Assembly: GCA_020438845.1 (NCBI GenBank)
Contig: JAGQTV010000039.1
Location: 62,001 to 126,000 of the forward strand
Reading direction: 5' to 3'
Source: Mycobacterium sp.
Lineage (GTDB): Bacteria > Actinomycetota > Actinomycetes > Mycobacteriales > Mycobacteriaceae
Length of the DNA stretch: 64,000 nt
Below the pieces are notes generated by a model, which made no database searches, had not been told where the DNA came from, and saw only the letters and a program-made list of their open reading frames with translations. Both the position numbers and the translations under genes were made by a program. Shown here in pieces: positions 1 to 64,000 of the stretch; position 1 is the stretch's first letter; every line of letters begins with the position of its first letter.

Positions 1-858
1 GAGGATTCGCGAGTCCTGTTGCGGGTATTGGGTATCGAGCCACCGGAGACCAAGCTGGACATGTGGTCGCTGACCGATATCGTCGCGTTCCAGCGGGGGC
101 TGCCGGCCGGTTGTTCGATCGTCGACGCCATCACCGCCGCGCGGGAGAACGCGCGTTCGGCCCGCGAGGTCATCTCCAGTGACATGTGGGAATGCCTCAA
201 CACCACCTACAACAGGCTTGGCGAGCGTGAGCGTGCCGCCCGACGGCTCGGTCCGCACGAGTTCCTCAGTTTCATCGAGGGCCGTGCCGCCATGTTCGCC
301 GGCCTGACGGACTCAACGCTGTCCCGCGACGACGGCTACCGCTTCCTGATGCTGGGCCGGGCGATCGAACGGGTCGACATGACGGTGCGTCTGCTGCTGG
401 CGCGAGTGGGCGATAGGGCCTCGTCGCCGGCGTGGGTCAGTGTCCTGCGGGCCGCCGGAGCCCACGACACCTACCTGCGCACTCACCGCGGGGTGCTCGA
501 CGCCAACCGGGTTGTCGAGTTCATGTTGCTGGACCGGATGTTCCCTCGGTCGGCGTTCTACTCGCTCAGGTTGGCCGAGCACAGTCTGGACCAACTGATG
601 CAGGGCTCTGCCGAGCGTGACGGCCCCGGCGCCGAGGCGCGCCGACTGCTCGGCACCGCCCGCAGCGGACTCGAGTTCGTCCGTCCGGGCGAGGTCCTCG
701 ATGATCTCGAGGGCCGGCTCGCGTCGTTGAAGGTCACCTGCCATGAGGTTGGAGAGGCATTGGCAATGCAGTATTTTCGGCCCATTTTGTGGGTGTCCTG
801 GACCGATGCGGGCGTTGAGTTGGCCCCCAAAGCGAGGATTGAGGAGGGCCGGATCTGA
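1..858 (+). CDS. alpha-E domain (DUF403) protein, 5' truncated by window
   Basis: The frame is open from the first base, so the true start lies upstream; 285 residues are visible. Family members run about 310-320 residues, so roughly 30-40 N-terminal residues are missing. The protein is helical and Arg-rich, with the family stretch FLMLGRAIERVDMTVRLLL. Its stop overlaps the start of the transglutaminase-like gene by one base (TGATG). Alpha-E proteins typically sit with a transglutaminase-like protein and a circularly permuted ATP-grasp protein, a cluster suspected of peptide-bond chemistry. The M. tuberculosis counterpart would be Rv2410c. The biochemical role is unknown. Confidence 0.8.
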   Translation, partial: EDSRVLLRVLGIEPPETKLDMWSLTDIVAFQRGLPAGCSIVDAITAARENARSAREVISSDMWECLNTTYNRLGERERAARRLGPHEFLSFIEGRAAMFAGLTDSTLSRDDGYRFLMLGRAIERVDMTVRLLLARVGDRASSPAWVSVLRAAGAHDTYLRTHRGVLDANRVVEFMLLDRMFPRSAFYSLRLAEHSLDQLMQGSAERDGPGAEARRLLGTARSGLEFVRPGEVLDDLEGRLASLKVTCHEVGEALAMQYFRPILWVSWTDAGVELAPKARIEEGRI

Positions 859-1697
859 TGTGGCGGATGCGTGTGGTGCACACGACCGGTTATCGTTACA
901 AAAGCCCGGCGGCTGCGTCCTACAACGAGGCCCGGCTGACGCCACGGTCGGATTCCCGGCAGAACGTGATCGTCAACCGAGTCGAAACTACGCCCGCGAC
1001 AAGGTCGTACCGCTACGTCGACTACTGGAGGACAGCGGTCACGGCGTTCGACCTGCATGCGCCGCACCTCGAATTGGAGGTTACGTCGTCCTCCGTGGTC
1101 GAAACCGAAAGGGCCGAATCCCCAGCTGCCAATGCGAATTGGGACGATCTGGAGTCCGAGGCGATCGCGGACCGGTACGACGAAGTGCTCGCCCCGACGC
1201 CCTACACGCCGAGCAGCAAGCGAATCGACCGGGTGGGCCGTCACCTCGCCAAAGGTCGCGAACCGCATGAGGCCGTCCTGGGCGCGGTCGACTGGGTGCG
1301 CGACCAACTTCAGTACGTGCCGGGCACCACTGGCGTGCACACCTCGGGCTTGGACGCACTCGCAGAGGGTAAGGGGGTCTGTCAGGACTTCGCGCATCTG
1401 TCGCTGATTCTGCTGCGGTCCATGGGGATTCCCGCCCGCTACGTGTCTGGCTATCTGCATCCCAAGGCGAACGCCAGGATCGGTGAAGTGGTCCAGGGGG
1501 AGAGTCATGCCTGGATCCAGGCATGGACCGGCAGTTGGTGGAATTATGACCCCACCAACGACACCGAGATCAATGAGCAATACATCAGTGTGGGCAGCGG
1601 GCGCTGCTACGCGGACGTGACACCACTGAAGGGCATCTATCTGGGTCAGGGCTCCAGCCAGTTGGGTGTCACCGTCGAGATGACAAGGCTCGCTTAG
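858..1697 (+). CDS. Transglutaminase-like cysteine protease-fold protein
   Basis: This 279-residue protein has an N-terminal beta-rich domain (about residues 1-85) followed by a transglutaminase core. A catalytic triad is visible: Cys175 in GVCQDFAH, His217 in ESHAW and an Asp near residue 231 in NYDPTND. Such enzymes hydrolyse or transfer acyl groups at peptide or isopeptide bonds; the substrate is unknown. No signal peptide is seen, so a cytoplasmic role fits. It is translationally coupled to the alpha-E gene upstream and converges on the MBL-fold gene, with stops 4 bp apart. It corresponds in order to Rv2409c. Confidence 0.85.
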   Translation: MWRMRVVHTTGYRYKSPAAASYNEARLTPRSDSRQNVIVNRVETTPATRSYRYVDYWRTAVTAFDLHAPHLELEVTSSSVVETERAESPAANANWDDLESEAIADRYDEVLAPTPYTPSSKRIDRVGRHLAKGREPHEAVLGAVDWVRDQLQYVPGTTGVHTSGLDALAEGKGVCQDFAHLSLILLRSMGIPARYVSGYLHPKANARIGEVVQGESHAWIQAWTGSWWNYDPTNDTEINEQYISVGSGRCYADVTPLKGIYLGQGSSQLGVTVEMTRLA

Positions 1698-1701
1698 CCT
1701 T

Positions 1702-2529
1702 TCAGGCCACCGATACGCGCAACAAATCGTTGCCGAGTTCCACCGTGCCGTCGAACTCCGTTGCTGCCAGCGCCCGCCATTGGTCCTCCTGGCCGGGCAT
1801 CAGCGGTGGGACGTAGTGGGTCAGGATCAGGGTGTCGACGCCCGTGCGGGCGGCGGTGGCCGCGGCTTGTTCGACTGACGAGTGGTAGTCCAGGATGTCG
1901 CGGATCCGCTGGGCGGGCATCTGCGCAACGAGATCGCCGCGGATCGCGGTGTGCACCAGCGCGTCGGCCCCGCGGGCCAGTTCGTCCAACGACGAGCACG
2001 GCACGGTGTCGCCGGCCAGCACTACCGATGTGCCGTCGTGCTCGATGCGGAAGGCGATGGTGGGCTCCACCGGACGGTGGTCGGTGGGAGCGACGGTGAT
2101 TCGCACGTCGCCGGAATCCCACACCTGACCGTGGGTGTACTCCTGCACCTCGATCCTGGGCGGTTCGGTGATATCGGCGTGGTGGTGAATGCGGTAGGAG
2201 ATGTCCGGCGCCAGCGCCGCCAAGGTCGCCTCCACCACTGCCTTGGTCCCGGGCGGCCCGATGACGGGGAGTGGGTTCGGCCCCATGGTGCTGACCCACC
2301 GGGTGGTGATCACATCGGAGAGGTCGGTGATGTGGTCGCTGTGCAGGTGGGTGAGCAGCAACGCGGACAGTCCCGCCGCCTGGGCGCCGGCCGCCGCGGC
2401 GCGCATCAAGGCCCCTCGACCGCAGTCCACCAGGAAGAGCTGCTCACCCGCTCTGATCAGGGTGGACGGACCCGCCCGGTTGGGGTCCACGATCGGGCTG
2501 CCGGTGCCGAGCAGGGTGACGTCGATCAT
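1702..2529 (-). CDS. MBL-fold metallohydrolase, RNase Z/arylsulfatase-like
   Basis: This 275-residue metallo-beta-lactamase fold protein begins with LLGTGSP and has the metal motif THLHSDH near residues 60-66, then later His/Asp ligands (LAGDT, LTHY). The layout resembles RNase Z/ElaC-type and related phosphodiesterases, but the RNase Z exosite arm is not evident, so tRNA processing is not assured. It is transcribed divergently from the CBS-domain gene, with a shared 124-bp region containing CRP-like repeats. Position matches Rv2407. Confidence 0.75.
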
Positions 2530-2595
2530 TGAACTGTTTTACCTCCGCGTTTCGCTCGGACTGGACTTCTGCCGTGCGTCCGTGCGCGTAGCCTA

Positions 2596-2640
2596 TGTGA
2601 TATCAGTCACTGTGATATCAGTCACTGTGATGTCAGCCAT
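2596..2640. promoter_or_regulatory. Tandem CRP/FNR-like operator repeats
   Basis: Two perfect copies and one degenerate copy of the 15-bp unit TGTGATATCAGTCAC lie head to tail at 2596-2610, 2611-2625 and 2626-2640 (third copy 3 mismatches). Each perfect unit reads TGTGA-N6-TCAC(T), matching the cAMP receptor protein consensus TGTGA-N6-TCACA at 9 of 10 positions. The array lies between divergent genes, just upstream of the CBS-domain gene, whose start at 2654 follows a purine-rich ribosome site. Regulation by a CRP-family protein is inferred. Confidence 0.55.
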
Positions 2641-2653
2641 AGGGAAGGGCGCC

Positions 2654-3085
2654 ATGCGTATCGCGGACATTCTGCGGAGCAAGGGGTCGGCGGTGGCCAC
2701 CGTGACCCAGACGACCTCGGTAACCGGCCTGCTCGCGGATCTGACGCTGCAAAACGTGGGTGCCATGGTCGTGATCGGCCCGGAGGGGGTGGTGGGCATC
2801 GTCTCGGAGCGTGACGTCGTCCGGCAGCTGCACGAGCACGGCCCGGAACTGCTGCGCAAGCAGGTCGGCGACATCATGAGCAGCGAGGTGCTGACATGTT
2901 GCCCTGACGACAACATCGACGATCTTGCTGCGCTCATGACCAACAAGCGGATCCGGCATATTCCGGTCCTCGACGGGGGCAGGCTTGCCGGCATCGTCAG
3001 CATCGGTGACGTGGTGAAGAACCGGATGGAGGAACTTCAGGCCGAGCAGGCTCAACTGCAGGCCTACATCACCCAGGGAGGCTGA
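2654..3085 (+). CDS. Tandem CBS-domain protein
   Basis: A 143-residue protein made almost wholly of two CBS motifs (about residues 10-65 and 75-130), ending in a short Glu/Gln-rich helix. The second motif contains IPVLDGGRLAGIVSIGDVVK, typical of CBS ends that bind adenine nucleotides. The ATG at 2654 is chosen because AGGGAAGGGCGCC lies just upstream and because MRIADIL matches the usual start of this family (Rv2406c-like). The frame is open much further upstream, but that part overlaps the divergent gene and the repeats. It probably senses adenylate ligands; partner unknown. Confidence 0.85.
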   Translation: MRIADILRSKGSAVATVTQTTSVTGLLADLTLQNVGAMVVIGPEGVVGIVSERDVVRQLHEHGPELLRKQVGDIMSSEVLTCCPDDNIDDLAALMTNKRIRHIPVLDGGRLAGIVSIGDVVKNRMEELQAEQAQLQAYITQGG

Positions 3086-3100
3086 ACACGGGCGCCGCGG

Positions 3101-3721
3101 CTAACTCCAGGAGTAGTCCGCACGCAACCGCATGGCGACCACGTCGAAGGTGACGCGGTCCAGGATCGCTCCCTCTCGCCGGATGCTCTCCTCGGGCACA
3201 TCGAGCACGCGGTCCAGGCGCACATAACTGGGCCGGTCCTCGCCCCCCGAGTCGCTTGAGTCCCAGTTGCCGGTCCCGATGCCGACCCAGGACCGGTCAT
3301 GGGCATGGCGGGGTTGGCTGGACAACATGAGTCCGAGCAGGGTCTGGCGGTCCCGGCCGACGACCAGCACCGGGCGGTCCTTACCCCTGGTCGGGTCGTC
3401 CTCGTAAACGACCCACGTCCACACGACTTCGCCCGGGTCCGCGCGTCCGTCGAGGTTGGGCGCATAGACGAGGCGACGGGCCCGATGTGCGGTCGGGGCA
3501 CTGTCCTGGGTCACCGGCCGCCCCGCGGTGATCTCCACCTGCGGGGGTGCCGGCAAGGCGCCGGCGACCAGCGCTTCGATGCCCATCATGATGCCCTGCT
3601 GGATCACCCGTTGCACGGTTGCAGGGTTCTGCAAACCGCGGATGAACTTCGGAGCCTCGTTGAAGACCAGGTTCTCGGTGGACTTCAGGATGTGCTGAAA
3701 CGTCTTCCACTGCGACGCCAT
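3101..3721 (-). CDS. PemK/MazF-fold domain protein with N-terminal extension
   Basis: About 206 residues. The first ~85 are an extension without recognisable motifs. The rest resembles the PemK/MazF fold: GEVVWTWVVYED, then GKDRPVLVVGRD, and a C-terminal DRVTFDVVAMRLR. No small antitoxin-like gene adjoins it: neighbours are the CBS gene (convergent) and lepA (divergent). A free-standing toxin role is therefore doubtful. It corresponds to Rv2405. An in-frame ATG at 3733 is an alternative start; neither has a strong ribosome site. Confidence 0.65.
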   Translation of the reverse strand: MASQWKTFQHILKSTENLVFNEAPKFIRGLQNPATVQRVIQQGIMMGIEALVAGALPAPPQVEITAGRPVTQDSAPTAHRARRLVYAPNLDGRADPGEVVWTWVVYEDDPTRGKDRPVLVVGRDRQTLLGLMLSSQPRHAHDRSWVGIGTGNWDSSDSGGEDRPSYVRLDRVLDVPEESIRREGAILDRVTFDVVAMRLRADYSWS

Positions 3722-3843
3722 TCTTGAGAGCATAGCGACGCCGAAAAATCGGCGGCGGCCCGTGATTGTGATCCGGCCCGTCGGACTCGATACGCTGATG
3801 CCCCGGTAAAGACCGCCCGAGTACCGCCCACCAGGAGATTCCC

Positions 3844-5712
3844 ATCAGCAGTTTCGCCGACAAGACGTTCACGGCGCCGGCGCGGATCCGTAACTTTTGC
3901 ATCATTGCTCACATCGACCACGGCAAATCGACGCTGGCCGACCGGATGCTGCAGTTGACCGGCGTGGTCGACGAGCGTTCGATGCGGGCCCAGTACCTGG
4001 ACCGGATGGACATCGAGCGCGAGCGCGGCATCACGATCAAAGCGCAGAATGTGCGCCTGCCCTGGACCGTCAGCAGCGGCCCGGAGGCCGGGCAGGAGTA
4101 TGTCCTGCACCTGATCGACACCCCCGGTCACGTCGACTTCACCTACGAGGTGTCACGGGCACTGGAAGCGTGTGAGGGCGCGGTGCTGCTGGTCGATGCG
4201 GCGCAGGGCATCGAGGCCCAGACCCTGGCCAACCTTTATCTGGCCCTCGACCGTGACCTGGCGATCATTCCGGTACTCAACAAGATCGACCTGCCAGCCG
4301 CAGACCCGGAGCGTTACGCCGGCGAACTGGCCCACATCATCGGCTGCGAGCCCGATGAGGTGCTCCGGGTATCGGGCAAGACCGGCGAGGGCGTCGCTGC
4401 CCTGCTCGACGAGGTCGTCCGGCAGGTTCCGGCACCGACGGGTGACGCCGATGCCCCGGCCCGGGCCATGATCTTCGACTCCGTCTACGACATCTACCGG
4501 GGCGTGGTCACCTACGTCCGGGTGGTGGACGGCAAGATCACCCCGCGCGAGCGCATCAAGATGATGTCCACCGGCGCCACCCACGAGTTGCTTGAGGTGG
4601 GCATCGTCTCGCCGGAGCCCAAACCCACCCAGGGGCTCGGGGTCGGCGAGGTCGGATATCTCATCACCGGGGTGAAGGACGTCCGCCAGTCCAAGGTCGG
4701 CGACACCGTCACCACCGCCCGCCACGGCGCCACCAAGGCGCTGACCGGGTACCGCGAACCCAAGCCGATGGTCTACTCGGGCCTGTATCCCGTGGACGGC
4801 TCGGACTATCCGAACCTGCGCGACGCCTTGGACAAGCTGCAACTCAACGACGCCGCGCTGACCTACGAGCCGGAAACCTCGGTGGCCCTCGGATTCGGTT
4901 TCCGTTGCGGCTTCCTGGGCCTGCTGCACATGGAGATCACCCGCGAGCGCCTCGAGCGCGAGTTCGACCTTGACCTGATCTCCACCTCGCCCAACGTCGT
5001 GTACCGCGTCATTCAGGAGGACGGGGCCGAGAAGATCGTCACCAACCCGTCGGACTGGCCCGAGGGCAAGATGCGCGAGGTCTACGAGCCGGTGGTCAAG
5101 ACCACCATCATCGCGCCCAGCGAGTTCATCGGGACCATCATGGAGCTCTGCCAGTCCCGCCGCGGCGAACTCGGCGGCATGGACTACCTGTCGCCGGAGC
5201 GTGTGGAACTGCGCTACACCATGCCGTTGGGCGAGATCATCTTCGACTTCTTCGACTCACTGAAGTCGCGTACCCGCGGCTACGCCAGCCTGGACTACGA
5301 AGAGGCCGGCGAGCAGGAGGCCGCACTGGTGAAAGTCGACATCCTGCTGCAGGGCGAGGCCGTCGACGCCTTCAGCGCGATCGTGCACAAGGACTCCGCT
5401 CAGGCCTATGGCCACAAAATGACCACCAAGCTCAAAGAGCTCATTCCCCGCCAGCAGTTCGAGGTGCCGGTGCAGGCCGCCATCGGGTCGAAAATCATTG
5501 CCCGCGAAAATATCCGGGCCATCCGCAAAGACGTTCTCGCGAAGTGCTATGGCGGTGACATCACCCGCAAGCGCAAGCTGCTCGAGAAGCAGAAAGAAGG
5601 CAAGAAGCGGATGAAGACCATCGGCAGGGTGGACGTCCCGCAGGAGGCGTTCGTGGCTGCGCTGTCCGCCGACGCCGCCGGGGATAGGGCGGGCGACAAG
5701 AAGGGCAAGTAG
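3844..5712 (+). CDS. lepA: Elongation factor 4 (LepA), apparent ATC start
   Basis: Ribosome-associated GTPase that back-translocates or remodels stalled ribosomes. From ATC 3844 it is 622 residues: G1 AHIDHGKS (22-29), G3 DTPGH, G4 NKID, then EF-G-like domains and the LepA C-terminal domain with many Lys/Arg ([17 protein letters not shown]). No ATG, GTG, TTG or CTG occurs in frame between the stop at 3796 and the P-loop. The first ATG (3946) would delete G1. AGGAG at 3833-3837 lies 6 nt before ATC 3844, so initiation there is the best reading. A sequence error upstream is the alternative. Confidence 0.95.
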
Positions 5713-5722
5713 GCGCCCGCGC

Positions 5723-6508
5723 TCAGGCGTGCCCGGGGGTCGTTCCCCGAACGACGGTTTCCCGCCCGCCGCCCGATGGCCCACCGTGGGTGCCCGGGAT
5801 CAGTCTGGGTACCCGGCGCTGATAGTCGCGGTAGGAATTGCCCAGTGCGGCAACGAGGTCGCGCTCCTCAACCCGAACACCCACCAGGATGTAGCCGGTC
5901 GTTGCCGCGGCGAACAACAGATGGCCGACTGTCATGGTGGGTGTTGCCCAGAACGCGATGATGAATCCGGCCATGATCGGATGGCGGACGAACCGGTAGA
6001 ACATGGTGGTCCGGAACGGGACATGGCTGTAAGCCCGTTGCCGCCAGGCGAGGTACACCTGTCGTAATCCGAACAGATCGAAATGGTCGATCATGAACGT
6101 CGACCCCAGGACGATCAGCCAACCGGCCCAGAACAGTGCCTGCAGAGCGATCCGGCCTGGCCCCCAGGTCACGTCCCAGACAATGTCTGCAATGGTGCGC
6201 CACTGCCAGAACAGCAGGGCCAGAAGGAGGCTCGACGCCGACACGTAGGTGCTCCGCTCAACAGCGGCCGGCGCGAATCGGGTCCACCAGCGTTTGAAGG
6301 CCGGCCGGGCCATGATGGTGTGCTGTGCGGCGAACAGACCGATCAGCACCAGATTGACCGCGATGGCTTGGCCGAGGGGCGCTCCGATGCCGTCGTCGAC
6401 GGTTCGGGGGACAGGGAAGCCCCCGAGAAAGCCGACAAGGTAGCCGAAGACAACCAGAAAAACCAGATAGCAGAGGACTCCGTAGCCGACAGTCAGTACC
6501 CGGACCAT
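5723..6508 (-). CDS. mddA: Methanethiol S-methyltransferase-like membrane protein (MddA/NnrU-type)
   Basis: A 261-residue polytopic membrane protein of the isoprenylcysteine methyltransferase/NnrU fold, with about five hydrophobic segments. The conserved C-terminal half carries HFDLFGLRQVYLAW, FYRFVRHPIMAGFIIAFW, PTMTVGHLLFA and VRVEERDLVAALG, a pattern I associate with MddA, which methylates methanethiol with S-adenosylmethionine to give dimethyl sulfide. A divergent NnrU-like methyltransferase cannot be excluded. It converges on lepA (stops 10 bp apart). The sulfur-assimilation genes 3 kb away make a sulfur role plausible but not proven. Confidence 0.65.
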   Translation of the reverse strand: MVRVLTVGYGVLCYLVFLVVFGYLVGFLGGFPVPRTVDDGIGAPLGQAIAVNLVLIGLFAAQHTIMARPAFKRWWTRFAPAAVERSTYVSASSLLLALLFWQWRTIADIVWDVTWGPGRIALQALFWAGWLIVLGSTFMIDHFDLFGLRQVYLAWRQRAYSHVPFRTTMFYRFVRHPIMAGFIIAFWATPTMTVGHLLFAAATTGYILVGVRVEERDLVAALGNSYRDYQRRVPRLIPGTHGGPSGGGRETVVRGTTPGHA

Positions 6509-6564
6509 AGTTGTCGGGTAGCCCCGAATCCGACTGCCTAAACGGGCAGTCAGATCACCGCCGG

Positions 6565-8562
6565 TCAGGTCGGAGAGTTGGCCGGCAGGAACACCCCGGT
6601 GCTGTCCGCCTGTTCCTCGGCGCGGATGACGTGGACCACCGCGTTGATGAGCGCCAGGTGGGTGAAGGCCTGCGGAAAGTTACCCAGGTGGCGGCCGGTG
6701 CTGGTCTCGATTTCCTCGGCGTAGAGATGCAACGGGCTGGCGAAGGACAGCAACCGCTCACACAAATGGCGGGCTCTGCTGAATTCGCCGATCTCCACCA
6801 ACGCCGACACCAGCCAGAACGAGCAGATGGTGAACGAGCCCTCCTCCCCGGAAAGTCCGTCGTCGGTCTCTTCGGTGCGGTAGCGCAGCACCAGCCCGTC
6901 TTCGGTCAGTTCGTCGGCGATTGCCAGCACCGTGGCGCGCACCCTTGGATCGTCGGACGGCAGGAACCGCAGGAGCGGAACCAGCAGCAAGGAGGCGTCC
7001 AGGGCGTCGCTGCCATAACGCTGGGTGAGAACGCCGCGGGAATCCACCCCGTTGGCCAGGATGTCGGCTTTGATCTCTTCGGCGATGGATCGCCACTGCT
7101 GGCAGTAGCTCTCCTCGCCCTGCAACTCGGCCAGCTTCGCACCGCGGTCCAATGCCACCCAGCACATCACTTTCGAGGAGGTGAAGTGCTGCGGTTCGCC
7201 CCGGACCTCCCAGATTCCGCGGTCGGGTTCGCGCCAGTGCTTGATCGCCTCCTCGACCTGGTCCTTCAGCACCGGCCAGAGGGAATCGGAGATGTTCTCC
7301 CGCGATTTGCAGTGCAGATACACCGAATCCAGCATGGTTCCCCAGATGTCGTGCTGGCGTTGGTTGTAGGCACCGTTGCCGATCCGGACCGGCCGCGCGC
7401 CGTCATAGCCGGACAGGTGGTCAAGCTCATCCTCGACCAACTCCCGCTCTCCGCCGACGGCGTACATCACCTGAAGCGGTTCACGCTCGCCGTTGTTGGC
7501 CCCGGACACGTCGGCGATGAAGGAGAAGAAATCGTCGGCTTCGCGATCAAGCCCCAGGGTGTACAAACCCCACAGGGCGAAGGTCGAGTCGCGGACCCAG
7601 GCATAGCGGTAATCCCAGTTGCGGGCACCGCCGGGAGTTTCGGGCAGCGAGGTGGTACTCGCGGCCAGCAGAGCGCCGGTCGGCGAGTAGGTCAGGCCCT
7701 TGAGGGTCAGCGCACTGCGCTGTAGGTAGGCGCGCCACGGGTGGTCGGGGAAATGGCCGATGTTGATCCACTGACGCCAGGCCTCGCTGGTCTGCCACAT
7801 CTTCTGGGTGGCTTCCTTGTAGGTCTGCGGTGCCGGATGTCTCGACCAGGACAGTGCGACGAAGACGTCGTCACCCTCTTTGAGCCGGGTGCGGGCGCGG
7901 GCCTCCCGGCCCTCCAGACCGATGCGGAGGTTGGTCGTCAGCCGCAGGGTCGGGTGGGCATCGGGGTCGGTACGGGCCCGGGCGATCGCCTCGCCGTAGG
8001 CGTTGGAGGAGTAGTCCCACTTCGCGTTGATGCGACCGTAGTCAAACGACGGTTCGCAATTCATGATGAGTTCAACGGTGCCGCTCACGCAGCGCACCGT
8101 GCGCAGCAGGATGTGTTCCGCGTCCCAGTCCATCGGGGTGCGGCGGTGGGTCCGCGACCGCGCCTCCAGGTCATGCCACGGGCCCATCACCAGCGCGTCG
8201 CGCACGATGATCCAACCTGTGGGCGTCTGCCACGTGGTCTCCATGATCAAGCTGCCCGGCAGGTAGCGGCGGGCAGCCGGCACCGTCACACCGTAGGGTC
8301 CGAGCCGGAAATGGCCGGCGCCCCGGTCGAGGATCGCCCCGAACAGGCTGGGTGAATCAGGCCGCGGCACGCACATCCACTCCACCGCACCGGACGCCGA
8401 TACCAGGCAGGTGTTCTCGCAGTCGGACAGGAAGGCGTAGTCGGCGATCGGTGGGAACGAGCTTCGCAGCGCGCCACTTGGGCCGTGTGATCCTGATCTG
8501 GTTGCCGACGGCGGATCGTCACCGCCGGTCTGCATATCTGCCGGTTCGACGTGCTCAGCCAT
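6565..8562 (-). CDS. Trehalase, glycoside hydrolase family 15
   Basis: A 665-residue protein: N-terminal beta-sandwich (from ADYAFLSDCENTCLVSASGA, about 35-250), then an (alpha/alpha)6 barrel with NWDYRYAWVRDSTFALW, the GH15 substrate-binding region, and Glu-rich catalytic segments (REPDRGIWEVRG; RTEETDDGLSGEEGSF). Length and motifs fit the mycobacterial GH15 trehalase (Rv2402 type), which hydrolyses alpha,alpha-trehalose to glucose and needs phosphate. Start 8562 (MAEHVEP) is preferred over the upstream in-frame ATG at 8628 because the extra 22 residues look non-coding. Confidence 0.85.
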   Translation of the reverse strand: MAEHVEPADMQTGGDDPPSATRSGSHGPSGALRSSFPPIADYAFLSDCENTCLVSASGAVEWMCVPRPDSPSLFGAILDRGAGHFRLGPYGVTVPAARRYLPGSLIMETTWQTPTGWIIVRDALVMGPWHDLEARSRTHRRTPMDWDAEHILLRTVRCVSGTVELIMNCEPSFDYGRINAKWDYSSNAYGEAIARARTDPDAHPTLRLTTNLRIGLEGREARARTRLKEGDDVFVALSWSRHPAPQTYKEATQKMWQTSEAWRQWINIGHFPDHPWRAYLQRSALTLKGLTYSPTGALLAASTTSLPETPGGARNWDYRYAWVRDSTFALWGLYTLGLDREADDFFSFIADVSGANNGEREPLQVMYAVGGERELVEDELDHLSGYDGARPVRIGNGAYNQRQHDIWGTMLDSVYLHCKSRENISDSLWPVLKDQVEEAIKHWREPDRGIWEVRGEPQHFTSSKVMCWVALDRGAKLAELQGEESYCQQWRSIAEEIKADILANGVDSRGVLTQRYGSDALDASLLLVPLLRFLPSDDPRVRATVLAIADELTEDGLVLRYRTEETDDGLSGEEGSFTICSFWLVSALVEIGEFSRARHLCERLLSFASPLHLYAEEIETSTGRHLGNFPQAFTHLALINAVVHVIRAEEQADSTGVFLPANSPT

Positions 8563-8639
8563 CGCGACATCATCGCGCACTCGGCGCACAGACGACAGTC
8601 TTTCGCCGCTCTGGAGCGTCCGGGGCATAGGCTTGGTTG

Positions 8640-8897
8640 ATGGCCGGGTTCCTGAACTGGTGGGATGGCGCTGAGTTGTGGCTGTCCGGGCGGGGTTTCG
8701 TGCTGCAGACCGTCATCGTCATGCCAGTCGTGCTTGCATTGGCCTTCGGGGTCGCCGTCGGGGTGGACGCGTTGCTGGGTATGAGCATCCGGGCCTTCCG
8801 TGGCGTCGAGGACGCCCCGGGACTGAAGGTGTTGCGCCGACTCCACGATCCCGGGGTGGAGCAAGACGGTCCCGCTCGGGACAGGGTCCGGCAGTGA
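8640..8897 (+). CDS. Small membrane protein
   Basis: An 85-residue protein with a single long hydrophobic segment (about residues 18-43, LQTVIVMPVVLALAFGVAVG) and a charged C-terminus. It sits 11 bp beyond the nearest upstream (8628) alternative trehalase start, on the opposite strand, ahead of the sulfate operon. In-frame TTG 8637 directly precedes ATG 8640. Small membrane proteins occupy this place in related genomes. Function unknown. Confidence 0.6.
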   Translation: MAGFLNWWDGAELWLSGRGFVLQTVIVMPVVLALAFGVAVGVDALLGMSIRAFRGVEDAPGLKVLRRLHDPGVEQDGPARDRVRQ

Positions 8898-8980
8898 GCG
8901 GGATGCCGCGATCCAGGGTGACTCTGGCACTGGTGGCCCTGCTCGTGCTTGTTGTGCTGGTCTGGTTGCTCAATCGCTGA
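8894..8980 (+). CDS. Tiny single-pass membrane peptide
   Basis: A 28-residue reading frame starting at GTG 8894, overlapping the stop of the previous gene (GTGA). It reads a few charged residues followed by the hydrophobic run LALVALLVLVVLVWLL and ends NR. Coupling and clear transmembrane character support translation, but it is short and unproven. It ends 25 bp before the uORF of the sulfate operon. Confidence 0.4.
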   Translation: MSGMPRSRVTLALVALLVLVVLVWLLNR

Positions 8981-8992
8981 CCGAACCCCTGC

Positions 8993-8998
8993 TACGCT
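8993..8998 (+). promoter_or_regulatory. -10 box of sulfate operon, leaderless transcript
   Basis: TACGCT fits the mycobacterial TANNNT -10 pattern. Its last T is 8 nt upstream of the A of ATG 9006, the spacing expected if transcription starts at that A, giving a leaderless uORF mRNA. Confidence 0.55.
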
Positions 8999-9005
8999 TC
9001 GCGGT

Positions 9006-9092
9006 ATGAGGTCGGCAACTGCTGGAATCGGCGCGGCGACGGTCGTCGCCCACGATGTCCGTGGCGTTGCCGACGTTTGCTGTTGTCGCTGA
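9006..9092 (+). CDS. Leaderless poly-cysteine upstream ORF (cysteine attenuator) of subI operon
   Basis: A 28-residue ORF (M R S A T A G I G ... ) whose final codons read Val-Cys-Cys-Cys-Arg-stop (tgc tgt tgt). It lies 105 bp upstream of subI with a -10 box placed for a leaderless start. Mycobacteria are known to use leaderless ORFs ending in consecutive Cys codons as cysteine-responsive attenuators: when Cys-tRNA is scarce the ribosome stalls and downstream genes are expressed. The Cys run, location and target operon all match, so the assignment is strong. The peptide itself need have no function. Confidence 0.8.
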   Translation: MRSATAGIGAATVVAHDVRGVADVCCCR

Positions 9093-9197
9093 CCCCGCCG
9101 TCCGTTCGCGGTTGAGGTGTCGGTGTCGTTAGAAGTGCGCACTGCCACGCTGTTGTGACGGGCATCCTCCTGCACCAGATCACAAGAAGGGCTGCTC

Positions 9198-10241
9198 ATG
9201 AAGATCTCCGTGGTCTCGCGCTGGCGCACCGGCGTTACGCTGGCCGCCGCCGTTGCGGTGCTGGCTGCTTGCGGCGGGGGGCCCAGCGACGTCGTCGGCG
9301 GGGGCAAGGAGGATGCGGACACCACCCTCAACCTGGTCGCCTACTCCGTGCCCGAGCCTGGGTGGAGCAAGATCATCCCGGCGTTCAGCGCGACCCCGGA
9401 GGGCAAGGGGGTCGGCGTCACGGCCTCGTACGGCGCCTCCGGCGACCAGTCCCGTGGTGTGGCGGAGGGCAAGCCCGCCGACGTCGTCAACTTCTCTATC
9501 GAGCCGGACGTGGCGCGGCTGGTCAAAGCCGGCAAGGTTTCCCCGGAGTGGAACTCCGACGTCACCAAAGGCATCCCGTTCGGTTCGGTGGTCACGCTGG
9601 TGGTCCGAAAAGGCAATCCCAAGAACATCAAGGACTGGGACGACCTGCTGAAGCCCGGCGTTGAAGTGGTCACGCCCAGCCCGCTGAGCTCTGGTTCGGC
9701 GAAGTGGAACCTGCTTGCGCCCTACGCCGCGAAAAGCGACGGAGGCAAGAACCAACAGGCGGGACTGGACTTCGTCAGGAAGCTCGTCAGCGACCACGTC
9801 AGAATGCGGCCGAGTTCGGGCCGCGAGGCCGCCGACGTATTCCTGCAGGGCAGTGGGGACGTGTTAGTCAGTTACGAGAACGAGGCGATCAACATCGAAC
9901 GACAGGGGCTCGATAAGGAGGGCGGCGAGATCGAGCACCTCAACCCGCCGCAGACGTTCAAGATCGAAAGCCCGGTAGCGGTCGTGACCACCACTGCTCA
10001 CCTGGTGAAGGCCGTCGCGCTGAAGAACTTCCTGTTCACCACCGAGGGCCAGAGGATCTGGGCGCAGGCCGGTTTCCGGCCGGTCGATCCCGGCGTCGCC
10101 GCGGAATTCGCTAAAGACTTCCCGGTCCCGCAGAAGCTGTGGACCATCGCCGACCTCGGCGGCTGGACGGCAGTGGATGCCGGGCTGTTCGACAAGGAGA
10201 ACGGGGCGATCACAGCCATCTACAAGAAGGCCACCGGGTGA
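9198..10241 (+). CDS. subI: Sulfate-binding lipoprotein of ABC importer
   Basis: A 347-residue periplasmic solute-binding protein with signal peptide and lipobox LAAC (Cys25 lipidated). The mature part begins with a short Gly/Asp linker, then LNLVAYSVPEPGWSKI, typical of sulfate/thiosulfate-binding proteins; SSGREAADVFLQGSGDVLVSYENE is the second conserved block. It captures sulfate for the CysTWA importer. First main gene of the operon, behind the poly-Cys uORF. cysT begins inside its stop codon (GTGA). A purine-rich CACAAGAAGGG precedes the ATG. Confidence 0.95.
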   Translation: MKISVVSRWRTGVTLAAAVAVLAACGGGPSDVVGGGKEDADTTLNLVAYSVPEPGWSKIIPAFSATPEGKGVGVTASYGASGDQSRGVAEGKPADVVNFSIEPDVARLVKAGKVSPEWNSDVTKGIPFGSVVTLVVRKGNPKNIKDWDDLLKPGVEVVTPSPLSSGSAKWNLLAPYAAKSDGGKNQQAGLDFVRKLVSDHVRMRPSSGREAADVFLQGSGDVLVSYENEAINIERQGLDKEGGEIEHLNPPQTFKIESPVAVVTTTAHLVKAVALKNFLFTTEGQRIWAQAGFRPVDPGVAAEFAKDFPVPQKLWTIADLGGWTAVDAGLFDKENGAITAIYKKATG

Positions 10242-11065
10242 CATCCGCTCTTGAGGATCCGACCTGGGCCCGGCGCGACACTGCCACGCCGGGCCTGGTC
10301 GGTGCCGCGTCGATCTGGCTAAGCGTCATCGTGCTGCTGCCACTGGCTGCCATCGTGTGGCAGTCCGCCCAGGGCGGATGGAGCCAGTTCTGGGCGGCGA
10401 TCACTTCCACGGCTGCCCTGGAGTCTTTCCGGGTTACGTTGATCGTCGCCCTGGGCGTCACTGTGGTCAACACGGTCTTGGGTCTCCTGGTCGCGTGGGT
10501 GTTGAGCCGCGACGACTTCCCGGGCCTGCGGTTGGTGGACACAGTCATCGATCTGCCGTTTGCGCTACCGACCATCGTGGCGAGCCTGGTGATGCTCGCC
10601 CTCTACGGGCCGGGCAGTCCGGTGAACCTGCATCTGCAGCACACCAGGTGGGGTGTGGGTGTTGCGCTGTTGTTCGTGACCCTGCCGTTCGTGGTCCGCT
10701 CGGTCCAACCCGTCCTGTTGGAATTGGACCGCGAAGTCGAGGAGGCGGCAGCTTCGTTGGGGGCTGACGTTCCGGTCATCTTCCGCCGGGTGGTCCTGCC
10801 GGCGCTGTTGCCGGCCCTGCTGTCCGGCGCCGGTCTGGCGTTCTCCCGGGCCATCGGCGAGTTCGGGTCGGTGGTCCTCATCGGTGGGGCGGTGCCCGGT
10901 GAGACCGAGGTGTCCTCGCAGTGGATCCGCACCCTGATCGAGAACGACGACCGCACCGCCGCGGCCGCGGTCTCCGTGGTCCTGCTCGCCGTCTCGTTTC
11001 TGATTCTTCTCGCGCTGCGGATTCTGGGCTCGCGGGCAGCCAGGCGGCAGGAGTCGGCGCCGTGA
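10238..11065 (+). CDS. cysT: Sulfate ABC transporter permease CysT
   Basis: A 275-residue inner-membrane permease with six hydrophobic segments and the coupling-helix motif (EEAAASLGADVPVIFRRVVLP) that docks on CysA. GTG 10238 overlaps the subI stop, giving translational coupling, and removes an upstream extension that merely overlaps subI. It forms a heterodimer with CysW. Confidence 0.93.
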   Translation: MTSALEDPTWARRDTATPGLVGAASIWLSVIVLLPLAAIVWQSAQGGWSQFWAAITSTAALESFRVTLIVALGVTVVNTVLGLLVAWVLSRDDFPGLRLVDTVIDLPFALPTIVASLVMLALYGPGSPVNLHLQHTRWGVGVALLFVTLPFVVRSVQPVLLELDREVEEAAASLGADVPVIFRRVVLPALLPALLSGAGLAFSRAIGEFGSVVLIGGAVPGETEVSSQWIRTLIENDDRTAAAAVSVVLLAVSFLILLALRILGSRAARRQESAP

Positions 11066-11874
11066 CGCTCTCGCCGTGGGCCCGGTATCTGATCCGGTCC
11101 GTCGCGCTGGTCTATGTCACGGTTCTGGTGGTCGTGCCGGTCGGGTTGATCCTGCTGCGCACCTTCAGGCCCGGCTTCGGTGCCTTCGTCGATTCGATCA
11201 CCACCCCGGCGGCGATCTCGGCGCTGGACCTTTCGCTGTTGGTGGTCGCCATCGTCGTGCCCCTCAATGTCATATTCGGCGTGCCCACGGCTTTGCTGCT
11301 GGCGCGCAAGCGCTTTCGTGGCAAGGGCCTGCTTCAGGCAGCCATAGACCTGCCGTTCGCCGTCTCGCCGGTGATCGTCGGGGTGGCGCTGATCCTGCTG
11401 TGGGGGAGCGCCGGGCTGCTCGGCGTCGTTGAGAACGGACTCGGGCTGAAGATCATCTTCGGTCTGCCGGGCATCGTGCTGGCGAGCATCTTTGTCACGG
11501 TGCCGTTCGTCATCCGCGAGGTCGAACCCGTCCTGCACGAGTTGGGAACCGACCAGGAGGAGGCCGCCGCCACCCTCGGTGCGACGTGGTGGCAGACGTT
11601 CTGGCGGATCACGCTGCCCTCGATTCGGTGGGGTCTGACCTACGGCGTCGTGCTCACTGTCGCCCGCACCCTGGGGGAGTACGGCGCGGTGCTCATGGTG
11701 TCGTCGAATCTGCCCGGAAAATCACAGACGCTCACGCTGCTGGTGTCGGACCGCTACAGCCGGGGCGCAGAGTACGGCGCATACGCACTCTCCACACTGT
11801 TGATGATGGTCGCGGTGCTCGTCCTGGTAGCCCAGGTCATTCTGGACGCCCGGCGCGGCAAAGCGACCCGATGA
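11062..11874 (+). CDS. cysW: Sulfate ABC transporter permease CysW
   Basis: A 270-residue permease paralogous to CysT, with six membrane segments and the EAA loop ([21 protein letters not shown]). GTG 11062 overlaps the cysT stop (GTGA). It pairs with CysT to form the sulfate channel. Length agrees with mycobacterial CysW (about 270). Confidence 0.93.
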
Positions 11875-11900
11875 GGAATCCCGGCGAAGAAACCCACGTT

Positions 11901-12938
11901 ATGAAACAAAAAGCTGACGCGATCACCGTCACCGGCGCCAACAAGCGCTACGGAGACTTCAACGCGCTGGACAATGTCGATTTCACGGTGCCGTCCGGGT
12001 CGCTGACTGCGCTGCTCGGGCCCAGCGGTTCGGGCAAATCAACCTTGCTGCGCGCCATTGCCGGGCTGGACCGACCCGATAGCGGAACCGTCATCATCAA
12101 CGGCCAGGACGTCACCAATGTGCCACCGCAGCGGCGGGGCATCGGTTTCGTTTTTCAGCACTACGCAGCCTTCAAGCACATGAGCGTGCGCGAGAACGTC
12201 GCCTTCGGACTGAAGATCCGCAAGACGGACAAGGCCGTGATCGAGGAGAAGGTGGACAACCTGCTGGAGGTCGTCGGTCTGGCGGGGTTTCAGACCCGCT
12301 ATCCGAGCCAGCTTTCCGGGGGTCAGCGTCAACGCATGGCGCTGGCGCGCGCGTTGGCGGTCGATCCGCAGGTACTGCTTCTCGACGAGCCGTTCGGCGC
12401 TCTTGACGCCAAAGTCCGCGACGACCTGCGGGCCTGGTTGCGAAGGCTGCACGACGAGGTGCACGTCACGACGGTGCTGGTCACCCACGACCAGTCCGAG
12501 GCGCTGGACGTCGCAGACCGGATCGCGGTCCTCAACAAAGGCCGCATCGAGCAGATCGGGACCCCGGCAGAGGTCTACGACAGCCCGGTGAACCCCTTCG
12601 TGATGTCCTTCCTCGGAACGGTGTCCTCGCTGAACGGCGTCCTCGTGCGCCCGCACGACATTCGGGTCGGTCGCACGCCGGCCATGGCGATCGGGGACGC
12701 GGCGGTCGCCCACAGTGGTGTCGTCACGGCCACCATCGACCGCGTGGTCTATCTTGGCTTCGAGGTCCGCGTCGCGATGACCAGTCAGACCGACGGCGCC
12801 CCGTTCATCGCCCAGATCACTCGCGGTGACGCCGAGGCACTGGCCCTCAAGGACGGGGATACTGTGTACGTACGGGCGACACGGATTCCGCCGATCGCGG
12901 GAACCGATCAGGTAGTCCCGACGGAAGGACAAAAATGA
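11901..12938 (+). CDS. cysA: Sulfate ABC transporter ATP-binding subunit CysA
   Basis: A 345-residue ATPase: Walker [11 protein letters not shown]-loop FQHYAAF, signature LSGGQRQR, Walker B VLLLDEP, H-loop THD, then a C-terminal regulatory beta-domain (about 240-345) with [10 protein letters not shown]. It drives sulfate uptake through CysTW. ATG 11901 is chosen because [12 protein letters not shown] aligns with the usual short N-terminus. ATG 11871, overlapping the cysW stop (ATGA), would add 10 residues and is a real alternative. The stop overlaps the following lipoprotein start. Confidence 0.94.
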
Positions 12939-13267
12939 CTCACTCGGTTCGCCGATTCATTTCGACATTGGGGATTGGCGCGGTCCTGGCGACGGGCCTG
13001 GGCGCCGCGCTGTCGGGCTGCAGCACGACCACCTCCGGTAAGCCCGATAGTGCACCAACGCAGGAGAGCATTGTGAACGGTGGTAACGGTGGTGCCGGCG
13101 GCAATGGCGGTCAGGGCGGGGCTGGTGGCGCCGGCGGTAAAGGCGGTCAGGGTGGTCAAGGGGGACAGGGCGGTAAAGGCGGCAAGGGTGGCAAGGGCGG
13201 CCTCTTCGGGGACGACGGCGCTGACGGTGCCGATGGCACCGATGGCGCCGACGGGGCTTCGGGCTAA
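12935..13267 (+). CDS. Gly-rich collagen-like lipoprotein coupled to sulfate operon
   Basis: A 110-residue protein with a signal peptide and lipobox LSGC (Cys29). The mature chain has a short Ser/Thr linker, about 50 residues of GG[N/A/Q/K] repeats, then (D-G-A/T) repeats. ATG 12935 overlaps the cysA stop (ATGA) and follows GGAAGGAC, so it is translated as the fifth gene of the sulfate importer operon. After Cys29 there is no Cys or Met, a sulfur-free mature chain. It resembles PGRS-type repeats without a PE domain. Role unknown: surface filament, spacer or cell-wall anchor are guesses. Confidence 0.85.
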
Positions 13268-13290
13268 ACGGCCCCAATCCACTCGGCGTT

Positions 13291-13330
13291 ATCCACTCTG
13301 AAGAATCGATGCCCCTGGCGCAGAGTGGAT
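13291..13330. terminator. Bidirectional hairpin between convergent operons
   Basis: ATCCACTCTG (13291-13300) and its exact reverse complement CAGAGTGGAT (13321-13330) form a 10-bp stem with a 20-nt loop. It sits between the stop codons of two converging sulfur operons. No U-run follows, as is usual for mycobacterial hairpins. Confidence 0.5.
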
Positions 13331-13342
13331 GAGCCGTCAGCG

Positions 13343-14047
13343 CTAAGCGGCCAGTCGCTGGGCCACCGCGAGGTCGAAACGATCGAGCACCGTCGCGGCG
13401 AGCAGCCGGCTGGCACCCAGCGGTTCAGCCATCGCGACGCCCGCTTCCTGTGCTGACGCGGCCACCCGGTCGGTGATCCGGCCGGGTGCAATGAACCACG
13501 GCGCCAGAGCAATTCGTCGGGCACCGACCTGTCGCAGCCGATCAATCCCGTCGCTAACCGAGGGTCCGGAACCGGTTGCATGGGCTACCTGCACTCCCGC
13601 CCATCCGGTGCCGCGGGCCAACATCCCGGCAACAGCGGCGGTGCGGACATTGGCTGCCGTGTGCGACGAGCCGACGGCCACCACCAGCACACCGGTCTTG
13701 GAGCACTGTTGTTCGACGCCCAATTGAGCCAGACGCTGGTGCATCACCCGAACCAGGCGGAGATCTTCACCGAGGGTTTCGGCCTGGTCCACGTCTGCTC
13801 CGGACTCGGCGATGATGGACGGGATGTCCACCCGGGCATGATAGGCGCTGGCCAATAGCAGGGGAGTGACCACCGCCGGGCCGTCCAGTTCGGCCAGCAC
13901 TTCGCGAAGATTCGGAGTGCTCTTCTCGCAGAATGCCACTCGAACGTCCAGCCTCGGCCGCAAGTCACGAATGCGGTCAGCCACTGCGTGGCTGGTCGCC
14001 ACCGATCGCGGGTCGACGCTGCCATGTGCGGTCAGGATCAGCCTCAT
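13343..14047 (-). CDS. Sirohydrochlorin chelatase-like protein (CbiX/SirB family)
   Basis: A 234-residue protein starting MRLILTAHGS, where His8 is the expected metal/porphyrin ligand, with a second half (VLVVAVGSSHTAANVRTAAV) repeating the fold, as in two-domain ferrochelatase-like enzymes. It probably inserts Fe2+ into sirohydrochlorin to make siroheme for the sulfite reductase encoded two genes upstream. Its ATG overlaps the cysH stop by one base. Position equals Rv2393 (che1). Cobalt chelation is an alternative. Confidence 0.8.
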   Translation of the reverse strand: MRLILTAHGSVDPRSVATSHAVADRIRDLRPRLDVRVAFCEKSTPNLREVLAELDGPAVVTPLLLASAYHARVDIPSIIAESGADVDQAETLGEDLRLVRVMHQRLAQLGVEQQCSKTGVLVVAVGSSHTAANVRTAAVAGMLARGTGWAGVQVAHATGSGPSVSDGIDRLRQVGARRIALAPWFIAPGRITDRVAASAQEAGVAMAEPLGASRLLAATVLDRFDLAVAQRLAA

Positions 14048-14757
14048 CAGGCGTGCAACCCGCACTCGGTCTTCGTCTGGCCTTGCCAACGTCCGCTGCG
14101 CGGGTCGGCTCCATCGATCGGCTTGGTGGTGCAGGGTGCGCAACCAATCGATGGATAGCCTTCGTCGACAAGCGGATTCACCAGGACGCCGTTGGCCTCG
14201 ATGTAGTCCCTCATTTCCGCATCGGTCCAGGCGGCCAAGGGGTTGATCTTCACCAGTTTGAAGGCCTCGTCGAAGCTGATCACCGGGGCGTTCGCCCGGG
14301 TGGGCGATTCGACCCGGCGAATCCCGGTGACCCAGGCCGAGTATCCACTCAGCGCCCGCCGCAATGGTTCCACCTTGCGCAGTCGGCAGCACTCGTGCGG
14401 ATCGCGGGAGAAAAGGTCACGACCCAGCAGCCGGTCCTGTTCGGCCACAGTGTGTTCCGGCCTCGCGTTGACCACCACGACGTCATAGACGGCTTCGACG
14501 GCATCCCGGGTGCCGATGGTCTCGGCGAAGTGGTATCCGGTATCGAGGAACAGCACGTCCACCCCGGGCCGAACCTTCGCGGCCAGGTCGATCAGCACGG
14601 CGTCCTGCATATTCGACGCCACCACGTAGCGCTTGCCGAAATGTGCGTCGGTCCATGCCAACATCTCGGTGGCAGTAGCACCTACCAGCTCCGCGGCACC
14701 CTGCTCGGCCAGGCCACGCAACTCTTGCTCGCTTAATGCGTCGATTTCGACACTCAT
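14047..14757 (-). CDS. cysH: Adenylyl-sulfate (APS) reductase CysH
   Basis: A 236-residue assimilatory reductase that converts APS to sulfite with thioredoxin. The 4Fe-4S ligands typical of APS (not PAPS) reductases are present as the CC pair in HECCRLRKVEPL and the CXXC in IGCAPCT. The P-loop-like VLFLDTGYHF binds the nucleotide. The resolving-Cys region at the C-terminus is ECGLHA. It overlaps sirA upstream (ATGA) and the chelatase downstream, forming one transcription unit. Confidence 0.94.
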   Translation of the reverse strand: MSVEIDALSEQELRGLAEQGAAELVGATATEMLAWTDAHFGKRYVVASNMQDAVLIDLAAKVRPGVDVLFLDTGYHFAETIGTRDAVEAVYDVVVVNARPEHTVAEQDRLLGRDLFSRDPHECCRLRKVEPLRRALSGYSAWVTGIRRVESPTRANAPVISFDEAFKLVKINPLAAWTDAEMRDYIEANGVLVNPLVDEGYPSIGCAPCTTKPIDGADPRSGRWQGQTKTECGLHA

Positions 14758-16424
14758 CGCAGAGAATCCTCATCGGCACGGATCGCCCACTGCGCGAACC
14801 GCTCTCCGGGTTCGCGCTGCGCTGCGAAGTTGCGCACCACTCGTTCGATGTAGTCACCCAGCTCACCGCTGGTGACCTTGTGCTGCCGCAGCTTGCGGCC
14901 GAAGTTGCTGTCCAGTCCCAGACTGCCGCCCAGATGCACCTGGAAGCCCTCGGTGGGGCCGTCGCCGTCGTCGACCATCTGACCCTTGAACCCGATGTCG
15001 GCCACCTGGATGCGGGCGCACGAGTTCGGGCAGCCGTTGATGTGCACGGTGACCGGGACGTCGAGGTCGTCGTTGAGGTCGGCGAGTCTCTGCTCCAGAT
15101 CCGGAACGAGGCTCTGGGCCCGCACCCGGGTCTCGGCGAAGGACAGCTTGCAGAACTCGATCCCGGTGCAGGCCATCAGGTTTCGCCGCCACTGCGACGG
15201 CTTGGACTGCAGGCCCAGGGCTTCCAGCCCGGCGACCAGTTCGTCGACCTTGTCGTCGGGGACGTCGAGAACGATGAGCTTCTGGTGCGGGGTGAACCTG
15301 ATGCGGTCCGAGCCCACCGCCTCGGCGAGGTCGGCGACCCTGGTCAGGATCGTGCCGGATACCCGGCCGGCGATCGGTGCCACACCAACGGCATTGAGGC
15401 CGTTGCGCAGTCGCTGCACGCCGACGTGGTCGATGGGGCGCACGGTGGGTTCGGGCGCCGGTCCGTCGATCAGGGGCCGCTTCAGGTACTCGGTCTCGAG
15501 AACTTCGCGGAATTTTGCAACGCCCCAGTCCTTGACCAGGAATTTCAGCCGGGCCTTGGCGCGGAGGCGTCGGTAGCCGTAGTCGCGGAACAGGCTGACG
15601 ACCGCCTCCCAGACATCGGGCACTTCGTCCAGTGGCACCCACGATCCGAGTCGCTGGGCCAGCATCGGATTGGTGGACAGCCCGCCGCCGACCCAGAGGT
15701 CGAAGCCGGGGCCGTGCTCGGGGTGGTTCACCCCGACAAAGGAGATGTCATTGATCTCGTGGACGACGTCCTGCTGGCCACTGACCGCGCTCTTGAACTT
15801 ACGCGGTAGGTTCGCATACTCCGGCTTGCCCAGGTAGCGGCGCACGATCTCCTCGATCGCCGGGGTCGCGTCAAGGACTTCGTCGAGTGACTCGCCCGCC
15901 AATGGGGAGCCCAGCACAACGCGCGGGCAGTCGCCGCAGGCCTCCGTGGTCTTCAACCCGACGCTGTCCAGCCGGTTCCAGATCTCCGGCATGTCCTCGA
16001 TCCGGATCCAGTGGTACTGCAGGCTCTGCCGGTCGGAGATGTCGGCGGTGTCCCTGGCGAATTCGGTCGAAATCGTCCCCAGAGTGCGCAAGGCGGCGGC
16101 GCTCAGTGCGACGCCGTCGGTGCGCACCCGCAGCATGAAGAAAGGGGCCTCGATCAGGTCGGTGTTCTCGTCGCCGGTGAACGTGCCGTCGTAACCCTCT
16201 TTGCGCTGCGTGTAGAGACCGAGCCAACGAAGCCGGCCGCGCAGGTCGGTCTTGTCGATGCTGTCGAAACCCTGTTTGGAGTAGACGTCCTTGACGCGGG
16301 CCGCAACGTTGAGCGCGGGGTCTTCCTTCTTGAACACCTCATTGGGGTTCAGCGGTTCGAGGTCGCCAAGGGCCCACTGGCCTTCGTTTCGGCGCTTGGC
16401 GGCCCCGGCAGTGCTTGCGGTCAT
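14754..16424 (-). CDS. sirA: Ferredoxin-dependent sulfite reductase SirA/NirA
   Basis: A 556-residue siroheme/4Fe-4S enzyme reducing sulfite to sulfide. Cluster and siroheme ligands appear as CTGIEFC and CPNSC in the C-terminal half. Tyr71 (GLYTQRKEG) and Cys163 (TEACGDC) sit where the M. tuberculosis enzyme has its unusual Tyr-Cys cross-link. Repeated ferredoxin-like halves are evident. It is first in the sirA-cysH-chelatase operon and is preceded, 119 bp upstream, by a poly-Cys uORF. Confidence 0.93.
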   Translation of the reverse strand: MTASTAGAAKRRNEGQWALGDLEPLNPNEVFKKEDPALNVAARVKDVYSKQGFDSIDKTDLRGRLRWLGLYTQRKEGYDGTFTGDENTDLIEAPFFMLRVRTDGVALSAAALRTLGTISTEFARDTADISDRQSLQYHWIRIEDMPEIWNRLDSVGLKTTEACGDCPRVVLGSPLAGESLDEVLDATPAIEEIVRRYLGKPEYANLPRKFKSAVSGQQDVVHEINDISFVGVNHPEHGPGFDLWVGGGLSTNPMLAQRLGSWVPLDEVPDVWEAVVSLFRDYGYRRLRAKARLKFLVKDWGVAKFREVLETEYLKRPLIDGPAPEPTVRPIDHVGVQRLRNGLNAVGVAPIAGRVSGTILTRVADLAEAVGSDRIRFTPHQKLIVLDVPDDKVDELVAGLEALGLQSKPSQWRRNLMACTGIEFCKLSFAETRVRAQSLVPDLEQRLADLNDDLDVPVTVHINGCPNSCARIQVADIGFKGQMVDDGDGPTEGFQVHLGGSLGLDSNFGRKLRQHKVTSGELGDYIERVVRNFAAQREPGERFAQWAIRADEDSLR

Positions 16425-16543
16425 GGTAATGCTCCTGGGTCTAGGAGCCGGCCAAGGCGAACCACGCAGATCACCGGAGCAACACTGGTCCGGCGGCGCA
16501 GATCCGGCGGCCAGCTGTCGTGCAGTGGGACGGGTCTACGGCA

Positions 16544-16642
16544 TCAAGCCGGACAACAACAGCAGCTGCAAACGCGCTTGAAGTCGACATGCCGCCGAGA
16601 CACCAGCGCAATGTTGCGCACCGTCGATCCCAAGGCGGTCAT
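16544..16642 (-). CDS. Leaderless poly-cysteine upstream ORF of sirA operon
   Basis: A 32-residue ORF on the minus strand, MTALGSTVRNIALV...; its end reads Cys-Ser-Cys-Cys-Cys-Cys-Pro-Ala-stop (tgc agc tgc tgt tgt tgt). The initiating ATG at 16642 lies 8 nt after a -10-like CACAAT, consistent with a leaderless or near-leaderless transcript. The stop is 119 bp before sirA. It is the same architecture as the uORF at 9006-9092, so both arms of sulfate assimilation appear to be under cysteine-responsive attenuation. Confidence 0.78.
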   Translation of the reverse strand: MTALGSTVRNIALVSRRHVDFKRVCSCCCCPA

Positions 16643-16650
16643 AGCACCCG

Positions 16651-16656
16651 ATTGTG
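16651..16656 (-). promoter_or_regulatory. -10-like box of sirA operon
   Basis: Minus-strand CACAAT, 8 nt before the ATG of the poly-Cys uORF, places the transcription start at or next to that ATG. No clear -35 is seen. Confidence 0.4.
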
Positions 16657-16686
16657 CCACGATCAGCCGCGATGGCGTAATTCAGC

Positions 16687-16720
16687 GTTTCGGGGTGTTC
16701 TGGGTTTCGGGGTGTTCTGG
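16687..16720. repeat. 17-bp perfect tandem duplication upstream of hemW
   Basis: GTTTCGGGGTGTTCTGG occurs twice head to tail (16687-16703 and 16704-16720), ending 12 bp before the hemW ATG. It also lies upstream of the sirA uORF on the other strand. Each unit holds a GGGGTGTTC core. Confidence 0.7.
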
Positions 16721-16732
16721 GAGACTCGCCGC

Positions 16733-17902
16733 ATGGCGGCTCCATCGATGCCCGTGCCTGAGGCCAGGCTTTCGCCCGGGACGGCGTTCGGGATCTACGT
16801 GCATGTGCCGTTCTGCGCCACCCGGTGCGGATATTGCGACTTCAACACCTACACCCCGGCCGAACTGGGCGGGGCCAACCCCGACGGCTGGCTGGGCGCC
16901 CTGCGTGTCGAACTGGCGTTAGCCGCGGAGCGCGTCGGTGCAGTACCCGTCGACACCGTTTTCGTCGGCGGCGGGACACCCTCGTTACTGGGTGCCGAGC
17001 GCCTGGCCGCGGTGCTCGACGCGGTCCGCGACGCTTTTCCGCTGGCCTGCGATGCGGAGATCACCACCGAGGCCAACCCGGAGTCCACCTCGCCGGCCTT
17101 CTTCGAGACTCTGCGGGCCGCCGGCTACACCCGGATTTCGCTGGGTATGCAGTCGGCCTCACCGCGGGTGCTGGCCGTACTGAACCGCACCCACACCCCA
17201 GGGCGGGCGCCTATGGCGGCCCGGGAAGCGCTCGCTGCCGGCTTCACCCACGTCAGCCTCGATCTGATCTACGGCACGCCCGGCGAGTCCGACGATGATC
17301 TGCTGGCCTCGGTGGACGCGGCGGTGGCGGCCGGTGTGGATCATGTCTCGGCCTACGCGCTGGTGGTCGAGGACGGTACGGCGCTGAGCCGACAGGTAAG
17401 ACGCGGTGAGTTCGCGGCCCCCGACGACGACCTGCTCGCACACCGTTACCAGCTGCTCGATCAGCGGCTCGCCGAGGCTGGCCTGACCTGGTACGAGGTG
17501 TCGAACTGGAGCAGGGTGGGCGGGGAGTGCCGGCACAACCTGGGTTACTGGAACGGTGGTCAGTGGTGGGGTGCGGGGCCGGGCGCACACGGCTTCGTCG
17601 GAGACCTGCGGTGGTGGAACGTCAAGCACCCGAACTTCTATGCCCAAGCGCTCGGCGAGCGTCGTTACCCGATAGCCGGATTCGAGTGGCTCGACGACCG
17701 GGATCGCCACATCGAAGCGGTGATGCTGGGCATCCGGTTGCGCAGCGGACTGGCCGTAGGCGTGCTGACCCCCTCCGAGCTTGAGCGCGCCGAGCGAGCC
17801 GTCGAGGAAGGGTTGTTGACCGGTGGCAGTGAGCGGCTGACGCTGACCCGGCGCGGGCGGCTGCTGGCCGACGCCGTGGTGCGCGAACTACTCGACGACT
17901 GA
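16733..17902 (+). CDS. hemW: Radical SAM heme chaperone HemW
   Basis: A 389-residue HemN-like radical SAM protein with the cluster motif C28-ATR-C32-GY-C35 followed by DFNTY, the GGGTPS SAM site and a C-terminal HemN domain. Bacterial proteins of this length act as heme chaperones or transferases rather than coproporphyrinogen dehydrogenases. The start at ATG 16733 puts YVHVPFC at the usual distance; ATG 16748 is possible. Divergent from the sirA operon; hrcA follows. Confidence 0.88.
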   Translation: MAAPSMPVPEARLSPGTAFGIYVHVPFCATRCGYCDFNTYTPAELGGANPDGWLGALRVELALAAERVGAVPVDTVFVGGGTPSLLGAERLAAVLDAVRDAFPLACDAEITTEANPESTSPAFFETLRAAGYTRISLGMQSASPRVLAVLNRTHTPGRAPMAAREALAAGFTHVSLDLIYGTPGESDDDLLASVDAAVAAGVDHVSAYALVVEDGTALSRQVRRGEFAAPDDDLLAHRYQLLDQRLAEAGLTWYEVSNWSRVGGECRHNLGYWNGGQWWGAGPGAHGFVGDLRWWNVKHPNFYAQALGERRYPIAGFEWLDDRDRHIEAVMLGIRLRSGLAVGVLTPSELERAERAVEEGLLTGGSERLTLTRRGRLLADAVVRELLDD

Positions 17903-17905
17903 CAC

Positions 17906-17932
17906 GTGGCACTCCTTCGGCTTGTCTGCTAA
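17906..17932 (+). promoter_or_regulatory. Degenerate CIRCE element (HrcA operator)
   Basis: GTGGCACTC-N9-GTCTGCTAA matches the CIRCE consensus TTAGCACTC-N9-GAGTGCTAA at 7 of 9 positions in each arm, with the exact 9-nt spacer. It overlaps the expected -35 region of the promoter whose -10 is at 17952. The target gene is hrcA itself, the classical autoregulatory arrangement. Confidence 0.6.
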
Positions 17933-17951
17933 CTCTGCTGCTGAAGACCCG

Positions 17952-17957
17952 TAAACT
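17952..17957 (+). promoter_or_regulatory. -10 box of hrcA-dnaJ2 operon
   Basis: TAAACT fits TANNNT, 40 bp upstream of the hrcA ATG and about 20 bp after the CIRCE-like site. A strong GGAGGTGAG ribosome site follows. Confidence 0.5.
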
Positions 17958-17997
17958 AGGGTCCACCGGAGGTGAGGCCCGGCTTGGAGGTGAGTAG

Positions 17998-19038
17998 ATG
18001 GGGAGTGCCGACGACCGTCGCTTCGAAGTGCTGCGCGCCATCGTCGCCGACTTCGTCGAGACAAAGGAACCCATCGGGTCCAAGGCCTTGGTGGAGCGGC
18101 ACAGCCTGGGTGTGTCCAGTGCCACCGTTCGCAACGACATGGCGGTGCTGGAGGCAGAGGGGTACATCGCTCAGCCGCACACAAGCTCCGGGCGGGTGCC
18201 CACCGAGAAGGGCTACCGCCACTTCGTCAACCGAATCCATGACGTCAAGCCGCTGTCGCCCCCCGAGCGTCGCGCCATTCTGTCCTTCCTGGAGTCCGGC
18301 GTCGACCTCGACGACGTGCTGCGCCGCGCGGTACGCCTGCTGTCCCAACTCACCCGTCAGGTGGCGGTGGTCCAGTACCCGACGCTCTCGGCCTCGACCG
18401 TGCGTCACCTCGAGGTGGTTGCACTGACCCCCGCCCGGCTGCTGATGGTCGTCATCACCGACTCCGGCCGCGTCGACCAGCGCATCGTCGAACTCGGCGA
18501 CGCCATCAACGAGCACGAGCTCGCCCAGTTGAGAGATCTGCTGGCTCAGGCTCTTGAGGGCAAGAAGCTCTCGGCGGCCTCGGTCGCGGTGGCCGACCTT
18601 GCCGGCCGGCTCAACGACCGAGCGGGAAAGCTGGGGAATGCAGTCGGGCGGTCGGCGACGGTTCTGCTGGAGTCGCTGGTCGAACACCCCGAGGAGCGGC
18701 TTTTGCTGGGCGGCACCGCCAACCTGACCCGCAACACCGCCGACTTCGGGGGATCGCTGCGATCGGTGCTGGAGGCCCTGGAGGAGCAGGTGGTCGTGCT
18801 TCGGCTGCTGGCCGCTCAAGAAGAGGCCGGTAAGGTGACGGTGCGCATCGGGCACGAAACCGAGGCGGAACAGATGGTCGGAACGTCGGTGGTGACCACC
18901 ACCTACGGCAGCTCCGGAACGGTCTTCGGCGGGATGGGCGTGGTCGGCCCGACCCGGATGGACTACCCCGGGACTATGGCCAACGTCGCCGCGGTTGCAA
19001 TGTACATCGGCGAAGTTCTGGGCAACCGCGCTGGCTGA
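17998..19038 (+). CDS. hrcA: Heat-inducible transcription repressor HrcA
   Basis: A 346-residue repressor that binds CIRCE and controls class I heat-shock genes with GroEL as thermosensor. The N-terminal winged helix (about 1-80) contains [20 protein letters not shown] and [19 protein letters not shown]-like dimer domain and a C-terminal [13 protein letters not shown] segment follow. It starts behind GGAGGTGAG and overlaps or abuts dnaJ2, which begins 20 bp after its stop. Confidence 0.95.
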
Positions 19039-19058
19039 TGCCGGGACGAAAGGTCAAC

Positions 19059-20195
19059 GTGGCACGCGACTATTACGGCTTACTGGGAGTGAGCAAGGGC
19101 GCCAGCGACGCCGATATCAAACGTGCGTACCGTCGGCTGGCGCGAGAACTGCATCCCGACATCAACCCTGACGAAGGGGAGCGGTTCAAAGAGATCAGCA
19201 CCGCCTACGAGGTGCTCTCGGACCCGGAGAAACGGCGCATCGTCGACCTCGGCGGCGATCCGCTGTCAAGCGGCGGCCCAGGGGCCGGCTTCACTGGCTT
19301 CGGCGGTCTGGGTGATGTGTTCGAGGCCTTCTTCGGCGGTGGGGGCGGCTCACGTGGTCCGGTCGGTCGGGTCCGCCCCGGATCGGACTCGTTGCTGCGC
19401 ATGCGGCTGACCCTCAACGAATGCGCCACCGGGGTGACCAAACAGGTCACCGTCGACACTGCCGTTCTGTGCGACCTGTGTCAGGGTAAGGGTACCCACG
19501 GCGACTCCCAGGCGGTCACCTGCGACACCTGCGGTGGCCGCGGCGAAGTCCAAAGCGTGCAACGTTCGCTCCTGGGCCAGATCATGACCGCCCGTCCCTG
19601 CCCCACGTGCGCCGGGGTCGGTGAAGTCATTCCCGACCCCTGCCACCGCTGTGGGGGCGATGGCAGGGTGCGCTCCCGCCGAGAGATCAGCGTGAAGATT
19701 CCCGTGGGCGTCGCCGACGGCATGCGGGTGCGCCTGGCCGCCCAGGGCGAGGTTGGCCCCGGCGGCGGCCCGGCGGGGGATCTCTACGTGGAGGTTCACG
19801 AGAAGCCCCATGAGTTCTTCCTCCGTGACGGCGACGACCTGCACTGCACCGTCACCGTTCCGATGGTCGATGCGGCCTTGGGCACCGCGGTGACGGTTGA
19901 CGGGATTCTCGACGATGCGGTCGAGGTCGCCGTCGCCCCCGGCACCCAACCTGGCGCGATCAGCGCCCTGCGCGGCCGCGGTATGCCGCGCCTGAGGTCG
20001 GGAGTCCGTGGCGACCTTTACGTCCACGTCGAGGTCACCGTCCCGACAAAGCTGGATGCTCGTACCAAAGAGCTGCTCGGTGAAATCCGGAGCCGGAGCC
20101 AGGATCACGCCGCGGTGAAACCGACCTCTGCCGCGAACAGCCAGTCCGGTGGCGGGATATTCAGTCGCTTGCGCGAGACCTTCACCGGCCGTTGA
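19059..20195 (+). CDS. dnaJ2: Chaperone DnaJ2
   Basis: A 378-residue type I DnaJ: J-domain (1-70) with the HPD tripeptide in [10 protein letters not shown], a short G/F region, four CXXCXGXG zinc repeats ([32 protein letters not shown]) and C-terminal substrate domains. It stimulates DnaK ATPase. GTG 19059 ([11 protein letters not shown]) is chosen for homology and the GAAAGG ribosome site; an in-frame ATG at 19038 abutting the hrcA stop would add 7 residues. Confidence 0.94.
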
Positions 20196-20210
20196 TCTTC
20201 CGATCCGGAG

Positions 20211-20963
20211 ATGGTCGCCGCTCTGTTCTACGCTGAGGTCATTCCTGCTATTGGCGGTCTCGCGACGGTGGACGACGAGGAGGGCTTTCACGCTGCAACG
20301 GTGCGCAGGATCCGGCCAGGGGAGGAGTTGGTGCTCTCCGACGGTGCCGGCACCGTGGCCGACTGCGTCGTCGAGTCGGCCGACAAACGAACTCTGACCG
20401 CCCGGGTCGAGAACCGACGGATGGCCCCGCGTTCCGATCCGTCGGTGACCGTCGTGCAGGCCATCCCCAAGTCGGAACGCTCGGAACTGGCTGTCGAGTT
20501 GGCCACCGAGGCCGGGGCCGACGAGTTCGTCGCCTGGCAGGCCGACCGTTGCGTGGCGCGGTGGGACGCTGACCGTGCAGAGAAGGGTTTGCGCAGATGG
20601 CGCGCGGTGATCCGGTCTGCGGCACGGCAGTCCCGGCGCCCCTACCTTCCCGAGGTCACTGGTCCGGTAACGACGCGGTCGCTGGCTGATCGGATCGCCG
20701 ACCGTGTCGGTGCCGGCGCGGCAGTGCTGGTTCTGCACGAGTCGGCGACAACCTCGCTTGCGGATATTCCGATGGCGGAAGTGGACTCGATCGTCATGGT
20801 TGTCGGCCCGGAGGGCGGGATCACCGAGGGCGAACTCGACCTGCTGACCGCCGCCGGGGCAGTGGCGGTCCGAATGGGCCCCACGGTGCTTCGCACTTCG
20901 ACCGCAGCAGCGGTTGCCTTGGGCGCACTGGGTGTTCTCACGCCTCGATGGTCGTTCGACTGA
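20211..20963 (+). CDS. rsmE: 16S rRNA m3U1498 methyltransferase RsmE
   Basis: A 250-residue SPOUT-class enzyme that methylates N3 of U1498 in 16S rRNA. An N-terminal PUA-like domain ([20 protein letters not shown]) precedes the knotted SAM-binding region with [15 protein letters not shown] and [12 protein letters not shown]. It follows dnaJ2 by 15 bp, probably the same operon. Confidence 0.9.
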
Positions 20964-21093
20964 CCGGCAGGAATTACTGCTCCAAACCGCCTAGCAGCAG
21001 TTTGTAATCCCCCAGCTACAGCTGCGAGGAGGGCGTCAACGGTAGAATTCCGGCATCGACAGCCACCTGCCCCCCCGCGAACCCTCAGCTGCT

Positions 21094-22914
21094 GTGCCGG
21101 TGCGCGCCAGCATGACCGTTCCGCCCGACCTGGTTGTGGGCTTGCTGGGCTCAGCCGACCAGAACCTGCGCGCATTGGAGGCCAACCTCGCGGCCGAGGT
21201 GCATGTCCGGGGCAACACGGTCAACCTCTCCGGCGAGGCTGCCGACGTGGCGCTGGCCGAGCAGGTCATCTCCGAACTGGTCGCCATCGTGGCGGAGGGA
21301 CAGCCGCTCTCGCCGGACGCCGTGCGACGCAGCGTGAACATGATTTCCAGGTCCGAGGGCACCTCGCCCGCGGAGGTGCTGACCCTGGACATCCTGTCCC
21401 GGCGGGGAAAGACCATTCGCCCCAAGACGCTCAACCAGAAGCGCTACGTCGATGCGATCGACACCAACACCATCGTGTTCGGCATCGGCCCCGCCGGCAC
21501 CGGAAAGACCTACCTGGCAATGGCCAAGGCCGTCAGCGCGTTGCAGACCAAGCAGGTGACCAGAATCATTCTGACGCGTCCGGCAGTGGAGGCCGGTGAG
21601 CGCCTTGGGTTCCTGCCGGGCACTCTGAGCGAGAAGATCGACCCGTACCTGCGTCCGCTCTACGATGCACTGCACGACATGATGGATCCCGAAGCGATCC
21701 CAAAGCTGATGAGCGCCGGCGTGATCGAGGTGGCGCCGCTGGCCTACATGCGGGGCCGAGCGCAGCCGGTGTCTGCGAAGGTGCTGACGCCGTCGGGATT
21801 TCGCCCGATCGGGGAATTGTCGGTCGGCGACTTGGTTGTCGGCTCAGATGGCAAGCCCACCGAGGTACTCGGCGTCTATCCGCAGGGTTTCAAAGAGATC
21901 TATCGCTTGCACACACAGGACGGATCGTCGACTCTGGCCTCCGGCGATCATCTGTGGGCTGTCTATCCGCGCAGCGAGCGGAGCAGCGGAAAGCCGCCGC
22001 AGGTGCTGCAGACCAAGGAGATGATCGGCAACCTCCGGCAAGGGCGTTCCCACCGCTACGAATTACCCTTGCTCTCCGCCCCCGTGCACTTCGACTCCCG
22101 ACCGGTTGCGTCGGATCCGTACGCTATCGGGGTAAGAGCGGGCGAAGACTGCCTCGTTAGTCAGGCGGTTGCGCTGCCGACGGAATATCTGTTCAACTCG
22201 GCAGACGTTCGTCTGGCCGTTCTCCAAGGGGTACTGGACGCCGCCGGGAATATGGTCACCGGACGGCGGGGAACCTGGCGGATTCGGTTCGCAACGGCTT
22301 CCCCTCAGCTTCTCGACGACGTTGTGTTCCTGGTTCAGTCCATGGGCGGCACCGCCAGCAGGTCGGCGCCCGTGGAGGGCAACGGAACCGGTTCGGACGA
22401 ACGCTCCCTCGACATTCGACTGCCGCAGGGCGTGACTGCGTTCCGCCGCTGCCGGGCTACCCGTTGCGCTGGGGAAGTGCCCAAACGTTACGTTCACCGC
22501 ATCGAATCCGTGGGCACCCGGGAAGCGCTGTGCATCCGGGTTGCGGCGGCCGACTCGCTCTATGTCACCGAGGATTTTCTGCTGACCCACAACACCCTCA
22601 ACGACTCGTTCATCATCCTCGACGAGGCCCAGAACACAACGGCCGAGCAGATGAAGATGTTCCTGACCCGGTTGGGCTTCGGCTCGAAAATCGTTGTCAC
22701 CGGTGATATCACGCAAGTCGATCTCATCGGCGGCGCCACGTCGGGGTTGCGGGCGGCGATGGGCATTCTCGACGGCATCGATGATATTCACTTCGCCGAA
22801 CTGACCAGCGCGGACGTGGTTCGGCACCGGCTGGTGTCCGACATCGTCGATGCGTATGCCAAGGCCGCTGAACAACAAGGGAACCGGGCGCAGCGCCGGT
22901 CGTCGAAACGGTAG
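21094..22914 (+). CDS. phoH: PhoH-like P-loop ATPase interrupted by in-frame intein
   Basis: The reading frame gives 606 residues: 328 of PhoH extein and 278 of intein. The extein has an N-terminal KH-like region, Walker A GPAGTGKTYL, LTRPAVEAGERLGFLPG, and Walker B ILDEAQNTT, the last lying 7 residues after the splice site. PhoH proteins are RNA-linked ATPases; mycobacterial PhoH1 sits with ybeY, as here, pointing to rRNA maturation. GTG 21094 is the given start; the frame is open to 21046, so a slightly earlier rare start is possible. ybeY follows by 6 bp. Confidence 0.93.
   Translation: MPVRASMTVPPDLVVGLLGSADQNLRALEANLAAEVHVRGNTVNLSGEAADVALAEQVISELVAIVAEGQPLSPDAVRRSVNMISRSEGTSPAEVLTLDILSRRGKTIRPKTLNQKRYVDAIDTNTIVFGIGPAGTGKTYLAMAKAVSALQTKQVTRIILTRPAVEAGERLGFLPGTLSEKIDPYLRPLYDALHDMMDPEAIPKLMSAGVIEVAPLAYMRGRAQPVSAKVLTPSGFRPIGELSVGDLVVGSDGKPTEVLGVYPQGFKEIYRLHTQDGSSTLASGDHLWAVYPRSERSSGKPPQVLQTKEMIGNLRQGRSHRYELPLLSAPVHFDSRPVASDPYAIGVRAGEDCLVSQAVALPTEYLFNSADVRLAVLQGVLDAAGNMVTGRRGTWRIRFATASPQLLDDVVFLVQSMGGTASRSAPVEGNGTGSDERSLDIRLPQGVTAFRRCRATRCAGEVPKRYVHRIESVGTREALCIRVAAADSLYVTEDFLLTHNTLNDSFIILDEAQNTTAEQMKMFLTRLGFGSKIVVTGDITQVDLIGGATSGLRAAMGILDGIDDIHFAELTSADVVRHRLVSDIVDAYAKAAEQQGNRAQRRSSKR
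21760..22593 (+). other. Class 3-type intein in PhoH
   Basis: Intein of 278 residues, starting at Ala223 of the precursor (after AYMRGR) and ending His-Asn at residue 500, before Thr501. Removing it rejoins YMRGR to TLNDSFIILDEAQ, the uninterrupted PhoH sequence. The first residue is Ala, not Cys/Ser/Thr. Instead the class 3 W-C-T triad is visible: Trp66 in block B (ASGDHLW), Cys258 in block F (ALCIRV) and Thr276 in block G (LLTHN), intein numbering. A worn LAGLIDADG-like core lies at about 119-165. Self-splicing is expected. Confidence 0.88.
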
Positions 22915-22920
22915 GTCCCG

Positions 22921-23457
22921 ATGAGCATCGAAGTTTCCAACGAGTCCGGAATCGACGTTTCCGAAGAGGAACTGATCAGCGTCGCCCGTTTCGTCATCCG
23001 GCGAATGAAGGTCAACCCGGCTGCCGAGCTGTCGATGTTGCTCCTGGACTTGGCGGCAATGGCAGACCTGCACATGCGGTGGATGGATCTACCCGGTCCG
23101 ACCGACGTGATGAGCTTCCCGATGGACGAACTCGAACCCGGCGGTCGGCCCGACGCCCCCGAGCCCGGCCCGTCGATGCTGGGTGACATCGTGCTGTGCC
23201 CGGAGTTCGCCGCCGAGCAGGCTGCAGCCGCCGGCCACAGCCTCGGGCAGGAACTGGCGCTGCTGACGGTCCACGGCGTGCTTCACCTGCTGGGTTACGA
23301 CCACGCCGACCCGGAAGGGGAGAAGGAGATGTTCGCCCTGCAGCGGCAACTGCTTGAGGAATGGGTTGCCGAGCAGGTCGAGTCCTACCAGCGCGACCGC
23401 CAGGCCGAACGGGATCGGCGTTTGCTCGACAAGTCCCGGCATTTCGACCGACCATGA
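22921..23457 (+). CDS. ybeY: Endoribonuclease YbeY
   Basis: A 178-residue zinc endoribonuclease of 16S rRNA maturation and ribosome quality control. The metal motif [11 protein letters not shown] is present, with the conserved [12 protein letters not shown] and LGDIVLCPE blocks before it. It follows phoH by 6 bp, and its stop overlaps the next start (ATGA), so the group is one operon. The highly charged C-terminal tail is longer than in E. coli. Confidence 0.94.
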
Positions 23458-24746
23458 CCGGATTGATGCCGCTCCTGGGCGCTGTTGCCCTGGTTCTGCT
23501 CGGTGGACTGTTCTCGGCTATCGATGCCGCGATCAACACCGTGTCCAAGGCGCGGGTCGCGGAGTTGGTGCGGGCGGAGCGTCCCGGCGCGGTGCATCTG
23601 GCGCAGGTTCTCGCAGAACGTCCGCGCTACATCAATCTCGTTGTGCTGCTTCGTATCGCGTGTGAAACCGCGGCAACTGTGGTGGTGGTGGCCTACCTGC
23701 ATGATCGGATGGCTCTGGATCCGGCGCTGCTCATCGCTGCGGCGGTCATGACCGTCGTCAGCTTCGTCTTCGTCGGGGTTGGTCCGCGCACTCTCGGCAG
23801 GCAGAAGGCTTATTCGATCGCGTTGGCGTCAGCCGTTCCCCTGCAGGCCATTTCAGTTCTGCTGACTCCCATCAGCCGACTGCTGGTCTTGGTGGGAAAT
23901 GCGGTGACACCCGGACCTGGTTTTCGCAACGGGCCGTTCGCCTCGGAGATCGAATTGCGCGAAGTTGTCGACATGGCACAGCAGAGCGGCGTCGTTGCCG
24001 ACGACGAGCGGAAGATGATCCAGTCGGTTTTCGAACTCGGCGACACCCCGGCCCGCGAGGTCATGGTGCCCCGTACCGAGATGGTGTGGATCGAAGCCGA
24101 CAAGTCGGCCGCCCAGGCCACCTCGCTGGCAGTGCGCAGCGGGCACTCTCGCATCCCGGTCATCGGCGACAACGTCGATGACATTCTCGGCGTCGTCTAT
24201 CTGAAGGATCTTGTGCGTAGAACGAACTACTCCGCAGCGGCAGCCCGCGACATCACCGTGGCCGAGGTGATGCGTCCGGCGGTCTTCATTCCGGACTCCA
24301 AGCCGTTGGATGCCCTGCTCAAGGAGATGCAACTCGACCGCATCCACATGGCCCTGCTGGTCGACGAGTACGGTGCCACCGCGGGACTGGTCACCATCGA
24401 GGATGTCCTCGAAGAGATCGTCGGGGAGATCGCCGACGAATATGACACCGACGAGGTGGCTCCGGTGGAAGAGTTGGGTGACAACAGGTTCCGGGTCTCG
24501 GCCCGGCTGCCCATCGAGGACCTCGGCGAGCTCTATGAGATCGAGTTCGGCGATGATCTCGACTTCGACACAGTAGGGGGCCTGGTGGCGTTGGAATTGG
24601 GCCGTGTTCCGCTGCCAGGTGCCCAGGTGGTCTCGCACGGGCTGCGATTGCTTGCCGAGGGCGGCCCCGATCAGCGTGGCCGGTTCCGTATCGGCACGGT
24701 GCTCGTGAGCCCGGTGGAGGAACCACGAACGGAGACGGCAGAGTGA
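23454..24746 (+). CDS. CNNM/CorC-type membrane protein with CBS pair
   Basis: A 430-residue hemolysin C/CorC-family protein: N-terminal DUF21-type transmembrane domain (about 1-150, several hydrophobic segments), two CBS domains (about 200-320, with [14 protein letters not shown] and [24 protein letters not shown]), and a CorC_HlyC transporter-associated domain at the C-terminus. Such proteins are linked to Mg2+/Co2+ efflux. ATG 23454 overlaps the ybeY stop; its stop overlaps era (GTGA). Confidence 0.88.
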
Positions 24747-25645
24747 GCGAGTTCAAATCCGGCTTCGTCTCTCTGGTGGGTCGGCCCAACACCGGTAAGT
24801 CGACTCTGACCAACGCCCTGGTGGGCAGCAAGGTCGCGATCACCTCCAACCGTCCCCAGACCACCCGGCACACCATCCGCGGCATCGTGCACCGTGAGAA
24901 CTTCCAGATCGTGCTGGTCGACACCCCCGGCCTGCACCGGCCCCGCACGCTGCTCGGCAAACGGCTCAACGACCTGGTTCGGGACACCTACGGCGAGGTC
25001 GATGTGATCGGGTTGTGCATCCCCGCCGACGAGCTGATCGGTCCCGGCGACCGTTGGATCTACGAGCAGATCCGCTCCGTCGCCCCGAGAACCGCCCTGG
25101 TGGTGATCGTCACCAAGATCGACAAGGTCGCCAAGGACAGGGTGGCCGCGCAATTGGTGGCGGTGAACGAGTTGGCGGGCGATCACGCGGCGGCGATAGT
25201 CCCGGTCTCGGCGACCACCGGCGAGCAGGTCGACGTGCTCATCGACGTTCTGGTTGACCAACTCGAACCCGGCCCGGCGTTCTACCCCGACGGGGAGCTG
25301 ACCGATGAGCCTGAGGAAGTCCTCATGGCCGAGCTGATCCGCGAGGCTGCCTTGGAAGGGGTTCGTGACGAACTTCCGCATTCGCTTGCGGTGGTGATCG
25401 ATGAGGTCAATGAACGCGAAGGCAGGGACGATCTGATCGACGTCCACGCGCTGATCTACGTCGAACGGGACAGCCAGAAGGGCATCGTCATCGGCAAGGG
25501 CGGAGCGAGGCTGAAGGAGGTCGGCACCACCGCGCGACGCCAGATCGAAAAGCTACTGGGCACCAAGGTCTATCTGAGTCTGCGGGTCAAGGTCGCCAAG
25601 AACTGGCAGCAAGACCCGAAACTTCTCGGCAGGCTCGGGTTCTGA
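24743..25645 (+). CDS. era: GTPase Era
   Basis: A 300-residue ribosome-assembly GTPase that binds the 3' end of 16S rRNA. G1 GRPNTGKS (13-20), G3 DTPG, G4 TKID, and a C-terminal KH domain with [18 protein letters not shown] 24743 overlaps the upstream stop. With PhoH and YbeY in the same run, three rRNA-maturation factors are co-transcribed. Confidence 0.95.
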
Positions 25646-25699
25646 CCGGCGCGGGTGACTGCTCTGACCGGCGCGGGTACCTGGGGATGTCCCGCACCG
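25641..25699. repeat. Tandem repeat and hairpin between era and recO
   Basis: TCTGACCGGCGCGGGT occurs at 25641-25656 (including the era stop) and 25663-25678. The second copy can pair with CCCGCACCGG at 25690-25699 (9 of 10 bp), giving a stem over a 12-nt loop. A partial terminator or attenuator between the two genes is a reasonable reading. Confidence 0.5.
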
Positions 25700-25715
25700 G
25701 TGACAGACTGTGTCC

Positions 25716-26537
25716 ATGCGGCTTTACCGGGACCGGGCGGTCGTGCTGCGCCAGCACAAGCTCGGCGAGGCCGATCGCATCGTCACCCTGCTGACCCGCG
25801 ACCACGGAGTGGTTCGTGCGGTTGCCAAGGGTGTGCGCCGCACCCGCAGCAAGTTCGGGTCCCGGCTGGAGCCGTTCGCCCACATCGACGTCCAGCTACA
25901 TCCCGGCCGCAATCTGGACATCGTCACCCAGGTGGTGTCCATCGACGCGTTCGCCGCCGACATCGTCAGCGACTACGGCCGCTACACCTGTGCCTGTGCA
26001 GTCCTGGAGGCGGCCGAGCGGCTGGCCGGTGAGGAGCGCGCCCCCGTCCCGGCGCTGCACCGGCTCACCGTCGGGGCGCTGCGGGCAGTGGCCGATGCCG
26101 CCCGTCCTCGTGAACTGGTCCTCGACGCCTACCTGCTGCGCGCCATGGGTATCGCCGGCTGGGCGCCGTCGCTGACCGAATGCGCTCGCTGCGCCGCGCC
26201 CGGTCCGCATCGCGCCTTTCATATCGGTGCCGGCGGCAGCGTCTGCATGCACTGTCGCCCCTCGGGGTCGGTCACCCCGCCGCAGGCCGTCCTGGATCTG
26301 ATGTCGGCGCTCTACGAGGGGGATTGGACGGTGGCCGAGGACTCATCCCCGGCCCATCGCAGCCATGCCAGCGGTTTGGTCGCTGCTCACCTGCAGTGGC
26401 ATCTTGAGCGCACGTTGCGAACATTACCGCTGGTGGAGCGCACCGATCGGCAGCCCGCCGACCACCGAGCAGAGATCTTCAGGCAGGATGTGGCCCATGG
26501 CGATGGACCGGTTGACCAGTTCCTGGCGGGGGGCTGA
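25716..26537 (+). CDS. recO: DNA repair protein RecO
   Basis: A 273-residue protein loading RecA at gaps and annealing ssDNA. It has the N-terminal OB fold ([21 protein letters not shown]) and a C-terminal helical domain with Cys pairs CARC and CMHC, a zinc site. ATG 25716 gives the canonical N-terminus. The last ~40 bp overlap uppS, whose start is inside recO. Confidence 0.92.
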
Positions 26538-27411
26538 GCGCAGGCGGCAGGAACAGTTTCCGCAGCTTCCGCCGCCGCCCGACGATTACCCGGTCTTCCC
26601 CGACACCTCGACCTGGCCCGTGATCTTTCCCGAACTACCGCCAGCCCCGGGCGGCGGCCCTTGCCGGCCACCGCAACACACCTCGAAGGCGGTCCCGCCG
26701 GCGATCCCCGCCGACCAGTTGCCCAAGCACGTTGCCATCGTCATGGACGGCAACGGCCGGTGGGCCACACAGCGGGGGTTGGGCCGCACCGAGGGTCACA
26801 AGATGGGCGAGGCGGTCCTCATCGACGTCACCTGTGGCGCGATCGAACTCGGGATCAAACACCTCAGCGTCTATGCATTCTCCACCGAGAACTGGAAGCG
26901 CAGCACCGAGGAGGTTCGCTTCCTGATGGGCTTCAACCGCGAGGTCGTGCGGCGGCGCCGAGAGAACCTCGCCATCATGGGCGTGAACATGCGTTGGGTC
27001 GGGTCCCGGGCGCGAATGTGGCGCAGCGTCATGAAGGAATTCGACATCGCCGAAGAGATGACCGCGGACAACGACGTCATCACGGTGAACTACTGCGTCA
27101 ACTACGGCGGACGTGCCGAAATCGCTGAAGCGGCAAAACAAATCGCCCGCGAAGCAGCAGCCGGGAAGATCGACCCGGAGCGGGTGGGGGAGGCAACCCT
27201 GACCAAGCACCTCTACCGCCCCGACATCCCCGACGTCGACCTCTTCATCCGGACCTCCGGCGAGCAACGATCGAGTAACTTCATGATCTGGCAGGCGGCT
27301 TACGCTGAGTACGTGTTCCAGGACAAGCTCTGGCCCGACTACGATCGCCGGGACCTGTGGGCGGCCTGCGAGGAGTACGTGCACCGAAACCGACGGTTCG
27401 GTCGGGCCTAG
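26497..27411 (+). CDS. uppS: Decaprenyl diphosphate synthase (cis-prenyltransferase UppS)
   Basis: A 304-residue cis-prenyltransferase making the long polyprenyl diphosphate carrier for peptidoglycan and arabinogalactan. [12 protein letters not shown] binds the diphosphate and Mg2+, STENWKRS follows, and [15 protein letters not shown] is the C-terminal signature. The ~75-residue Pro-rich N-terminus ([16 protein letters not shown]) is typical of mycobacterial Rv2361c-type enzymes. ATG 26497 or 26503 are both inside recO. Confidence 0.93.
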
Positions 27412-27809
27412 TGGCAGCCGACGAAGCCATGCGCGCCGCGGATCTCCATGAGGTCCTCGCCGAGATCCTGCCGGTGGAATTGAGCGAGGACAGCGCCCTG
27501 ACGGTCGGACACGACGGAACCTTCGCCTCGCTGCGGCCGGTGACCATTGCCGACGGGTTGCAGATGGTGGCGCTGACCCAGATGCTGGCCTGGGACCTGC
27601 CCCTCGACGACGATTTGCGCGGAACCGTTACCGAGCAGGCGGGGAAGACCACCCTCGGCACAGTCTCGCTGGTCGCACGGGGAGATCAGGCGGACGTGGT
27701 GTTGCGCTACAACTTTCCGGCCGGGGGCTTGAGCGACTCGGCACTTCAAACTCTGGTGATGCTGGTCCTGGCCACCGGTGCGGAGGTCCGGCGGATCGTC
27801 GCGGGCTGA
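27411..27809 (+). CDS. Conserved mycobacterial hypothetical protein (Rv2360c-like)
   Basis: A 132-residue acidic protein, no signal peptide or membrane segment. GTG 27411 shares one base with the uppS stop. The sequence (LPVELSEDSALTVGHDG; GLQMVALTQMLAWDLP) has no motif I recognise. Its coupling with uppS is conserved in mycobacteria by gene order. A strong hairpin follows the stop. Function unknown. Confidence 0.7.
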   Translation: MAADEAMRAADLHEVLAEILPVELSEDSALTVGHDGTFASLRPVTIADGLQMVALTQMLAWDLPLDDDLRGTVTEQAGKTTLGTVSLVARGDQADVVLRYNFPAGGLSDSALQTLVMLVLATGAEVRRIVAG

Positions 27810-27816
27810 ATTGGTG

Positions 27817-27840
27817 GGTCGTCCGCCGAATCGGACGACC
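27817..27840 (+). terminator. Intrinsic hairpin after era-uppS operon
   Basis: GGTCGTCCG (27817-27825) and CGGACGACC (27832-27840) form a perfect 9-bp stem with a CCGAAT loop, 8 bp past the stop at 27809. No U tract follows. The rest of the gap to 27996 is AT-richer and presumably holds the promoter for the next gene. Confidence 0.6.
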
Positions 27841-27996
27841 AGGATTGGACACCATTCCTGCCCGCGGCCGGTGATGGCGCGCCGAGTGGGCCGCGCGTTA
27901 TCACGGATCGTATTTGCCAAAAAATTCGGGCATTTCGCTTTAAAACCAGTTGAACCCGCGTAACGTGGTGACTCACCGCGGCGATAGGAGTTTGCT

Positions 27997-29634
27997 GTGA
28001 AGCGCTCAGAGTGCAGGACTGATCGTTCGTGGAGCCAAGGCCGCACCTGGCTCGCACTTCCTGCGGCGGGGGTGGTTGTAGCCGCAGGTCTGGTGCCGGC
28101 GGGCCTGCCGGACACAATTCCGACGAGACCGGTTGCCGAGCGGGTTGTCGTTGTCAATTCCCTTGATGTGCAACTGGTTGCGTTCCTCGGACTGTTCGGC
28201 AACGGTACCGCCGATCACCCCGACGCCGGTCTCCTCATAGGTAACGGTTACAGCTACGGCAGCGTTGCGGGTGACTGTGCTGCCGTCTGCAACGGCGGCA
28301 ACGGAGGGCGGCTTCGCGGAAACGGCGGTGCCGGCTTCAATGGCGGCGACGGGGGCAACGCGGGGCTGTTCGGGTCAGGGGGCGACGGCGGAAACGGGGC
28401 CTTCGCGGTCTATGACCCCATGACGGGCGCGCGTTTGAGCGCAGCAAAAGCCGGTGGCAATGGCGGCCGGGGGGGAATCTTTGGACACGGCGGAAACGGA
28501 GGGGCCGGCGGAGAGGACAACAGCCTGCTCGACCTTCCGGCCAGCCCTGACGTGGTCACCGGCGGAAACGGCGGTGGCGGCGGAAGCGGTGGGCTCTTGG
28601 GTGACGGCGGCTGGGGTGGGCAGGGCGGCAGCGTCTTCACCCAACGAGGCCGGGCTGTGGCCGGTTCAGGTGGCGACGGTGGTGACGGTGCCGTGGGCGG
28701 AAATGGCGGTAGCGGCGGTCTGGCGTTCGTTACGCCGGAAAGCGAAGTCAGCTATGTGGCTGCTGAAGCGTTGGGGGGTGCCGGCGGGAGAGGCGGCTCC
28801 TCGACCGGCGGCGGTGCGGGCGGGGTAGGCGGCGGCGGTGGGCTTGCGCAGGTCATGGCCGGCCGGGCCGTCGGGGGCGCTGGCGGCGCCGGTGGGGAAG
28901 GAGGTCCGTTGTCGGGCAACGGCGGCCGGGGCGGCAACGGCGGCGGCGCCCAGGCACTGGGCGTAGATGCCAAGCCGAGAACGGCGCTTGGTGGTGTCGG
29001 CGGGGCCGGTGGCGCCGCGTCGAAGGGCGACGGTGGCGCAGGAGGCAACGGCGGCATAGGCCAGACCTCCGTAACCGGAGCCGCGACCGGCGGCGGCGGT
29101 GGTGCGGGAGGTGACGGCCGACAGGGCGGTACCGGAGGGGCAGGCGGACTGGCCAGAATCGATGCCCAGAGCGAATATTTCAAGCCGGTCCCGGAAGTGA
29201 CGGGCGGATCGGGAGGCGACGGAGGCAAGAGCACCGGTACCTACAAGGCCGGCGGAGCTGGCGGTCCGGGTGGGCAGGCCCTCGCCCAGGCCGCCGATGA
29301 TCTGCTGCACCCCAACGGGGATGCCAACACCACCGGGGGTGCCGGGGGCGCCGGCGGTGAAGGCGGTCCGAGGGGTAATGGCGGTCGGGGCGGTGATGGC
29401 GGCCGTGCGGGCGTGGTGGCCCAACTTCTCCCGGGCAACGTGGTGGCAATCGGCGGTCGGGGCGGTCGAGGCGGTACCAGCGGCAAAGAGGGAACAGGTG
29501 GAACAGGCGGTGCCGGTGGCGACGCCCACGGCAACCATGACCAGAGCCGCGGCGGTGTCGGTGGCCCGGGTGGGGCCGCAAATCCGCAGGGCGGCAATGC
29601 CGGTGCCGCCGGGCCGAATGGAGCAAACGTTTGA
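27997..29634 (+). CDS. PGRS-like Gly-rich exported protein without PE domain
   Basis: A 545-residue protein. Residues 1-45 look like a secretion signal with a hydrophobic core (TWLALPAAGVVVAAGLVPAG), then a linker ending with two Cys (GDCAAVCNGG), then about 450 residues of GGX/GNGG repeats interrupted by short non-repeat segments (for example AVYDPMTGARLS). The repeats resemble PE_PGRS tails, but no PE domain or YxxxD/E secretion motif is seen. GTG 27997 follows ATAGGAG. A surface or cell-wall Gly-rich protein is inferred. Confidence 0.8.
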   Translation: MKRSECRTDRSWSQGRTWLALPAAGVVVAAGLVPAGLPDTIPTRPVAERVVVVNSLDVQLVAFLGLFGNGTADHPDAGLLIGNGYSYGSVAGDCAAVCNGGNGGRLRGNGGAGFNGGDGGNAGLFGSGGDGGNGAFAVYDPMTGARLSAAKAGGNGGRGGIFGHGGNGGAGGEDNSLLDLPASPDVVTGGNGGGGGSGGLLGDGGWGGQGGSVFTQRGRAVAGSGGDGGDGAVGGNGGSGGLAFVTPESEVSYVAAEALGGAGGRGGSSTGGGAGGVGGGGGLAQVMAGRAVGGAGGAGGEGGPLSGNGGRGGNGGGAQALGVDAKPRTALGGVGGAGGAASKGDGGAGGNGGIGQTSVTGAATGGGGGAGGDGRQGGTGGAGGLARIDAQSEYFKPVPEVTGGSGGDGGKSTGTYKAGGAGGPGGQALAQAADDLLHPNGDANTTGGAGGAGGEGGPRGNGGRGGDGGRAGVVAQLLPGNVVAIGGRGGRGGTSGKEGTGGTGGAGGDAHGNHDQSRGGVGGPGGAANPQGGNAGAAGPNGANV

Positions 29635-29643
29635 CGCTGGCGT

Positions 29644-30051
29644 CTAGCGGCAGTCGGCGCAGGTTCCGAACAATTCAAAGGTGTGGCTCACGTCGGAGAA
29701 GCCATGGGCGGCAGCAACTTCGGCAGCCCACGTCTCGGCGGCCAGGCCGCTGACCTCCACTGCTGTTCCACACTTGCGACACACCAGATGATGATGGTGG
29801 GCAACCTCGGAGCACCTCCGGTAGACCGACTCGCCGGTGTCGGTGCGGACGGTGTCGAGAAGGTTGGCGGCCGCCATCGTCTGCAGAGTGCGGTAGACGG
29901 TTGTCAGCCCGATGGTGTTTCCGCGCCGACGCAGCTCGTCGTGCAGTTCTTGAGCTGAGCGGAACTCGCCGAGCTCGTCGAGCAGTTCGGCGATCGCCGA
30001 GCGCTGGCGGGTAGACCGAACTGCCCGGGCGGGATCGTTGGAAGAGGCCAC
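29644..30051 (-). CDS. zur: Fur-family zinc regulator (Zur/FurB-like)
   Basis: A 135-residue Fur-family repressor: winged helix (about 1-80, TTVYRTLQTMAAANLLDTV) and a metal/dimer domain with HHHH, CRKC and CADC. The two CXXC pairs are structural zinc ligands. In mycobacteria the Fur homolog next to glyS is the zinc uptake repressor Zur, usually preceded by smtB; here no ArsR gene adjoins it. GTG start at 30051. It diverges from glyS and converges on the PGRS-like gene, 9 bp between stops. Confidence 0.82.
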   Translation of the reverse strand: MASSNDPARAVRSTRQRSAIAELLDELGEFRSAQELHDELRRRGNTIGLTTVYRTLQTMAAANLLDTVRTDTGESVYRRCSEVAHHHHLVCRKCGTAVEVSGLAAETWAAEVAAAHGFSDVSHTFELFGTCADCR

Positions 30052-30153
30052 TTCGGTTAACCTCGCACGCCCCAGACGGGTGTGTCAAAGCTTCCCGGTG
30101 GAATGGCTCGCTACGCTGTGAGGCTGGTTCTCGACCAGAGGAGTGACAACGAC

Positions 30154-31551
30154 GTGGCGTCCGTGATTGATTCCGTCGTCAACCTGGCCAAACGCCGCGG
30201 GCTCGTGTACCCGTGCGGCGAGATTTACGGCGGCACCCGGTCTGCCTGGGACTACGGCCCGCTCGGCGTCGAACTCAAAGAGAACATCAAGCGGCAATGG
30301 TGGCGGTCGGTCGTCACGGGTCGCGAGGACGTCGTCGGCTTGGACAGCTCGATCATCCTGCCCCGCGAGGTGTGGGTGGCCTCCGGTCACGTCGAGGTGT
30401 TTCACGATCCGCTGGTGGAGTGCCTGCAGTGCCATAAGCGGCACCGCCAGGACCACATGCAGGAGGCGCACTTCGAAAAGAAGGGGGCGAAAGAGGGCCT
30501 CACGGACCCCGAGTCGGTCCCGATGACCGAGATCGTCTGCCCCGACTGCGGCACGAAGGGCCAGTGGACCGAGCCGCGCGAGTTCAACATGATGCTCAAG
30601 ACCCACCTCGGGCCCATCGAGACCGAGGAGGGCCTGCACTACCTGCGCCCGGAGACGGCACAGGGCATCTTCGTGAACTTTGCCAACGTGGTGACCACGT
30701 CGCGCAAGAAGCCCCCGTTCGGGATCGGTCAGATCGGCAAGAGTTTCCGCAACGAGATCACCCCCGGCAACTTCATCTTCCGCACCCGGGAGTTCGAGCA
30801 GATGGAGATGGAGTTCTTCGTCGAGCCGGACACCGCAAGGCAGTGGCATCAGTACTGGATCGACACCCGGCTGCAGTGGTACGTCGACCTCGGCATCGAA
30901 CCGGACAACCTCCGCCTCTATGAGCACCCCAGGGAGAAGCTGTCGCACTATTCGGACGGCACCACCGATATCGAGTACAAATTCGGCTTCGCCGGCAACC
31001 CGTGGGGCGAGCTCGAAGGCATCGCCAACCGGACCAACTTCGACCTCACCACCCACTCGAAGCACTCCGGGGTCGACCTGTCGTACTACGACCAGGCCAC
31101 CGACACCCGCTACATCCCCTACGTCATCGAACCGGCAGCCGGCCTCACCCGCTCGTTCATGGCCTTCCTCGTCGACTCCTACGCAGAGGACGAGGCGCCC
31201 AATGCCAAGGGCGGGGTCGACAAGCGCACGGTGCTGAGGCTCGATCCGCGGCTGGCCCCGGTGAAAGCAGCGGTGCTCCCGCTGTCACGCAACGCCGATC
31301 TGAGCCCGAAGGCCCGCGACCTGGCGGCCGAACTGCGGAAGAACTGGAACATCGAGTTCGACGACGCCGGTGCCATCGGCCGCCGGTACCGCCGCCAGGA
31401 CGAGATCGGCACCCCGTTCTGCGTCACGGTGGACTTCGACACCCTCGAGGACCACGCAGTCACCGTGCGCGACCGTGACGCCATGACCCAGGAGCGGGTC
31501 GGGTTGGACAACGTGGTGGCCTACTTGGCGGCCCGGTTGGTGGGCTGCTAG
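30154..31551 (+). CDS. glyS: Glycyl-tRNA synthetase (class II, alpha2 type)
   Basis: A 465-residue enzyme charging tRNA-Gly. Class II motif 2 [14 protein letters not shown] and motif 3 [10 protein letters not shown] are evident, with the anticodon-binding domain at the C-terminus. An insertion after the first third holds CLQC and CPDC, a likely zinc-binding pair. GTG 30154 with GAGGAGTG upstream gives the usual N-terminus ([15 protein letters not shown]); earlier ATGs at 30082-30103 lie in leader DNA. Confidence 0.93.
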
Positions 31552-31575
31552 TCCCGCTCGGCGGGCAGGGGCTGC

Positions 31576-33594
31576 CTAGAACCGCCCACCCCCGCCGAAC
31601 AGACCGCCGTCGCCGCCCTGCGATCCGCCGTAGGTCGTCGAGGTCCAGCCGCCTCCTCCGGAATGGCCGCCGCCGAATCCACCGCCGAACCCGCCTCGGA
31701 GGATGTTGCCGAGGATGATGCCGCCGACCATCGCGCCCATGTCGGACTGGCCGCCGCGGTAGTGGGCCTGGTACTGGCGCTGGCCGGCCTGGACGTCGTT
31801 GTTGGCCAGGTGCTGGGCCTGGGCGGCCAGCATCGAGGCGCCGTTGGCGCGCCTGATCGCCTCGTTGATGTCGGTTTTCCGGGTGCTCTGGGCGGCCTCC
31901 AGCTGGCGAACCGCCTCGTTGAGCCGGGTGCGCGCTTCCGGGCCGATGCTGCCGCGCCGGGTGTCGATGTAGTCCGACACCGAACGGACCCTGGACTGCG
32001 CAGTGAACAGCGCCTGATCGTAGGACTTGTTCAGCCGCTCGGTCGCCTCCCGTTCCTCGGCCACCTCGGCCAGCAGACGGTCCAGGTCGGCGTCGGCCTG
32101 GGTCAGGGTGGTGAACGCGCCGAGCGGGTCGGCGGCGCCGTTGCTCTGCGCCTCGGCAACCGCCTTGACCGCTGCGTCGCGGGCCGAGGACAACTCGGCT
32201 GCCTTGTCCAGGCCCCCCTGGGCGAGCTGCTGGGCCGCCTGGTTGATGCCGCGCTGGATGTCCTCGATGGCGGCGGGTAGCGCGGAGACGGCGCGGCGGA
32301 TGTCGCTGGCCGCGCTGTCGACAGCATCGAGCATCGAACTGGCCTGCTGAAGAGCCGATTCGGCGCCGCGTACACAGTCGACGAGATCCCCGACCTCGCC
32401 GGCCACCGGCTTGGCCGCCAGCTGGCGGCCCCGGGTGATCGCCTCCTCGGCGAAGGCCAGCCGCTCCTTGACGGCGTTGACGTTGCGCGACACCGAGGCC
32501 AGCGCCGAGTCGGTGAACTCCGTGTGCAACCGGTCCAGTTGCTGTTGGGAGGGTTCCACCCGGGCGGTGACGGTCACCAACTGCTGGGTCAGCGCGTCGA
32601 GCCGCTCAGGGGCGTTGAAGACCAGGTCCCGCATCTGATGGAAGGCCTCGGTCTGGGCATCCAGTTCCCTATTGGCCTTCGCCGCCGACACCACGACACG
32701 GGTCAGCAGGTCACGCCGCTCCGGCAGCGGCTCGGGGATGTCGTCGTCGAGCTTCTGGCGGACATTGAACGCCTGTTTGAGGATGAGCCTGGCGTTGTCG
32801 ACGGCCGCGGCGAACTGCTTGGTCTGGGCATCGCCGAACTCTTCGACAGCCAGTACCAGTTCGTTGGCACTGGTACGTACCGCGTTGTCCACCTGAACGA
32901 CGATCGTGCGCGACAGCTCTTCGAGGGCGTCGATCGGAACCGAGGCCAACGCAGCCGGATCGGTGGGGTCCAGTTTCTCGGCGGCCCTCACGTCGGCCTC
33001 GTGGCGCTTTTTGCGGCGTTGGCGGCTCCAGAGCATCATCGACCCGATCACCAGCAGGCCGATCCCGGCGATGAACAACAGCGGCAGCAGCGACACGTGG
33101 CCGTCGGTGCCGGACCCGCCGCCCTTGCCGAGGCTGGCAAGCCCGTTGGCCGCGGCGACGGCCGCCCCGGCCCAGTCCTGGGCGCGCAGGGCCGGTTCGA
33201 TCCGGTCGCGGCGGACGGCGTCGACCTTCGTCGAACTCCCGCCCGCTGCGGCGGGCGGAACCAGGAACGCATAGGAACGCTGGCCGGTGGCCACCGCAAG
33301 AATGGCGTCCTCATTGCCGAGATCGCTGATGCTCCGGGCTTGCTGAGCCCAGCCGACGGCGCCCTGCGGGGCGAACGAGTCGACGTAGACCACCCACAGC
33401 CGAACATGCCGTTCGCTGTAGAGCTGGTCAACGGCCTTCTGCACGTCGGCTCGTTGCCGGCTGTCGAGGACGCCGGCGTTGTCGGTGACATAGTCCGGCA
33501 ACCGGAACGGGGGTTCGCACACTGCCGACGGCGCCACCAGGACGGCAGCCGTCAGCATCGCGGCGAGCAGGCTGAACAGACGGGCAAGACGCAT
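31576..33594 (-). CDS. TPM-domain membrane protein with coiled coil and Gly-rich tail
   Basis: A 672-residue protein: signal peptide (1-28), extracytoplasmic TPM domain (about 30-150, YVTDNAGVLDS... VYVDSF), a transmembrane segment (LLPLLFIAGIGLLVIGSMML, about 190-210), a long helical region of some 380 residues rich in Ala/Glu/Gln (coiled coil), and a Gly-rich tail (GGGFGGGHSGGGG) ending RF. TPM domains bind divalent metals or phosphatase-like substrates. ATG 33594 is chosen for the signal peptide. Corresponds to Rv2345. Converges with glyS. Confidence 0.82.
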   Translation of the reverse strand: MRLARLFSLLAAMLTAAVLVAPSAVCEPPFRLPDYVTDNAGVLDSRQRADVQKAVDQLYSERHVRLWVVYVDSFAPQGAVGWAQQARSISDLGNEDAILAVATGQRSYAFLVPPAAAGGSSTKVDAVRRDRIEPALRAQDWAGAAVAAANGLASLGKGGGSGTDGHVSLLPLLFIAGIGLLVIGSMMLWSRQRRKKRHEADVRAAEKLDPTDPAALASVPIDALEELSRTIVVQVDNAVRTSANELVLAVEEFGDAQTKQFAAAVDNARLILKQAFNVRQKLDDDIPEPLPERRDLLTRVVVSAAKANRELDAQTEAFHQMRDLVFNAPERLDALTQQLVTVTARVEPSQQQLDRLHTEFTDSALASVSRNVNAVKERLAFAEEAITRGRQLAAKPVAGEVGDLVDCVRGAESALQQASSMLDAVDSAASDIRRAVSALPAAIEDIQRGINQAAQQLAQGGLDKAAELSSARDAAVKAVAEAQSNGAADPLGAFTTLTQADADLDRLLAEVAEEREATERLNKSYDQALFTAQSRVRSVSDYIDTRRGSIGPEARTRLNEAVRQLEAAQSTRKTDINEAIRRANGASMLAAQAQHLANNDVQAGQRQYQAHYRGGQSDMGAMVGGIILGNILRGGFGGGFGGGHSGGGGWTSTTYGGSQGGDGGLFGGGGRF

Positions 33595-33673
33595 GACCGT
33601 CAATCTAGTGGCCTGCGGCCGCCGCGCCGGGAAAACTTCGCGACGAGCGCATCGGGCAGCCTGGCAGACTGTG

Positions 33674-33717
33674 TCCAGAATGACGATGACCCAGAATGAC
33701 GATGGCCCAGAATGAGG
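33674..33717. repeat. 16-bp tandem repeat spanning the dgt start codon
   Basis: The unit [T/C]CCAGAATGACGATG[A/G] occurs at 33674-33689 and 33690-33705 with a partial third copy (CCCAGAATGAGG) at 33706-33717. Each unit carries ATGACGATG, so the repeat duplicates candidate start codons. Confidence 0.7.
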
Positions 33718-35051
33718 CCGACCGCGACCGGTTCCAACCCTATGACGCAACCGATCGCGAGCGCCTGGTAGCCGAGCCGGCGAAGGCTGCGGCCCTGCCC
33801 GGAACCAACACCGACCACCGCACCGACTTCGCCCGCGACCGGGCTCGGGTCCTGCACAGCGCGGCGCTGCGCCGGCTGGCGGACAAGACTCAGGTGGTGG
33901 GCCCGCGGGAGAGCGAGAACCCCCGCACCCGGCTGACCCATTCGCTGGAAGTTGCCCAGATCGGCCGCGGGATGGCCGTCCCGCTGGGCTGCGACCCCGA
34001 CTTGGTCGACATGGCCGGCCTCGCCCACGACATCGGCCACCCGCCCTACGGGCACAACGGCGAGCGGGCTCTCAACGAATTCGCCGCCGACTTCGGCGGT
34101 TTCGAGGGAAACGCGCAGAACTTCCGCATCCTGACCCGGTTGGAGCCGAAGGTCCTGGACCGCCGCGGGCCGGATGCGCGGAGTCCCGACCTGCGGGGTC
34201 CCGACGTGCGGAGCGTCGGACTCAACCTGACCCGCGCAGCACTGGACGCGGTGACCAAATACCCGTGGCCCAAAGGCGGGGGTCCCGGAGCGGGGAACAG
34301 CGGCAAGTTCGGCTTCTACGCCGACGACCTGGAGATCGCCGGCTGGGTTCGCGCCGGCGCCCCGACCGGCCGACCCTGCCTGGAGGCCCAGGTCATGGAT
34401 TGGGCCGACGACGTCGCCTACTCCGTCCACGATGTCGAGGACGGGGTCGTATCCGGGCGAATCGACCTGCGGGTGCTGGCCGACGGCGACGCCGCCGGGA
34501 CGCTGGCGGGGTTGGGCACCTCGGTGTACGGGGGCGGGCTCGACGCGGCTGATCTGGAGGCCGCCGCCCGCCGCCTATCCGAACTCCCGGTGGTGGCCGC
34601 AGTGGGCAAGTACGACGGCACCCTGACTTCCGCGGTGGCCCTCAAGCGGTTGACCAGCGAATTGGTGGGCCGATTCGCCTCGGCTGCCATCGCGCAGACC
34701 CGCCGGGTGGCCGGGCCGGACCCATTGGTGCGCTACCGGGCCGAGTTACACGTCCCACCGGAGATCCGTGCCGAGGTCGCGGTCCTGAAGACCTTGGCGC
34801 TGCAGTTCATCATGTCCGACCCGCGCCACCTGAGGACGCAGGAAGAACAGCGCGAACGGGTCCACCGGGTGGCGGATTGGCTCGCGGCCCGGGCGCCGGC
34901 CAGCCTGGATGCACTGTTTGGCCCCGCGTTCAACGCCGCCGGTGACGATGCAGGCCGGATGCGGGTGATCGTCGACCAGATTGCGTCATACACCGAGGGC
35001 CGACTTGAGCGCCTCGACGGCTCCGCTCCCGCGATTAAGCTGAGGCCGTGA
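33696..35051 (+). CDS. dgt: dNTP triphosphohydrolase (Dgt-like, HD superfamily)
   Basis: A 451-residue HD-domain enzyme hydrolysing dNTPs (dGTP) to nucleoside and triphosphate. HD ligands: His in [13 protein letters not shown] and HD in [15 protein letters not shown], with the later Asp in [13 protein letters not shown]. The segment [20 protein letters not shown] is a short internal near-repeat loop. ATGs at 33696 and 33702 are both possible. Its stop overlaps dnaG (GTGA), as in other mycobacteria. Confidence 0.9.
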
Positions 35052-36994
35052 CAGCTGCGGCGGGCGGAGGCGGAAGCCGCAAGGGCCGCATCCCCGACCG
35101 TGACATCACCGCGATCCGGGAACAGGCGCGCATCGAGGACGTCGTCGGCGATCACGTGCAGTTGCGCCGTGCCGGAGCGGATTCACTCAAAGGTCTGTGC
35201 CCGTTCCACGATGAGAAGTCGCCGTCGTTTCATGTCCGCCCCAACCACGGTCATTTCCATTGTTTCGGGTGTGGCGAGGGCGGCGACGTCTACGCCTTCA
35301 TCCAGAAGGTCGAACACGTCAGTTTCGTCGAAGCCGTCGAACTGCTGGCCGACCGAATCGGGTACACGGTCACCTACACCGGCGGGGGCAACACCGTTCA
35401 GCGCGATCGCGGCAGCCGCAGCCGGCTCGTCGCCGCGAATGCGGCCGCGCAGGAGTTCTATTCCGCTGCCTTGGAATCCGATGAAGCCGCCCCCGCACGC
35501 CGGTACCTCACGGAACGAAACTTCGACGCCGGCTCAGCCCGCCACTTCGGCTGCGGGTTCGCCCCCTCGGGCTGGGACTCGCTGACGAAACATCTGATCC
35601 GCAAGGGATTCGAGTTCAAGGAACTTGAGGCCGCGGGCCTTTCCCGGGAGGGGCGGCGCGGCCCGATGGACCGGTTTCATCGCCGCCTGCTGTGGCCGAT
35701 CCGCAGCGTCAGCGGTGAAACGGTGGGATTCGGGGCTCGGCGCATATTCGACGACGACCCCATCGAGGCGAAGTACGTCAATACCCCCGAGACCACGTTG
35801 TACAAGAAGTCGTCGGTGCTCTTCGGCATCGACTTGGCCAAGCGCGACATCGCCAAAGGCCATCAGGCCGTCGTCGTCGAGGGGTACACCGACGTCATGG
35901 CGATGCACCTCGCCGGGGTCACCACCGCCGTCGCGTCCTGCGGAACCGCGTTCGGCGACGAGCACCTCTCGATGCTGCGGCGCTTGATGATGGACGACAA
36001 ATTTTTCCGCGGTGAGCTCATCTACGTCTTCGACGGCGACGCCGCCGGCCAGGCCGCAGCGCTCAAGGCCTTCGCCGGCGAACAGAATCTGGCCGGGCAG
36101 AGTTTCGTCGCCGTTGCGGCCGACGGCATGGACCCGTGCGATCTGCGGCTGGCCTCCGGTGACGCTGCGCTGCGGGATCTGGTGGCCCGGCGCACCCCGC
36201 TCTTCGAGTTCGCCATTCGCACGGCGCTGACCGAGCACGACCTCGACAATGCCGAGGGGCGGGTGGCCGCGCTGCGCCGTTGCGTTCCGATGGTCGCCCA
36301 GATCAAGGACCCCACACTGCGCGACGAGTACGCACGCCAGTTGGCGGGTTGGACCGGGTGGGCCGACGTCGCCCAGGTCATCTCCCGGGTCCGGGAAGAG
36401 GCCGGCCGCAAACCGAACGAGCGCGGCGCAGGTCGTGGTGCCGCTGCTTCGGGGGCGCCCCGTTCGGCCCAGACCGGCCAGGCTGCAGCGCCAGCGCGAC
36501 CGGATCCGCGCGATCCCACCCTGTGGCCGCAGCGTGAAGCCCTCAAAGCCGCCCTTCAGTACCCGGCTCTGGCCGGTCCGGTGTTCGACTCGCTGACGAC
36601 CGAGAACTTCACCCATCCGGGCTATATCGCCGTGCGCACCTCGATCGCGGCGGCGGGCGGCACCGCGGCCGGGCTCACCGGGGCGCAGTGGATCGAGCAG
36701 GTGCGCGAAAAGGCGGGTTCACCCGCTGCCACCGGTTTGATCACTGAACTGAGCGTGGAAACCATCAAGATCGACGACGACGACCGGTTGCCACGCTACG
36801 TCGGCGGCGTGCTGGCCCGGTTGCAGGAAGTGTGGGTGGGCAGGCAGGTCGCGGAGGTGAAATCCAAACTGCAGCGAATGTCCCCTGTCGAGCAGGGCGA
36901 CGAGTACCACGCACTCTTCGGCGACCTCGTCGCCTTGGAGGCCTACCGGCGCAGTCTGCTCGAGCAGGCCAGCGGCGACGACCTGACCGCATGA
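35048..36994 (+). CDS. dnaG: DNA primase DnaG
   Basis: A 648-residue primase: CHC2 zinc domain ([13 protein letters not shown]...HCFGC, about 45-85), DnaG core, TOPRIM domain with [12 protein letters not shown] and FDGDAAG, an Ala/Pro/Arg linker near 445-480, and a C-terminal DnaB-interacting domain. It makes RNA primers at the replication fork. GTG 35048 overlaps the dgt stop. Confidence 0.95.
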
Positions 36995-37066
36995 CCGGCC
37001 TTCGGCTATCGTTACTGCCAGCGATCGTTGGTTAACGAATTCACGGTCGTCAGCGAAAGGTCGGGT

Positions 37067-37366
37067 ATGGCTAACTTGAACACGCGGTGGGCGGCCGCAG
37101 GTGCCTTGGCAGTGGCTGCGCTCGCAGGTCCGGTCGTGGCGGCGTTGAGCGTGCCGGCTGTGCCGGAGGTGTCGGCGACGGGCAATTGCCTGGCGTGGTT
37201 CGGTTCCCGCGACGATGGTCAATGCATCGGTTACTCCAATGGCTCCGGGACTACCATCGGAACCCCCAACTTCGGCATATGGGGCCCAGGCTACGGAAAT
37301 GGCCTGGGGGTCACCAGCGGTCCGCTGTTGCCGGGTCAGACCTTCACTCAGGGCATTAACCCCTAA
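37067..37366 (+). CDS. Small secreted protein
   Basis: A 99-residue protein with a signal peptide (AGALAVAALAGPVVA) and a mature part of about 65 residues containing two Cys (NCLAWFG, GQCIGY) that could form one disulfide, then Gly/Asn-rich sequence ending TQGINP. ATG 37067 follows GAAAGG. It converges with the 37363-37617 gene, overlapping by 4 bp. I do not recognise the family. Confidence 0.6.
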   Translation: MANLNTRWAAAGALAVAALAGPVVAALSVPAVPEVSATGNCLAWFGSRDDGQCIGYSNGSGTTIGTPNFGIWGPGYGNGLGVTSGPLLPGQTFTQGINP

Positions 37367-37617
37367 GTCTGGGGATTCCTGACCTCAGGCCGGAGCACCG
37401 TCGTACCAGCGTCTATTTCGATCTCCGTCAGTTCCGCCATCGCGGGGTCGGGGGAGACCCGCTCGGCAATCTTGCGACGACCGGCGTCGATCACCGACTT
37501 GGTGGCCGGGTTTGCGGTCACCGCCTTGTAGGTGCCGACGATCTGCTCATAGCGCTGTCGGCCGGCTTTGGTGCCCAGCACGTACCCAGCGGCCAGCACA
37601 GCCACATAACCGATCAC
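37363..37617 (-). CDS. Conserved small membrane-anchored protein (Rv2342-like)
   Basis: An 84-residue protein with one N-terminal hydrophobic segment (VIGYVAVLAAGYVLGTKAG) and a basic helix (RQRYEQIVGTYKAV; RRKIAERV). GTG 37617 is chosen since upstream sequence runs into hairpin repeats. Position next to dnaG and tRNA-Asn agrees with Rv2342. Function unknown. Confidence 0.7.
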   Translation of the reverse strand: MIGYVAVLAAGYVLGTKAGRQRYEQIVGTYKAVTANPATKSVIDAGRRKIAERVSPDPAMAELTEIEIDAGTTVLRPEVRNPQT

Positions 37618-37638
37618 GCGGTTCCCTCCACTCCGTCG

Positions 37639-37689
37639 GACCCCAAACGAACACCGGGGTCGCAAGACCCCAATCGAACACCGGGGTCG
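37639..37689. repeat. Tandem hairpin repeats upstream of tRNA-Asn
   Basis: A 24-bp unit beginning GACCCCAA and ending CACCGGGGTCG occurs at 37639-37662 and 37666-37689 with one mismatch (A/T in the loop). Each unit is itself a dyad, GACCCC...GGGGTC, with an 11-12-nt loop. They lie in the gap between the divergent Rv2342-like gene and the tRNA, so could be operators, RNA hairpins or terminators. Confidence 0.6.
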
Positions 37690-37783
37690 ATACCATCCTG
37701 CCTGACAACGGACCGGCCTTGGCATCGACGCCCTCCGGTAAGCTAGAGTCTCTCCCGGCCCGCTGCAGCTGTCGCGGGAGTGG

Positions 37784-37859
37784 TCCCCTGTAGCTCAACT
37801 GGCAGAGCTCCCGACTGTTAATCGGGCGGTTGATGGTTCGAGTCCATCCGGGGGAGCCA
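37784..37859 (+). tRNA. asnT: tRNA-Asn (GTT)
   Basis: A complete 76-nt cloverleaf: acceptor TCCCCTG pairs with CGGGGGA, D-arm GCTCAACTGGCAGAGC, anticodon arm CCCGA-CTGTTAA-TCGGG with anticodon GTT, T-arm GATGG-TTCGAGT-CCATC, discriminator G and encoded CCA. It is the integration site of the adjoining element, which restores its 3' end. Confidence 0.96.
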
Positions 37860-37860
37860 A
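37833..37860 (+). other. attL core of integrated element
   Basis: 28 bp, from ATGGTTCGAG to GGGAGCCAA, covering the T-arm, acceptor 3' strand and CCA of tRNA-Asn. It is identical to 49152-49179; identity stops at both sides. Confidence 0.93.
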
Positions 37861-37866
37861 GCTCCA

Positions 37867-37884
37867 ACCAGCGAAAACGCTGGT
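37867..37884. terminator. Hairpin between tRNA-Asn and integrase 3' end
   Basis: ACCAGCG-AAAA-CGCTGGT, a perfect 7-bp stem with a tetraloop, immediately after attL and 9 bp from the integrase stop. It could end both tRNA and integrase transcripts. Confidence 0.5.
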
Positions 37885-37892
37885 CAGAACAC

Positions 37893-39053
37893 CTATCCGG
37901 TCACCAGTTTCAGCGCTGGCGCCCACAATTTGCCCACACTTTGATCTAACTTGTCGGCAGCTGCAGTTAAGTCGTCGTCAAATAAGTCGGCGTAAACGTC
38001 CAGTGTCATGGCCGCCGACTTGTGCCCCAGCATCCGCTGAATCACCTTCACATTCGCCCCGGACTGAACCGCCAAACTCGCAGCCGTGTGACGAAGGTCA
38101 TGAGCGGTAATGCGCGGGAACACCGGCGTCTGAAGCTTCCGGTCCACCTCGGCCTTCTGCTCGGCTATCCGGGCCGCTTCCGCGATCCGCTGGCACCGCC
38201 TGACAGCCCCAGACAGCCACGAATCATGCGAGCCCGGTGGCTTTAGATGCCCGCCGGTCTGCGACGGCCAAATCAGATCGCTATCGGCCTTCCCGGCGAC
38301 CGTGATCGCCAACTCGTCCACGACGTACTGGGCCAGCACAAGCGTCCGGTGATCGCCGCCCTTCGGTGTGCCGGTGGTGCCGCCCGTCGCGTTCTTGTGG
38401 ATCACCAGCCGCCGGTCCTGGACGTCGGCAACCCTCAAGCTGACCGCCTCGCCCCATCGAAGGCCGGCTGTACCCAACAGCAGGACCAGGGACCGGTAGC
38501 GGCCCGATTCCCGCGCCAGCGCGTGCAGCTGCTCGCCGGTCAAATACACGTTCGGCCGTTTGGTGATCTCGGGCAGGTTGTCGGTCTTCGTCGCCGGATT
38601 CGAACCGATCCGGCCGTCGTCCTTGGCGTCTTCCAGGATCGAGAACATCACCGCGTGCGCGGCCCGGACCACCTTCGCGCCGCGGCGCTGCGCCAACTCG
38701 GCAACCCACGCTTTGATGTCAGACGGCATGACCTCGCTGACGGGCCACCGAGCCCAGTGCGGTTTGAGATGGACCCGCCACGACACCTCAACCGACTTGT
38801 AGCTGTTGGGCTTCAGGTGCCCTTTCTGGCGCTCCAGCCACGCTTCGCCCAGCTCCCCGATCGCGGCCTTGCCGAGCGCGGGGGAGACGTACTCGCCGCG
38901 CAACTTGCGGCTCTCAACCTCGGTCGCGAAGGCCGAGGCGTCCCGCTTTGTCTTGAAACCACGCTTATCGGTTTGGCGGTGATCCGGCGTGCGATAGCGG
39001 ACACGGTAAAACGTTGCACCCGAGGCGGTTTGGTACTTACTGATCGTCGCCAT
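37893..39053 (-). CDS. int: Tyrosine integrase
   Basis: A 386-residue site-specific recombinase: N-terminal arm-binding AP2-like domain (ATFYRVRYRTPDHRQ...GFKTKRDASAFA), core-binding SAM-like domain (about 65-160), and catalytic domain with Arg in GLRWGEA, HDLRHTAAS, LGHKSAAMT and Tyr in DVYADLF. It points towards attL, the usual arrangement. ATG 39053 (MATISKYQ) lies inside the 3' end of the repressor gene; both are probably one transcript. Confidence 0.93.
   Translation of the reverse strand: MATISKYQTASGATFYRVRYRTPDHRQTDKRGFKTKRDASAFATEVESRKLRGEYVSPALGKAAIGELGEAWLERQKGHLKPNSYKSVEVSWRVHLKPHWARWPVSEVMPSDIKAWVAELAQRRGAKVVRAAHAVMFSILEDAKDDGRIGSNPATKTDNLPEITKRPNVYLTGEQLHALARESGRYRSLVLLLGTAGLRWGEAVSLRVADVQDRRLVIHKNATGGTTGTPKGGDHRTLVLAQYVVDELAITVAGKADSDLIWPSQTGGHLKPPGSHDSWLSGAVRRCQRIAEAARIAEQKAEVDRKLQTPVFPRITAHDLRHTAASLAVQSGANVKVIQRMLGHKSAAMTLDVYADLFDDDLTAAADKLDQSVGKLWAPALKLVTG
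37919..37938. repeat. Candidate integrase arm-type site, left
   Basis: GCGCCCACAATTTGCCCACA, identical to 49040-49059 near attR. Each copy holds GCCCACA twice, 11 bp apart. It lies 58 bp inside attL, within the 3' end of the integrase gene. Confidence 0.55.
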
Positions 39054-39555
39054 CGGGGAATCTGAATCCTTGCGCCCGCAGCTCGAGGTCCATTTCACGG
39101 TCGCGTCCGCGGTCGTAGTCGACCTGGACGAACTCGGGCCATGCGTATGCCCGGAACTTGGCCACCGTCCAATCCGGGGTGACCATCGGCGGTATCGGAT
39201 CCTGACCAGCCAGCCAGTACCACGCCGAGCGCGCGGTAACCAGAGACTCAGCGCCTGTCACTGACACCGGGCTGTCCGCGGCCTCGTGAGCTGGCATCAA
39301 CAGAGTCGCCGGCGAAACCCCCAGCGCGATAGCCAACGCGACAAGGTCATCGACATCGACACGCCGATTGCCCTCTTCGATTCTGCGCACGGCTAGCGGA
39401 GGAATGTCCCGGCCAATGTTGGCGAGTCTCGTCGACAAGTCGGTGTAGTTGAGTCCTATCGCCTTCCGCAGGCGAGAAACGTTGCGCGCAACGGCCGCCC
39501 CCGTGTCGCCTAGCTCGAGTTTCCTTCCGGCCACAATGCTGCATTTTGCCTCCAA
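39037..39555 (-). CDS. XRE-family helix-turn-helix repressor
   Basis: About 172 residues. A Cro/CI-type HTH is seen near residues 20-85 (VARNVSRLRKAIGLNYTDLSTRL ... IEEGNRRVDVDDLVALAIALG), followed by a C-terminal region without a LexA-type protease motif. It overlaps int by 17 bp and diverges from the excisionase-like gene, flanking a dyad operator. Start is TTG 39555, or GTG 39534 behind GGAGG at a long spacing. It is likely the element's maintenance repressor. Confidence 0.75.
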   Translation of the reverse strand: MEAKCSIVAGRKLELGDTGAAVARNVSRLRKAIGLNYTDLSTRLANIGRDIPPLAVRRIEEGNRRVDVDDLVALAIALGVSPATLLMPAHEAADSPVSVTGAESLVTARSAWYWLAGQDPIPPMVTPDWTVAKFRAYAWPEFVQVDYDRGRDREMDLELRAQGFRFPDGDDQ

Positions 39556-39613
39556 AAGATGAACTCAGGCAAGCAACTCTTGCGTGTCGCGATCGAGCGT
39601 GATATCTCTTGAA

Positions 39614-39642
39614 GTCGGACCTCTAAACAATAGAGGCCTGAC
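39614..39642. promoter_or_regulatory. Dyad operator in repressor-excisionase gap
   Basis: GTCGGACCTCTA-AACAA-TAGAGGCCTGAC: arms match at 10 of 12 positions, with a perfect inner CCTCTA/TAGAGG. It is the only strong dyad between the divergent repressor (start 39555) and excisionase-like gene (start 39669), so a repressor operator is inferred. Confidence 0.55.
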
Positions 39643-39668
39643 TGAATTGAATGGAGGTAATCCCAAGC

Positions 39669-39869
39669 ATGGAAGAGGAACTGCCGGCCATCTTCACCGC
39701 GAAGGTGCTAGCGAGCTTCCTGGATACGAGCGAAGCCAGCCTCGCCCAGGATCGCTATTTGCACCGTGGTGTGCCTTTCACGCGCGTAGGTCGGCGCGTT
39801 CGGTACCTCCGCGAGGACGTTCTGAAGTACCTCGCGGACAACAGGGTCGGCGGCCCGGATGCCGCCTAA
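39669..39869 (+). CDS. xis: Excisionase-like HTH protein
   Basis: A 66-residue protein with a MerR/Xis-type helix-turn-helix (FTAKVLASFLDTSEASLAQD ... FTRVGRRVRYLREDVLKYL). ATG 39669 has GGAGGT 10 nt upstream; the earlier ATG 39651 is in the ribosome site itself. First gene of the rightward operon, opposite the repressor: recombination directionality factor or early activator. Confidence 0.7.
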   Translation: MEEELPAIFTAKVLASFLDTSEASLAQDRYLHRGVPFTRVGRRVRYLREDVLKYLADNRVGGPDAA

Positions 39870-39886
39870 CCCCACAACGACAACGG

Positions 39887-39922
39887 CCCCCGTTGGCCTC
39901 GGTGCTCCAACACCGAGCGGGG
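39887..39922 (+). terminator. Hairpin after excisionase gene
   Basis: CTCGGTG-CTCCAA-CACCGAG (39898-39917 region) with an outer CCCCG/CGGGG extension across a 5-nt bulge, in the 100-bp gap before the next gene. It may attenuate early transcription. Confidence 0.4.
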
Positions 39923-39969
39923 ACCGCTGCACCCAACCACTCACCGAAGAACAGAAAGGCATCTCAATC

Positions 39970-40518
39970 ATGTCAGACACCACCGACACCAGCCAGCCCG
40001 CCGCCCCAGGCCCCGACGATGCTGGGTTTTGGCTTCCGGTCGATTCGAGCCTCGATCCCGCGGAAACCCACGGCACTGTCGTCAACCTCGACCAGCCCGA
40101 CCCGCTACCGGCCCTTGAGCGGTGGAAACAACTTGTCGAGGAATTCGAAGAAGTCCTGGCGCTATACCACAACGGCAACGCCGGGCATGTGATGCCCGGG
40201 CCGCGGCCGGTGTGGGCCGATGAAGGTGAAGACCAAGTGCTCAACTCGATGTCGGGGCACTGTTACCGGTCGGCCGTTGTACGGGTCCCTGCCTCCAACG
40301 GCCGAGGATTGAACGACGGCACCTACCTGGACCAGGCCAGCGTCGACGTCTCCATAGGGATATTCGGGGTAGGCAACACGTTCGTAAGTCTCACGGTGCG
40401 GAAACAGAACACCGCCGGTAAGTGGGTCGAGTGGGGCCACGTACTCACCGCCGCCGAGGCCGTCGAGGTTTCCAAGGTATTGCTGGCCGCCGTCGACCTG
40501 CTCGGCGGTGCCAAGTGA
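39970..40518 (+). CDS. Hypothetical element protein
   Basis: A 182-residue acidic protein with an Ala/Pro/Asp-rich N-terminus (1-25) and a mixed alpha/beta body. No motif recognised; the C-terminus AEAVEVSKVLLAAVDLLGG is helical. ATG 39970 follows GAAAGGCATCTCAATC. Its stop overlaps the DUF2742-like start (GTGA). Likely replication-region accessory, by position only. Confidence 0.65.
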   Translation: MSDTTDTSQPAAPGPDDAGFWLPVDSSLDPAETHGTVVNLDQPDPLPALERWKQLVEEFEEVLALYHNGNAGHVMPGPRPVWADEGEDQVLNSMSGHCYRSAVVRVPASNGRGLNDGTYLDQASVDVSIGIFGVGNTFVSLTVRKQNTAGKWVEWGHVLTAAEAVEVSKVLLAAVDLLGGAK

Positions 40519-40811
40519 CCGCAATCGAATCCCGCACCGTGGACTGGTGGTCAGTCCACCAATTCGTACTACCAACGCTGGAGGGGGTGAGGTCCTGGCC
40601 GATGGCCGGGACTCTCACTTGGCAACACCTTCCCGACGATCACCCCGCCAAGCTGGCCGCGCTCTACGACGCCGCGCAACACTGGGCGCTTCGCGTCGAC
40701 TCCTGCCAGGAAGCGATGGCCGACGCATCCAAAGCTATTGCAGCCTCTGCTGATTGGCCGGCCACCGCCCGTCCTCGCGGCTCCGCCTACATCCCCCGGA
40801 GGATCGCTTGA
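40515..40811 (+). CDS. DUF2742-like protein (phiRv2 Rv2656c relative)
   Basis: A 98-residue protein. The stretches VDWWSVHQFVLPTL, WPMAGTLTWQHL and AQHWALRVDSCQ resemble the DUF2742 proteins of the M. tuberculosis phiRv1/phiRv2 elements (recalled similarity). GTG 40515 overlaps the previous stop, and its own stop overlaps the RepA-like TTG start. Function unknown; the link to phiRv-type elements is the main information. Confidence 0.7.
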   Translation: MTAIESRTVDWWSVHQFVLPTLEGVRSWPMAGTLTWQHLPDDHPAKLAALYDAAQHWALRVDSCQEAMADASKAIAASADWPATARPRGSAYIPRRIA

Positions 40812-42385
40812 CTACTACAACGGCCGAAGACCGCGCCGCCGAGTACGAGCTCACGCACGGCGTCGCAGTGGCCGTCCCCGGACCCTGCCCTGCCTGCGGG
40901 CTCGATTCCATCTACTCCCGCGACCAAGGCCGATACCTTCACATCGACGGCAGCGACAACAAACGGTGCTGGGCGCACATCTCCAGCGGCGCGATCGACG
41001 ACGGACCTATCGAACCCGAGTCGGTATGGGACTTCCTCGACAACGTTCCGGGTAGCCGCCAGGTCGTCGTCACCCGAGGATCCGCCATCACCCCCCGCCG
41101 CATCACATGGTGGGAACAGGACGTGATCATCAAGAACGAGATCAACCTTCTCGCCGCCCGCGAATCTGCCGGCAAGTCAACGCTGGCCGCAGCCTGGTCC
41201 GCCCGCGAAACCGCTGCCGGAGGAACGGTGCTGTGGATCGGCACCGAGGAATCCCGCGAGCACGCCCAAGTCCCCAGACTGATCGCCGCCGGCGCTGACA
41301 TGGAACGCGTCGTGTTCGTCGATGTTGCCACCAGCGGGGCCGCGGCGATGCTGGGCGCGCTGCAGTTCCCGCTGGACCTGAAGAACGTCGAGAAGGTAAT
41401 CCGGCAACACGGCGTGACCATGATCGTCCTCGACCCGTGCAAGGGCTTGGTGCCACCGGATTTCAAGGGCAACGATGACGTTGCCGTCCGCCAGTACCTC
41501 GAACCCATCGGGGCGCTGTGCAACCGCACCGGCGCCACCCTGATCGGCTTGGCGCACTTCGGGAAACGAGACAGCCGAGATCCGGGCAAGCTTCTCCTGG
41601 GCTCGATCGCGTGGTCTCAGGTGGCCCGCTCGGTCATCTCCGTCGCCGAGATCCCCGACACCGGCAACCGGGTGCTGACAAACACCAAGACGAACTATTC
41701 GCCGGAGGCCCGCTCGATCGAGTTCCGCATCGTTTCGAAAACGATCGACACCGCCGAAGGTCCGTCCATCCTCGGCGCCGTCGAATGGATCGGCGAAACG
41801 CACCTCGACGCCCGAGACCTTCTGGGCGAATCCCACCGTACCGAGGAGATCGAGGAGTTCGACGAACACGACTACACCGACGACTTCAGAGGGTCGTGGC
41901 TGTACAGGTACCTCGAATCCGCGGCCAAAGCCAACGCTGACGTCCGCCCCAAGGATGCCGTCGCAGTTGGCGCCGACCGAGGCATCAGCCGCGCGTCGGT
42001 CTTCCGCCTGTTCGACAAGCTGGCAAACGCCGGTCTGGCTATGTCGGTAGATGGCATCGGATTCCCTCGGGTCACCCACTGGCGGATCGTCGGTGAGACC
42101 ACAGGGCCTGTCATGGAATCAGGTGAGACTACAGAGACTACAGGCGCTGACCTGCGAAAACAGGGTGAGACTACTGAGCCGCTGTGGGACCACAGTGAGA
42201 CTACAGAAAAAACCGCACCTGACCAGGAAAAACAGTCCGGGCAACCTCCTGTGGTCTCAGTAGTCTCACCCACTCCACATGACACCCCACCCGGCGGAGT
42301 CACCGCCGACACCCCCGGTCAAACCGACCGAGTCGCCGCCGCCCTCGCAAAGGCCACCCAGCAAACGAAAGGAACACCGCAGTGA
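40808..42385 (+). CDS. RepA/AAA_25-type replicative ATPase
   Basis: A 525-residue protein: N-terminal CPACG zinc-knuckle region (about 20-60), then a RecA-like ATPase with Walker A AARESAGKST, Walker B VTMIVLDPCKG, and GLAHFGKRDSRD as the sensor, matching RepA hexameric helicases. A winged-helix-like region (RGISRASVFRLFDKLANAG) follows, and a tail with repeated ETT. TTG 40808 overlaps the upstream stop and has GGAGG 6 nt before it. The tail-coding DNA contains iterons. Likely the element's replication initiator/helicase. Confidence 0.8.
   Translation: MTTTTAEDRAAEYELTHGVAVAVPGPCPACGLDSIYSRDQGRYLHIDGSDNKRCWAHISSGAIDDGPIEPESVWDFLDNVPGSRQVVVTRGSAITPRRITWWEQDVIIKNEINLLAARESAGKSTLAAAWSARETAAGGTVLWIGTEESREHAQVPRLIAAGADMERVVFVDVATSGAAAMLGALQFPLDLKNVEKVIRQHGVTMIVLDPCKGLVPPDFKGNDDVAVRQYLEPIGALCNRTGATLIGLAHFGKRDSRDPGKLLLGSIAWSQVARSVISVAEIPDTGNRVLTNTKTNYSPEARSIEFRIVSKTIDTAEGPSILGAVEWIGETHLDARDLLGESHRTEEIEEFDEHDYTDDFRGSWLYRYLESAAKANADVRPKDAVAVGADRGISRASVFRLFDKLANAGLAMSVDGIGFPRVTHWRIVGETTGPVMESGETTETTGADLRKQGETTEPLWDHSETTEKTAPDQEKQSGQPPVVSVVSPTPHDTPPGGVTADTPGQTDRVAAALAKATQQTKGTPQ
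42092..42270. repeat. Iteron-like repeats, candidate replication origin
   Basis: Consensus GGTGAGACYACWG occurs at 42092-42104, 42122-42134, 42164-42176 and 42194-42206 (first base A), with a partial GAGACTACAG at 42134-42143. Two inverted copies lie at 42249-42260 and 42258-42270. The array is in the 3' end of the RepA-like gene and encodes its ETT repeats. Four direct copies then an inverted pair is typical of initiator binding sites. Confidence 0.6.
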
Positions 42386-42723
42386 ACATCCCCTCCGAGG
42401 CTTACATCGTCGACGACAACGGCATCCCCATCGGCCACATCGACTTTGACAAGCTCACCCGCGACGCCACGCTCCTGATGTATGAGATGGCCGAAACCGC
42501 CGGAGACGACGCCGCCACCGACCGCGTAGCCATCCGCTGGACGAACCGGGCAGACATCACTCCGGACTACTTCGGCTACCTCGCCGCCACGGCACTGTCC
42601 CTCACTGTCCGCCACGTCCTCGCGCCCACGCTGGACGCCGTCGCAGCTGCCGGTGTGGATCTACGCCCCGGTCTCAGGGCCGCCGCAGACGACGCCCGCC
42701 GCGATCTCAACAAAGTCAACTAG
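42382..42723 (+). CDS. Hypothetical element protein
   Basis: A 113-residue acidic, Ala-rich protein, GTG start overlapping the RepA-like stop (GTGA). The N-terminus AYIVDDNGIPIGHIDFDKL looks beta-hairpin; the rest is helical. No motif recognised. Confidence 0.6.
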   Translation: MNIPSEAYIVDDNGIPIGHIDFDKLTRDATLLMYEMAETAGDDAATDRVAIRWTNRADITPDYFGYLAATALSLTVRHVLAPTLDAVAAAGVDLRPGLRAAADDARRDLNKVN

Positions 42724-42735
42724 AGGAGCCCCGGC

Positions 42736-43002
42736 ATGTCCGAGTCGTACCGCATCAACCCCACCAACGAAACCATCATCGTCAGGGCCGAGGAGATCCA
42801 CGCCACCTACGGCCAATCCAACGGCACCGAGTACGTGTCGCTCTACATCCGCGACCCACTCCTCGGCGAACTGTTCATCCCCTTCGGCCTACCCGCCGCC
42901 GCGGAAACCATCGCGAACATGGTCGGAATCCTCGGAAACATCGACACCCTCCGAACCCGCTGGACCCAGAACAACCCAAGCAGCGAGGAGGCAGGCGAAT
43001 GA
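42736..43002 (+). CDS. Hypothetical element protein
   Basis: An 88-residue protein starting MSESYRINP behind GAGGAG, with beta-rich YVSLYIRDPLLGELFIPFG in the middle. Its stop overlaps the zinc-ribbon ORF (ATGA). Unknown function. Confidence 0.6.
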   Translation: MSESYRINPTNETIIVRAEEIHATYGQSNGTEYVSLYIRDPLLGELFIPFGLPAAAETIANMVGILGNIDTLRTRWTQNNPSSEEAGE

Positions 43003-43139
43003 GCTGCACCCACCCGCCACTGACCACACAACCCGCGCCCGGACGCTGCGCCTGCGGTCAACAACTCTGGGCACCAACATCAGTCGCACGCGGCTACTGC
43101 GACCACTGCAGGATCCACCACCAGGAGGGCGACCAGTGA
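42999..43139 (+). CDS. 46-residue Cys-rich (zinc ribbon-like) protein
   Basis: ATG 42999 overlaps the previous stop; its stop overlaps the HNH gene. The sequence contains CTHPP, CACG and CDHC, six Cys and several His in 46 residues, suggesting one zinc site. Coupling on both sides supports translation. It may assist the HNH nuclease or bind DNA. Confidence 0.6.
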   Translation: MSCTHPPLTTQPAPGRCACGQQLWAPTSVARGYCDHCRIHHQEGDQ

Positions 43140-43513
43140 CCCTCAAGCCCTGCATCCAATGCGGCCAGCCCAGCGACCGCACCCGCTGCCCCGATCACCG
43201 ACCCAAGGACACCCGCAACCACCGAGCCCGCGGATACGACGCAGCCTGGGACCGCCTGTCCAAACGCGCCCGCCGGCTACAACCCTTCTGCTCGGACTGC
43301 GGAGCCACCAACGACCTCCAGTGCGACCACACACCACAAGCGTGGGAACGCAAGGCCGGCGGCCAAGCCATCCGCCTCCAGGACGTCGACGTCGTCTGCG
43401 GCCCATGCAACCGGCGCCGCGGAGCTGCCCGACCCGGCGCGACCAGGGGAGATACCCCGAACGACCCCCTCCAGTCCCCGAGCGGCAAGGCGCAGGGGGC
43501 GTTACACACGTGA
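43136..43513 (+). CDS. HNH endonuclease
   Basis: A 125-residue protein with N-terminal CIQC...CPDH and an HNH core: CSDCG, then QCDHTPQAWERKAGG and DVVCGPCNRRRG. HNH nucleases next to the terminase act in packaging-site cleavage in many HK97-type phages. GTG 43136 overlaps the upstream stop; the frame is open much further upstream, but that overlaps coupled genes. Confidence 0.82.
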   Translation: MTLKPCIQCGQPSDRTRCPDHRPKDTRNHRARGYDAAWDRLSKRARRLQPFCSDCGATNDLQCDHTPQAWERKAGGQAIRLQDVDVVCGPCNRRRGAARPGATRGDTPNDPLQSPSGKAQGALHT

Positions 43514-43518
43514 CGGTC

Positions 43519-43725
43519 CTACAAGAACATTGCCTTGCCGCGCTCCTGGACGTAGGAGATCTTTGTCCATCCGGAGGGCGACAGCGCGACAGCGCTGCGC
43601 TTGTCACCTTCGGGTGCGTCAAGGAAGGTCAGCACGCCGGTTTCCTTCGAGATTTTGAATTCTTGTCCGACGCTGGTGTCTCCGTTGATGACTGCGCCGT
43701 CTGTGCAGGTGATCGAGAATTTCAT
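43519..43725 (-). CDS. Small protein encoded against the late operon
   Basis: A 68-residue ORF on the minus strand, between HNH and terminase, starting MKFSITCTDGAVINGDTSVG. It is beta-rich with mostly G/C third positions, which argues it is real. Its start and the terminase start face each other across 14 bp that hold AAAGG for this gene and AGGAG for terminase. No function recognised. Confidence 0.55.
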   Translation of the reverse strand: MKFSITCTDGAVINGDTSVGQEFKISKETGVLTFLDAPEGDKRSAVALSPSGWTKISYVQERGKAMFL

Positions 43726-43739
43726 GCCAGGAGCCTTTC

Positions 43740-45215
43740 ATGAAGGCGGGGCCGAAGGCGTCGGTGGATCCGTCCGGGTTGCCGTGGCGGCCGCGGTCGG
43801 TGGGTTCGGCCCGCTTTGCCCGGTTCTGCGATCGATACGTGAAGGTGCCCAAGGGGACGGGCGCGCGGTCGCCGTTGCGGTTGCGGCCGTGGCAGCGGGA
43901 TCTGGTGGGTTCGGTTCTGGACACTGACCCGCAGCCTCGCACGGCCGGGTGGATGTTGCCGCGCGGTCAGGGCAAGTCGAGCTTGGTGGGCGCGTGGGGT
44001 TTGTATGAGTTGTTCACCGGCGGTGAGGGGGCCACGGTGTGCGTGGTCGCCGTCGATGAGCGTCAGGCCGGCATCGTGTTCGGGATCGCTCGGCGCATGG
44101 TGGAACTCGACGAGCAGCTGGAGTCGCGGGTGCAGGTGTTCAAGGAACGGCTGGTGATCCCGGCCCGCGATGCCCAGTTCCATTGCCTGCCAGCTGAACC
44201 GAAACGGTTGGAGGGGCTCGACTACACGCTGGCGATTCTGGACGAGGCCGGCGTGGCCAACCGCGATTCCTACGAGGTGCTGACGCTGGCGCAGGGTAAG
44301 CGGGAACGTTCAACCCTGGTGGCGATCGGCACCCCTGGCCCGAACCTTGAGGACCAGGTGCTGCTGGACCTCCGCGCCTATGCGGCAGAGCATCCTGACG
44401 ACCGGAGCCTGGTGTGGCGGGAGTTCTCGGCGGCCGGGTTCGAGGATCATCCGGCGGACTGCGCCCATTGTTGGGAGTTGGCCAACCCGGCGCTGGATGA
44501 CTTCCTGCACCGCGACGCGCTTCATGCGTTGTTGCCGCCGAAGACTCGGGAGTCGACGTTTCGGCGGGCCCGGTTGTGTCAGCTCGCCGCCGATGCCGAG
44601 GGTAAGTTCCTGCCCGCCGAGGTGTGGGACGGCTTGTCCACCGGTGAGGGTATCCCGGATCGGGCCGAGGTTGTTATCGCCCTTGATGGCTCGTTCTCTG
44701 ATGACACGACCGCGTTGCTGGCCGGAACCGTCAGCGCGGAGCCACATTTCGACGTCGTGGCGGTGTGGGAACGTCCGAGCCGTAAAGACGAGGACTATCG
44801 GGTTCCGATCGCTGATGTCGAGGACATGATCCGGCGGGCGTGCCGGCGCTGGCAGGTCGTGGAGATCGTCGCCGACCCGTTCCGGTGGACCCGCACCCTG
44901 CAAGCCCTGGAGGCCGAGAAGCTGCCGGTGGTGGAGTTCCCACACTCCCCGAGCCGGTTGACGGCGGCGACGACGGATCTGTACAGCGCGGCGGTGAATC
45001 GGCGGCTGACCCATTCCGGTGATCCGCGTCTGGCCGCTCATGTCGGGGCCGCGGTGATCGTTGAGGACGCCCGCGGGATGCGTCTGTCCAAGCAGTCGCG
45101 GTCACGGACCGCACCGAAGATCGACCTGGCTGCCTGCCTGGTCATGGCCCACTCACGCGCCGTCTGGCGCTCAACCCACAAAAAACGCAGAAGAAGCTGG
45201 AGTTTTGCATCATGA
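43740..45215 (+). CDS. terL: Terminase large subunit
   Basis: A 491-residue packaging motor: Walker A-type LPRGQGKSSL (about 75-84), Walker B LAILDEA (about 163-169), and a C-terminal RNase H-fold nuclease starting VIALDGSFSDDTTALLAG. No small terminase is recognised next to it. ATG 43740 follows AGGAG. Stop overlaps portal (ATGA). Confidence 0.9.
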   Translation: MKAGPKASVDPSGLPWRPRSVGSARFARFCDRYVKVPKGTGARSPLRLRPWQRDLVGSVLDTDPQPRTAGWMLPRGQGKSSLVGAWGLYELFTGGEGATVCVVAVDERQAGIVFGIARRMVELDEQLESRVQVFKERLVIPARDAQFHCLPAEPKRLEGLDYTLAILDEAGVANRDSYEVLTLAQGKRERSTLVAIGTPGPNLEDQVLLDLRAYAAEHPDDRSLVWREFSAAGFEDHPADCAHCWELANPALDDFLHRDALHALLPPKTRESTFRRARLCQLAADAEGKFLPAEVWDGLSTGEGIPDRAEVVIALDGSFSDDTTALLAGTVSAEPHFDVVAVWERPSRKDEDYRVPIADVEDMIRRACRRWQVVEIVADPFRWTRTLQALEAEKLPVVEFPHSPSRLTAATTDLYSAAVNRRLTHSGDPRLAAHVGAAVIVEDARGMRLSKQSRSRTAPKIDLAACLVMAHSRAVWRSTHKKRRRSWSFAS

Positions 45216-46555
45216 GCACTGACAACCCACTACTGCTGAACCTGTTGCAGCGGCTCGACGAGCCGGCCGCCCGCTACAACGAGCTGTCCCTGTACTACCG
45301 CGGTGAGCAGCCGCTGGCGTTCCTGTCCCCGGAGGCGAAGGTGGCCTTGGGTAGCAGGTTCGGCCGCATGGCTTCCAACATCCCCCGCCTGGCCGTGACC
45401 GCTTTGGCTGAGCGCCTGCGGATTACGGGCTTCTCCGGTGGTGGTGATCTGTGGGCCGATTGGATCCGCAACGACCTCGACCAGCTCTCCGGGGTGGCGC
45501 ACCGCGAAGCGCTACTTCTCGGGGACAGTTTCGTCATCGTGTGGGCCGACAGCTTCGGCCGCCCGCGGGTGACTGTGGAATCAGCGAATCAGGTCGCGGT
45601 GCTGTCCGATCCTGGCACCCGGCAGATCACGGCGGCGGTGAAGCGGTGGGAAACCAAAACCACCACCGAAGCCGTCCTGTATGAGGCGGATCGGATCACC
45701 CGGTACCGGTCGAACGCAACCGGCGCGACTCTGAACGGGTTCACAGTGGTTGACGAGATCGCCAACCCGCTCGGGGCGGTGCCGGTGGTCAACATTCGCA
45801 ACTCTGATCGGATCCTGGACTGCTACGGCTCCTCGGAGATTGACGACCTCAAGCCTCTGGTGGATGCGCTGAACAAGCTGCTGGTCGATTTGATGACGAC
45901 TTCGGAGTTCACCGGCCGGCCGCGTCGGTGGGCTACGGGCATCGAGGTCACTGAACGGCCGGTGCTCGACGATGAGGGCAGCCCGGTCCTCGATGGCGAT
46001 GGGTTGCCGGTCACTACCGAGGTGTCGCCGATCCCGGAGGGCAATAGGGCGATGATCGCCGAGCAGGCGGAGGCCAAGTTCGGTCAGCTCGACGCCGCCA
46101 CTCTCACCGGCTACGAGAACGCCGTGAATATCCTGCTCGGTCAGATCATGGCGGTATCGACACTGCCGAGCCATTACATCGGTGTCACGCACGACAATCC
46201 GAGTAGCGCTGATGCGCTGCGGGCATCTGAGGCGTCTTTGACCGCGCGGGCTGAGGCCCGCCAGGCCACCTTCGGGCGGGCATGGGAACAGGTCGCCAAG
46301 CTGATGGTGGCGGTACGTGACGGCCACGATCCGCAACTGGTGCAGACGCGGGTGCAGTGGGCCGACGCGGCCACCCGCAGTGTGGCCCAGGAGGCGGACG
46401 CCACCGTGAAGCTGGTGCAGGCCGGGATCCTGCCGGTCACCTATGCGCTGGCGAAGTTGGGGTACAGCGATGACGAGATCACCCAGATTCGGGTGGCCCG
46501 CCGCGGTGAGGCCATCGACACCGCCGGAATCAACCTGGTGGGCAGGCCGGCGTGA
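45212..46555 (+). CDS. Phage portal protein (SPP1 gp6-like)
   Basis: A 447-residue portal: N-terminal YNELSLYYRGEQPL, wing and stem regions, PSHYIGVTHDNPSSADALRA and an Ala-rich crown region. It forms the DNA gate at one capsid vertex. ATG 45212 overlaps terL; the stop overlaps the MuF-like gene (GTGA). Confidence 0.88.
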   Translation: MSTDNPLLLNLLQRLDEPAARYNELSLYYRGEQPLAFLSPEAKVALGSRFGRMASNIPRLAVTALAERLRITGFSGGGDLWADWIRNDLDQLSGVAHREALLLGDSFVIVWADSFGRPRVTVESANQVAVLSDPGTRQITAAVKRWETKTTTEAVLYEADRITRYRSNATGATLNGFTVVDEIANPLGAVPVVNIRNSDRILDCYGSSEIDDLKPLVDALNKLLVDLMTTSEFTGRPRRWATGIEVTERPVLDDEGSPVLDGDGLPVTTEVSPIPEGNRAMIAEQAEAKFGQLDAATLTGYENAVNILLGQIMAVSTLPSHYIGVTHDNPSSADALRASEASLTARAEARQATFGRAWEQVAKLMVAVRDGHDPQLVQTRVQWADAATRSVAQEADATVKLVQAGILPVTYALAKLGYSDDEITQIRVARRGEAIDTAGINLVGRPA

Positions 46556-47202
46556 TCGAGGACTACCAAGCCCAGACCGCGGCGCTCGCCGCCGGCACAG
46601 TGACACAGGTGAGCGCGATCTATGCCGCTTTCCAGGCCGGGCAGATCACCCAGGCCGAGACAGCCCAGTTGGTGGCCTCGGTGATCAATCTGGCCAACGC
46701 GACGGCGGCCACCCTCGCTGACGCGTTCATCTCCGCACAGATCGAGGTGCAAATCGGTTACCCGACACCGACCGTCGGTGTGGTGCCGGCCGACGACACT
46801 GCCCGGCTGGAGTTGGCCGCCCACACCATCCTCGACGACCTTTTTACTGCCGTCAGTGAAAAGACATCGGCAGCCGATGACGAGATCGACGACGACCAGC
46901 CAGACCCGGTGAGTGCGGCCGAGGTTCGTTTCGAACGCCTGGCCCGCGCCGAGCCACTGGAGACCGCCCAGAAGGCCACCGTCGAGGTCATGGACGCGCA
47001 GCCGTTGGTGGAGGGCTGGACACGGCAGATGGATGCCGACCCTTGCCAACTGTGCACCTGGTGGTGGCGCACGGGCCGGATCTGGCCGAAGAACCACCCG
47101 TTCCAGTCCCACAAAGGGTGCAATTGTCAGCCGAAAGTTGTTCTTGCCAAAGAGATTCAATCCACCGAGTACACCCGCAAATTAGAGAGGAACCAAGCAT
47201 GA
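46552..47202 (+). CDS. MuF-like minor capsid protein
   Basis: A 216-residue protein with a helical first half (AALAAGTVTQVSAIYAAFQA) and a C-terminal signature DADPCQLCTWWWRTGRIWP, then HKGCNCQP. Four Cys could hold zinc. Such proteins follow the portal in actinophages and enter the head with DNA. GTG 46552 start; stop overlaps scaffold (ATGA). Confidence 0.75.
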   Translation: MIEDYQAQTAALAAGTVTQVSAIYAAFQAGQITQAETAQLVASVINLANATAATLADAFISAQIEVQIGYPTPTVGVVPADDTARLELAAHTILDDLFTAVSEKTSAADDEIDDDQPDPVSAAEVRFERLARAEPLETAQKATVEVMDAQPLVEGWTRQMDADPCQLCTWWWRTGRIWPKNHPFQSHKGCNCQPKVVLAKEIQSTEYTRKLERNQA

Positions 47203-47642
47203 GCGATGAAACCACCACCGAGGCAACCACAGTCGACACGGCCGCGGACCAAACATCCCCACCTGTGGACAGCCCTGGGGATGACCAGGGCGGCAGTGCG
47301 CCGCAGCAACACGAGCCCGATACCTTCCCCCGCACCTACGTCGAGGAGTTGCGCCAGGAGAACGGCCGCTACCGGCAACGCGCCGCACAGGCAGACACCT
47401 ACGCCCAACGACTGCACACCGAATTGGTGAGGGCCACAGGGCGATTGGCCGACCCGACCGACCTTCCGTTCGACGCCGAGCACCTCGAAGACGGTGACAA
47501 GTTGTCACTAGCTCTCGATGACCTGCTGGCCCGCAAGCCGCACCTGTCCAACCGCAAACCAGTCGGCGACATCGGGCAAGGCGCAGCACCATCCGCCGGT
47601 ACCGTGGACCTGGCCGCCATCCTGCGAGGCAGAGCCGGATAG
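47199..47642 (+). CDS. Capsid scaffold-like protein
   Basis: A 147-residue protein: disordered Thr/Asp/Pro N-terminus (1-45), a coiled-coil helix (TYVEELRQENGRYRQRAAQA ...), then DAEHLEDGDKLSLALDDLL and a basic end. This is the usual scaffold layout directly before a major capsid gene. ATG 47199 follows GAGAGGAACC. Confidence 0.75.
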   Translation: MSDETTTEATTVDTAADQTSPPVDSPGDDQGGSAPQQHEPDTFPRTYVEELRQENGRYRQRAAQADTYAQRLHTELVRATGRLADPTDLPFDAEHLEDGDKLSLALDDLLARKPHLSNRKPVGDIGQGAAPSAGTVDLAAILRGRAG

Positions 47643-47643
47643 C

Positions 47644-47754
47644 TACCCCTCAGGGGTATAGTGGTGTGGTCGGTCCTGGTGGCCGGCCCCATCGCTGTCC
47701 TGGTGACACGGGTTCCACAGAATCCAATTCTTCTGTCACGTAAGGACTCTCATC
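47644..47754 (+). promoter_or_regulatory. Leader with hairpin before capsid gene
   Basis: TACCCC-TCA-GGGGTA forms a 6-bp hairpin at 47644-47658, overlapping TATAGT (47657-47662), a good -10 box. The remaining leader has GTAAGGA 12 nt before the capsid ATG. It may separate scaffold from capsid dosage by terminator plus internal promoter. Confidence 0.4.
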
Positions 47755-48603
47755 ATGGCTGAAACCACGTCCGCCAACCCCGCTCTGCTCGCCGACCAGG
47801 TTGCCAGCTTGCTGGTTCAGCCGTTGGAAGCCGCCTCGGTCGTCCTGTCCTCCGGGCCGCGGATCTTCGACACCTCCGGCGTTCTGCGCATCCCGAAACT
47901 CACCGGCAGCTCGGCGGTCGGATTCGTCGGTGAAGGCGAAGAGATCGACGACACCCACGGCACCACGTTCGACGAGATCGTGCTCATGCCCGCCGACCGC
48001 AAGAGCATCAAGGTCATCGAGCGCTACACCAACGAGTTGGTCCGCCAGTCCGTCGTCGGCATCGACGCTGTGTTGAAGAACCGTCTGGTCAAGGTGGTCT
48101 CCGACAAGCTCGACACCGCGCTGCTGACCGGCGACGGCCTCAACGACACCATCACCGGCCTGATCTTCCAGGAGGGCGCCCTGGAGGCCCCGCTCGATGT
48201 CACCGACGCCGACAGCCTGCTGACGGCCATCGGTGAACTCTCGGCGGCCGAGGTGATGCCCAACCGGTGGCTGATCAACGGCGATGACTTCATCGCCCTA
48301 CGCAAGCTCAAGGAAACCGACACCAGCTCCAAGTACCTGCTGGAGTCCGACGTCACCGCCGGCCCCACCTACCGGCTGTTCGGCATCCCGGTCACGGTGA
48401 CCAACAAGCTGCCCGAAGGCACCGCCGTGCTGGCCGACATGAGCCAGGTTGCCATCGCCCGCGATCTCGCACCGTCGGTGACGATCCTCTCCGAGCGCTA
48501 CGCCGAGTACGACCAGATCGGCATCCGGGTGGTCACCCGGTACGACCTCGGACTCTTGCAGCCGGCGGCTGTGCTCGTTCTGAACGCCGAGGGCGGCAGC
48601 TAG
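47755..48603 (+). CDS. Major capsid protein (HK97 fold)
   Basis: A 282-residue protein with HK97-type features: N-terminal arm (ANPALLADQVASLLVQPLE), E-loop GEGEEIDDTHGTTFDEIVL, spine helix ELVRQSVVGIDAVLKNRLVKV, and a P-domain/A-domain end (RYAEYDQIGIRVVTRYDLGLL). No separate protease gene is seen, so cleavage may not occur. Confidence 0.88.
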   Translation: MAETTSANPALLADQVASLLVQPLEAASVVLSSGPRIFDTSGVLRIPKLTGSSAVGFVGEGEEIDDTHGTTFDEIVLMPADRKSIKVIERYTNELVRQSVVGIDAVLKNRLVKVVSDKLDTALLTGDGLNDTITGLIFQEGALEAPLDVTDADSLLTAIGELSAAEVMPNRWLINGDDFIALRKLKETDTSSKYLLESDVTAGPTYRLFGIPVTVTNKLPEGTAVLADMSQVAIARDLAPSVTILSERYAEYDQIGIRVVTRYDLGLLQPAAVLVLNAEGGS

Positions 48604-48608
48604 CAGTC

Positions 48609-48923
48609 ATGGGCATTGAGGATGCAGCTGCCACGCTGGCCGCGCAGGGCAACATCGGTGATGCTGTTCCGGCCGCGGTCCCTCTGATCACCGCGATGGC
48701 CAAGGCGTACACCCGCGGACGCGGTTTCGATGACGATGGCGATCCGAGCGAGGAGATCGCCGCGGTGATCACGACCGCGTCGGTGCGCCTGGCCGCCAAC
48801 ACCCGCCAAACCGACCACGCTCAAACGATGGGCGAGTTCTCCGAGACGGTCCGCTCGTTCTTCAACGGGTGGACGTTGGCCGAGTTGGCGGTGCTCAACC
48901 GGTACCGAGTGCGGGCCATGTAG
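48609..48923 (+). CDS. Head completion/connector-like protein
   Basis: A 104-residue helical protein 5 bp after the capsid gene (ITAMAKAYTRGRGFDDDGDPSEEIAAVITTASVRLA), with the size and position of gp6-type connectors. It is the last gene; tail adaptors and tail genes are absent. It probably closes the head and docks a helper's tail. Confidence 0.65.
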   Translation: MGIEDAAATLAAQGNIGDAVPAAVPLITAMAKAYTRGRGFDDDGDPSEEIAAVITTASVRLAANTRQTDHAQTMGEFSETVRSFFNGWTLAELAVLNRYRVRAM

Positions 48924-48994
48924 ACCAGGGCCGCCGCCGCGGGCTTGCAGGGGTTGCTCCTTCCCCTCCCTCGCGGTTGTGGCGGTTCCCTGAC

Positions 48995-49033
48995 GGTGGC
49001 CTCGTCCGTGCGTGCGGAGCGGACGAGGCCACC
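48995..49033 (+). terminator. Strong hairpin terminator ending late operon
   Basis: GGTGGCCTCGTCC (48995-49007) and its exact complement at 49021-49033 form a 13-bp stem, extendable by one G-C, with a ~13-nt loop. It is 72 bp past the connector stop. Confidence 0.75.
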
Positions 49034-49039
49034 CCCCCC

Positions 49040-49059
49040 GCGCCCACAATTTGCCCACA
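49040..49059. repeat. Candidate integrase arm-type site, right
   Basis: Exact copy of 37919-37938, in the same orientation, 92 bp inside attR. In the excised circle the two copies flank the att core on either side, as P and P' arm sites should. The rest of 48924-49151 shows only the terminator and no gene. Confidence 0.55.
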
Positions 49060-49151
49060 ACTTTCCCGCGGTAACAGATATCTACCGTGAATCACACTGA
49101 TGTCATTTCGCAGTTCAGAGGCTATGCGGCCACCGGAACAGGGCTTAAGAT

Positions 49152-49179
49152 ATGGTTCGAGTCCATCCGGGGGAGCCAA
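49152..49179 (+). other. attR core of integrated element
   Basis: Exact 28-bp copy of 37833-37860. Only the tRNA 3' fragment is present, so this is not a functional tRNA. Confidence 0.93.
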
Positions 49180-49254
49180 ATACCGCTAGGCTCACCTCCA
49201 GTGCCGATTCCGGGCACTTCTCCACCGACTTCGACCTGACGGAGACGCCACACC

Positions 49255-49545
49255 ATGATCTCCCGGCTCAGAGTGTCCGCCACGCTGATCGGTGCTGCCG
49301 TGGCGCTGTTCGCGGCGGCTCCGGTGGAAGCGCTCCCGCCGGCCCCGGCGTCGCCCGGTCAGAACTGTGCGGCCGGGTACATGGCCGACCCGAACTCTGG
49401 CAATTGCTGGCAGATGACCGGCCAGGGCTCGCCGACCGTCGGCGGTGGCCCGTGCATGCCGGGTCGCATTGGCACCTGCCTCGGCTATGTCGCCAACAAT
49501 CCGATGGCTCCCGGGGACACGCTCAACCGCGACTCCTGGCCCTGA
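49255..49545 (+). CDS. Small secreted Cys-rich protein
   Basis: A 96-residue protein with signal peptide (SATLIGAAVALFAAAPVEA) and a mature chain of about 68 residues with four Cys (NCAAGY, NCWQM, PCMPG, TCLGY), probably two disulfides, ending NRDSWP. It was the gene following tRNA-Asn before integration. It resembles in layout the 37067-37366 product. Family not recognised. Confidence 0.65.
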   Translation: MISRLRVSATLIGAAVALFAAAPVEALPPAPASPGQNCAAGYMADPNSGNCWQMTGQGSPTVGGGPCMPGRIGTCLGYVANNPMAPGDTLNRDSWP

Positions 49546-49561
49546 TAGCTGCGGCTGACGC

Positions 49562-50452
49562 GTGATCCGAAGTGCGGGCCGCCTCGGCCTGGCCAAAGCA
49601 AGCGTTGTGGTGCTCTGGCAGCTGCGCTACACCTTGCTGGCGGTTGTCATCGTGTCCGGAGCCCTCCTGCCGGTCCCGGATTCCACTCAGAGCCAGTACG
49701 CCTCCGCCGTGCTGTCTGTGCTGGGCATCGGGGCCTCGGTTTTTATCGGCTTCCGCAACACCACCGCCTACAACCGCTGGTGGGAGGCGCGCACCCTGTG
49801 GGGTGGCATGATCATCAACTCAAGGACGACTCACAATGGCCTGACCTCGGTGGACAACGGCTCACCCGGGATGGCCCAGGTGCTGGACCGGATGCGCCGG
49901 CGTCAGGTTCGCTATTGCTGGCAGTTGGCGGCTGAACTGCGCGCTGTCGCTCCGCTTGCCGGGGTCATCTGCCTGACACCGGAGGATCCCGCCGACACCT
50001 CGGCCACCGAACTGCTCAATCGCCAGGCAGCCGACGTGGCCCGCCTGGCAGCCGACGGACACATCGACGGTCAGGCCCGCGTCGTGTTGATGGCGGCCAA
50101 CACCGGAGCGGCCAGTGCCCAGAGCGGACTGGAGCGAATCCGCAACGAGCCACTGCCTTTGCACTACGACCTCTTCATTCAGGCACTGGCCTGGTTCTTC
50201 GGCGTCATGGCCTTCAGTCGGCTGGATGCCAGCAATGAACACGCGGTCGGCAACATCGTGGTGGGGGTTCTGCTGATGGGCACCTTCATCGTCGCCGAAC
50301 GCCTCGGCCACTTCATCGAGCAGCCGATGAGCAACCGTGTCTTCGACATACCCATGTACCGCATCTGCAGCACCGTCACCGCCAACCTGCTCGGTGCCGA
50401 TCATCCGCTGGCTCGACCGCGGGAAGGTGACGACGCGACCGTCTGGATGTGA
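49562..50452 (+). CDS. Bestrophin-like anion channel
   Basis: A 296-residue membrane protein with four hydrophobic segments and the bestrophin signature [18 protein letters not shown], plus [20 protein letters not shown]. Bacterial members form pentameric ion channels. GTG 49562; it is followed 13 bp later by the ECF gene. Physiological ion unknown. Confidence 0.8.
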
Positions 50453-50465
50453 CGGGAGCAGGGCG

Positions 50466-52592
50466 ATGCCCGCTCTGACTGGCAGAATCGTCAAGATGAC
50501 CTCGACGCGGCCGGACGCGCCCGCGCGGGTCGGTCGGTCGCTCACACCGGTGGAGATGGCCCAGGCCGCGGTCATGGGGTCGCTCAGTTCGGCGTTGTCC
50601 ATCGCGTCGGTCGTGGTGCCGTTCGCCGGTGGTCTGGCGCTGCTGGTGACGGTCCCCATGGGTCTGCTCGCCCTGCGCTACCGCTTCCGCGTGCTGGTCG
50701 CCGCGGCGTTCGCGGCCAGCTCGATCGCCTTCCTGATCGCCGGCATCAGTGGGTTCATGGTGGTACTCAACTGCGCCTACGTCGGCGGGATGACGGGCAT
50801 CATCAAGCGTCGGGGCCGGGGCACACCGGCGGTGATCGTGGCCTCGATCGTCGCAGGGGCCATCCTGGGACTGATCAGTGTCGCCCTGCTCATTTTTCTG
50901 GAACGGCTGCGCACGGTCACCTTCGAGGCGATCACCGCCAACATCGACGGAGTGGTCAGGGTGTTGTCGCTGTTCGGCGAGCCGTTCCGGGAATCCGCCG
51001 AGGAGGTCCGCGCCCTCTTTGAGCTCGGGCTGATGTACTGGCCGGTGTTCATCATGGCCTACTCGATCTTCAGCATCGTGGTGGTGTCGCTGATCGGGTG
51101 GTTTGTGCTTGCGGGTGTGCTGGAGCGGCTCAGCGGCATTCCTGACGTCCACAAACTGGATGCGACGGACGACGCAGAGGGTGGGCCGATCGCCCCCCTT
51201 CCCGTTCGCCTCGTCGATGTGCGGTTCCGGTATCCGAACGCCGACCATGACGCCCTGCGCCCGCTGAGCCTCGCCATCGACGTCGGCGAGCACGTCGCCA
51301 TCACCGGGGCCAACGGGTCGGGAAAGACCACGCTGATGTTGCTGCTGTGCGGGCGCCAGCCCACCTCCGGGCGCATCGAGCGGCCCGGTGCCGTCGGACT
51401 TGGGCACGCCGGCGGCACCTCGGTTGTATTGCAGCATCCCGAGAGTCAGGTGCTGGGCGCGCGGGTCGCGGACGACGTGGTGTGGGGTCTGCCGCCGGGA
51501 ACCAAGCCCGACGTCGGCCGATTACTCGACGAGGTCGGGCTGACGGGTATGGCTGAGCGCGACACCGGTGGACTCTCCGGTGGTGAACTGCAACGGCTCG
51601 CGGTGGCTGCCGCGTTGGCCCGGGAGCCGTCGTTGTTGATCGCCGACGAGGTCACCAGCATGGTCGACCAGCGCGGCCGCGAAGCGCTGCTCGGGCTGCT
51701 CTCCGGACTCACCGAACGGCATCGGATGGGGTTGGTGCACATCACGCATTACCGGAACGAAGCCGACAACGCCGACCGCATCATCAATCTCAGTGCGTCG
51801 GCGGACAACATGGTCATGGTTGCCCCGGTGCATTCGTCGGGCCCTGCTGCTGCGCCTACCGCGGGGCCCGCCCCGGAGACCGCACCGGGCACGACCGTGG
51901 GCCGGGCGGCGAAGCGCAGCGTGCCGGTGCTCCAACTCGACGGCGTCGGACACGAGTACGCGATGGGAACTCCGTGGTCCAAGACCGCTTTGCGTGATGT
52001 CAGCTTCACCGTCAACGAGGGCGACGGCGTGCTCATCCATGGCGGAAACGGGTCCGGAAAATCCACGCTGGCCTGGATCATGGCTGGGCTGACCCGGCCG
52101 ACGTCCGGGCGTTGTCTGGTGCGGGGGCGGCCGGCGCACGAGTCCGTCGGCGAGGTGGCGATCGCCTTCCAGGCCGCGAGGCTGCAATTGCTGCGCAGCC
52201 GGGTCGACCTCGAAGTGGCTTCAGCGGCCGGGTTTTCGCAGTACGACACCGAACGGGTGGTTTCGGCGCTGGCGACGGTCGGTCTCGACGGGTCCCTGGC
52301 TCGCCGCCGGATTGACCAACTCAGCGGCGGCCAGATGCGTCGGGTGGTGATCGCCGGTCTGCTGGCTCGTTGGCCACAGGCGCTGATTCTCGACGAGCCA
52401 CTGGCCGGGCTCGATGCCGACAGCCAACGCGGACTGCTCGGACTGCTCACCGACCTGCGTCGTAACGCCGGGCTGACGGTCGTGGTGATCTCCCATGACT
52501 TTGTCGGCCTGCAGGACCTGTGCCCGCGAATCCTGCATTTCGACCGCGGACGTCTGACGCCCGCGTCGGGAGTCATCGGGGGAAGTTCATGA
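50466..52592 (+). CDS. ECF transporter fusion: S-like membrane domain plus two EcfA ATPases
   Basis: A 708-residue fusion. Residues ~30-225 have about six membrane segments (S-component-like; [20 protein letters not shown]). Then two ABC ATPases: first Walker [10 protein letters not shown], signature LSGGELQR, Walker [10 protein letters not shown]; second [23 protein letters not shown]. The linker near 460-490 is Ala/Pro-rich. The T component follows in a 4-bp overlap. Corresponds to Rv2326c. Substrate, probably a vitamin or cation, unknown. ATG 50496 is an alternative start. Confidence 0.85.
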
Positions 52593-53407
52593 CGTCAAGC
52601 CGCCGTCGTCGGCCCGTGGTGTTGTTGCGTCCGATTCCCGGTACCTCTGTCGTCCACGAATTGTGGGCCGGCACGAAACTGATTGTGGTGTTTGTCCTTT
52701 CGCTGTTGCTGGCGTTCTACCCCGGTTGGATTGCGATTGGTCTGGCTGCGCTGTTGGTGGTGACGGGGTTGGTTTTGGCGCGTGTCCCACGGGGAGCGTG
52801 GCCGTCGATTCCACGTTGGCTGTGGTTTCTGCTGCTGTTGGGGGCGGTTACGGCAGCAATTGGCGGTGGAGAGCCGGTTCTGCATCTGGGGTCGCTGGAT
52901 CTTGAGGCCGGTGGTGCGCTGAAGTTCCTGCGCATCACTTCGTTGTCGATCGTGTTGGTGGTGCTGGGGGCATTGGTGTCGTGGACGACCAACGCCGCCG
53001 ACGTGGCGCCCGCCGTCGCCTTGCTGGGAAGACCCTTGCGGATATTCCGCATCCCGGTTGACGACTGGGCGGTGGCGCTGGCGCTGGCGTTGCGCTCGTT
53101 TCCGATCCTGTTCGACGAGTTCCGGCTGCTGTATGCCGCTCGCAGGCTGCGGCCCAGGCGGGTTTTGCCCGCCGGTACGACCCAGCGGCATCGCTGGCTG
53201 ATCGAGATGGTGGATCTGCTGGCCGCGGGACTGGCCGTGGCGCTTCGGCGGGCCGACGAGATGGGCGACGCCATCACGGCCCGCGGTGGTACCGGGCAGT
53301 TCTCGGCGGCGCGGTCACGGCCCCGGCGTAATGATTGGGTCGTGCTGACGATCGTCGCGGTGGCGTGTGCCGTTGCCATCACACTGCAGGTTCGTGGGTT
53401 GGGTTGA
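52589..53407 (+). CDS. ECF transporter T component (EcfT)
   Basis: A 272-residue membrane protein with five or so hydrophobic segments and Arg-containing coupling motifs [13 protein letters not shown] and ARRLRPRR, plus [14 protein letters not shown], which contact the ATPases. ATG overlaps the upstream stop. Rv2325c-like. Converges with uspC. Confidence 0.87.
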
Positions 53408-53426
53408 CACGCCGCACGGCTGACGC

Positions 53427-54749
53427 TCAGCGCTCAGCGGCGGTGTTCGCCGCCCGCTGGGCCGCCGCCAGGGTCGCGCCGACCGGCGAGCGGCCCAGGA
53501 ACATCTCGTCAAAAAGCGGCTTGATCGCCTGGTAGCCGGCGGCGAAGCCGGCTCCACCGGGGGCCGGGATCCGGGGGCCGTCCAGCACGGTGAAAAACGG
53601 CGCCACGTCGACCTTCCGGTCGGACCAATAGTCGAAGTACGAACGCTGCGCCGGTCGCACCGCCGGAATCGCCGCGCCGCGCCGGCCCAGGTACTCGTTG
53701 CCGGCCGGGCTTCCCAGCCATGCCAGCACCGAGCGGACTGCCTCGGGATGTGGGGTGGCCGGATTGCCCGCTGCGACAATGCCGTTGGTGACGCTGACCC
53801 GTCCGGCCGGGCCGGTCGGCAGCATCGCCACACCCCAGCGGAACCGTGCTTGCTCGGCGATCTGCGCCAGGTTGTAGGTACCCGACTGGAACACAGCCAT
53901 CCGCCCGGCCAGGAATTGGTTGCGGGAGAAATCGCCGTTGTCGTTGGTGTCCGACGCCGGTGGTGCGACGTGGTCGGCGTTGATCAGCCCCACGACATAC
54001 TGGAGTCCTTCGGCGGCTTGTGGGTTGTCGAAGGCGAACCGGTCGCCGTCGGCGAACACCCCTCCGGCCGAGCCGATGTAGTTGAGGTTGATGCCCTGCA
54101 GATCGTTGGCGGCGTTGTAGCCGAATTGACGAATCCTGCGGGGGTCGAAGCCGGGGCTGCCTGCCGGGTTTCCGCCGGAGTCAACGGTGAGCCTGGCCAG
54201 GATGGGACGCAGGGTGTCCTTGGCCGGGTCAGGGTCCCAGCGGGCCCTGCCCAGGGTTTCCGCGTCCACACCGGCGTCCGTGAGAAGGTCGGCGTTGTAG
54301 TACAGCGCGATCCCGGCGTCGGTCAGTTGCGGGACTCCCCACAGTTCACCGTTGCGGGTGAACTGGCCCACCACCGACGGCTCCCAGTCGGCCGACGGCG
54401 TGACCGGCATCAACCGGCCATTGTCGGCGTACTCGGCGAAGTGTGAATTGTTGATCCAGAAGATGTCATCGGCACCGCCGCCGGCCACGTCGGTGCGCAA
54501 GGTGTCGAAGTAGCTGGCATAGGAGAAGACGTTGGTGCGCACCTCGATATCGGGGTGTTCGTGGCTGAATGCGGCGAAGGACTCCCGGTAGGCGGTGGCC
54601 ACTTGCGCGTCCCACAGTCGCACGGTGACGACGGTTCGGCCTGCCGGCTCCGCGGTGCGGCCCAGGAGTGCAACCAGGCCCGCCAACAGCGCGGCCACGG
54701 CGACCAACGCCACCAGCGCGAGGGTGGAGGACCGGGGCCGGACAATCAT
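53427..54749 (-). CDS. uspC: Sugar-binding lipoprotein-like ABC substrate-binding protein UspC
   Basis: A 440-residue extracytoplasmic binding protein (family 1) with an N-terminal membrane anchor (TLALVALVAVAALLAGLVALL) and no obvious lipobox Cys. Conserved VTVRLWDAQVATAYRESFAA, DDIFWINNSHF and YNADLLTDAG segments fit mycobacterial UspC, reported to bind amino-sugars. ATG overlaps the uspB stop (ATGA). Confidence 0.88.
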   Translation of the reverse strand: MIVRPRSSTLALVALVAVAALLAGLVALLGRTAEPAGRTVVTVRLWDAQVATAYRESFAAFSHEHPDIEVRTNVFSYASYFDTLRTDVAGGGADDIFWINNSHFAEYADNGRLMPVTPSADWEPSVVGQFTRNGELWGVPQLTDAGIALYYNADLLTDAGVDAETLGRARWDPDPAKDTLRPILARLTVDSGGNPAGSPGFDPRRIRQFGYNAANDLQGINLNYIGSAGGVFADGDRFAFDNPQAAEGLQYVVGLINADHVAPPASDTNDNGDFSRNQFLAGRMAVFQSGTYNLAQIAEQARFRWGVAMLPTGPAGRVSVTNGIVAAGNPATPHPEAVRSVLAWLGSPAGNEYLGRRGAAIPAVRPAQRSYFDYWSDRKVDVAPFFTVLDGPRIPAPGGAGFAAGYQAIKPLFDEMFLGRSPVGATLAAAQRAANTAAER

Positions 54750-55558
54750 TTCAGACCCGTGACGACGATCGATCGGACGATGTGACGCTGGAAGGCGATG
54801 AACACCAGCACCAACGGAACGATCGCGACCGTGGTGGCAGCCATCACCAGAGTCCATTGCGCGTTGTATTGCGACTGCAGACCGGCAGTGGCCACTGTCA
54901 GCACCCGCCAGCGGCCCCCGCTGGTGATCACCAGCGGCCACATGAAGCTGTTCCACTGCGAGACCACGGTGATCAAAGTCAATGTCGCCAGGATGGGCTT
55001 GCTGGTTGGGAGCACGACGTGAACGATCACGTCGAGGGTATTGGCACCGTCGATCCGCGCGGCATTGAGTAGGTCTTTCGGAATGGCCCGAAAGTACTCC
55101 CGCAAGAGGAAAATCGCGTACGGGGAGCCGAAGAGGAACGGAATCACCAACGCCCAGAAGGTATTGCGTAGACCCAATTCCGCCATCATCAGATAGAGCG
55201 GCACCACCGTCACGGTCGCCGGCACCATCAGGGTGGCGACGTAGACCCAGAACACCGCGTCGCGGCCGGGGAACTCCAGCCGAGCGAAGGCGTAGGCGGC
55301 CAGCACCGAGAAGGTCAGCTGTCCGAGGGTGATCACCGCCGTCATCAGCGCGGTCACCGCAATCGCCCGGCCGAAGCCGGCATCGGTCAGGGCGGTGTAG
55401 TTCGCCAGAGTCGGTGGCCGTGGCAGCGACAGTGGGGTTCCGGTGGAGAACTGCTGCGCGGAGGTAAACGACGTCAGTAGTCCCAACGCGAAGGGGGCCA
55501 CGGTCACCGCGGCAGTGACAAGCAGACCGGCGTAGATCAGCGCGTTACGTGAGGTCAT
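54746..55558 (-). CDS. uspB: Sugar ABC transporter permease UspB
   Basis: A 270-residue permease with six membrane segments and the EAA motif (NAARIDGANTLDVIVHVVLP). It pairs with UspA. The ATPase is not local, as in M. tuberculosis. Overlaps uspA by 14 bp. Confidence 0.9.
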   Translation of the reverse strand: MTSRNALIYAGLLVTAAVTVAPFALGLLTSFTSAQQFSTGTPLSLPRPPTLANYTALTDAGFGRAIAVTALMTAVITLGQLTFSVLAAYAFARLEFPGRDAVFWVYVATLMVPATVTVVPLYLMMAELGLRNTFWALVIPFLFGSPYAIFLLREYFRAIPKDLLNAARIDGANTLDVIVHVVLPTSKPILATLTLITVVSQWNSFMWPLVITSGGRWRVLTVATAGLQSQYNAQWTLVMAATTVAIVPLVLVFIAFQRHIVRSIVVTGLK

Positions 55559-56426
55559 AGCTGATCCGCCTACGGAAATAGACGTGCTGGACGATCGTGA
55601 TCCCGACCAGTACTGCGAACAACACCAGCGCCATCACCGCCGCCCTGCCGATGGCCGCCGCCCCGAACGCTTCGGCGTAGATGCGGTGCGCCACCAGGTC
55701 CGTGCGCCCGGCCGGCCCGCCGCCGGTCAATGCGTAGACGGTGTCGAAAACCTGTGCTGCGCTGACGATCCCAGTCACCGACACGAAGAAGAAAGTGGGC
55801 CGTAACATCGGCAGCGTGATCCGCCAGAACCGTTGCCATGACGTTGCCCCGTCGGTCCGGGCCGCGGCGTGGATCTGCGGCGGGATGGCCAGAATCCCGG
55901 CCAGAAAGAACAGCGCTACGTAGCCCACGTTGGTCCACACGGTGACTGCCGAGACCACCGGCAATGCCATTCCAGGGTCGGTGAGCCACTCGATCCGCCT
56001 GTCGAGCATCGTGCTGACCGCCCCGTCGGTGGGGGCAAGGATCCAGCGCCACAGCACGGCCACCGCCAGCGGCGAGCAGATCCACGGGATCACGTACAAC
56101 GCCCGGAGGAGGCCACTGCCCGGCAGGCCGCGGGCGAGCATCGCCGCCACCCCCAGACCCAACGCGATCTGAGTCGGGACGACGATCGCGATGAACCCCA
56201 ACGTCACCAGCAGTGAGTTGCCGAATGCGGGATCGGTGAGGACCGAGTGCCAGTTGTCCAGTCCCACATAGCGGATCGGACCCAGGAGATCCCAGCGGTG
56301 CAGGCTCAGCCAGACCACCACCAGCATCGGCAGCAGAAGGAAGCAGGCGACCCCGAACAGGCTGGGCGCCAGCAGTCCGTAGCCCAGGAGGGCGGACCGG
56401 GTGTGCCGAGGTTTCACGAGAGTCAT
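55545..56426 (-). CDS. uspA: Sugar ABC transporter permease UspA
   Basis: A 293-residue permease with six membrane segments and the EAA motif AARTDGATSWQRFWRITLP. First gene of uspABC. It diverges from the ATP-grasp gene; the 111-bp gap shows no clear operator. Confidence 0.9.
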   Translation of the reverse strand: MTLVKPRHTRSALLGYGLLAPSLFGVACFLLLPMLVVVWLSLHRWDLLGPIRYVGLDNWHSVLTDPAFGNSLLVTLGFIAIVVPTQIALGLGVAAMLARGLPGSGLLRALYVIPWICSPLAVAVLWRWILAPTDGAVSTMLDRRIEWLTDPGMALPVVSAVTVWTNVGYVALFFLAGILAIPPQIHAAARTDGATSWQRFWRITLPMLRPTFFFVSVTGIVSAAQVFDTVYALTGGGPAGRTDLVAHRIYAEAFGAAAIGRAAVMALVLFAVLVGITIVQHVYFRRRISYDLT

Positions 56427-56537
56427 TTAACGCCCGCGCCCCCCTCCAATAGCCGGTAAAAGAACGACTGCTCCGTTTCCCGGCAGCTTTGCCCGCGGCA
56501 TGCAACAATTTGCGGCGAGTGCAAGGCGAGGTCAATT

Positions 56538-58025
56538 GTGAGCGAACGACAGGGCTTGTTGTCCAAGGTGTTCGGGTCCCGGGGACTCAACGGAATCTCG
56601 GAAATCCGCACGTTTTTCCGGACCAATGAGCAGCCGATTTTCTTCGTCGGCCCGACGGGTTTCAACCTTCTGGGTATCGACCGCTGGGTCCGGGGTTTCG
56701 AGTACATCGTGTACTACGACTCCTGGGACGGGGCGCATCCGCGGGTGTTCGCGCCGAGCAACCGGCCCTACGTCGAGTTTCAGAGCAGCGAAGAGATCGT
56801 CAACTACCTTCTGCGCGACCCCGAAGTTCAGCGGTTCATCGAATCACGTTGCGCTGCATCCGGTCTCAAGCCGATGGTGGCGATGGTCTTCTTCGACGCC
56901 GAGACTGAGGAGATCTGCGAGGAACTGGGTTACAACCTGATCCTTCCGAAGGACGAACTGCGCCGTCATCTGGATTCCAAGATCGTCACCACCAAACTCG
57001 GTGAGGAGGCTGGCGCCCCCTCGGTGCCCAACGTCCTGGGGCACGCCGACAGTTACAAAAGGCTGATCAATCTGGCCCGGAGGCACAAGCTCGGTACTGA
57101 CCTGGTGGTCCAGACTCCGTACGGAGACTCGGGCAAGACGACCTTCTTCATCGCCTCCGAGGCCGACTGGGACCGCAACTGCGAGGACATCGTCGGCGAA
57201 GAACTGAAGATCATGAAGCGGATCAACAATCGCGCGGTGGCGGTGGAGGCCGTCAACACCCGGCACGGCACGGTGGTGGGCCCGTTCATGACCGACCTGA
57301 CGGGTTATCCGGAGTTGACGCCCTACCGCGGTGGTTGGTGCGGCAACGATCTCTACCCCGAGGCGCTGTCGGAGGCCCACCGCGCCATCGCGATCGGGCA
57401 CGTGCGCCGACTCGGCGACCGGCTGCGGCAGGAGGGGTACCGCGGATTCTTCGAGGTCGACGTCCTGGTGGACCTGGACTCCGACGAGGTGTACCTCGGC
57501 GAGCTCAACCCGCGCATCTCCGGCGCCTCCTCGATGACGAACGTCACCGCGGGGGCCTACTCCGACATCCCGCTGTTCCTATTCCACCTGCTGGAGTTCA
57601 TGGGCGTCGAATACAGCCTCGACGTCGATGAGATCAACGAGAGATGGCGAGAATTAGCCGCGGTCGACGTGTGGGCGCAGCTGATCATGAAGGAGCCCGA
57701 GGACTCCGTCGAGCGGATTCTGGCTGCCCCTGCCACCGGCCGTTATCGGCTCAACGAAGACGGTGAACTGAGCTACATCGGAGTCACCAATGACTGGCAC
57801 GACGTCACCCACGAGGATGAGGCCTTCTTCATGCGGGTCTACGGGCCGGGCGATTACCGGTTCAAGGGGGCCGATCTGGGCATCCTGGTGACGAAGGGCC
57901 GCATGCAGACCGACGACGGACTCACTCAGCGGTGCCGAAACTACATCTCCGGTGTCCGTTCGATGTATGTCAGCGAGCCGTTGCCGAAGGCCCCGATGGT
58001 GGTCCCGATCAGCTGGGTCAAATAG
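56538..58025 (+). CDS. ATP-grasp ligase-like protein, function unknown
   Basis: A 495-residue protein with an ATP-grasp core: VVQTPYGDSGKTTFFI (nucleotide loop) and FFEVDVLVDLDSDEVYLG followed by ELNPRISGASS (metal ligands). The N-terminal third has a Rossmann-like start (PIFFVGPTGFNLLGI). The C-terminal ~130 residues are not recognisable. Often labelled biotin carboxylase, but no biotin carrier or carboxyltransferase is nearby. GTG 56538 behind AAGGCGAGG. Monocistronic by context. Confidence 0.72.
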   Translation: MSERQGLLSKVFGSRGLNGISEIRTFFRTNEQPIFFVGPTGFNLLGIDRWVRGFEYIVYYDSWDGAHPRVFAPSNRPYVEFQSSEEIVNYLLRDPEVQRFIESRCAASGLKPMVAMVFFDAETEEICEELGYNLILPKDELRRHLDSKIVTTKLGEEAGAPSVPNVLGHADSYKRLINLARRHKLGTDLVVQTPYGDSGKTTFFIASEADWDRNCEDIVGEELKIMKRINNRAVAVEAVNTRHGTVVGPFMTDLTGYPELTPYRGGWCGNDLYPEALSEAHRAIAIGHVRRLGDRLRQEGYRGFFEVDVLVDLDSDEVYLGELNPRISGASSMTNVTAGAYSDIPLFLFHLLEFMGVEYSLDVDEINERWRELAAVDVWAQLIMKEPEDSVERILAAPATGRYRLNEDGELSYIGVTNDWHDVTHEDEAFFMRVYGPGDYRFKGADLGILVTKGRMQTDDGLTQRCRNYISGVRSMYVSEPLPKAPMVVPISWVK

Positions 58026-58038
58026 CCCGCCCAGCAAT

Positions 58039-59325
58039 TCAGCTTTGCCCGCGTTCGCGTCCCTCCACGACGCCGACCACCCCGGGCATCGCCATCCGGT
58101 CGCTGGCGCGGCCGTTCAGTCCGGCCAGATGCCGGCCGGTCGCCGCGAACGCCCGGAGAGTGTCGATCAGGTAGGTGGGCTCCTGAGCCGTGGGCCAGGT
58201 CGACATCTTCACCGCCACGGTCCGAGTGGCGCGGTCCACCAACACCATCTGGCCGTGAATGCCGAGGCAGAGTTGCAGGTCCCCGACAAGCCCCGGGACG
58301 AACCAGAACTGGTTGCGGTACCACCCGCCGGTCAACACCGATTCGGAGCTTGACGCGGCGAAGGCGCCGCGGATGTCGGGGTCCAGCGTGCGGGAGGCGG
58401 CGAGCCAGCGCCTGGGCACCACCGGGACGCCGTCGACGAATCCATCGTCCAGCAACAGTTGGCCGAACCGGGCCATGTCCCGCGCCCGCGCTGACATGCC
58501 GCCGTCGGAAATGGCTGAACCGACTCCGTCACAGGTGATCTCGGCGTCGTACTCCGCCCCCATCGGCTGCCAGAGCAACGAGGAGACCAGATCGGCCATG
58601 CGCACTCCCGCAGCGCGCTCACAGACCCAACCGAGCATGTCGGTATCGGCGGAGCGGTAGACGAATTCGCCGCCATGCGGGCCCGTCGAGTCCAGCGTCG
58701 CCAGATAGGCGTACATCCCGCCGTTGTCGCCGGGGCTGAGCCCGGGCCGCCAGCCCATGTAGCGCTCCATCACCCGGACCTCGGCATCGAGGTCGGTGTA
58801 GTCCTCGCTGAAGGCCGCCCCGGTCCGCATATCGAGCAGGTCGCGGACGCGCGCGCCGCCGTAGCCGGAGTCGATGACCTCAGGTACGTACGTCTCGACC
58901 GGCAGAGCCGGGTCGAGATCGCCGCGTTCGGTGAGGATGCCGGCGATGCAACCGACCACCGACTTGGTCACCGACATCAGCAGGTGCGGGGTATCCGGCG
59001 CCATTCCGTTGTCGTAGCTCTCCAGCGCAATGCGGCCGTCGTGCACGATCACCACGGCGTCGGTCCAGGTGTCGGCCAGCACGTCGGCCAGCGTTCCGAT
59101 CCGGCCGTCCAGCCGGTGAACCTCCACCGTGGTCGGGTCCAGGGCGATCGGGTCCCGCGGCTGCACGCTCACCGGTCCGAAACCGCGGGGGATCCGCTGG
59201 GTGGGGATCAACTCTCGAAGGTGCTGAAAGGACCAGCGGTTGAATGGAGGGTCCTGCCAGTTCACCAGGCTCACGCGCGAGTCGGGCGCGGGCGGGAAAC
59301 CGGACATCAACGGCAGATCCGACAT
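58039..59325 (-). CDS. Serine hydrolase of beta-lactamase/NylB fold
   Basis: A 428-residue class C beta-lactamase-related protein without a signal peptide. The SXXK motif is SVTKS, preceded by MAPDTPHLLM; YRSADTD supplies the Tyr motif; GGWYRNQFWF and IHGQMVLVD follow. Such enzymes include 6-aminohexanoate-dimer hydrolases and esterases. ATG 59325 (MSDLPLMSG). Converges with the ATP-grasp gene and diverges from tldD. Confidence 0.82.
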   Translation of the reverse strand: MSDLPLMSGFPPAPDSRVSLVNWQDPPFNRWSFQHLRELIPTQRIPRGFGPVSVQPRDPIALDPTTVEVHRLDGRIGTLADVLADTWTDAVVIVHDGRIALESYDNGMAPDTPHLLMSVTKSVVGCIAGILTERGDLDPALPVETYVPEVIDSGYGGARVRDLLDMRTGAAFSEDYTDLDAEVRVMERYMGWRPGLSPGDNGGMYAYLATLDSTGPHGGEFVYRSADTDMLGWVCERAAGVRMADLVSSLLWQPMGAEYDAEITCDGVGSAISDGGMSARARDMARFGQLLLDDGFVDGVPVVPRRWLAASRTLDPDIRGAFAASSSESVLTGGWYRNQFWFVPGLVGDLQLCLGIHGQMVLVDRATRTVAVKMSTWPTAQEPTYLIDTLRAFAATGRHLAGLNGRASDRMAMPGVVGVVEGRERGQS

Positions 59326-59435
59326 GGTCAAGACCCTACCGGGGGCCAGTCGCAGTTTGGACCGTCCTGGTGACACCGGTCCCGGCGCGATTGCCTGCCG
59401 CCGTGGCCACGGTTATCCCCGGCTACGGTGGAGCC

Positions 59436-60965
59436 GTGAAACACCGGCCCGGCCACCGTGGCGTTGACGACGACTTTCTTGCGCTGCCGTTGAACCGGCT
59501 GGCCGACGCCGCGCTGGCGGCGGCCACCGCCGGCGGCGCCAGCTACGCCGACCTGCGCGTACACGCCCTGACCACCGAGATCGTCCATCTGCGCGACGGC
59601 GAATTGGAGTCGGCGGTACTCGACCGCGACATCGGCCTGGCGGTCCGGGTGATCGTCGACGGAACCTGGGGCTTCGCCTCCCATGCCGGACTGACCCCGG
59701 ACATCGCGGCGGACTCCGCCCGCCACGCGGTCGGGGTGGCGGCGACCCTGTCGGCGCTCAACGCCGAGCCCATCGAACTGGCCGACGAGCCCGTCTACTT
59801 GGATGCCAGATGGGTGTCGGACTACCGCATCGACCCGTTCGCCGTCCCCACCGCGGAAAAGATCGGGCTACTCGGTGAGTATTCCCGGCGGCTACTGGCA
59901 GCCGACGGGGTGGACCACGTGTCCGCGCATGTCAACGCTGTCAAGGAGCAGACGTTCTACGCCGACACGTTCGGCTCCTCGATCGTTCAGCAGCGTGTCC
60001 GCACCATGCCGGTGGTGGAAGCTGTCGCCGTCGACGCCTCTGCGGGAAGTTTCGAGTCGATGCGCACCCTGGCCCCGCCGACGGCTCGCGGCTGGGAGGC
60101 GGTGTGCGACGACCACGTCTGGGACTGGACCGCCGAGCTGGCCGAATTGCCAGTCTTGCTGGCGGAGAAGACCAAGGCGCCCAGTGTGATTGCGGGTCCG
60201 ACCGACTTGGTCATCGACCCGACGAACCTCTGGCTGACCATTCACGAGTCCATCGGCCACGCCACCGAGTACGACCGGGCAATCGGCTACGAGGCCGCTT
60301 ACGCCGGCACTTCGTTCGCCACCCCCGACAAGCTGAACAGGTTGCGCTACGGCTCACCGGTGATGAACGTCACCGCTGACCGAATCGTAGAACATGGCTT
60401 GGCTACGGTGGGTTTCGATGCCGAGGGTGTCAGTGCCCAGAAATGGGATCTGGTGCGCGACGGCATCTTCGTCGGCTACCAACTCGACCGTGTGTTCGCC
60501 AAGAAGCTCGGGCTGGCCCGCTCCAACGGCTGCTCCTACGCTGACTCTGCCCACCACGTTCCGATCCAGCGGATGCCCAACGTGTCGCTGCAACCCGGCA
60601 TCGACAACCTGAGCACCGAGGACCTCATCGGTCGGGTTCAGGACGGCCTCTACATCGTTGGCGACAAGAGTTGGTCAATCGACATGCAGCGCTACAACTT
60701 CCAGTTCACCGGTCAGCGGTTTTTCCGTATCCGCGACGGCAGGCTCGACGGCCAGGTCCGCGACGTCGCCTACCAGGCCACCACCACCGATTTCTGGAAC
60801 TCTATGGAAGCCGTCGGCGGTCCGGCCACCTGGCGGCTCGGCGGGGCGTTCAACTGCGGCAAGGCCCAGCCCGGTCAGGTCGCCGCGGTCAGCCACGGCT
60901 GTCCGTCGGCGTTGTTCCGCGGCGTCAACGTCTTGAACACCCGTGCCGAGGGAGCCCACGCGTGA
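59436..60965 (+). CDS. tldD: Metalloprotease TldD
   Basis: A 509-residue peptidase of the TldD/TldE complex with the zinc motif HESIGHATE (HEXXXH) near residue 271 and a C-terminal zinc Cys in FNCGKAQPG. TldD/E degrades peptides and matures some RiPPs. GTG 59436 follows GGTGGAGCC; an upstream extension overlaps the divergent gene. tldE overlaps by 4 bp. Rv2315c-like. Confidence 0.92.
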   Translation: MKHRPGHRGVDDDFLALPLNRLADAALAAATAGGASYADLRVHALTTEIVHLRDGELESAVLDRDIGLAVRVIVDGTWGFASHAGLTPDIAADSARHAVGVAATLSALNAEPIELADEPVYLDARWVSDYRIDPFAVPTAEKIGLLGEYSRRLLAADGVDHVSAHVNAVKEQTFYADTFGSSIVQQRVRTMPVVEAVAVDASAGSFESMRTLAPPTARGWEAVCDDHVWDWTAELAELPVLLAEKTKAPSVIAGPTDLVIDPTNLWLTIHESIGHATEYDRAIGYEAAYAGTSFATPDKLNRLRYGSPVMNVTADRIVEHGLATVGFDAEGVSAQKWDLVRDGIFVGYQLDRVFAKKLGLARSNGCSYADSAHHVPIQRMPNVSLQPGIDNLSTEDLIGRVQDGLYIVGDKSWSIDMQRYNFQFTGQRFFRIRDGRLDGQVRDVAYQATTTDFWNSMEAVGGPATWRLGGAFNCGKAQPGQVAAVSHGCPSALFRGVNVLNTRAEGAHA

Positions 60966-62335
60966 TCCCGGCACAGGGGGTCGTCGACCTCGCACTGAAG
61001 GCCACCGCCGCGGCGGGCCGCTGCGACGAGACCATCGTCATCGTCACCGATCGGGCAGAGGCGTCGCTGCGCTGGGCGGGCAACTCGATGACCACCAACG
61101 GGGCCTCGACCAGCCGCTCAACTGCCGTCATCTCCATTGTGCGGCAAGGTGATACAGCGCGTGTCGGGGTGCGAAGCTCCAGCGTCGCGGATCCGCGGGC
61201 CGTCGCCGACCTGGTGACCGACTCCCAAGCCGCCGCACAATCCGCGCCCCAAGCCCGCGACAACGCCCCGCTGCTCACCGGCTTCGGCGAGACGATCAAT
61301 TGGGGCGATCCGGTGCCCGGAACCGGGGCCGGAGCCTTCGCGGAGGTGGCGCAGGCGCTGTCGGCCGGTTTCGCTCGAAGCGACCGGCTGTACGGCTACG
61401 CCCACCACGTCGTGGAGACCACGTTCCTGGCCACGTCGACGGGTCTGCGTCGACGTTTCACCCAGCCGACCGGGTCGGTGGAAATCACGGCCAAACGGGA
61501 TGGCGCCAGTGCCTGGACCGGAGTGAGCACGCCCTGGTTCACCGACGTCCCGGTCGAGTCGATGCTGGCCGATCTGGAGATGCGACTCGGCTGGGCGCGC
61601 CGCACGGTCGAACTGCCGGCCGGACGCTACGAGACGCTGATGCCGCCCTCGACGGTGGCCGACATGATGATCTACCTGAACTGGACCATGGACGGCCGGG
61701 GTGCCCAGGAAGGCCGCAACGCGCTGTCGGCGCCGGGTGGCGGAACCCGGGTGGGGGAGCGGCTTACCGACCTTCCGTTGACCATGTACTCCGACCCGTT
61801 CGCGAGCGGTCTGGAGTGCGCGCCGTTCCTGCACACCACGGCCGGCTCGGAGCGGATGTCGTTGTTCGACAACGGCATGGACATCGAACGGGTGGACTGG
61901 ATTCGCGACGGCGCCATCGCAGCACTGGCCTACCCGCGAGCGGCCGCCGCCGAGTTCGGCACCAGCGCAGCCGTGCCGGCCGACAATCTGTTGATGACCG
62001 GCGGCGGAGCCGATTTGGCCGATATGGTCGCCGCCACCGAACGCGGACTGTTGCTCACCACCCTGTGGTACATCCGCACCGTCGACCCGATCACGCTGCT
62101 GCTGACCGGCCTCACCCGGGACGGGGTGTATCTGATCGAGGACGGCGAGATAACCGCTGCGGTGAACAACTTCCGTTTCAACGAGAGCCCACTGGATCTT
62201 CTGCGCCGAGCCACCGAGGCCGGCGTGGCTGAGGCGACCCTGCCACGGGAGTGGAGCGACTGGGCCACTCGGGCAGTGATGCCGACACTGCGGATCCCCG
62301 ATTTCCGCATGTCGTCGGTGAGCCAGGCGCAGTGA
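60962..62335 (+). CDS. pmbA: TldE/PmbA, non-catalytic partner of TldD
   Basis: A 457-residue TldD homolog lacking the HEXXXH motif, as in PmbA. It forms a heterodimer with TldD that gates substrate. The C-terminus [20 protein letters not shown] is conserved. GTG 60962 overlaps the tldD stop. Rv2314c-like. Confidence 0.9.
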
Positions 62336-62424
62336 ATTCCTGACGGACATATTCAGTTCACCTGAACGTCACTTAATGGGCCGATTCCGGCCCGTGCGCG
62401 AGCCGTCGGCAATAGCGTGACCTC

Positions 62425-63960
62425 ATGCTTGAGGTATGCGAGGTCGGTAACAAGGTCAGCAAAGAGGACTACAAGGCCGAGGTTCCCGAACTCAGGGTGA
62501 AATTGATCAACGCCCAGTACGACCTTCGTGATGCCGACTTCCCGGTGATCATCTGGATCGCCGGAGACGATCGCCTGGCCGCCAACGCTTTGGTGAACCG
62601 ACTCAATGAGTGGTTCGATTCGCGGTTCATCGGCACCCGCGTCTTCGCCGAGCGCACCGAGGAGGAAAGTCAAAGGCCGCAATTGTGGCGGCTCTGGCGA
62701 TCGCTTCCGCCGAAGGGGGCGGCGTCCTTCTTCGTGGGAGGACTGATGCGCGCGGCAAGCCAGCTCGCTGAGGGCGAACTCACCCAGGCGGAGTTTTCCG
62801 CATGGCTGAGCCACATCGCCCGCATGCAGGAAGCTCTTGTCGACGACGGTGCGCTTGTTCTGAAGTTTTTCCTGCACACCCCGGCGAAGGTGCAGAAGAA
62901 GAAGCTCCGGGAGGCCCAAAAGCACCCGGAGCGCGGCTGGCAGGTGGACAAGCGCGACTGGGCGGCATTGGACACGCTGGGACCGGTGCTGCCGATCGCC
63001 GAACGCATGCTGCGCGAGACCAGCGCGCCCGGAGCGCCGTGGACCATCGTGGAGTCAACCGACGAACGCTACCGCGATCTGACGGTAGCCCGGACAATCC
63101 TGGCTGCCATCACCGCGCGGATGGCAGAACCCACCAAGCCGTCCACCCCATCCGTTGCCGAATCGGTGTTCGGAGAGTTCGACGAAGAGGCCAACGTGCT
63201 TTCCGGCGTTGATCTTTCGAAAACCATGAGCCGCGAGCAATACCGCAGAGCACTGGCCAAGGAACAGGCCCGCCTGCACGATTTGTCGATTGAGGCCCGC
63301 AAGCGGGGCGTCAGCACGGTGCTGGCATTCGAGGGCTGGGACGCCGCGGGGAAGGGCGGTGTCATCCGTCGCATCACGGCCGCTCTGGAGGCCGGCGACT
63401 TCGGGGTGATCCCGGTGGCCGCCCCGAGCCAAGAGGAGCGGAAGTTCCACTATCTGTGGCGGTTCTGGCGCGACCTGCCACCGGCGGGCAAGTTCGTCAT
63501 CTTCGACCGCACCTGGTACGGCCGGGTGCTGGTGGAGCGGCTCGAAGGCTTCGCAACGATGGCAGAGTGGCAAAGGGCTTTCGACGAGATCAACGACTTC
63601 GAGAGCCAACTGGTCGAACGCGGCCTTTACGTTGCGAAGTTCTGGTTGCACATTTCCCAGGAAGAGCAGCTCGCGCGGTTCAAAGCCCGTGAAGAGACCC
63701 CGTACAAGAAGCACAAGATCACCGAAGAGGACTACCGCAACCGCGAGCGGTGGCACGACTACGTCAAGGCCGTCGACCAGATGATCCTGCGGACGGCCTC
63801 CGACGGTGCAAAGTGGCACGTCATTCCTGCCAACGACAAGTACTTCGCACGCGTGGCGACGCTGAAGGCGATCAACAAGGGCCTGGCTCGCACGCTGCGT
63901 CAGACGCCAGCCGGACCACCGCGATCGGCCGACCTCGCGAGCCGGCCTGCCCCGAACTGA
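62425..63960 (+). CDS. Polyphosphate:AMP phosphotransferase, two PPK2 domains
   Basis: A 511-residue class II PPK2 (PAP) converting AMP to ADP with polyphosphate. The C-terminal domain (about 265-490) is intact: Walker A FEGWDAAGKGG, FDRTWYGRVLVER as Walker B and lid, and EEDYRNRERW. The N-terminal domain (about 20-240) keeps the fold but has AGDDRLAAN and FFVGGLMRAAS in place of these motifs, so it is probably inactive. ATG 62425; an in-frame start 9 codons later is possible. 63961-64000 shows nothing. Confidence 0.88.
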   Translation: MLEVCEVGNKVSKEDYKAEVPELRVKLINAQYDLRDADFPVIIWIAGDDRLAANALVNRLNEWFDSRFIGTRVFAERTEEESQRPQLWRLWRSLPPKGAASFFVGGLMRAASQLAEGELTQAEFSAWLSHIARMQEALVDDGALVLKFFLHTPAKVQKKKLREAQKHPERGWQVDKRDWAALDTLGPVLPIAERMLRETSAPGAPWTIVESTDERYRDLTVARTILAAITARMAEPTKPSTPSVAESVFGEFDEEANVLSGVDLSKTMSREQYRRALAKEQARLHDLSIEARKRGVSTVLAFEGWDAAGKGGVIRRITAALEAGDFGVIPVAAPSQEERKFHYLWRFWRDLPPAGKFVIFDRTWYGRVLVERLEGFATMAEWQRAFDEINDFESQLVERGLYVAKFWLHISQEEQLARFKAREETPYKKHKITEEDYRNRERWHDYVKAVDQMILRTASDGAKWHVIPANDKYFARVATLKAINKGLARTLRQTPAGPPRSADLASRPAPN

Positions 63961-64000
63961 GCCCGGTTACCGGAGTCATTTCTCGAAGTGAGGACGCCGG

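What the first reader, a model, noticed from the sequence alone, without database searches (positions are those of the whole stretch)
37833..49179. Tailless capsid-encoding satellite in tRNA-Asn
Between perfect 28-bp att repeats lies a compact element with integrase, repressor, excisionase, RepA-like ATPase, HNH, terL, portal, MuF-like, scaffold, major capsid and one connector, but no tail, lysis, small-terminase or protease gene. Frames are intact and mostly overlap by 4 bp, so it does not look like a decaying prophage. The layout parallels capsid-forming PICIs of other phyla and the phiRv1/phiRv2 elements of M. tuberculosis (a DUF2742-like gene is shared), but the integrase site, MuF-like and RepA-type genes differ. 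It would build its own small heads and borrow tails and lysis from a helper phage.
Basis: partly seen in the sequence, partly recalled or inferred. Interest (0 to 1): 0.85.

Follow-up and report, generated by a model that had tools for sequence, protein, structure and literature searches.

The report
Phage satellite building its own heads
A short stretch of DNA in a mycobacterium carries genes for virus heads but none recognised for virus tails; it and its many relatives in related bacteria look like parasites of viruses that borrow tails, some using a connector piece that resembles that of particular viruses.

Summary
In detail: an 11.3-kb element lies between perfect 28-bp repeats in tRNA-Asn (37833-49179), with intact integrase, repressor, Xis-like, DUF2742, ATPase, HNH, TerL, portal, MuF-like, scaffold, capsid and adaptor genes and no recognised tail or lysis gene. 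It is best read as a capsid-forming phage satellite, a known kind (candidate Mycobacterium PICIs, Abad 2023; cf-PICIs). Comparison adds: the HNH-TerL-portal-(MuF)-scaffold-capsid-adaptor cassette is in order in 140 of 151 well-flanked loci across Actinomycetota; 64 of 68 tRNA-bounded copies span 9.4-11.8 kb; sampled satellite portals split from phage and prophage-like portals at 100/100; head genes are under purifying selection. At least 73 of 161 elements add a stopper-type connector of four families. Three families match particular phages (StopB median 36%, up to 54%) where portals match at 22-28% or not at all; StopA gave no phage match. Stopper state changes 22 times by parsimony on the portal tree. 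The window's element has no stopper and no room for one, so its adaptor would dock a helper's stopper. Mechanism is inferred; the helper is unknown.

The parts
37784..37859 (+). tRNA-Asn(GTT), integration target
   Evidence: ARAGORN
37833..37860 (+). attL (28 bp)
   Evidence: exact repeat
37919..37938 (+). 20-bp repeat, possible integrase arm site, copy 1
   Evidence: role inferred
37893..39098 (-). tyrosine integrase
   Evidence: PF00589 3.9e-18, phrog_1 1.8e-61
39037..39555 (-). HTH repressor
   Evidence: phrog_11503 7.2e-27, PF01381 3.7e-5
39651..39869 (+). HTH_17, Xis-like
   Evidence: phrog_2528 6.3e-10; excisionase families weak
39859..40518 (+). protein of unknown function, found in some relatives
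   Evidence: no family; relatives
40515..40811 (+). DUF2742 protein
   Evidence: PF10888 1.4e-34 on the ORF from 40422; start inferred
40808..42385 (+). AAA_25 (RepA-like) ATPase, replication
   Evidence: PF13481 2.5e-19, phrog_10729 and phrog_19; start inferred
42382..42723 (+). 113-aa protein of unknown function
   Evidence: no family; relatives in L067, L068
42736..43002 (+). 88-aa ORF, unassigned
   Evidence: not scanned
43136..43513 (+). HNH endonuclease
   Evidence: phrog_144 3.8e-10 on the ORF from 42653; start inferred
43740..45215 (+). terminase large subunit
   Evidence: phrog_9 3.8e-77, PF03354 7.2e-10
45212..46555 (+). portal protein, SPP1 type
   Evidence: PF05133 2.5e-32, phrog_104 4.6e-107
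46552..47202 (+). MuF-like protein in the slot phages call head maturation protease
   Evidence: phrog_1522 3.3e-9
47199..47642 (+). scaffolding protein
   Evidence: phrog_233 6.5e-7 on the ORF from 47043; start inferred
47755..48603 (+). major capsid protein, HK97 fold
   Evidence: PF05065 1e-36
48609..48923 (+). head-tail adaptor
   Evidence: family evidence; model pLDDT 81.6 with a beta-hairpin at 70-81
49040..49059 (+). 20-bp repeat, possible integrase arm site, copy 2
   Evidence: role inferred
49152..49179 (+). attR (28 bp)
   Evidence: exact repeat

Best explanation
It is an integrated, capsid-forming phage satellite. Shown by sequence: it carries integration, repression, replication, packaging and head genes, ends the head module at the adaptor, and has no recognised tail, stopper or lysis gene. 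Inferred: when a tailed phage infects or a prophage is induced, repression is lifted, the integrase and Xis-like protein excise a circle of about 11.3 kb at the 28-bp core, the AAA ATPase takes part in replication, and HNH plus TerL cut and pump the DNA into small heads built from the portal, scaffold and capsid. The adaptor closes the portal and offers its beta-hairpin to the stopper of the helper's tail; the helper supplies stopper, tail and lysis. In relatives a stopper gene sits directly after the adaptor, so they would dock one step further down, at the helper's next connector protein.
For: Gene content and att sites; empty site in a relative, L284. Cassette in order in 140 of 151 loci with enough flank; 64 of 68 deduplicated tRNA-bounded elements span 9.4-11.8 kb, median 10,678. 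Portals: 42 satellites against 16 phage, prophage-like or unclassified rows split at 100/100. Purifying selection in 14 hand-chosen pairs: portal dN/dS 0.06-0.20 in 13, undefined in one identical pair; capsid 0.02-0.55, adaptor 0.07-0.64. The adaptor has no match in 50,697 phage records; best listed portal match 36%. Phage gene order runs capsid, adaptor, stopper, neck, terminator, tail (near-identical in 105), and satellites stop at adaptor or stopper. At least 73 of 161 elements carry a stopper-type gene of four families. L082 against Kumao: stopper 54%, portal 22%, no significant capsid match; in three phage pairs used as control the stopper (50-62%) is no more alike than the portal (62-67%). 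In phage Douge the adaptor's hairpin plugs the stopper (PMC13033339, passages).
Against: No excision, particle, packaged DNA or helper was observed. No small terminase was found, which cf-PICIs are said to have. The helper of the window's element is unknown, and no tape measure was found in its genome. A second TerL-portal fragment on a 4.2-kb contig (C24) could belong to an unassembled prophage. L082 is the extreme case: StopB stoppers match Kumao's at a median of 36%, and 9 of 18 adaptors of these satellites match Kumao's adaptor too. StopA gave no phage match. L055/L130 (apparently one element) lack scaffold, capsid and adaptor, so some copies do decay.
Confidence: 0.82

Rival explanations
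1. A defective prophage that lost its tail and lysis genes and is decaying.
For: Head genes are of phage type; gene order equals the head half of actinophages. L055/L130 are eroded.
Against: Same order in 140 of 151 loci and same size in 64 of 68, purifying selection in 14 hand-chosen pairs, a separate portal clade; chance deletion would not end at the same gene in several host families.
Confidence: 0.07
2. One half of a split prophage whose tail genes lie elsewhere in the genome.
For: Other head genes exist in the genome: C101, C24, C72.
Against: No tape-measure match with PF10145 or TIGR01760 and no Kumao-type tail protein; C101 is a second satellite of the same family, and C72 holds a serine integrase, primase, scaffold, capsid and small terminase of its own.
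Confidence: 0.03
3. A domesticated particle or gene-transfer-type system that packages host DNA.
For: Head genes without tail genes; intact frames.
Against: Integrase, Xis-like gene, att sites, empty site, apparent tandem copies in L337 and L373 and many different tRNA targets mark a mobile element.
Confidence: 0.03
4. The element is a satellite, but the stopper genes of its relatives are conserved leftovers of an ancestral phage rather than pieces exchanged with helpers.
For: StopB is one side of a branch on the portal tree (99), so its distribution is largely vertical; profiles of StopA resemble StopB and StopD. StopB stoppers match Kumao's at a median of only 36%, and 9 of 18 adaptors match too. 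StopA has no phage match.
Against: In three phage pairs the stopper is no more conserved than the portal, yet L082 has 54% against 22%, and L049 has 47% against 24% with Avani. Parsimony needs 22 state changes; four StopC elements need 4, of which well supported branches force 3.
Confidence: 0.25

Closest known systems
Candidate Mycobacterium PICIs (Abad et al. 2023, PMC10654092; abstract and passages seen)
   Same: Integrase plus major capsid gene; tRNA sites with tyrosine integrases; helicase, terminase and scaffold genes in some; phiRv1/phiRv2 counted among them.
   Different: Defined only by integrase and capsid; the passages seen do not describe a phylum-wide lineage, constant size, the adaptor as last gene or variable stoppers. 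Whether this very element is in their data set was not checked.
Capsid-forming PICIs (Alqurainy et al. 2023; paper not seen, known through passages of PMC10690885)
   Same: Own capsid, portal, connectors, HNH and TerL; only tails taken from the helper.
   Different: Described as having head maturation protease and small terminase; here no small terminase was found and the protease is unsure; scaffold present; family median about 10.7 kb. SatelliteFinder not run.
MulchRoom/MiniFlayer satellites of Streptomyces phages (PMC10690885; passages)
   Same: [quoted passage not shown] MulchRoom has a tyrosine integrase; hosts are Actinomycetota.
   Different: Encode a small terminase and no known primase; helpers are virulent phages; MiniFlayer has a tail fibre gene. 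Not compared by sequence here.
phiRv1/phiRv2-type elements
   Different: Different replication and head set (recalled); not compared by sequence. C72 of this genome resembles them more in layout (recalled).

Membership tests
Capsid-forming PICI | integrated between att sites with its own integrase | tested here: met
Capsid-forming PICI | own major capsid, portal, TerL and HNH | tested here: met
Capsid-forming PICI | small terminase subunit | tested here: not met
   none; in relatives I recognised none among the 22 largest ORF clusters upstream of HNH, which were read by eye, not scanned; a divergent one cannot be excluded
Capsid-forming PICI | head maturation protease | tested here: inconclusive
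   phrog_1522 3.3e-9 in the protease slot; catalytic residues not examined
Capsid-forming PICI | head-tail connectors | tested here: met
   one adaptor; no stopper
Capsid-forming PICI | no tail or lysis genes | tested here: met
   only families in these libraries could be seen, and the 88-aa ORF was not scanned
Capsid-forming PICI | induction and transfer by a helper phage | not testable with these tools
   needs infection
Candidate Mycobacterium PICI (Abad 2023) | phage-like region with integrase and major capsid gene in a mycobacterial genome | tested here: met
   the genome is in the same genus group as G015, whose 15,388-bp contig appears to be the one titled Mycobacterium simiae
Defective prophage | broken or relaxed genes, variable deletion ends | tested here: not met
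   two loci of apparently one relative are eroded

The most novel reading that the evidence does not exclude
Actinomycetota harbour an old lineage of satellites with a dedicated head of its own, close to no phage searched here and held at about 10.7 kb. Its tail-facing end is an exchangeable docking slot: nothing, or one of four stopper families. Three of these resemble stoppers of particular phage groups (StopB: Kumao/Aziz-type Vilmaviridae; StopC: Avani-type phages; StopD, weakly: Gordonia phages); the source of StopA is unknown. The slot would set which helper's tails are used, so the stopper sequence would name the helper.
Probability: 0.5. Interest if true: 0.78.

Novelty: new variant of a known kind. 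Interest (0 to 1): 0.62.

Why it matters
Abad et al. note that induction of Mycobacterium PICIs by phages has not been shown, so their helpers are open. A connector gene that points to a phage group would turn that into a short list for testing. A satellite-only head lineage would also bear on where satellites come from: old elements with their own heads rather than fresh prophage remnants.

Tried and rejected
Defective and split prophage readings were tested and disfavoured. Small-terminase hunt: ORFs upstream of HNH in 157 deduplicated elements were clustered; among the 22 largest clusters I saw replication proteins, integrases, Xis-like genes, DUF2742 and unknowns, read by eye and not scanned against families. 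A single-protein adaptor search in IMG/VR found 4 contigs of 8-13 kb. A first, quick tree of 130 portals had the phage Asten as a very long root branch; there the 113 satellite-side rows formed one side of a branch with support 80 only, and the 16 others one with 95. I rebuilt it carefully without Asten and with 42 of the 113 satellites, 18 chosen by hand and 24 at random, which gave 100/100.

Association of StopB satellites with genomes bearing a Kumao-type major tail protein: 3 of the 5 genomes with strong matches against 23 of 396, P 0.0016; with all 15 matching genomes 3, P 0.049. The cut was chosen after seeing the list, only fetched loci were scanned for StopB (anywhere in the fetched stretch), kinship is not corrected, and genomes rich in mobile elements may give the same pattern, so this counts as weak. 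One search also finds StopB in more genomes, so stopper counts are lower bounds, although a few of those hits may lie outside the satellites. The structural search of the adaptor model never ran.

Not examined: 21 of 101 genome loci, 111 of 191 and 4 of 84 viral portal contigs and 179 of 259 viral capsid contigs that the searches did not keep; the unread remainder of the contigs of L337, L342 and L373; the 27-kb contig of L437 beyond its portal match; the new IMG/VR loci other than these three were not put through the cassette counts; cos or pac ends; SatelliteFinder.

Full report
What is there. The 28-bp repeats, the tRNA-Asn target and the named genes were confirmed (the adaptor through its family). 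The element is 11,347 bp including both repeats, GC 64.6% against 68.0% and 66.2% in 10 kb on either side. A 20-bp repeat near each end is probably an integrase arm site (inferred). The last gene is a head-tail adaptor by PHROG (9 of 22 members) and by PDB chains named adaptor gp9, which the Douge paper reports; its model has three helices, a hairpin and a short helix. In Douge the adaptor's hairpin plugs the stopper and its C-arm (residues 106-138) grips the portal. The satellite proteins match these chains up to residue 106 or 107 and then end, so they seem to lack that arm; this is read from the alignment only.

Insertion. Relative G032 (L284) has tRNA-Asn followed closely by the right-flank sequence (73% over 539 bp) and its gene (75% over 92 aa, cut by the end of the locus): the empty site.

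Distribution. In 396 genomes of the genus group, 83 have a portal match at E 1e-10 or better and 70 at 1e-60 or better, the own genome included (the 70 is my count from its table). I fetched 80 regions around these portals, five of them distant matches taken as controls, and 12 more later. Scans with a portal alignment gave 101 loci in named genomes (80 kept) in Mycobacteriaceae, Nocardia, Gordonia, Tsukamurella, Brevibacterium, Arthrobacter, Propionibacteriaceae, Janibacter, Arsenicicoccus, Nocardioides, Ancrocorticia and others, and 191 IMG/VR contigs (80 kept, the longest 18.5 kb). A second portal branch gave 84 contigs, 80 kept, three over 20 kb. Of these three I read 17.7-21.3 kb each: L342 is one satellite in other DNA with tRNA genes; L337 and L373 are satellites with another integrase next to them, apparently tandem elements.

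Order and size. Of 242 loci with a portal, 151 had enough flank (not deduplicated): 140 have HNH, TerL, portal, scaffold, capsid and adaptor, 64 of these with MuF. The 11 others are four with TerL and portal, three with TerL, portal and MuF, one with TerL, portal and capsid, two with HNH, TerL and portal, and one without a called TerL; by their entries they are distant controls, Streptomyces loci, the eroded L055/L130 and the partial L193. In the controls L107 and L109 a frame of over 800 codons lies about 7.2 kb past the portal, as a tape measure would. Among 68 deduplicated elements with a repeat in a tRNA gene, 64 span 9.4-11.8 kb, median of all 68 10,678; the other four span 13.2-16.1 kb, and L071 carries two transposase-like frames (resemblance recalled, not tested). 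Twenty-four tRNA types by anticodon are used.

Lineage. A careful tree of 42 satellite portals and 16 others (7 named phages, one faecal phage record, 5 distant mycobacterial loci, 3 loci of Streptomyces and Streptosporangiaceae) splits the two sets with 100/100 support. The ten satellite-side rows without an adaptor in the larger tree all lie on contigs that end within 3.6 kb of the portal start. The window's adaptor has no match in 50,697 phages; the best listed matches of the other head genes are capsid 28%, portal 36% and TerL 34%, and the scaffold matches 10 records over about 30% of its length. Fourteen hand-chosen pairs show dN/dS below 1 in head genes. TerL and HNH are sometimes swapped: L158 and L159 of one genome have identical portals but TerL dN 0.37.

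The docking slot. Phages order these genes capsid, adaptor, stopper, neck, terminator, tail (Avani has small extra genes). At least 73 of 161 deduplicated elements have a second connector overlapping or abutting the adaptor: StopA 47, StopB 18, StopC 4, StopD 4; the representative of each matches PHROG connector families. Twenty-one, the window's among them, have attR within 330 bp of the adaptor; 16 have more room but no known stopper; 51 cannot be judged. No stopper profile matches anywhere in the window's element at E 1. L082 and Kumao share a 54% identical stopper while portals share 22% and capsids show no significant match; other StopB elements are less alike (all 18 match Kumao's stopper, median 36%; 15 of 18 portals match, median 23%; 9 of 18 adaptors match, median 38%). 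L049 and L064 share 47% and 45% with Avani's stopper; their portals give 24% (E 5e-4) and nothing significant. StopD matches BoyNamedSue's in 3 of 4, median 36%. In the control pairs Kumao-Aziz, Kumao-prophiT49-2 and Aziz-prophiT49-2 the stopper is 52, 50 and 62% and the portal 62, 62 and 67%. StopA, tried with one sequence, gave no phage match, which is against a recent phage source for that family. On a quick portal tree of the 94 elements whose state could be told, stopper state needs 22 changes by parsimony; well supported branches alone force fewer (StopA 8, none 6, StopC 3, StopD 2, StopB 1), and StopB is one side of a branch. Profiles of StopA are partly alike StopB and StopD, so the four are not all unrelated.

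Own genome. It holds a second satellite of the family at tRNA-Leu (C101, L033), and on C72 a serine integrase, primase, scaffold, capsid and small terminase, phiRv-like in layout as I recall it. A 4.2-kb contig, C24, has another TerL with a portal of family PF04860. No tape measure was found with two families.

Literature. Abad 2023 (abstract and passages) proposes Mycobacterium PICIs. PMC10023795 (passages) suggests that small actinobacterial elements may be satellites. PMC10690885 (passages) describes cf-PICIs and the Streptomyces satellites; PMC11389934 (passages) names cfPICIs; [quoted passage not shown] Searches for satellite, stopper, helper phage, head-to-tail and tails together, and for cf-PICI with Mycobacterium, listed no paper; subscription papers are mostly not held, so prior description cannot be excluded.

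Noticed in passing
L158 and L159 (one genome): Two satellites with identical portal genes but different TerL and HNH: packaging genes are swapped independently of the head.
   Followed up: partly
L337, L373: Satellites lie next to a further integrase, as if arrayed in tandem at one site.
   Followed up: partly
G000 C101 (L033, 6560-16357): Second satellite of the same family in this genome, at tRNA-Leu; the contig ends soon after the adaptor.
   Followed up: partly
G000 C72 (L280, 9028-17648): Serine integrase, D5-type primase, scaffold, capsid and small terminase: a third satellite-like element, phiRv-like in layout as recalled.
   Followed up: partly
G000 C24 (L276): 4.2-kb contig with PF04860 portal and TerL, unplaced.
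   Followed up: partly
L098, L090, L091, L093, L094, L082, L085: 1.3 to 7.1 kb between the adaptor and attR with further frames besides any stopper; cargo not classified.
   Followed up: no
L103: Carries a neck-type protein (phrog_5210) downstream of its adaptor, one more connector than most.
   Followed up: no
window 37639-37689: Two 24-bp near-identical direct repeats just upstream of tRNA-Asn.
   Followed up: no
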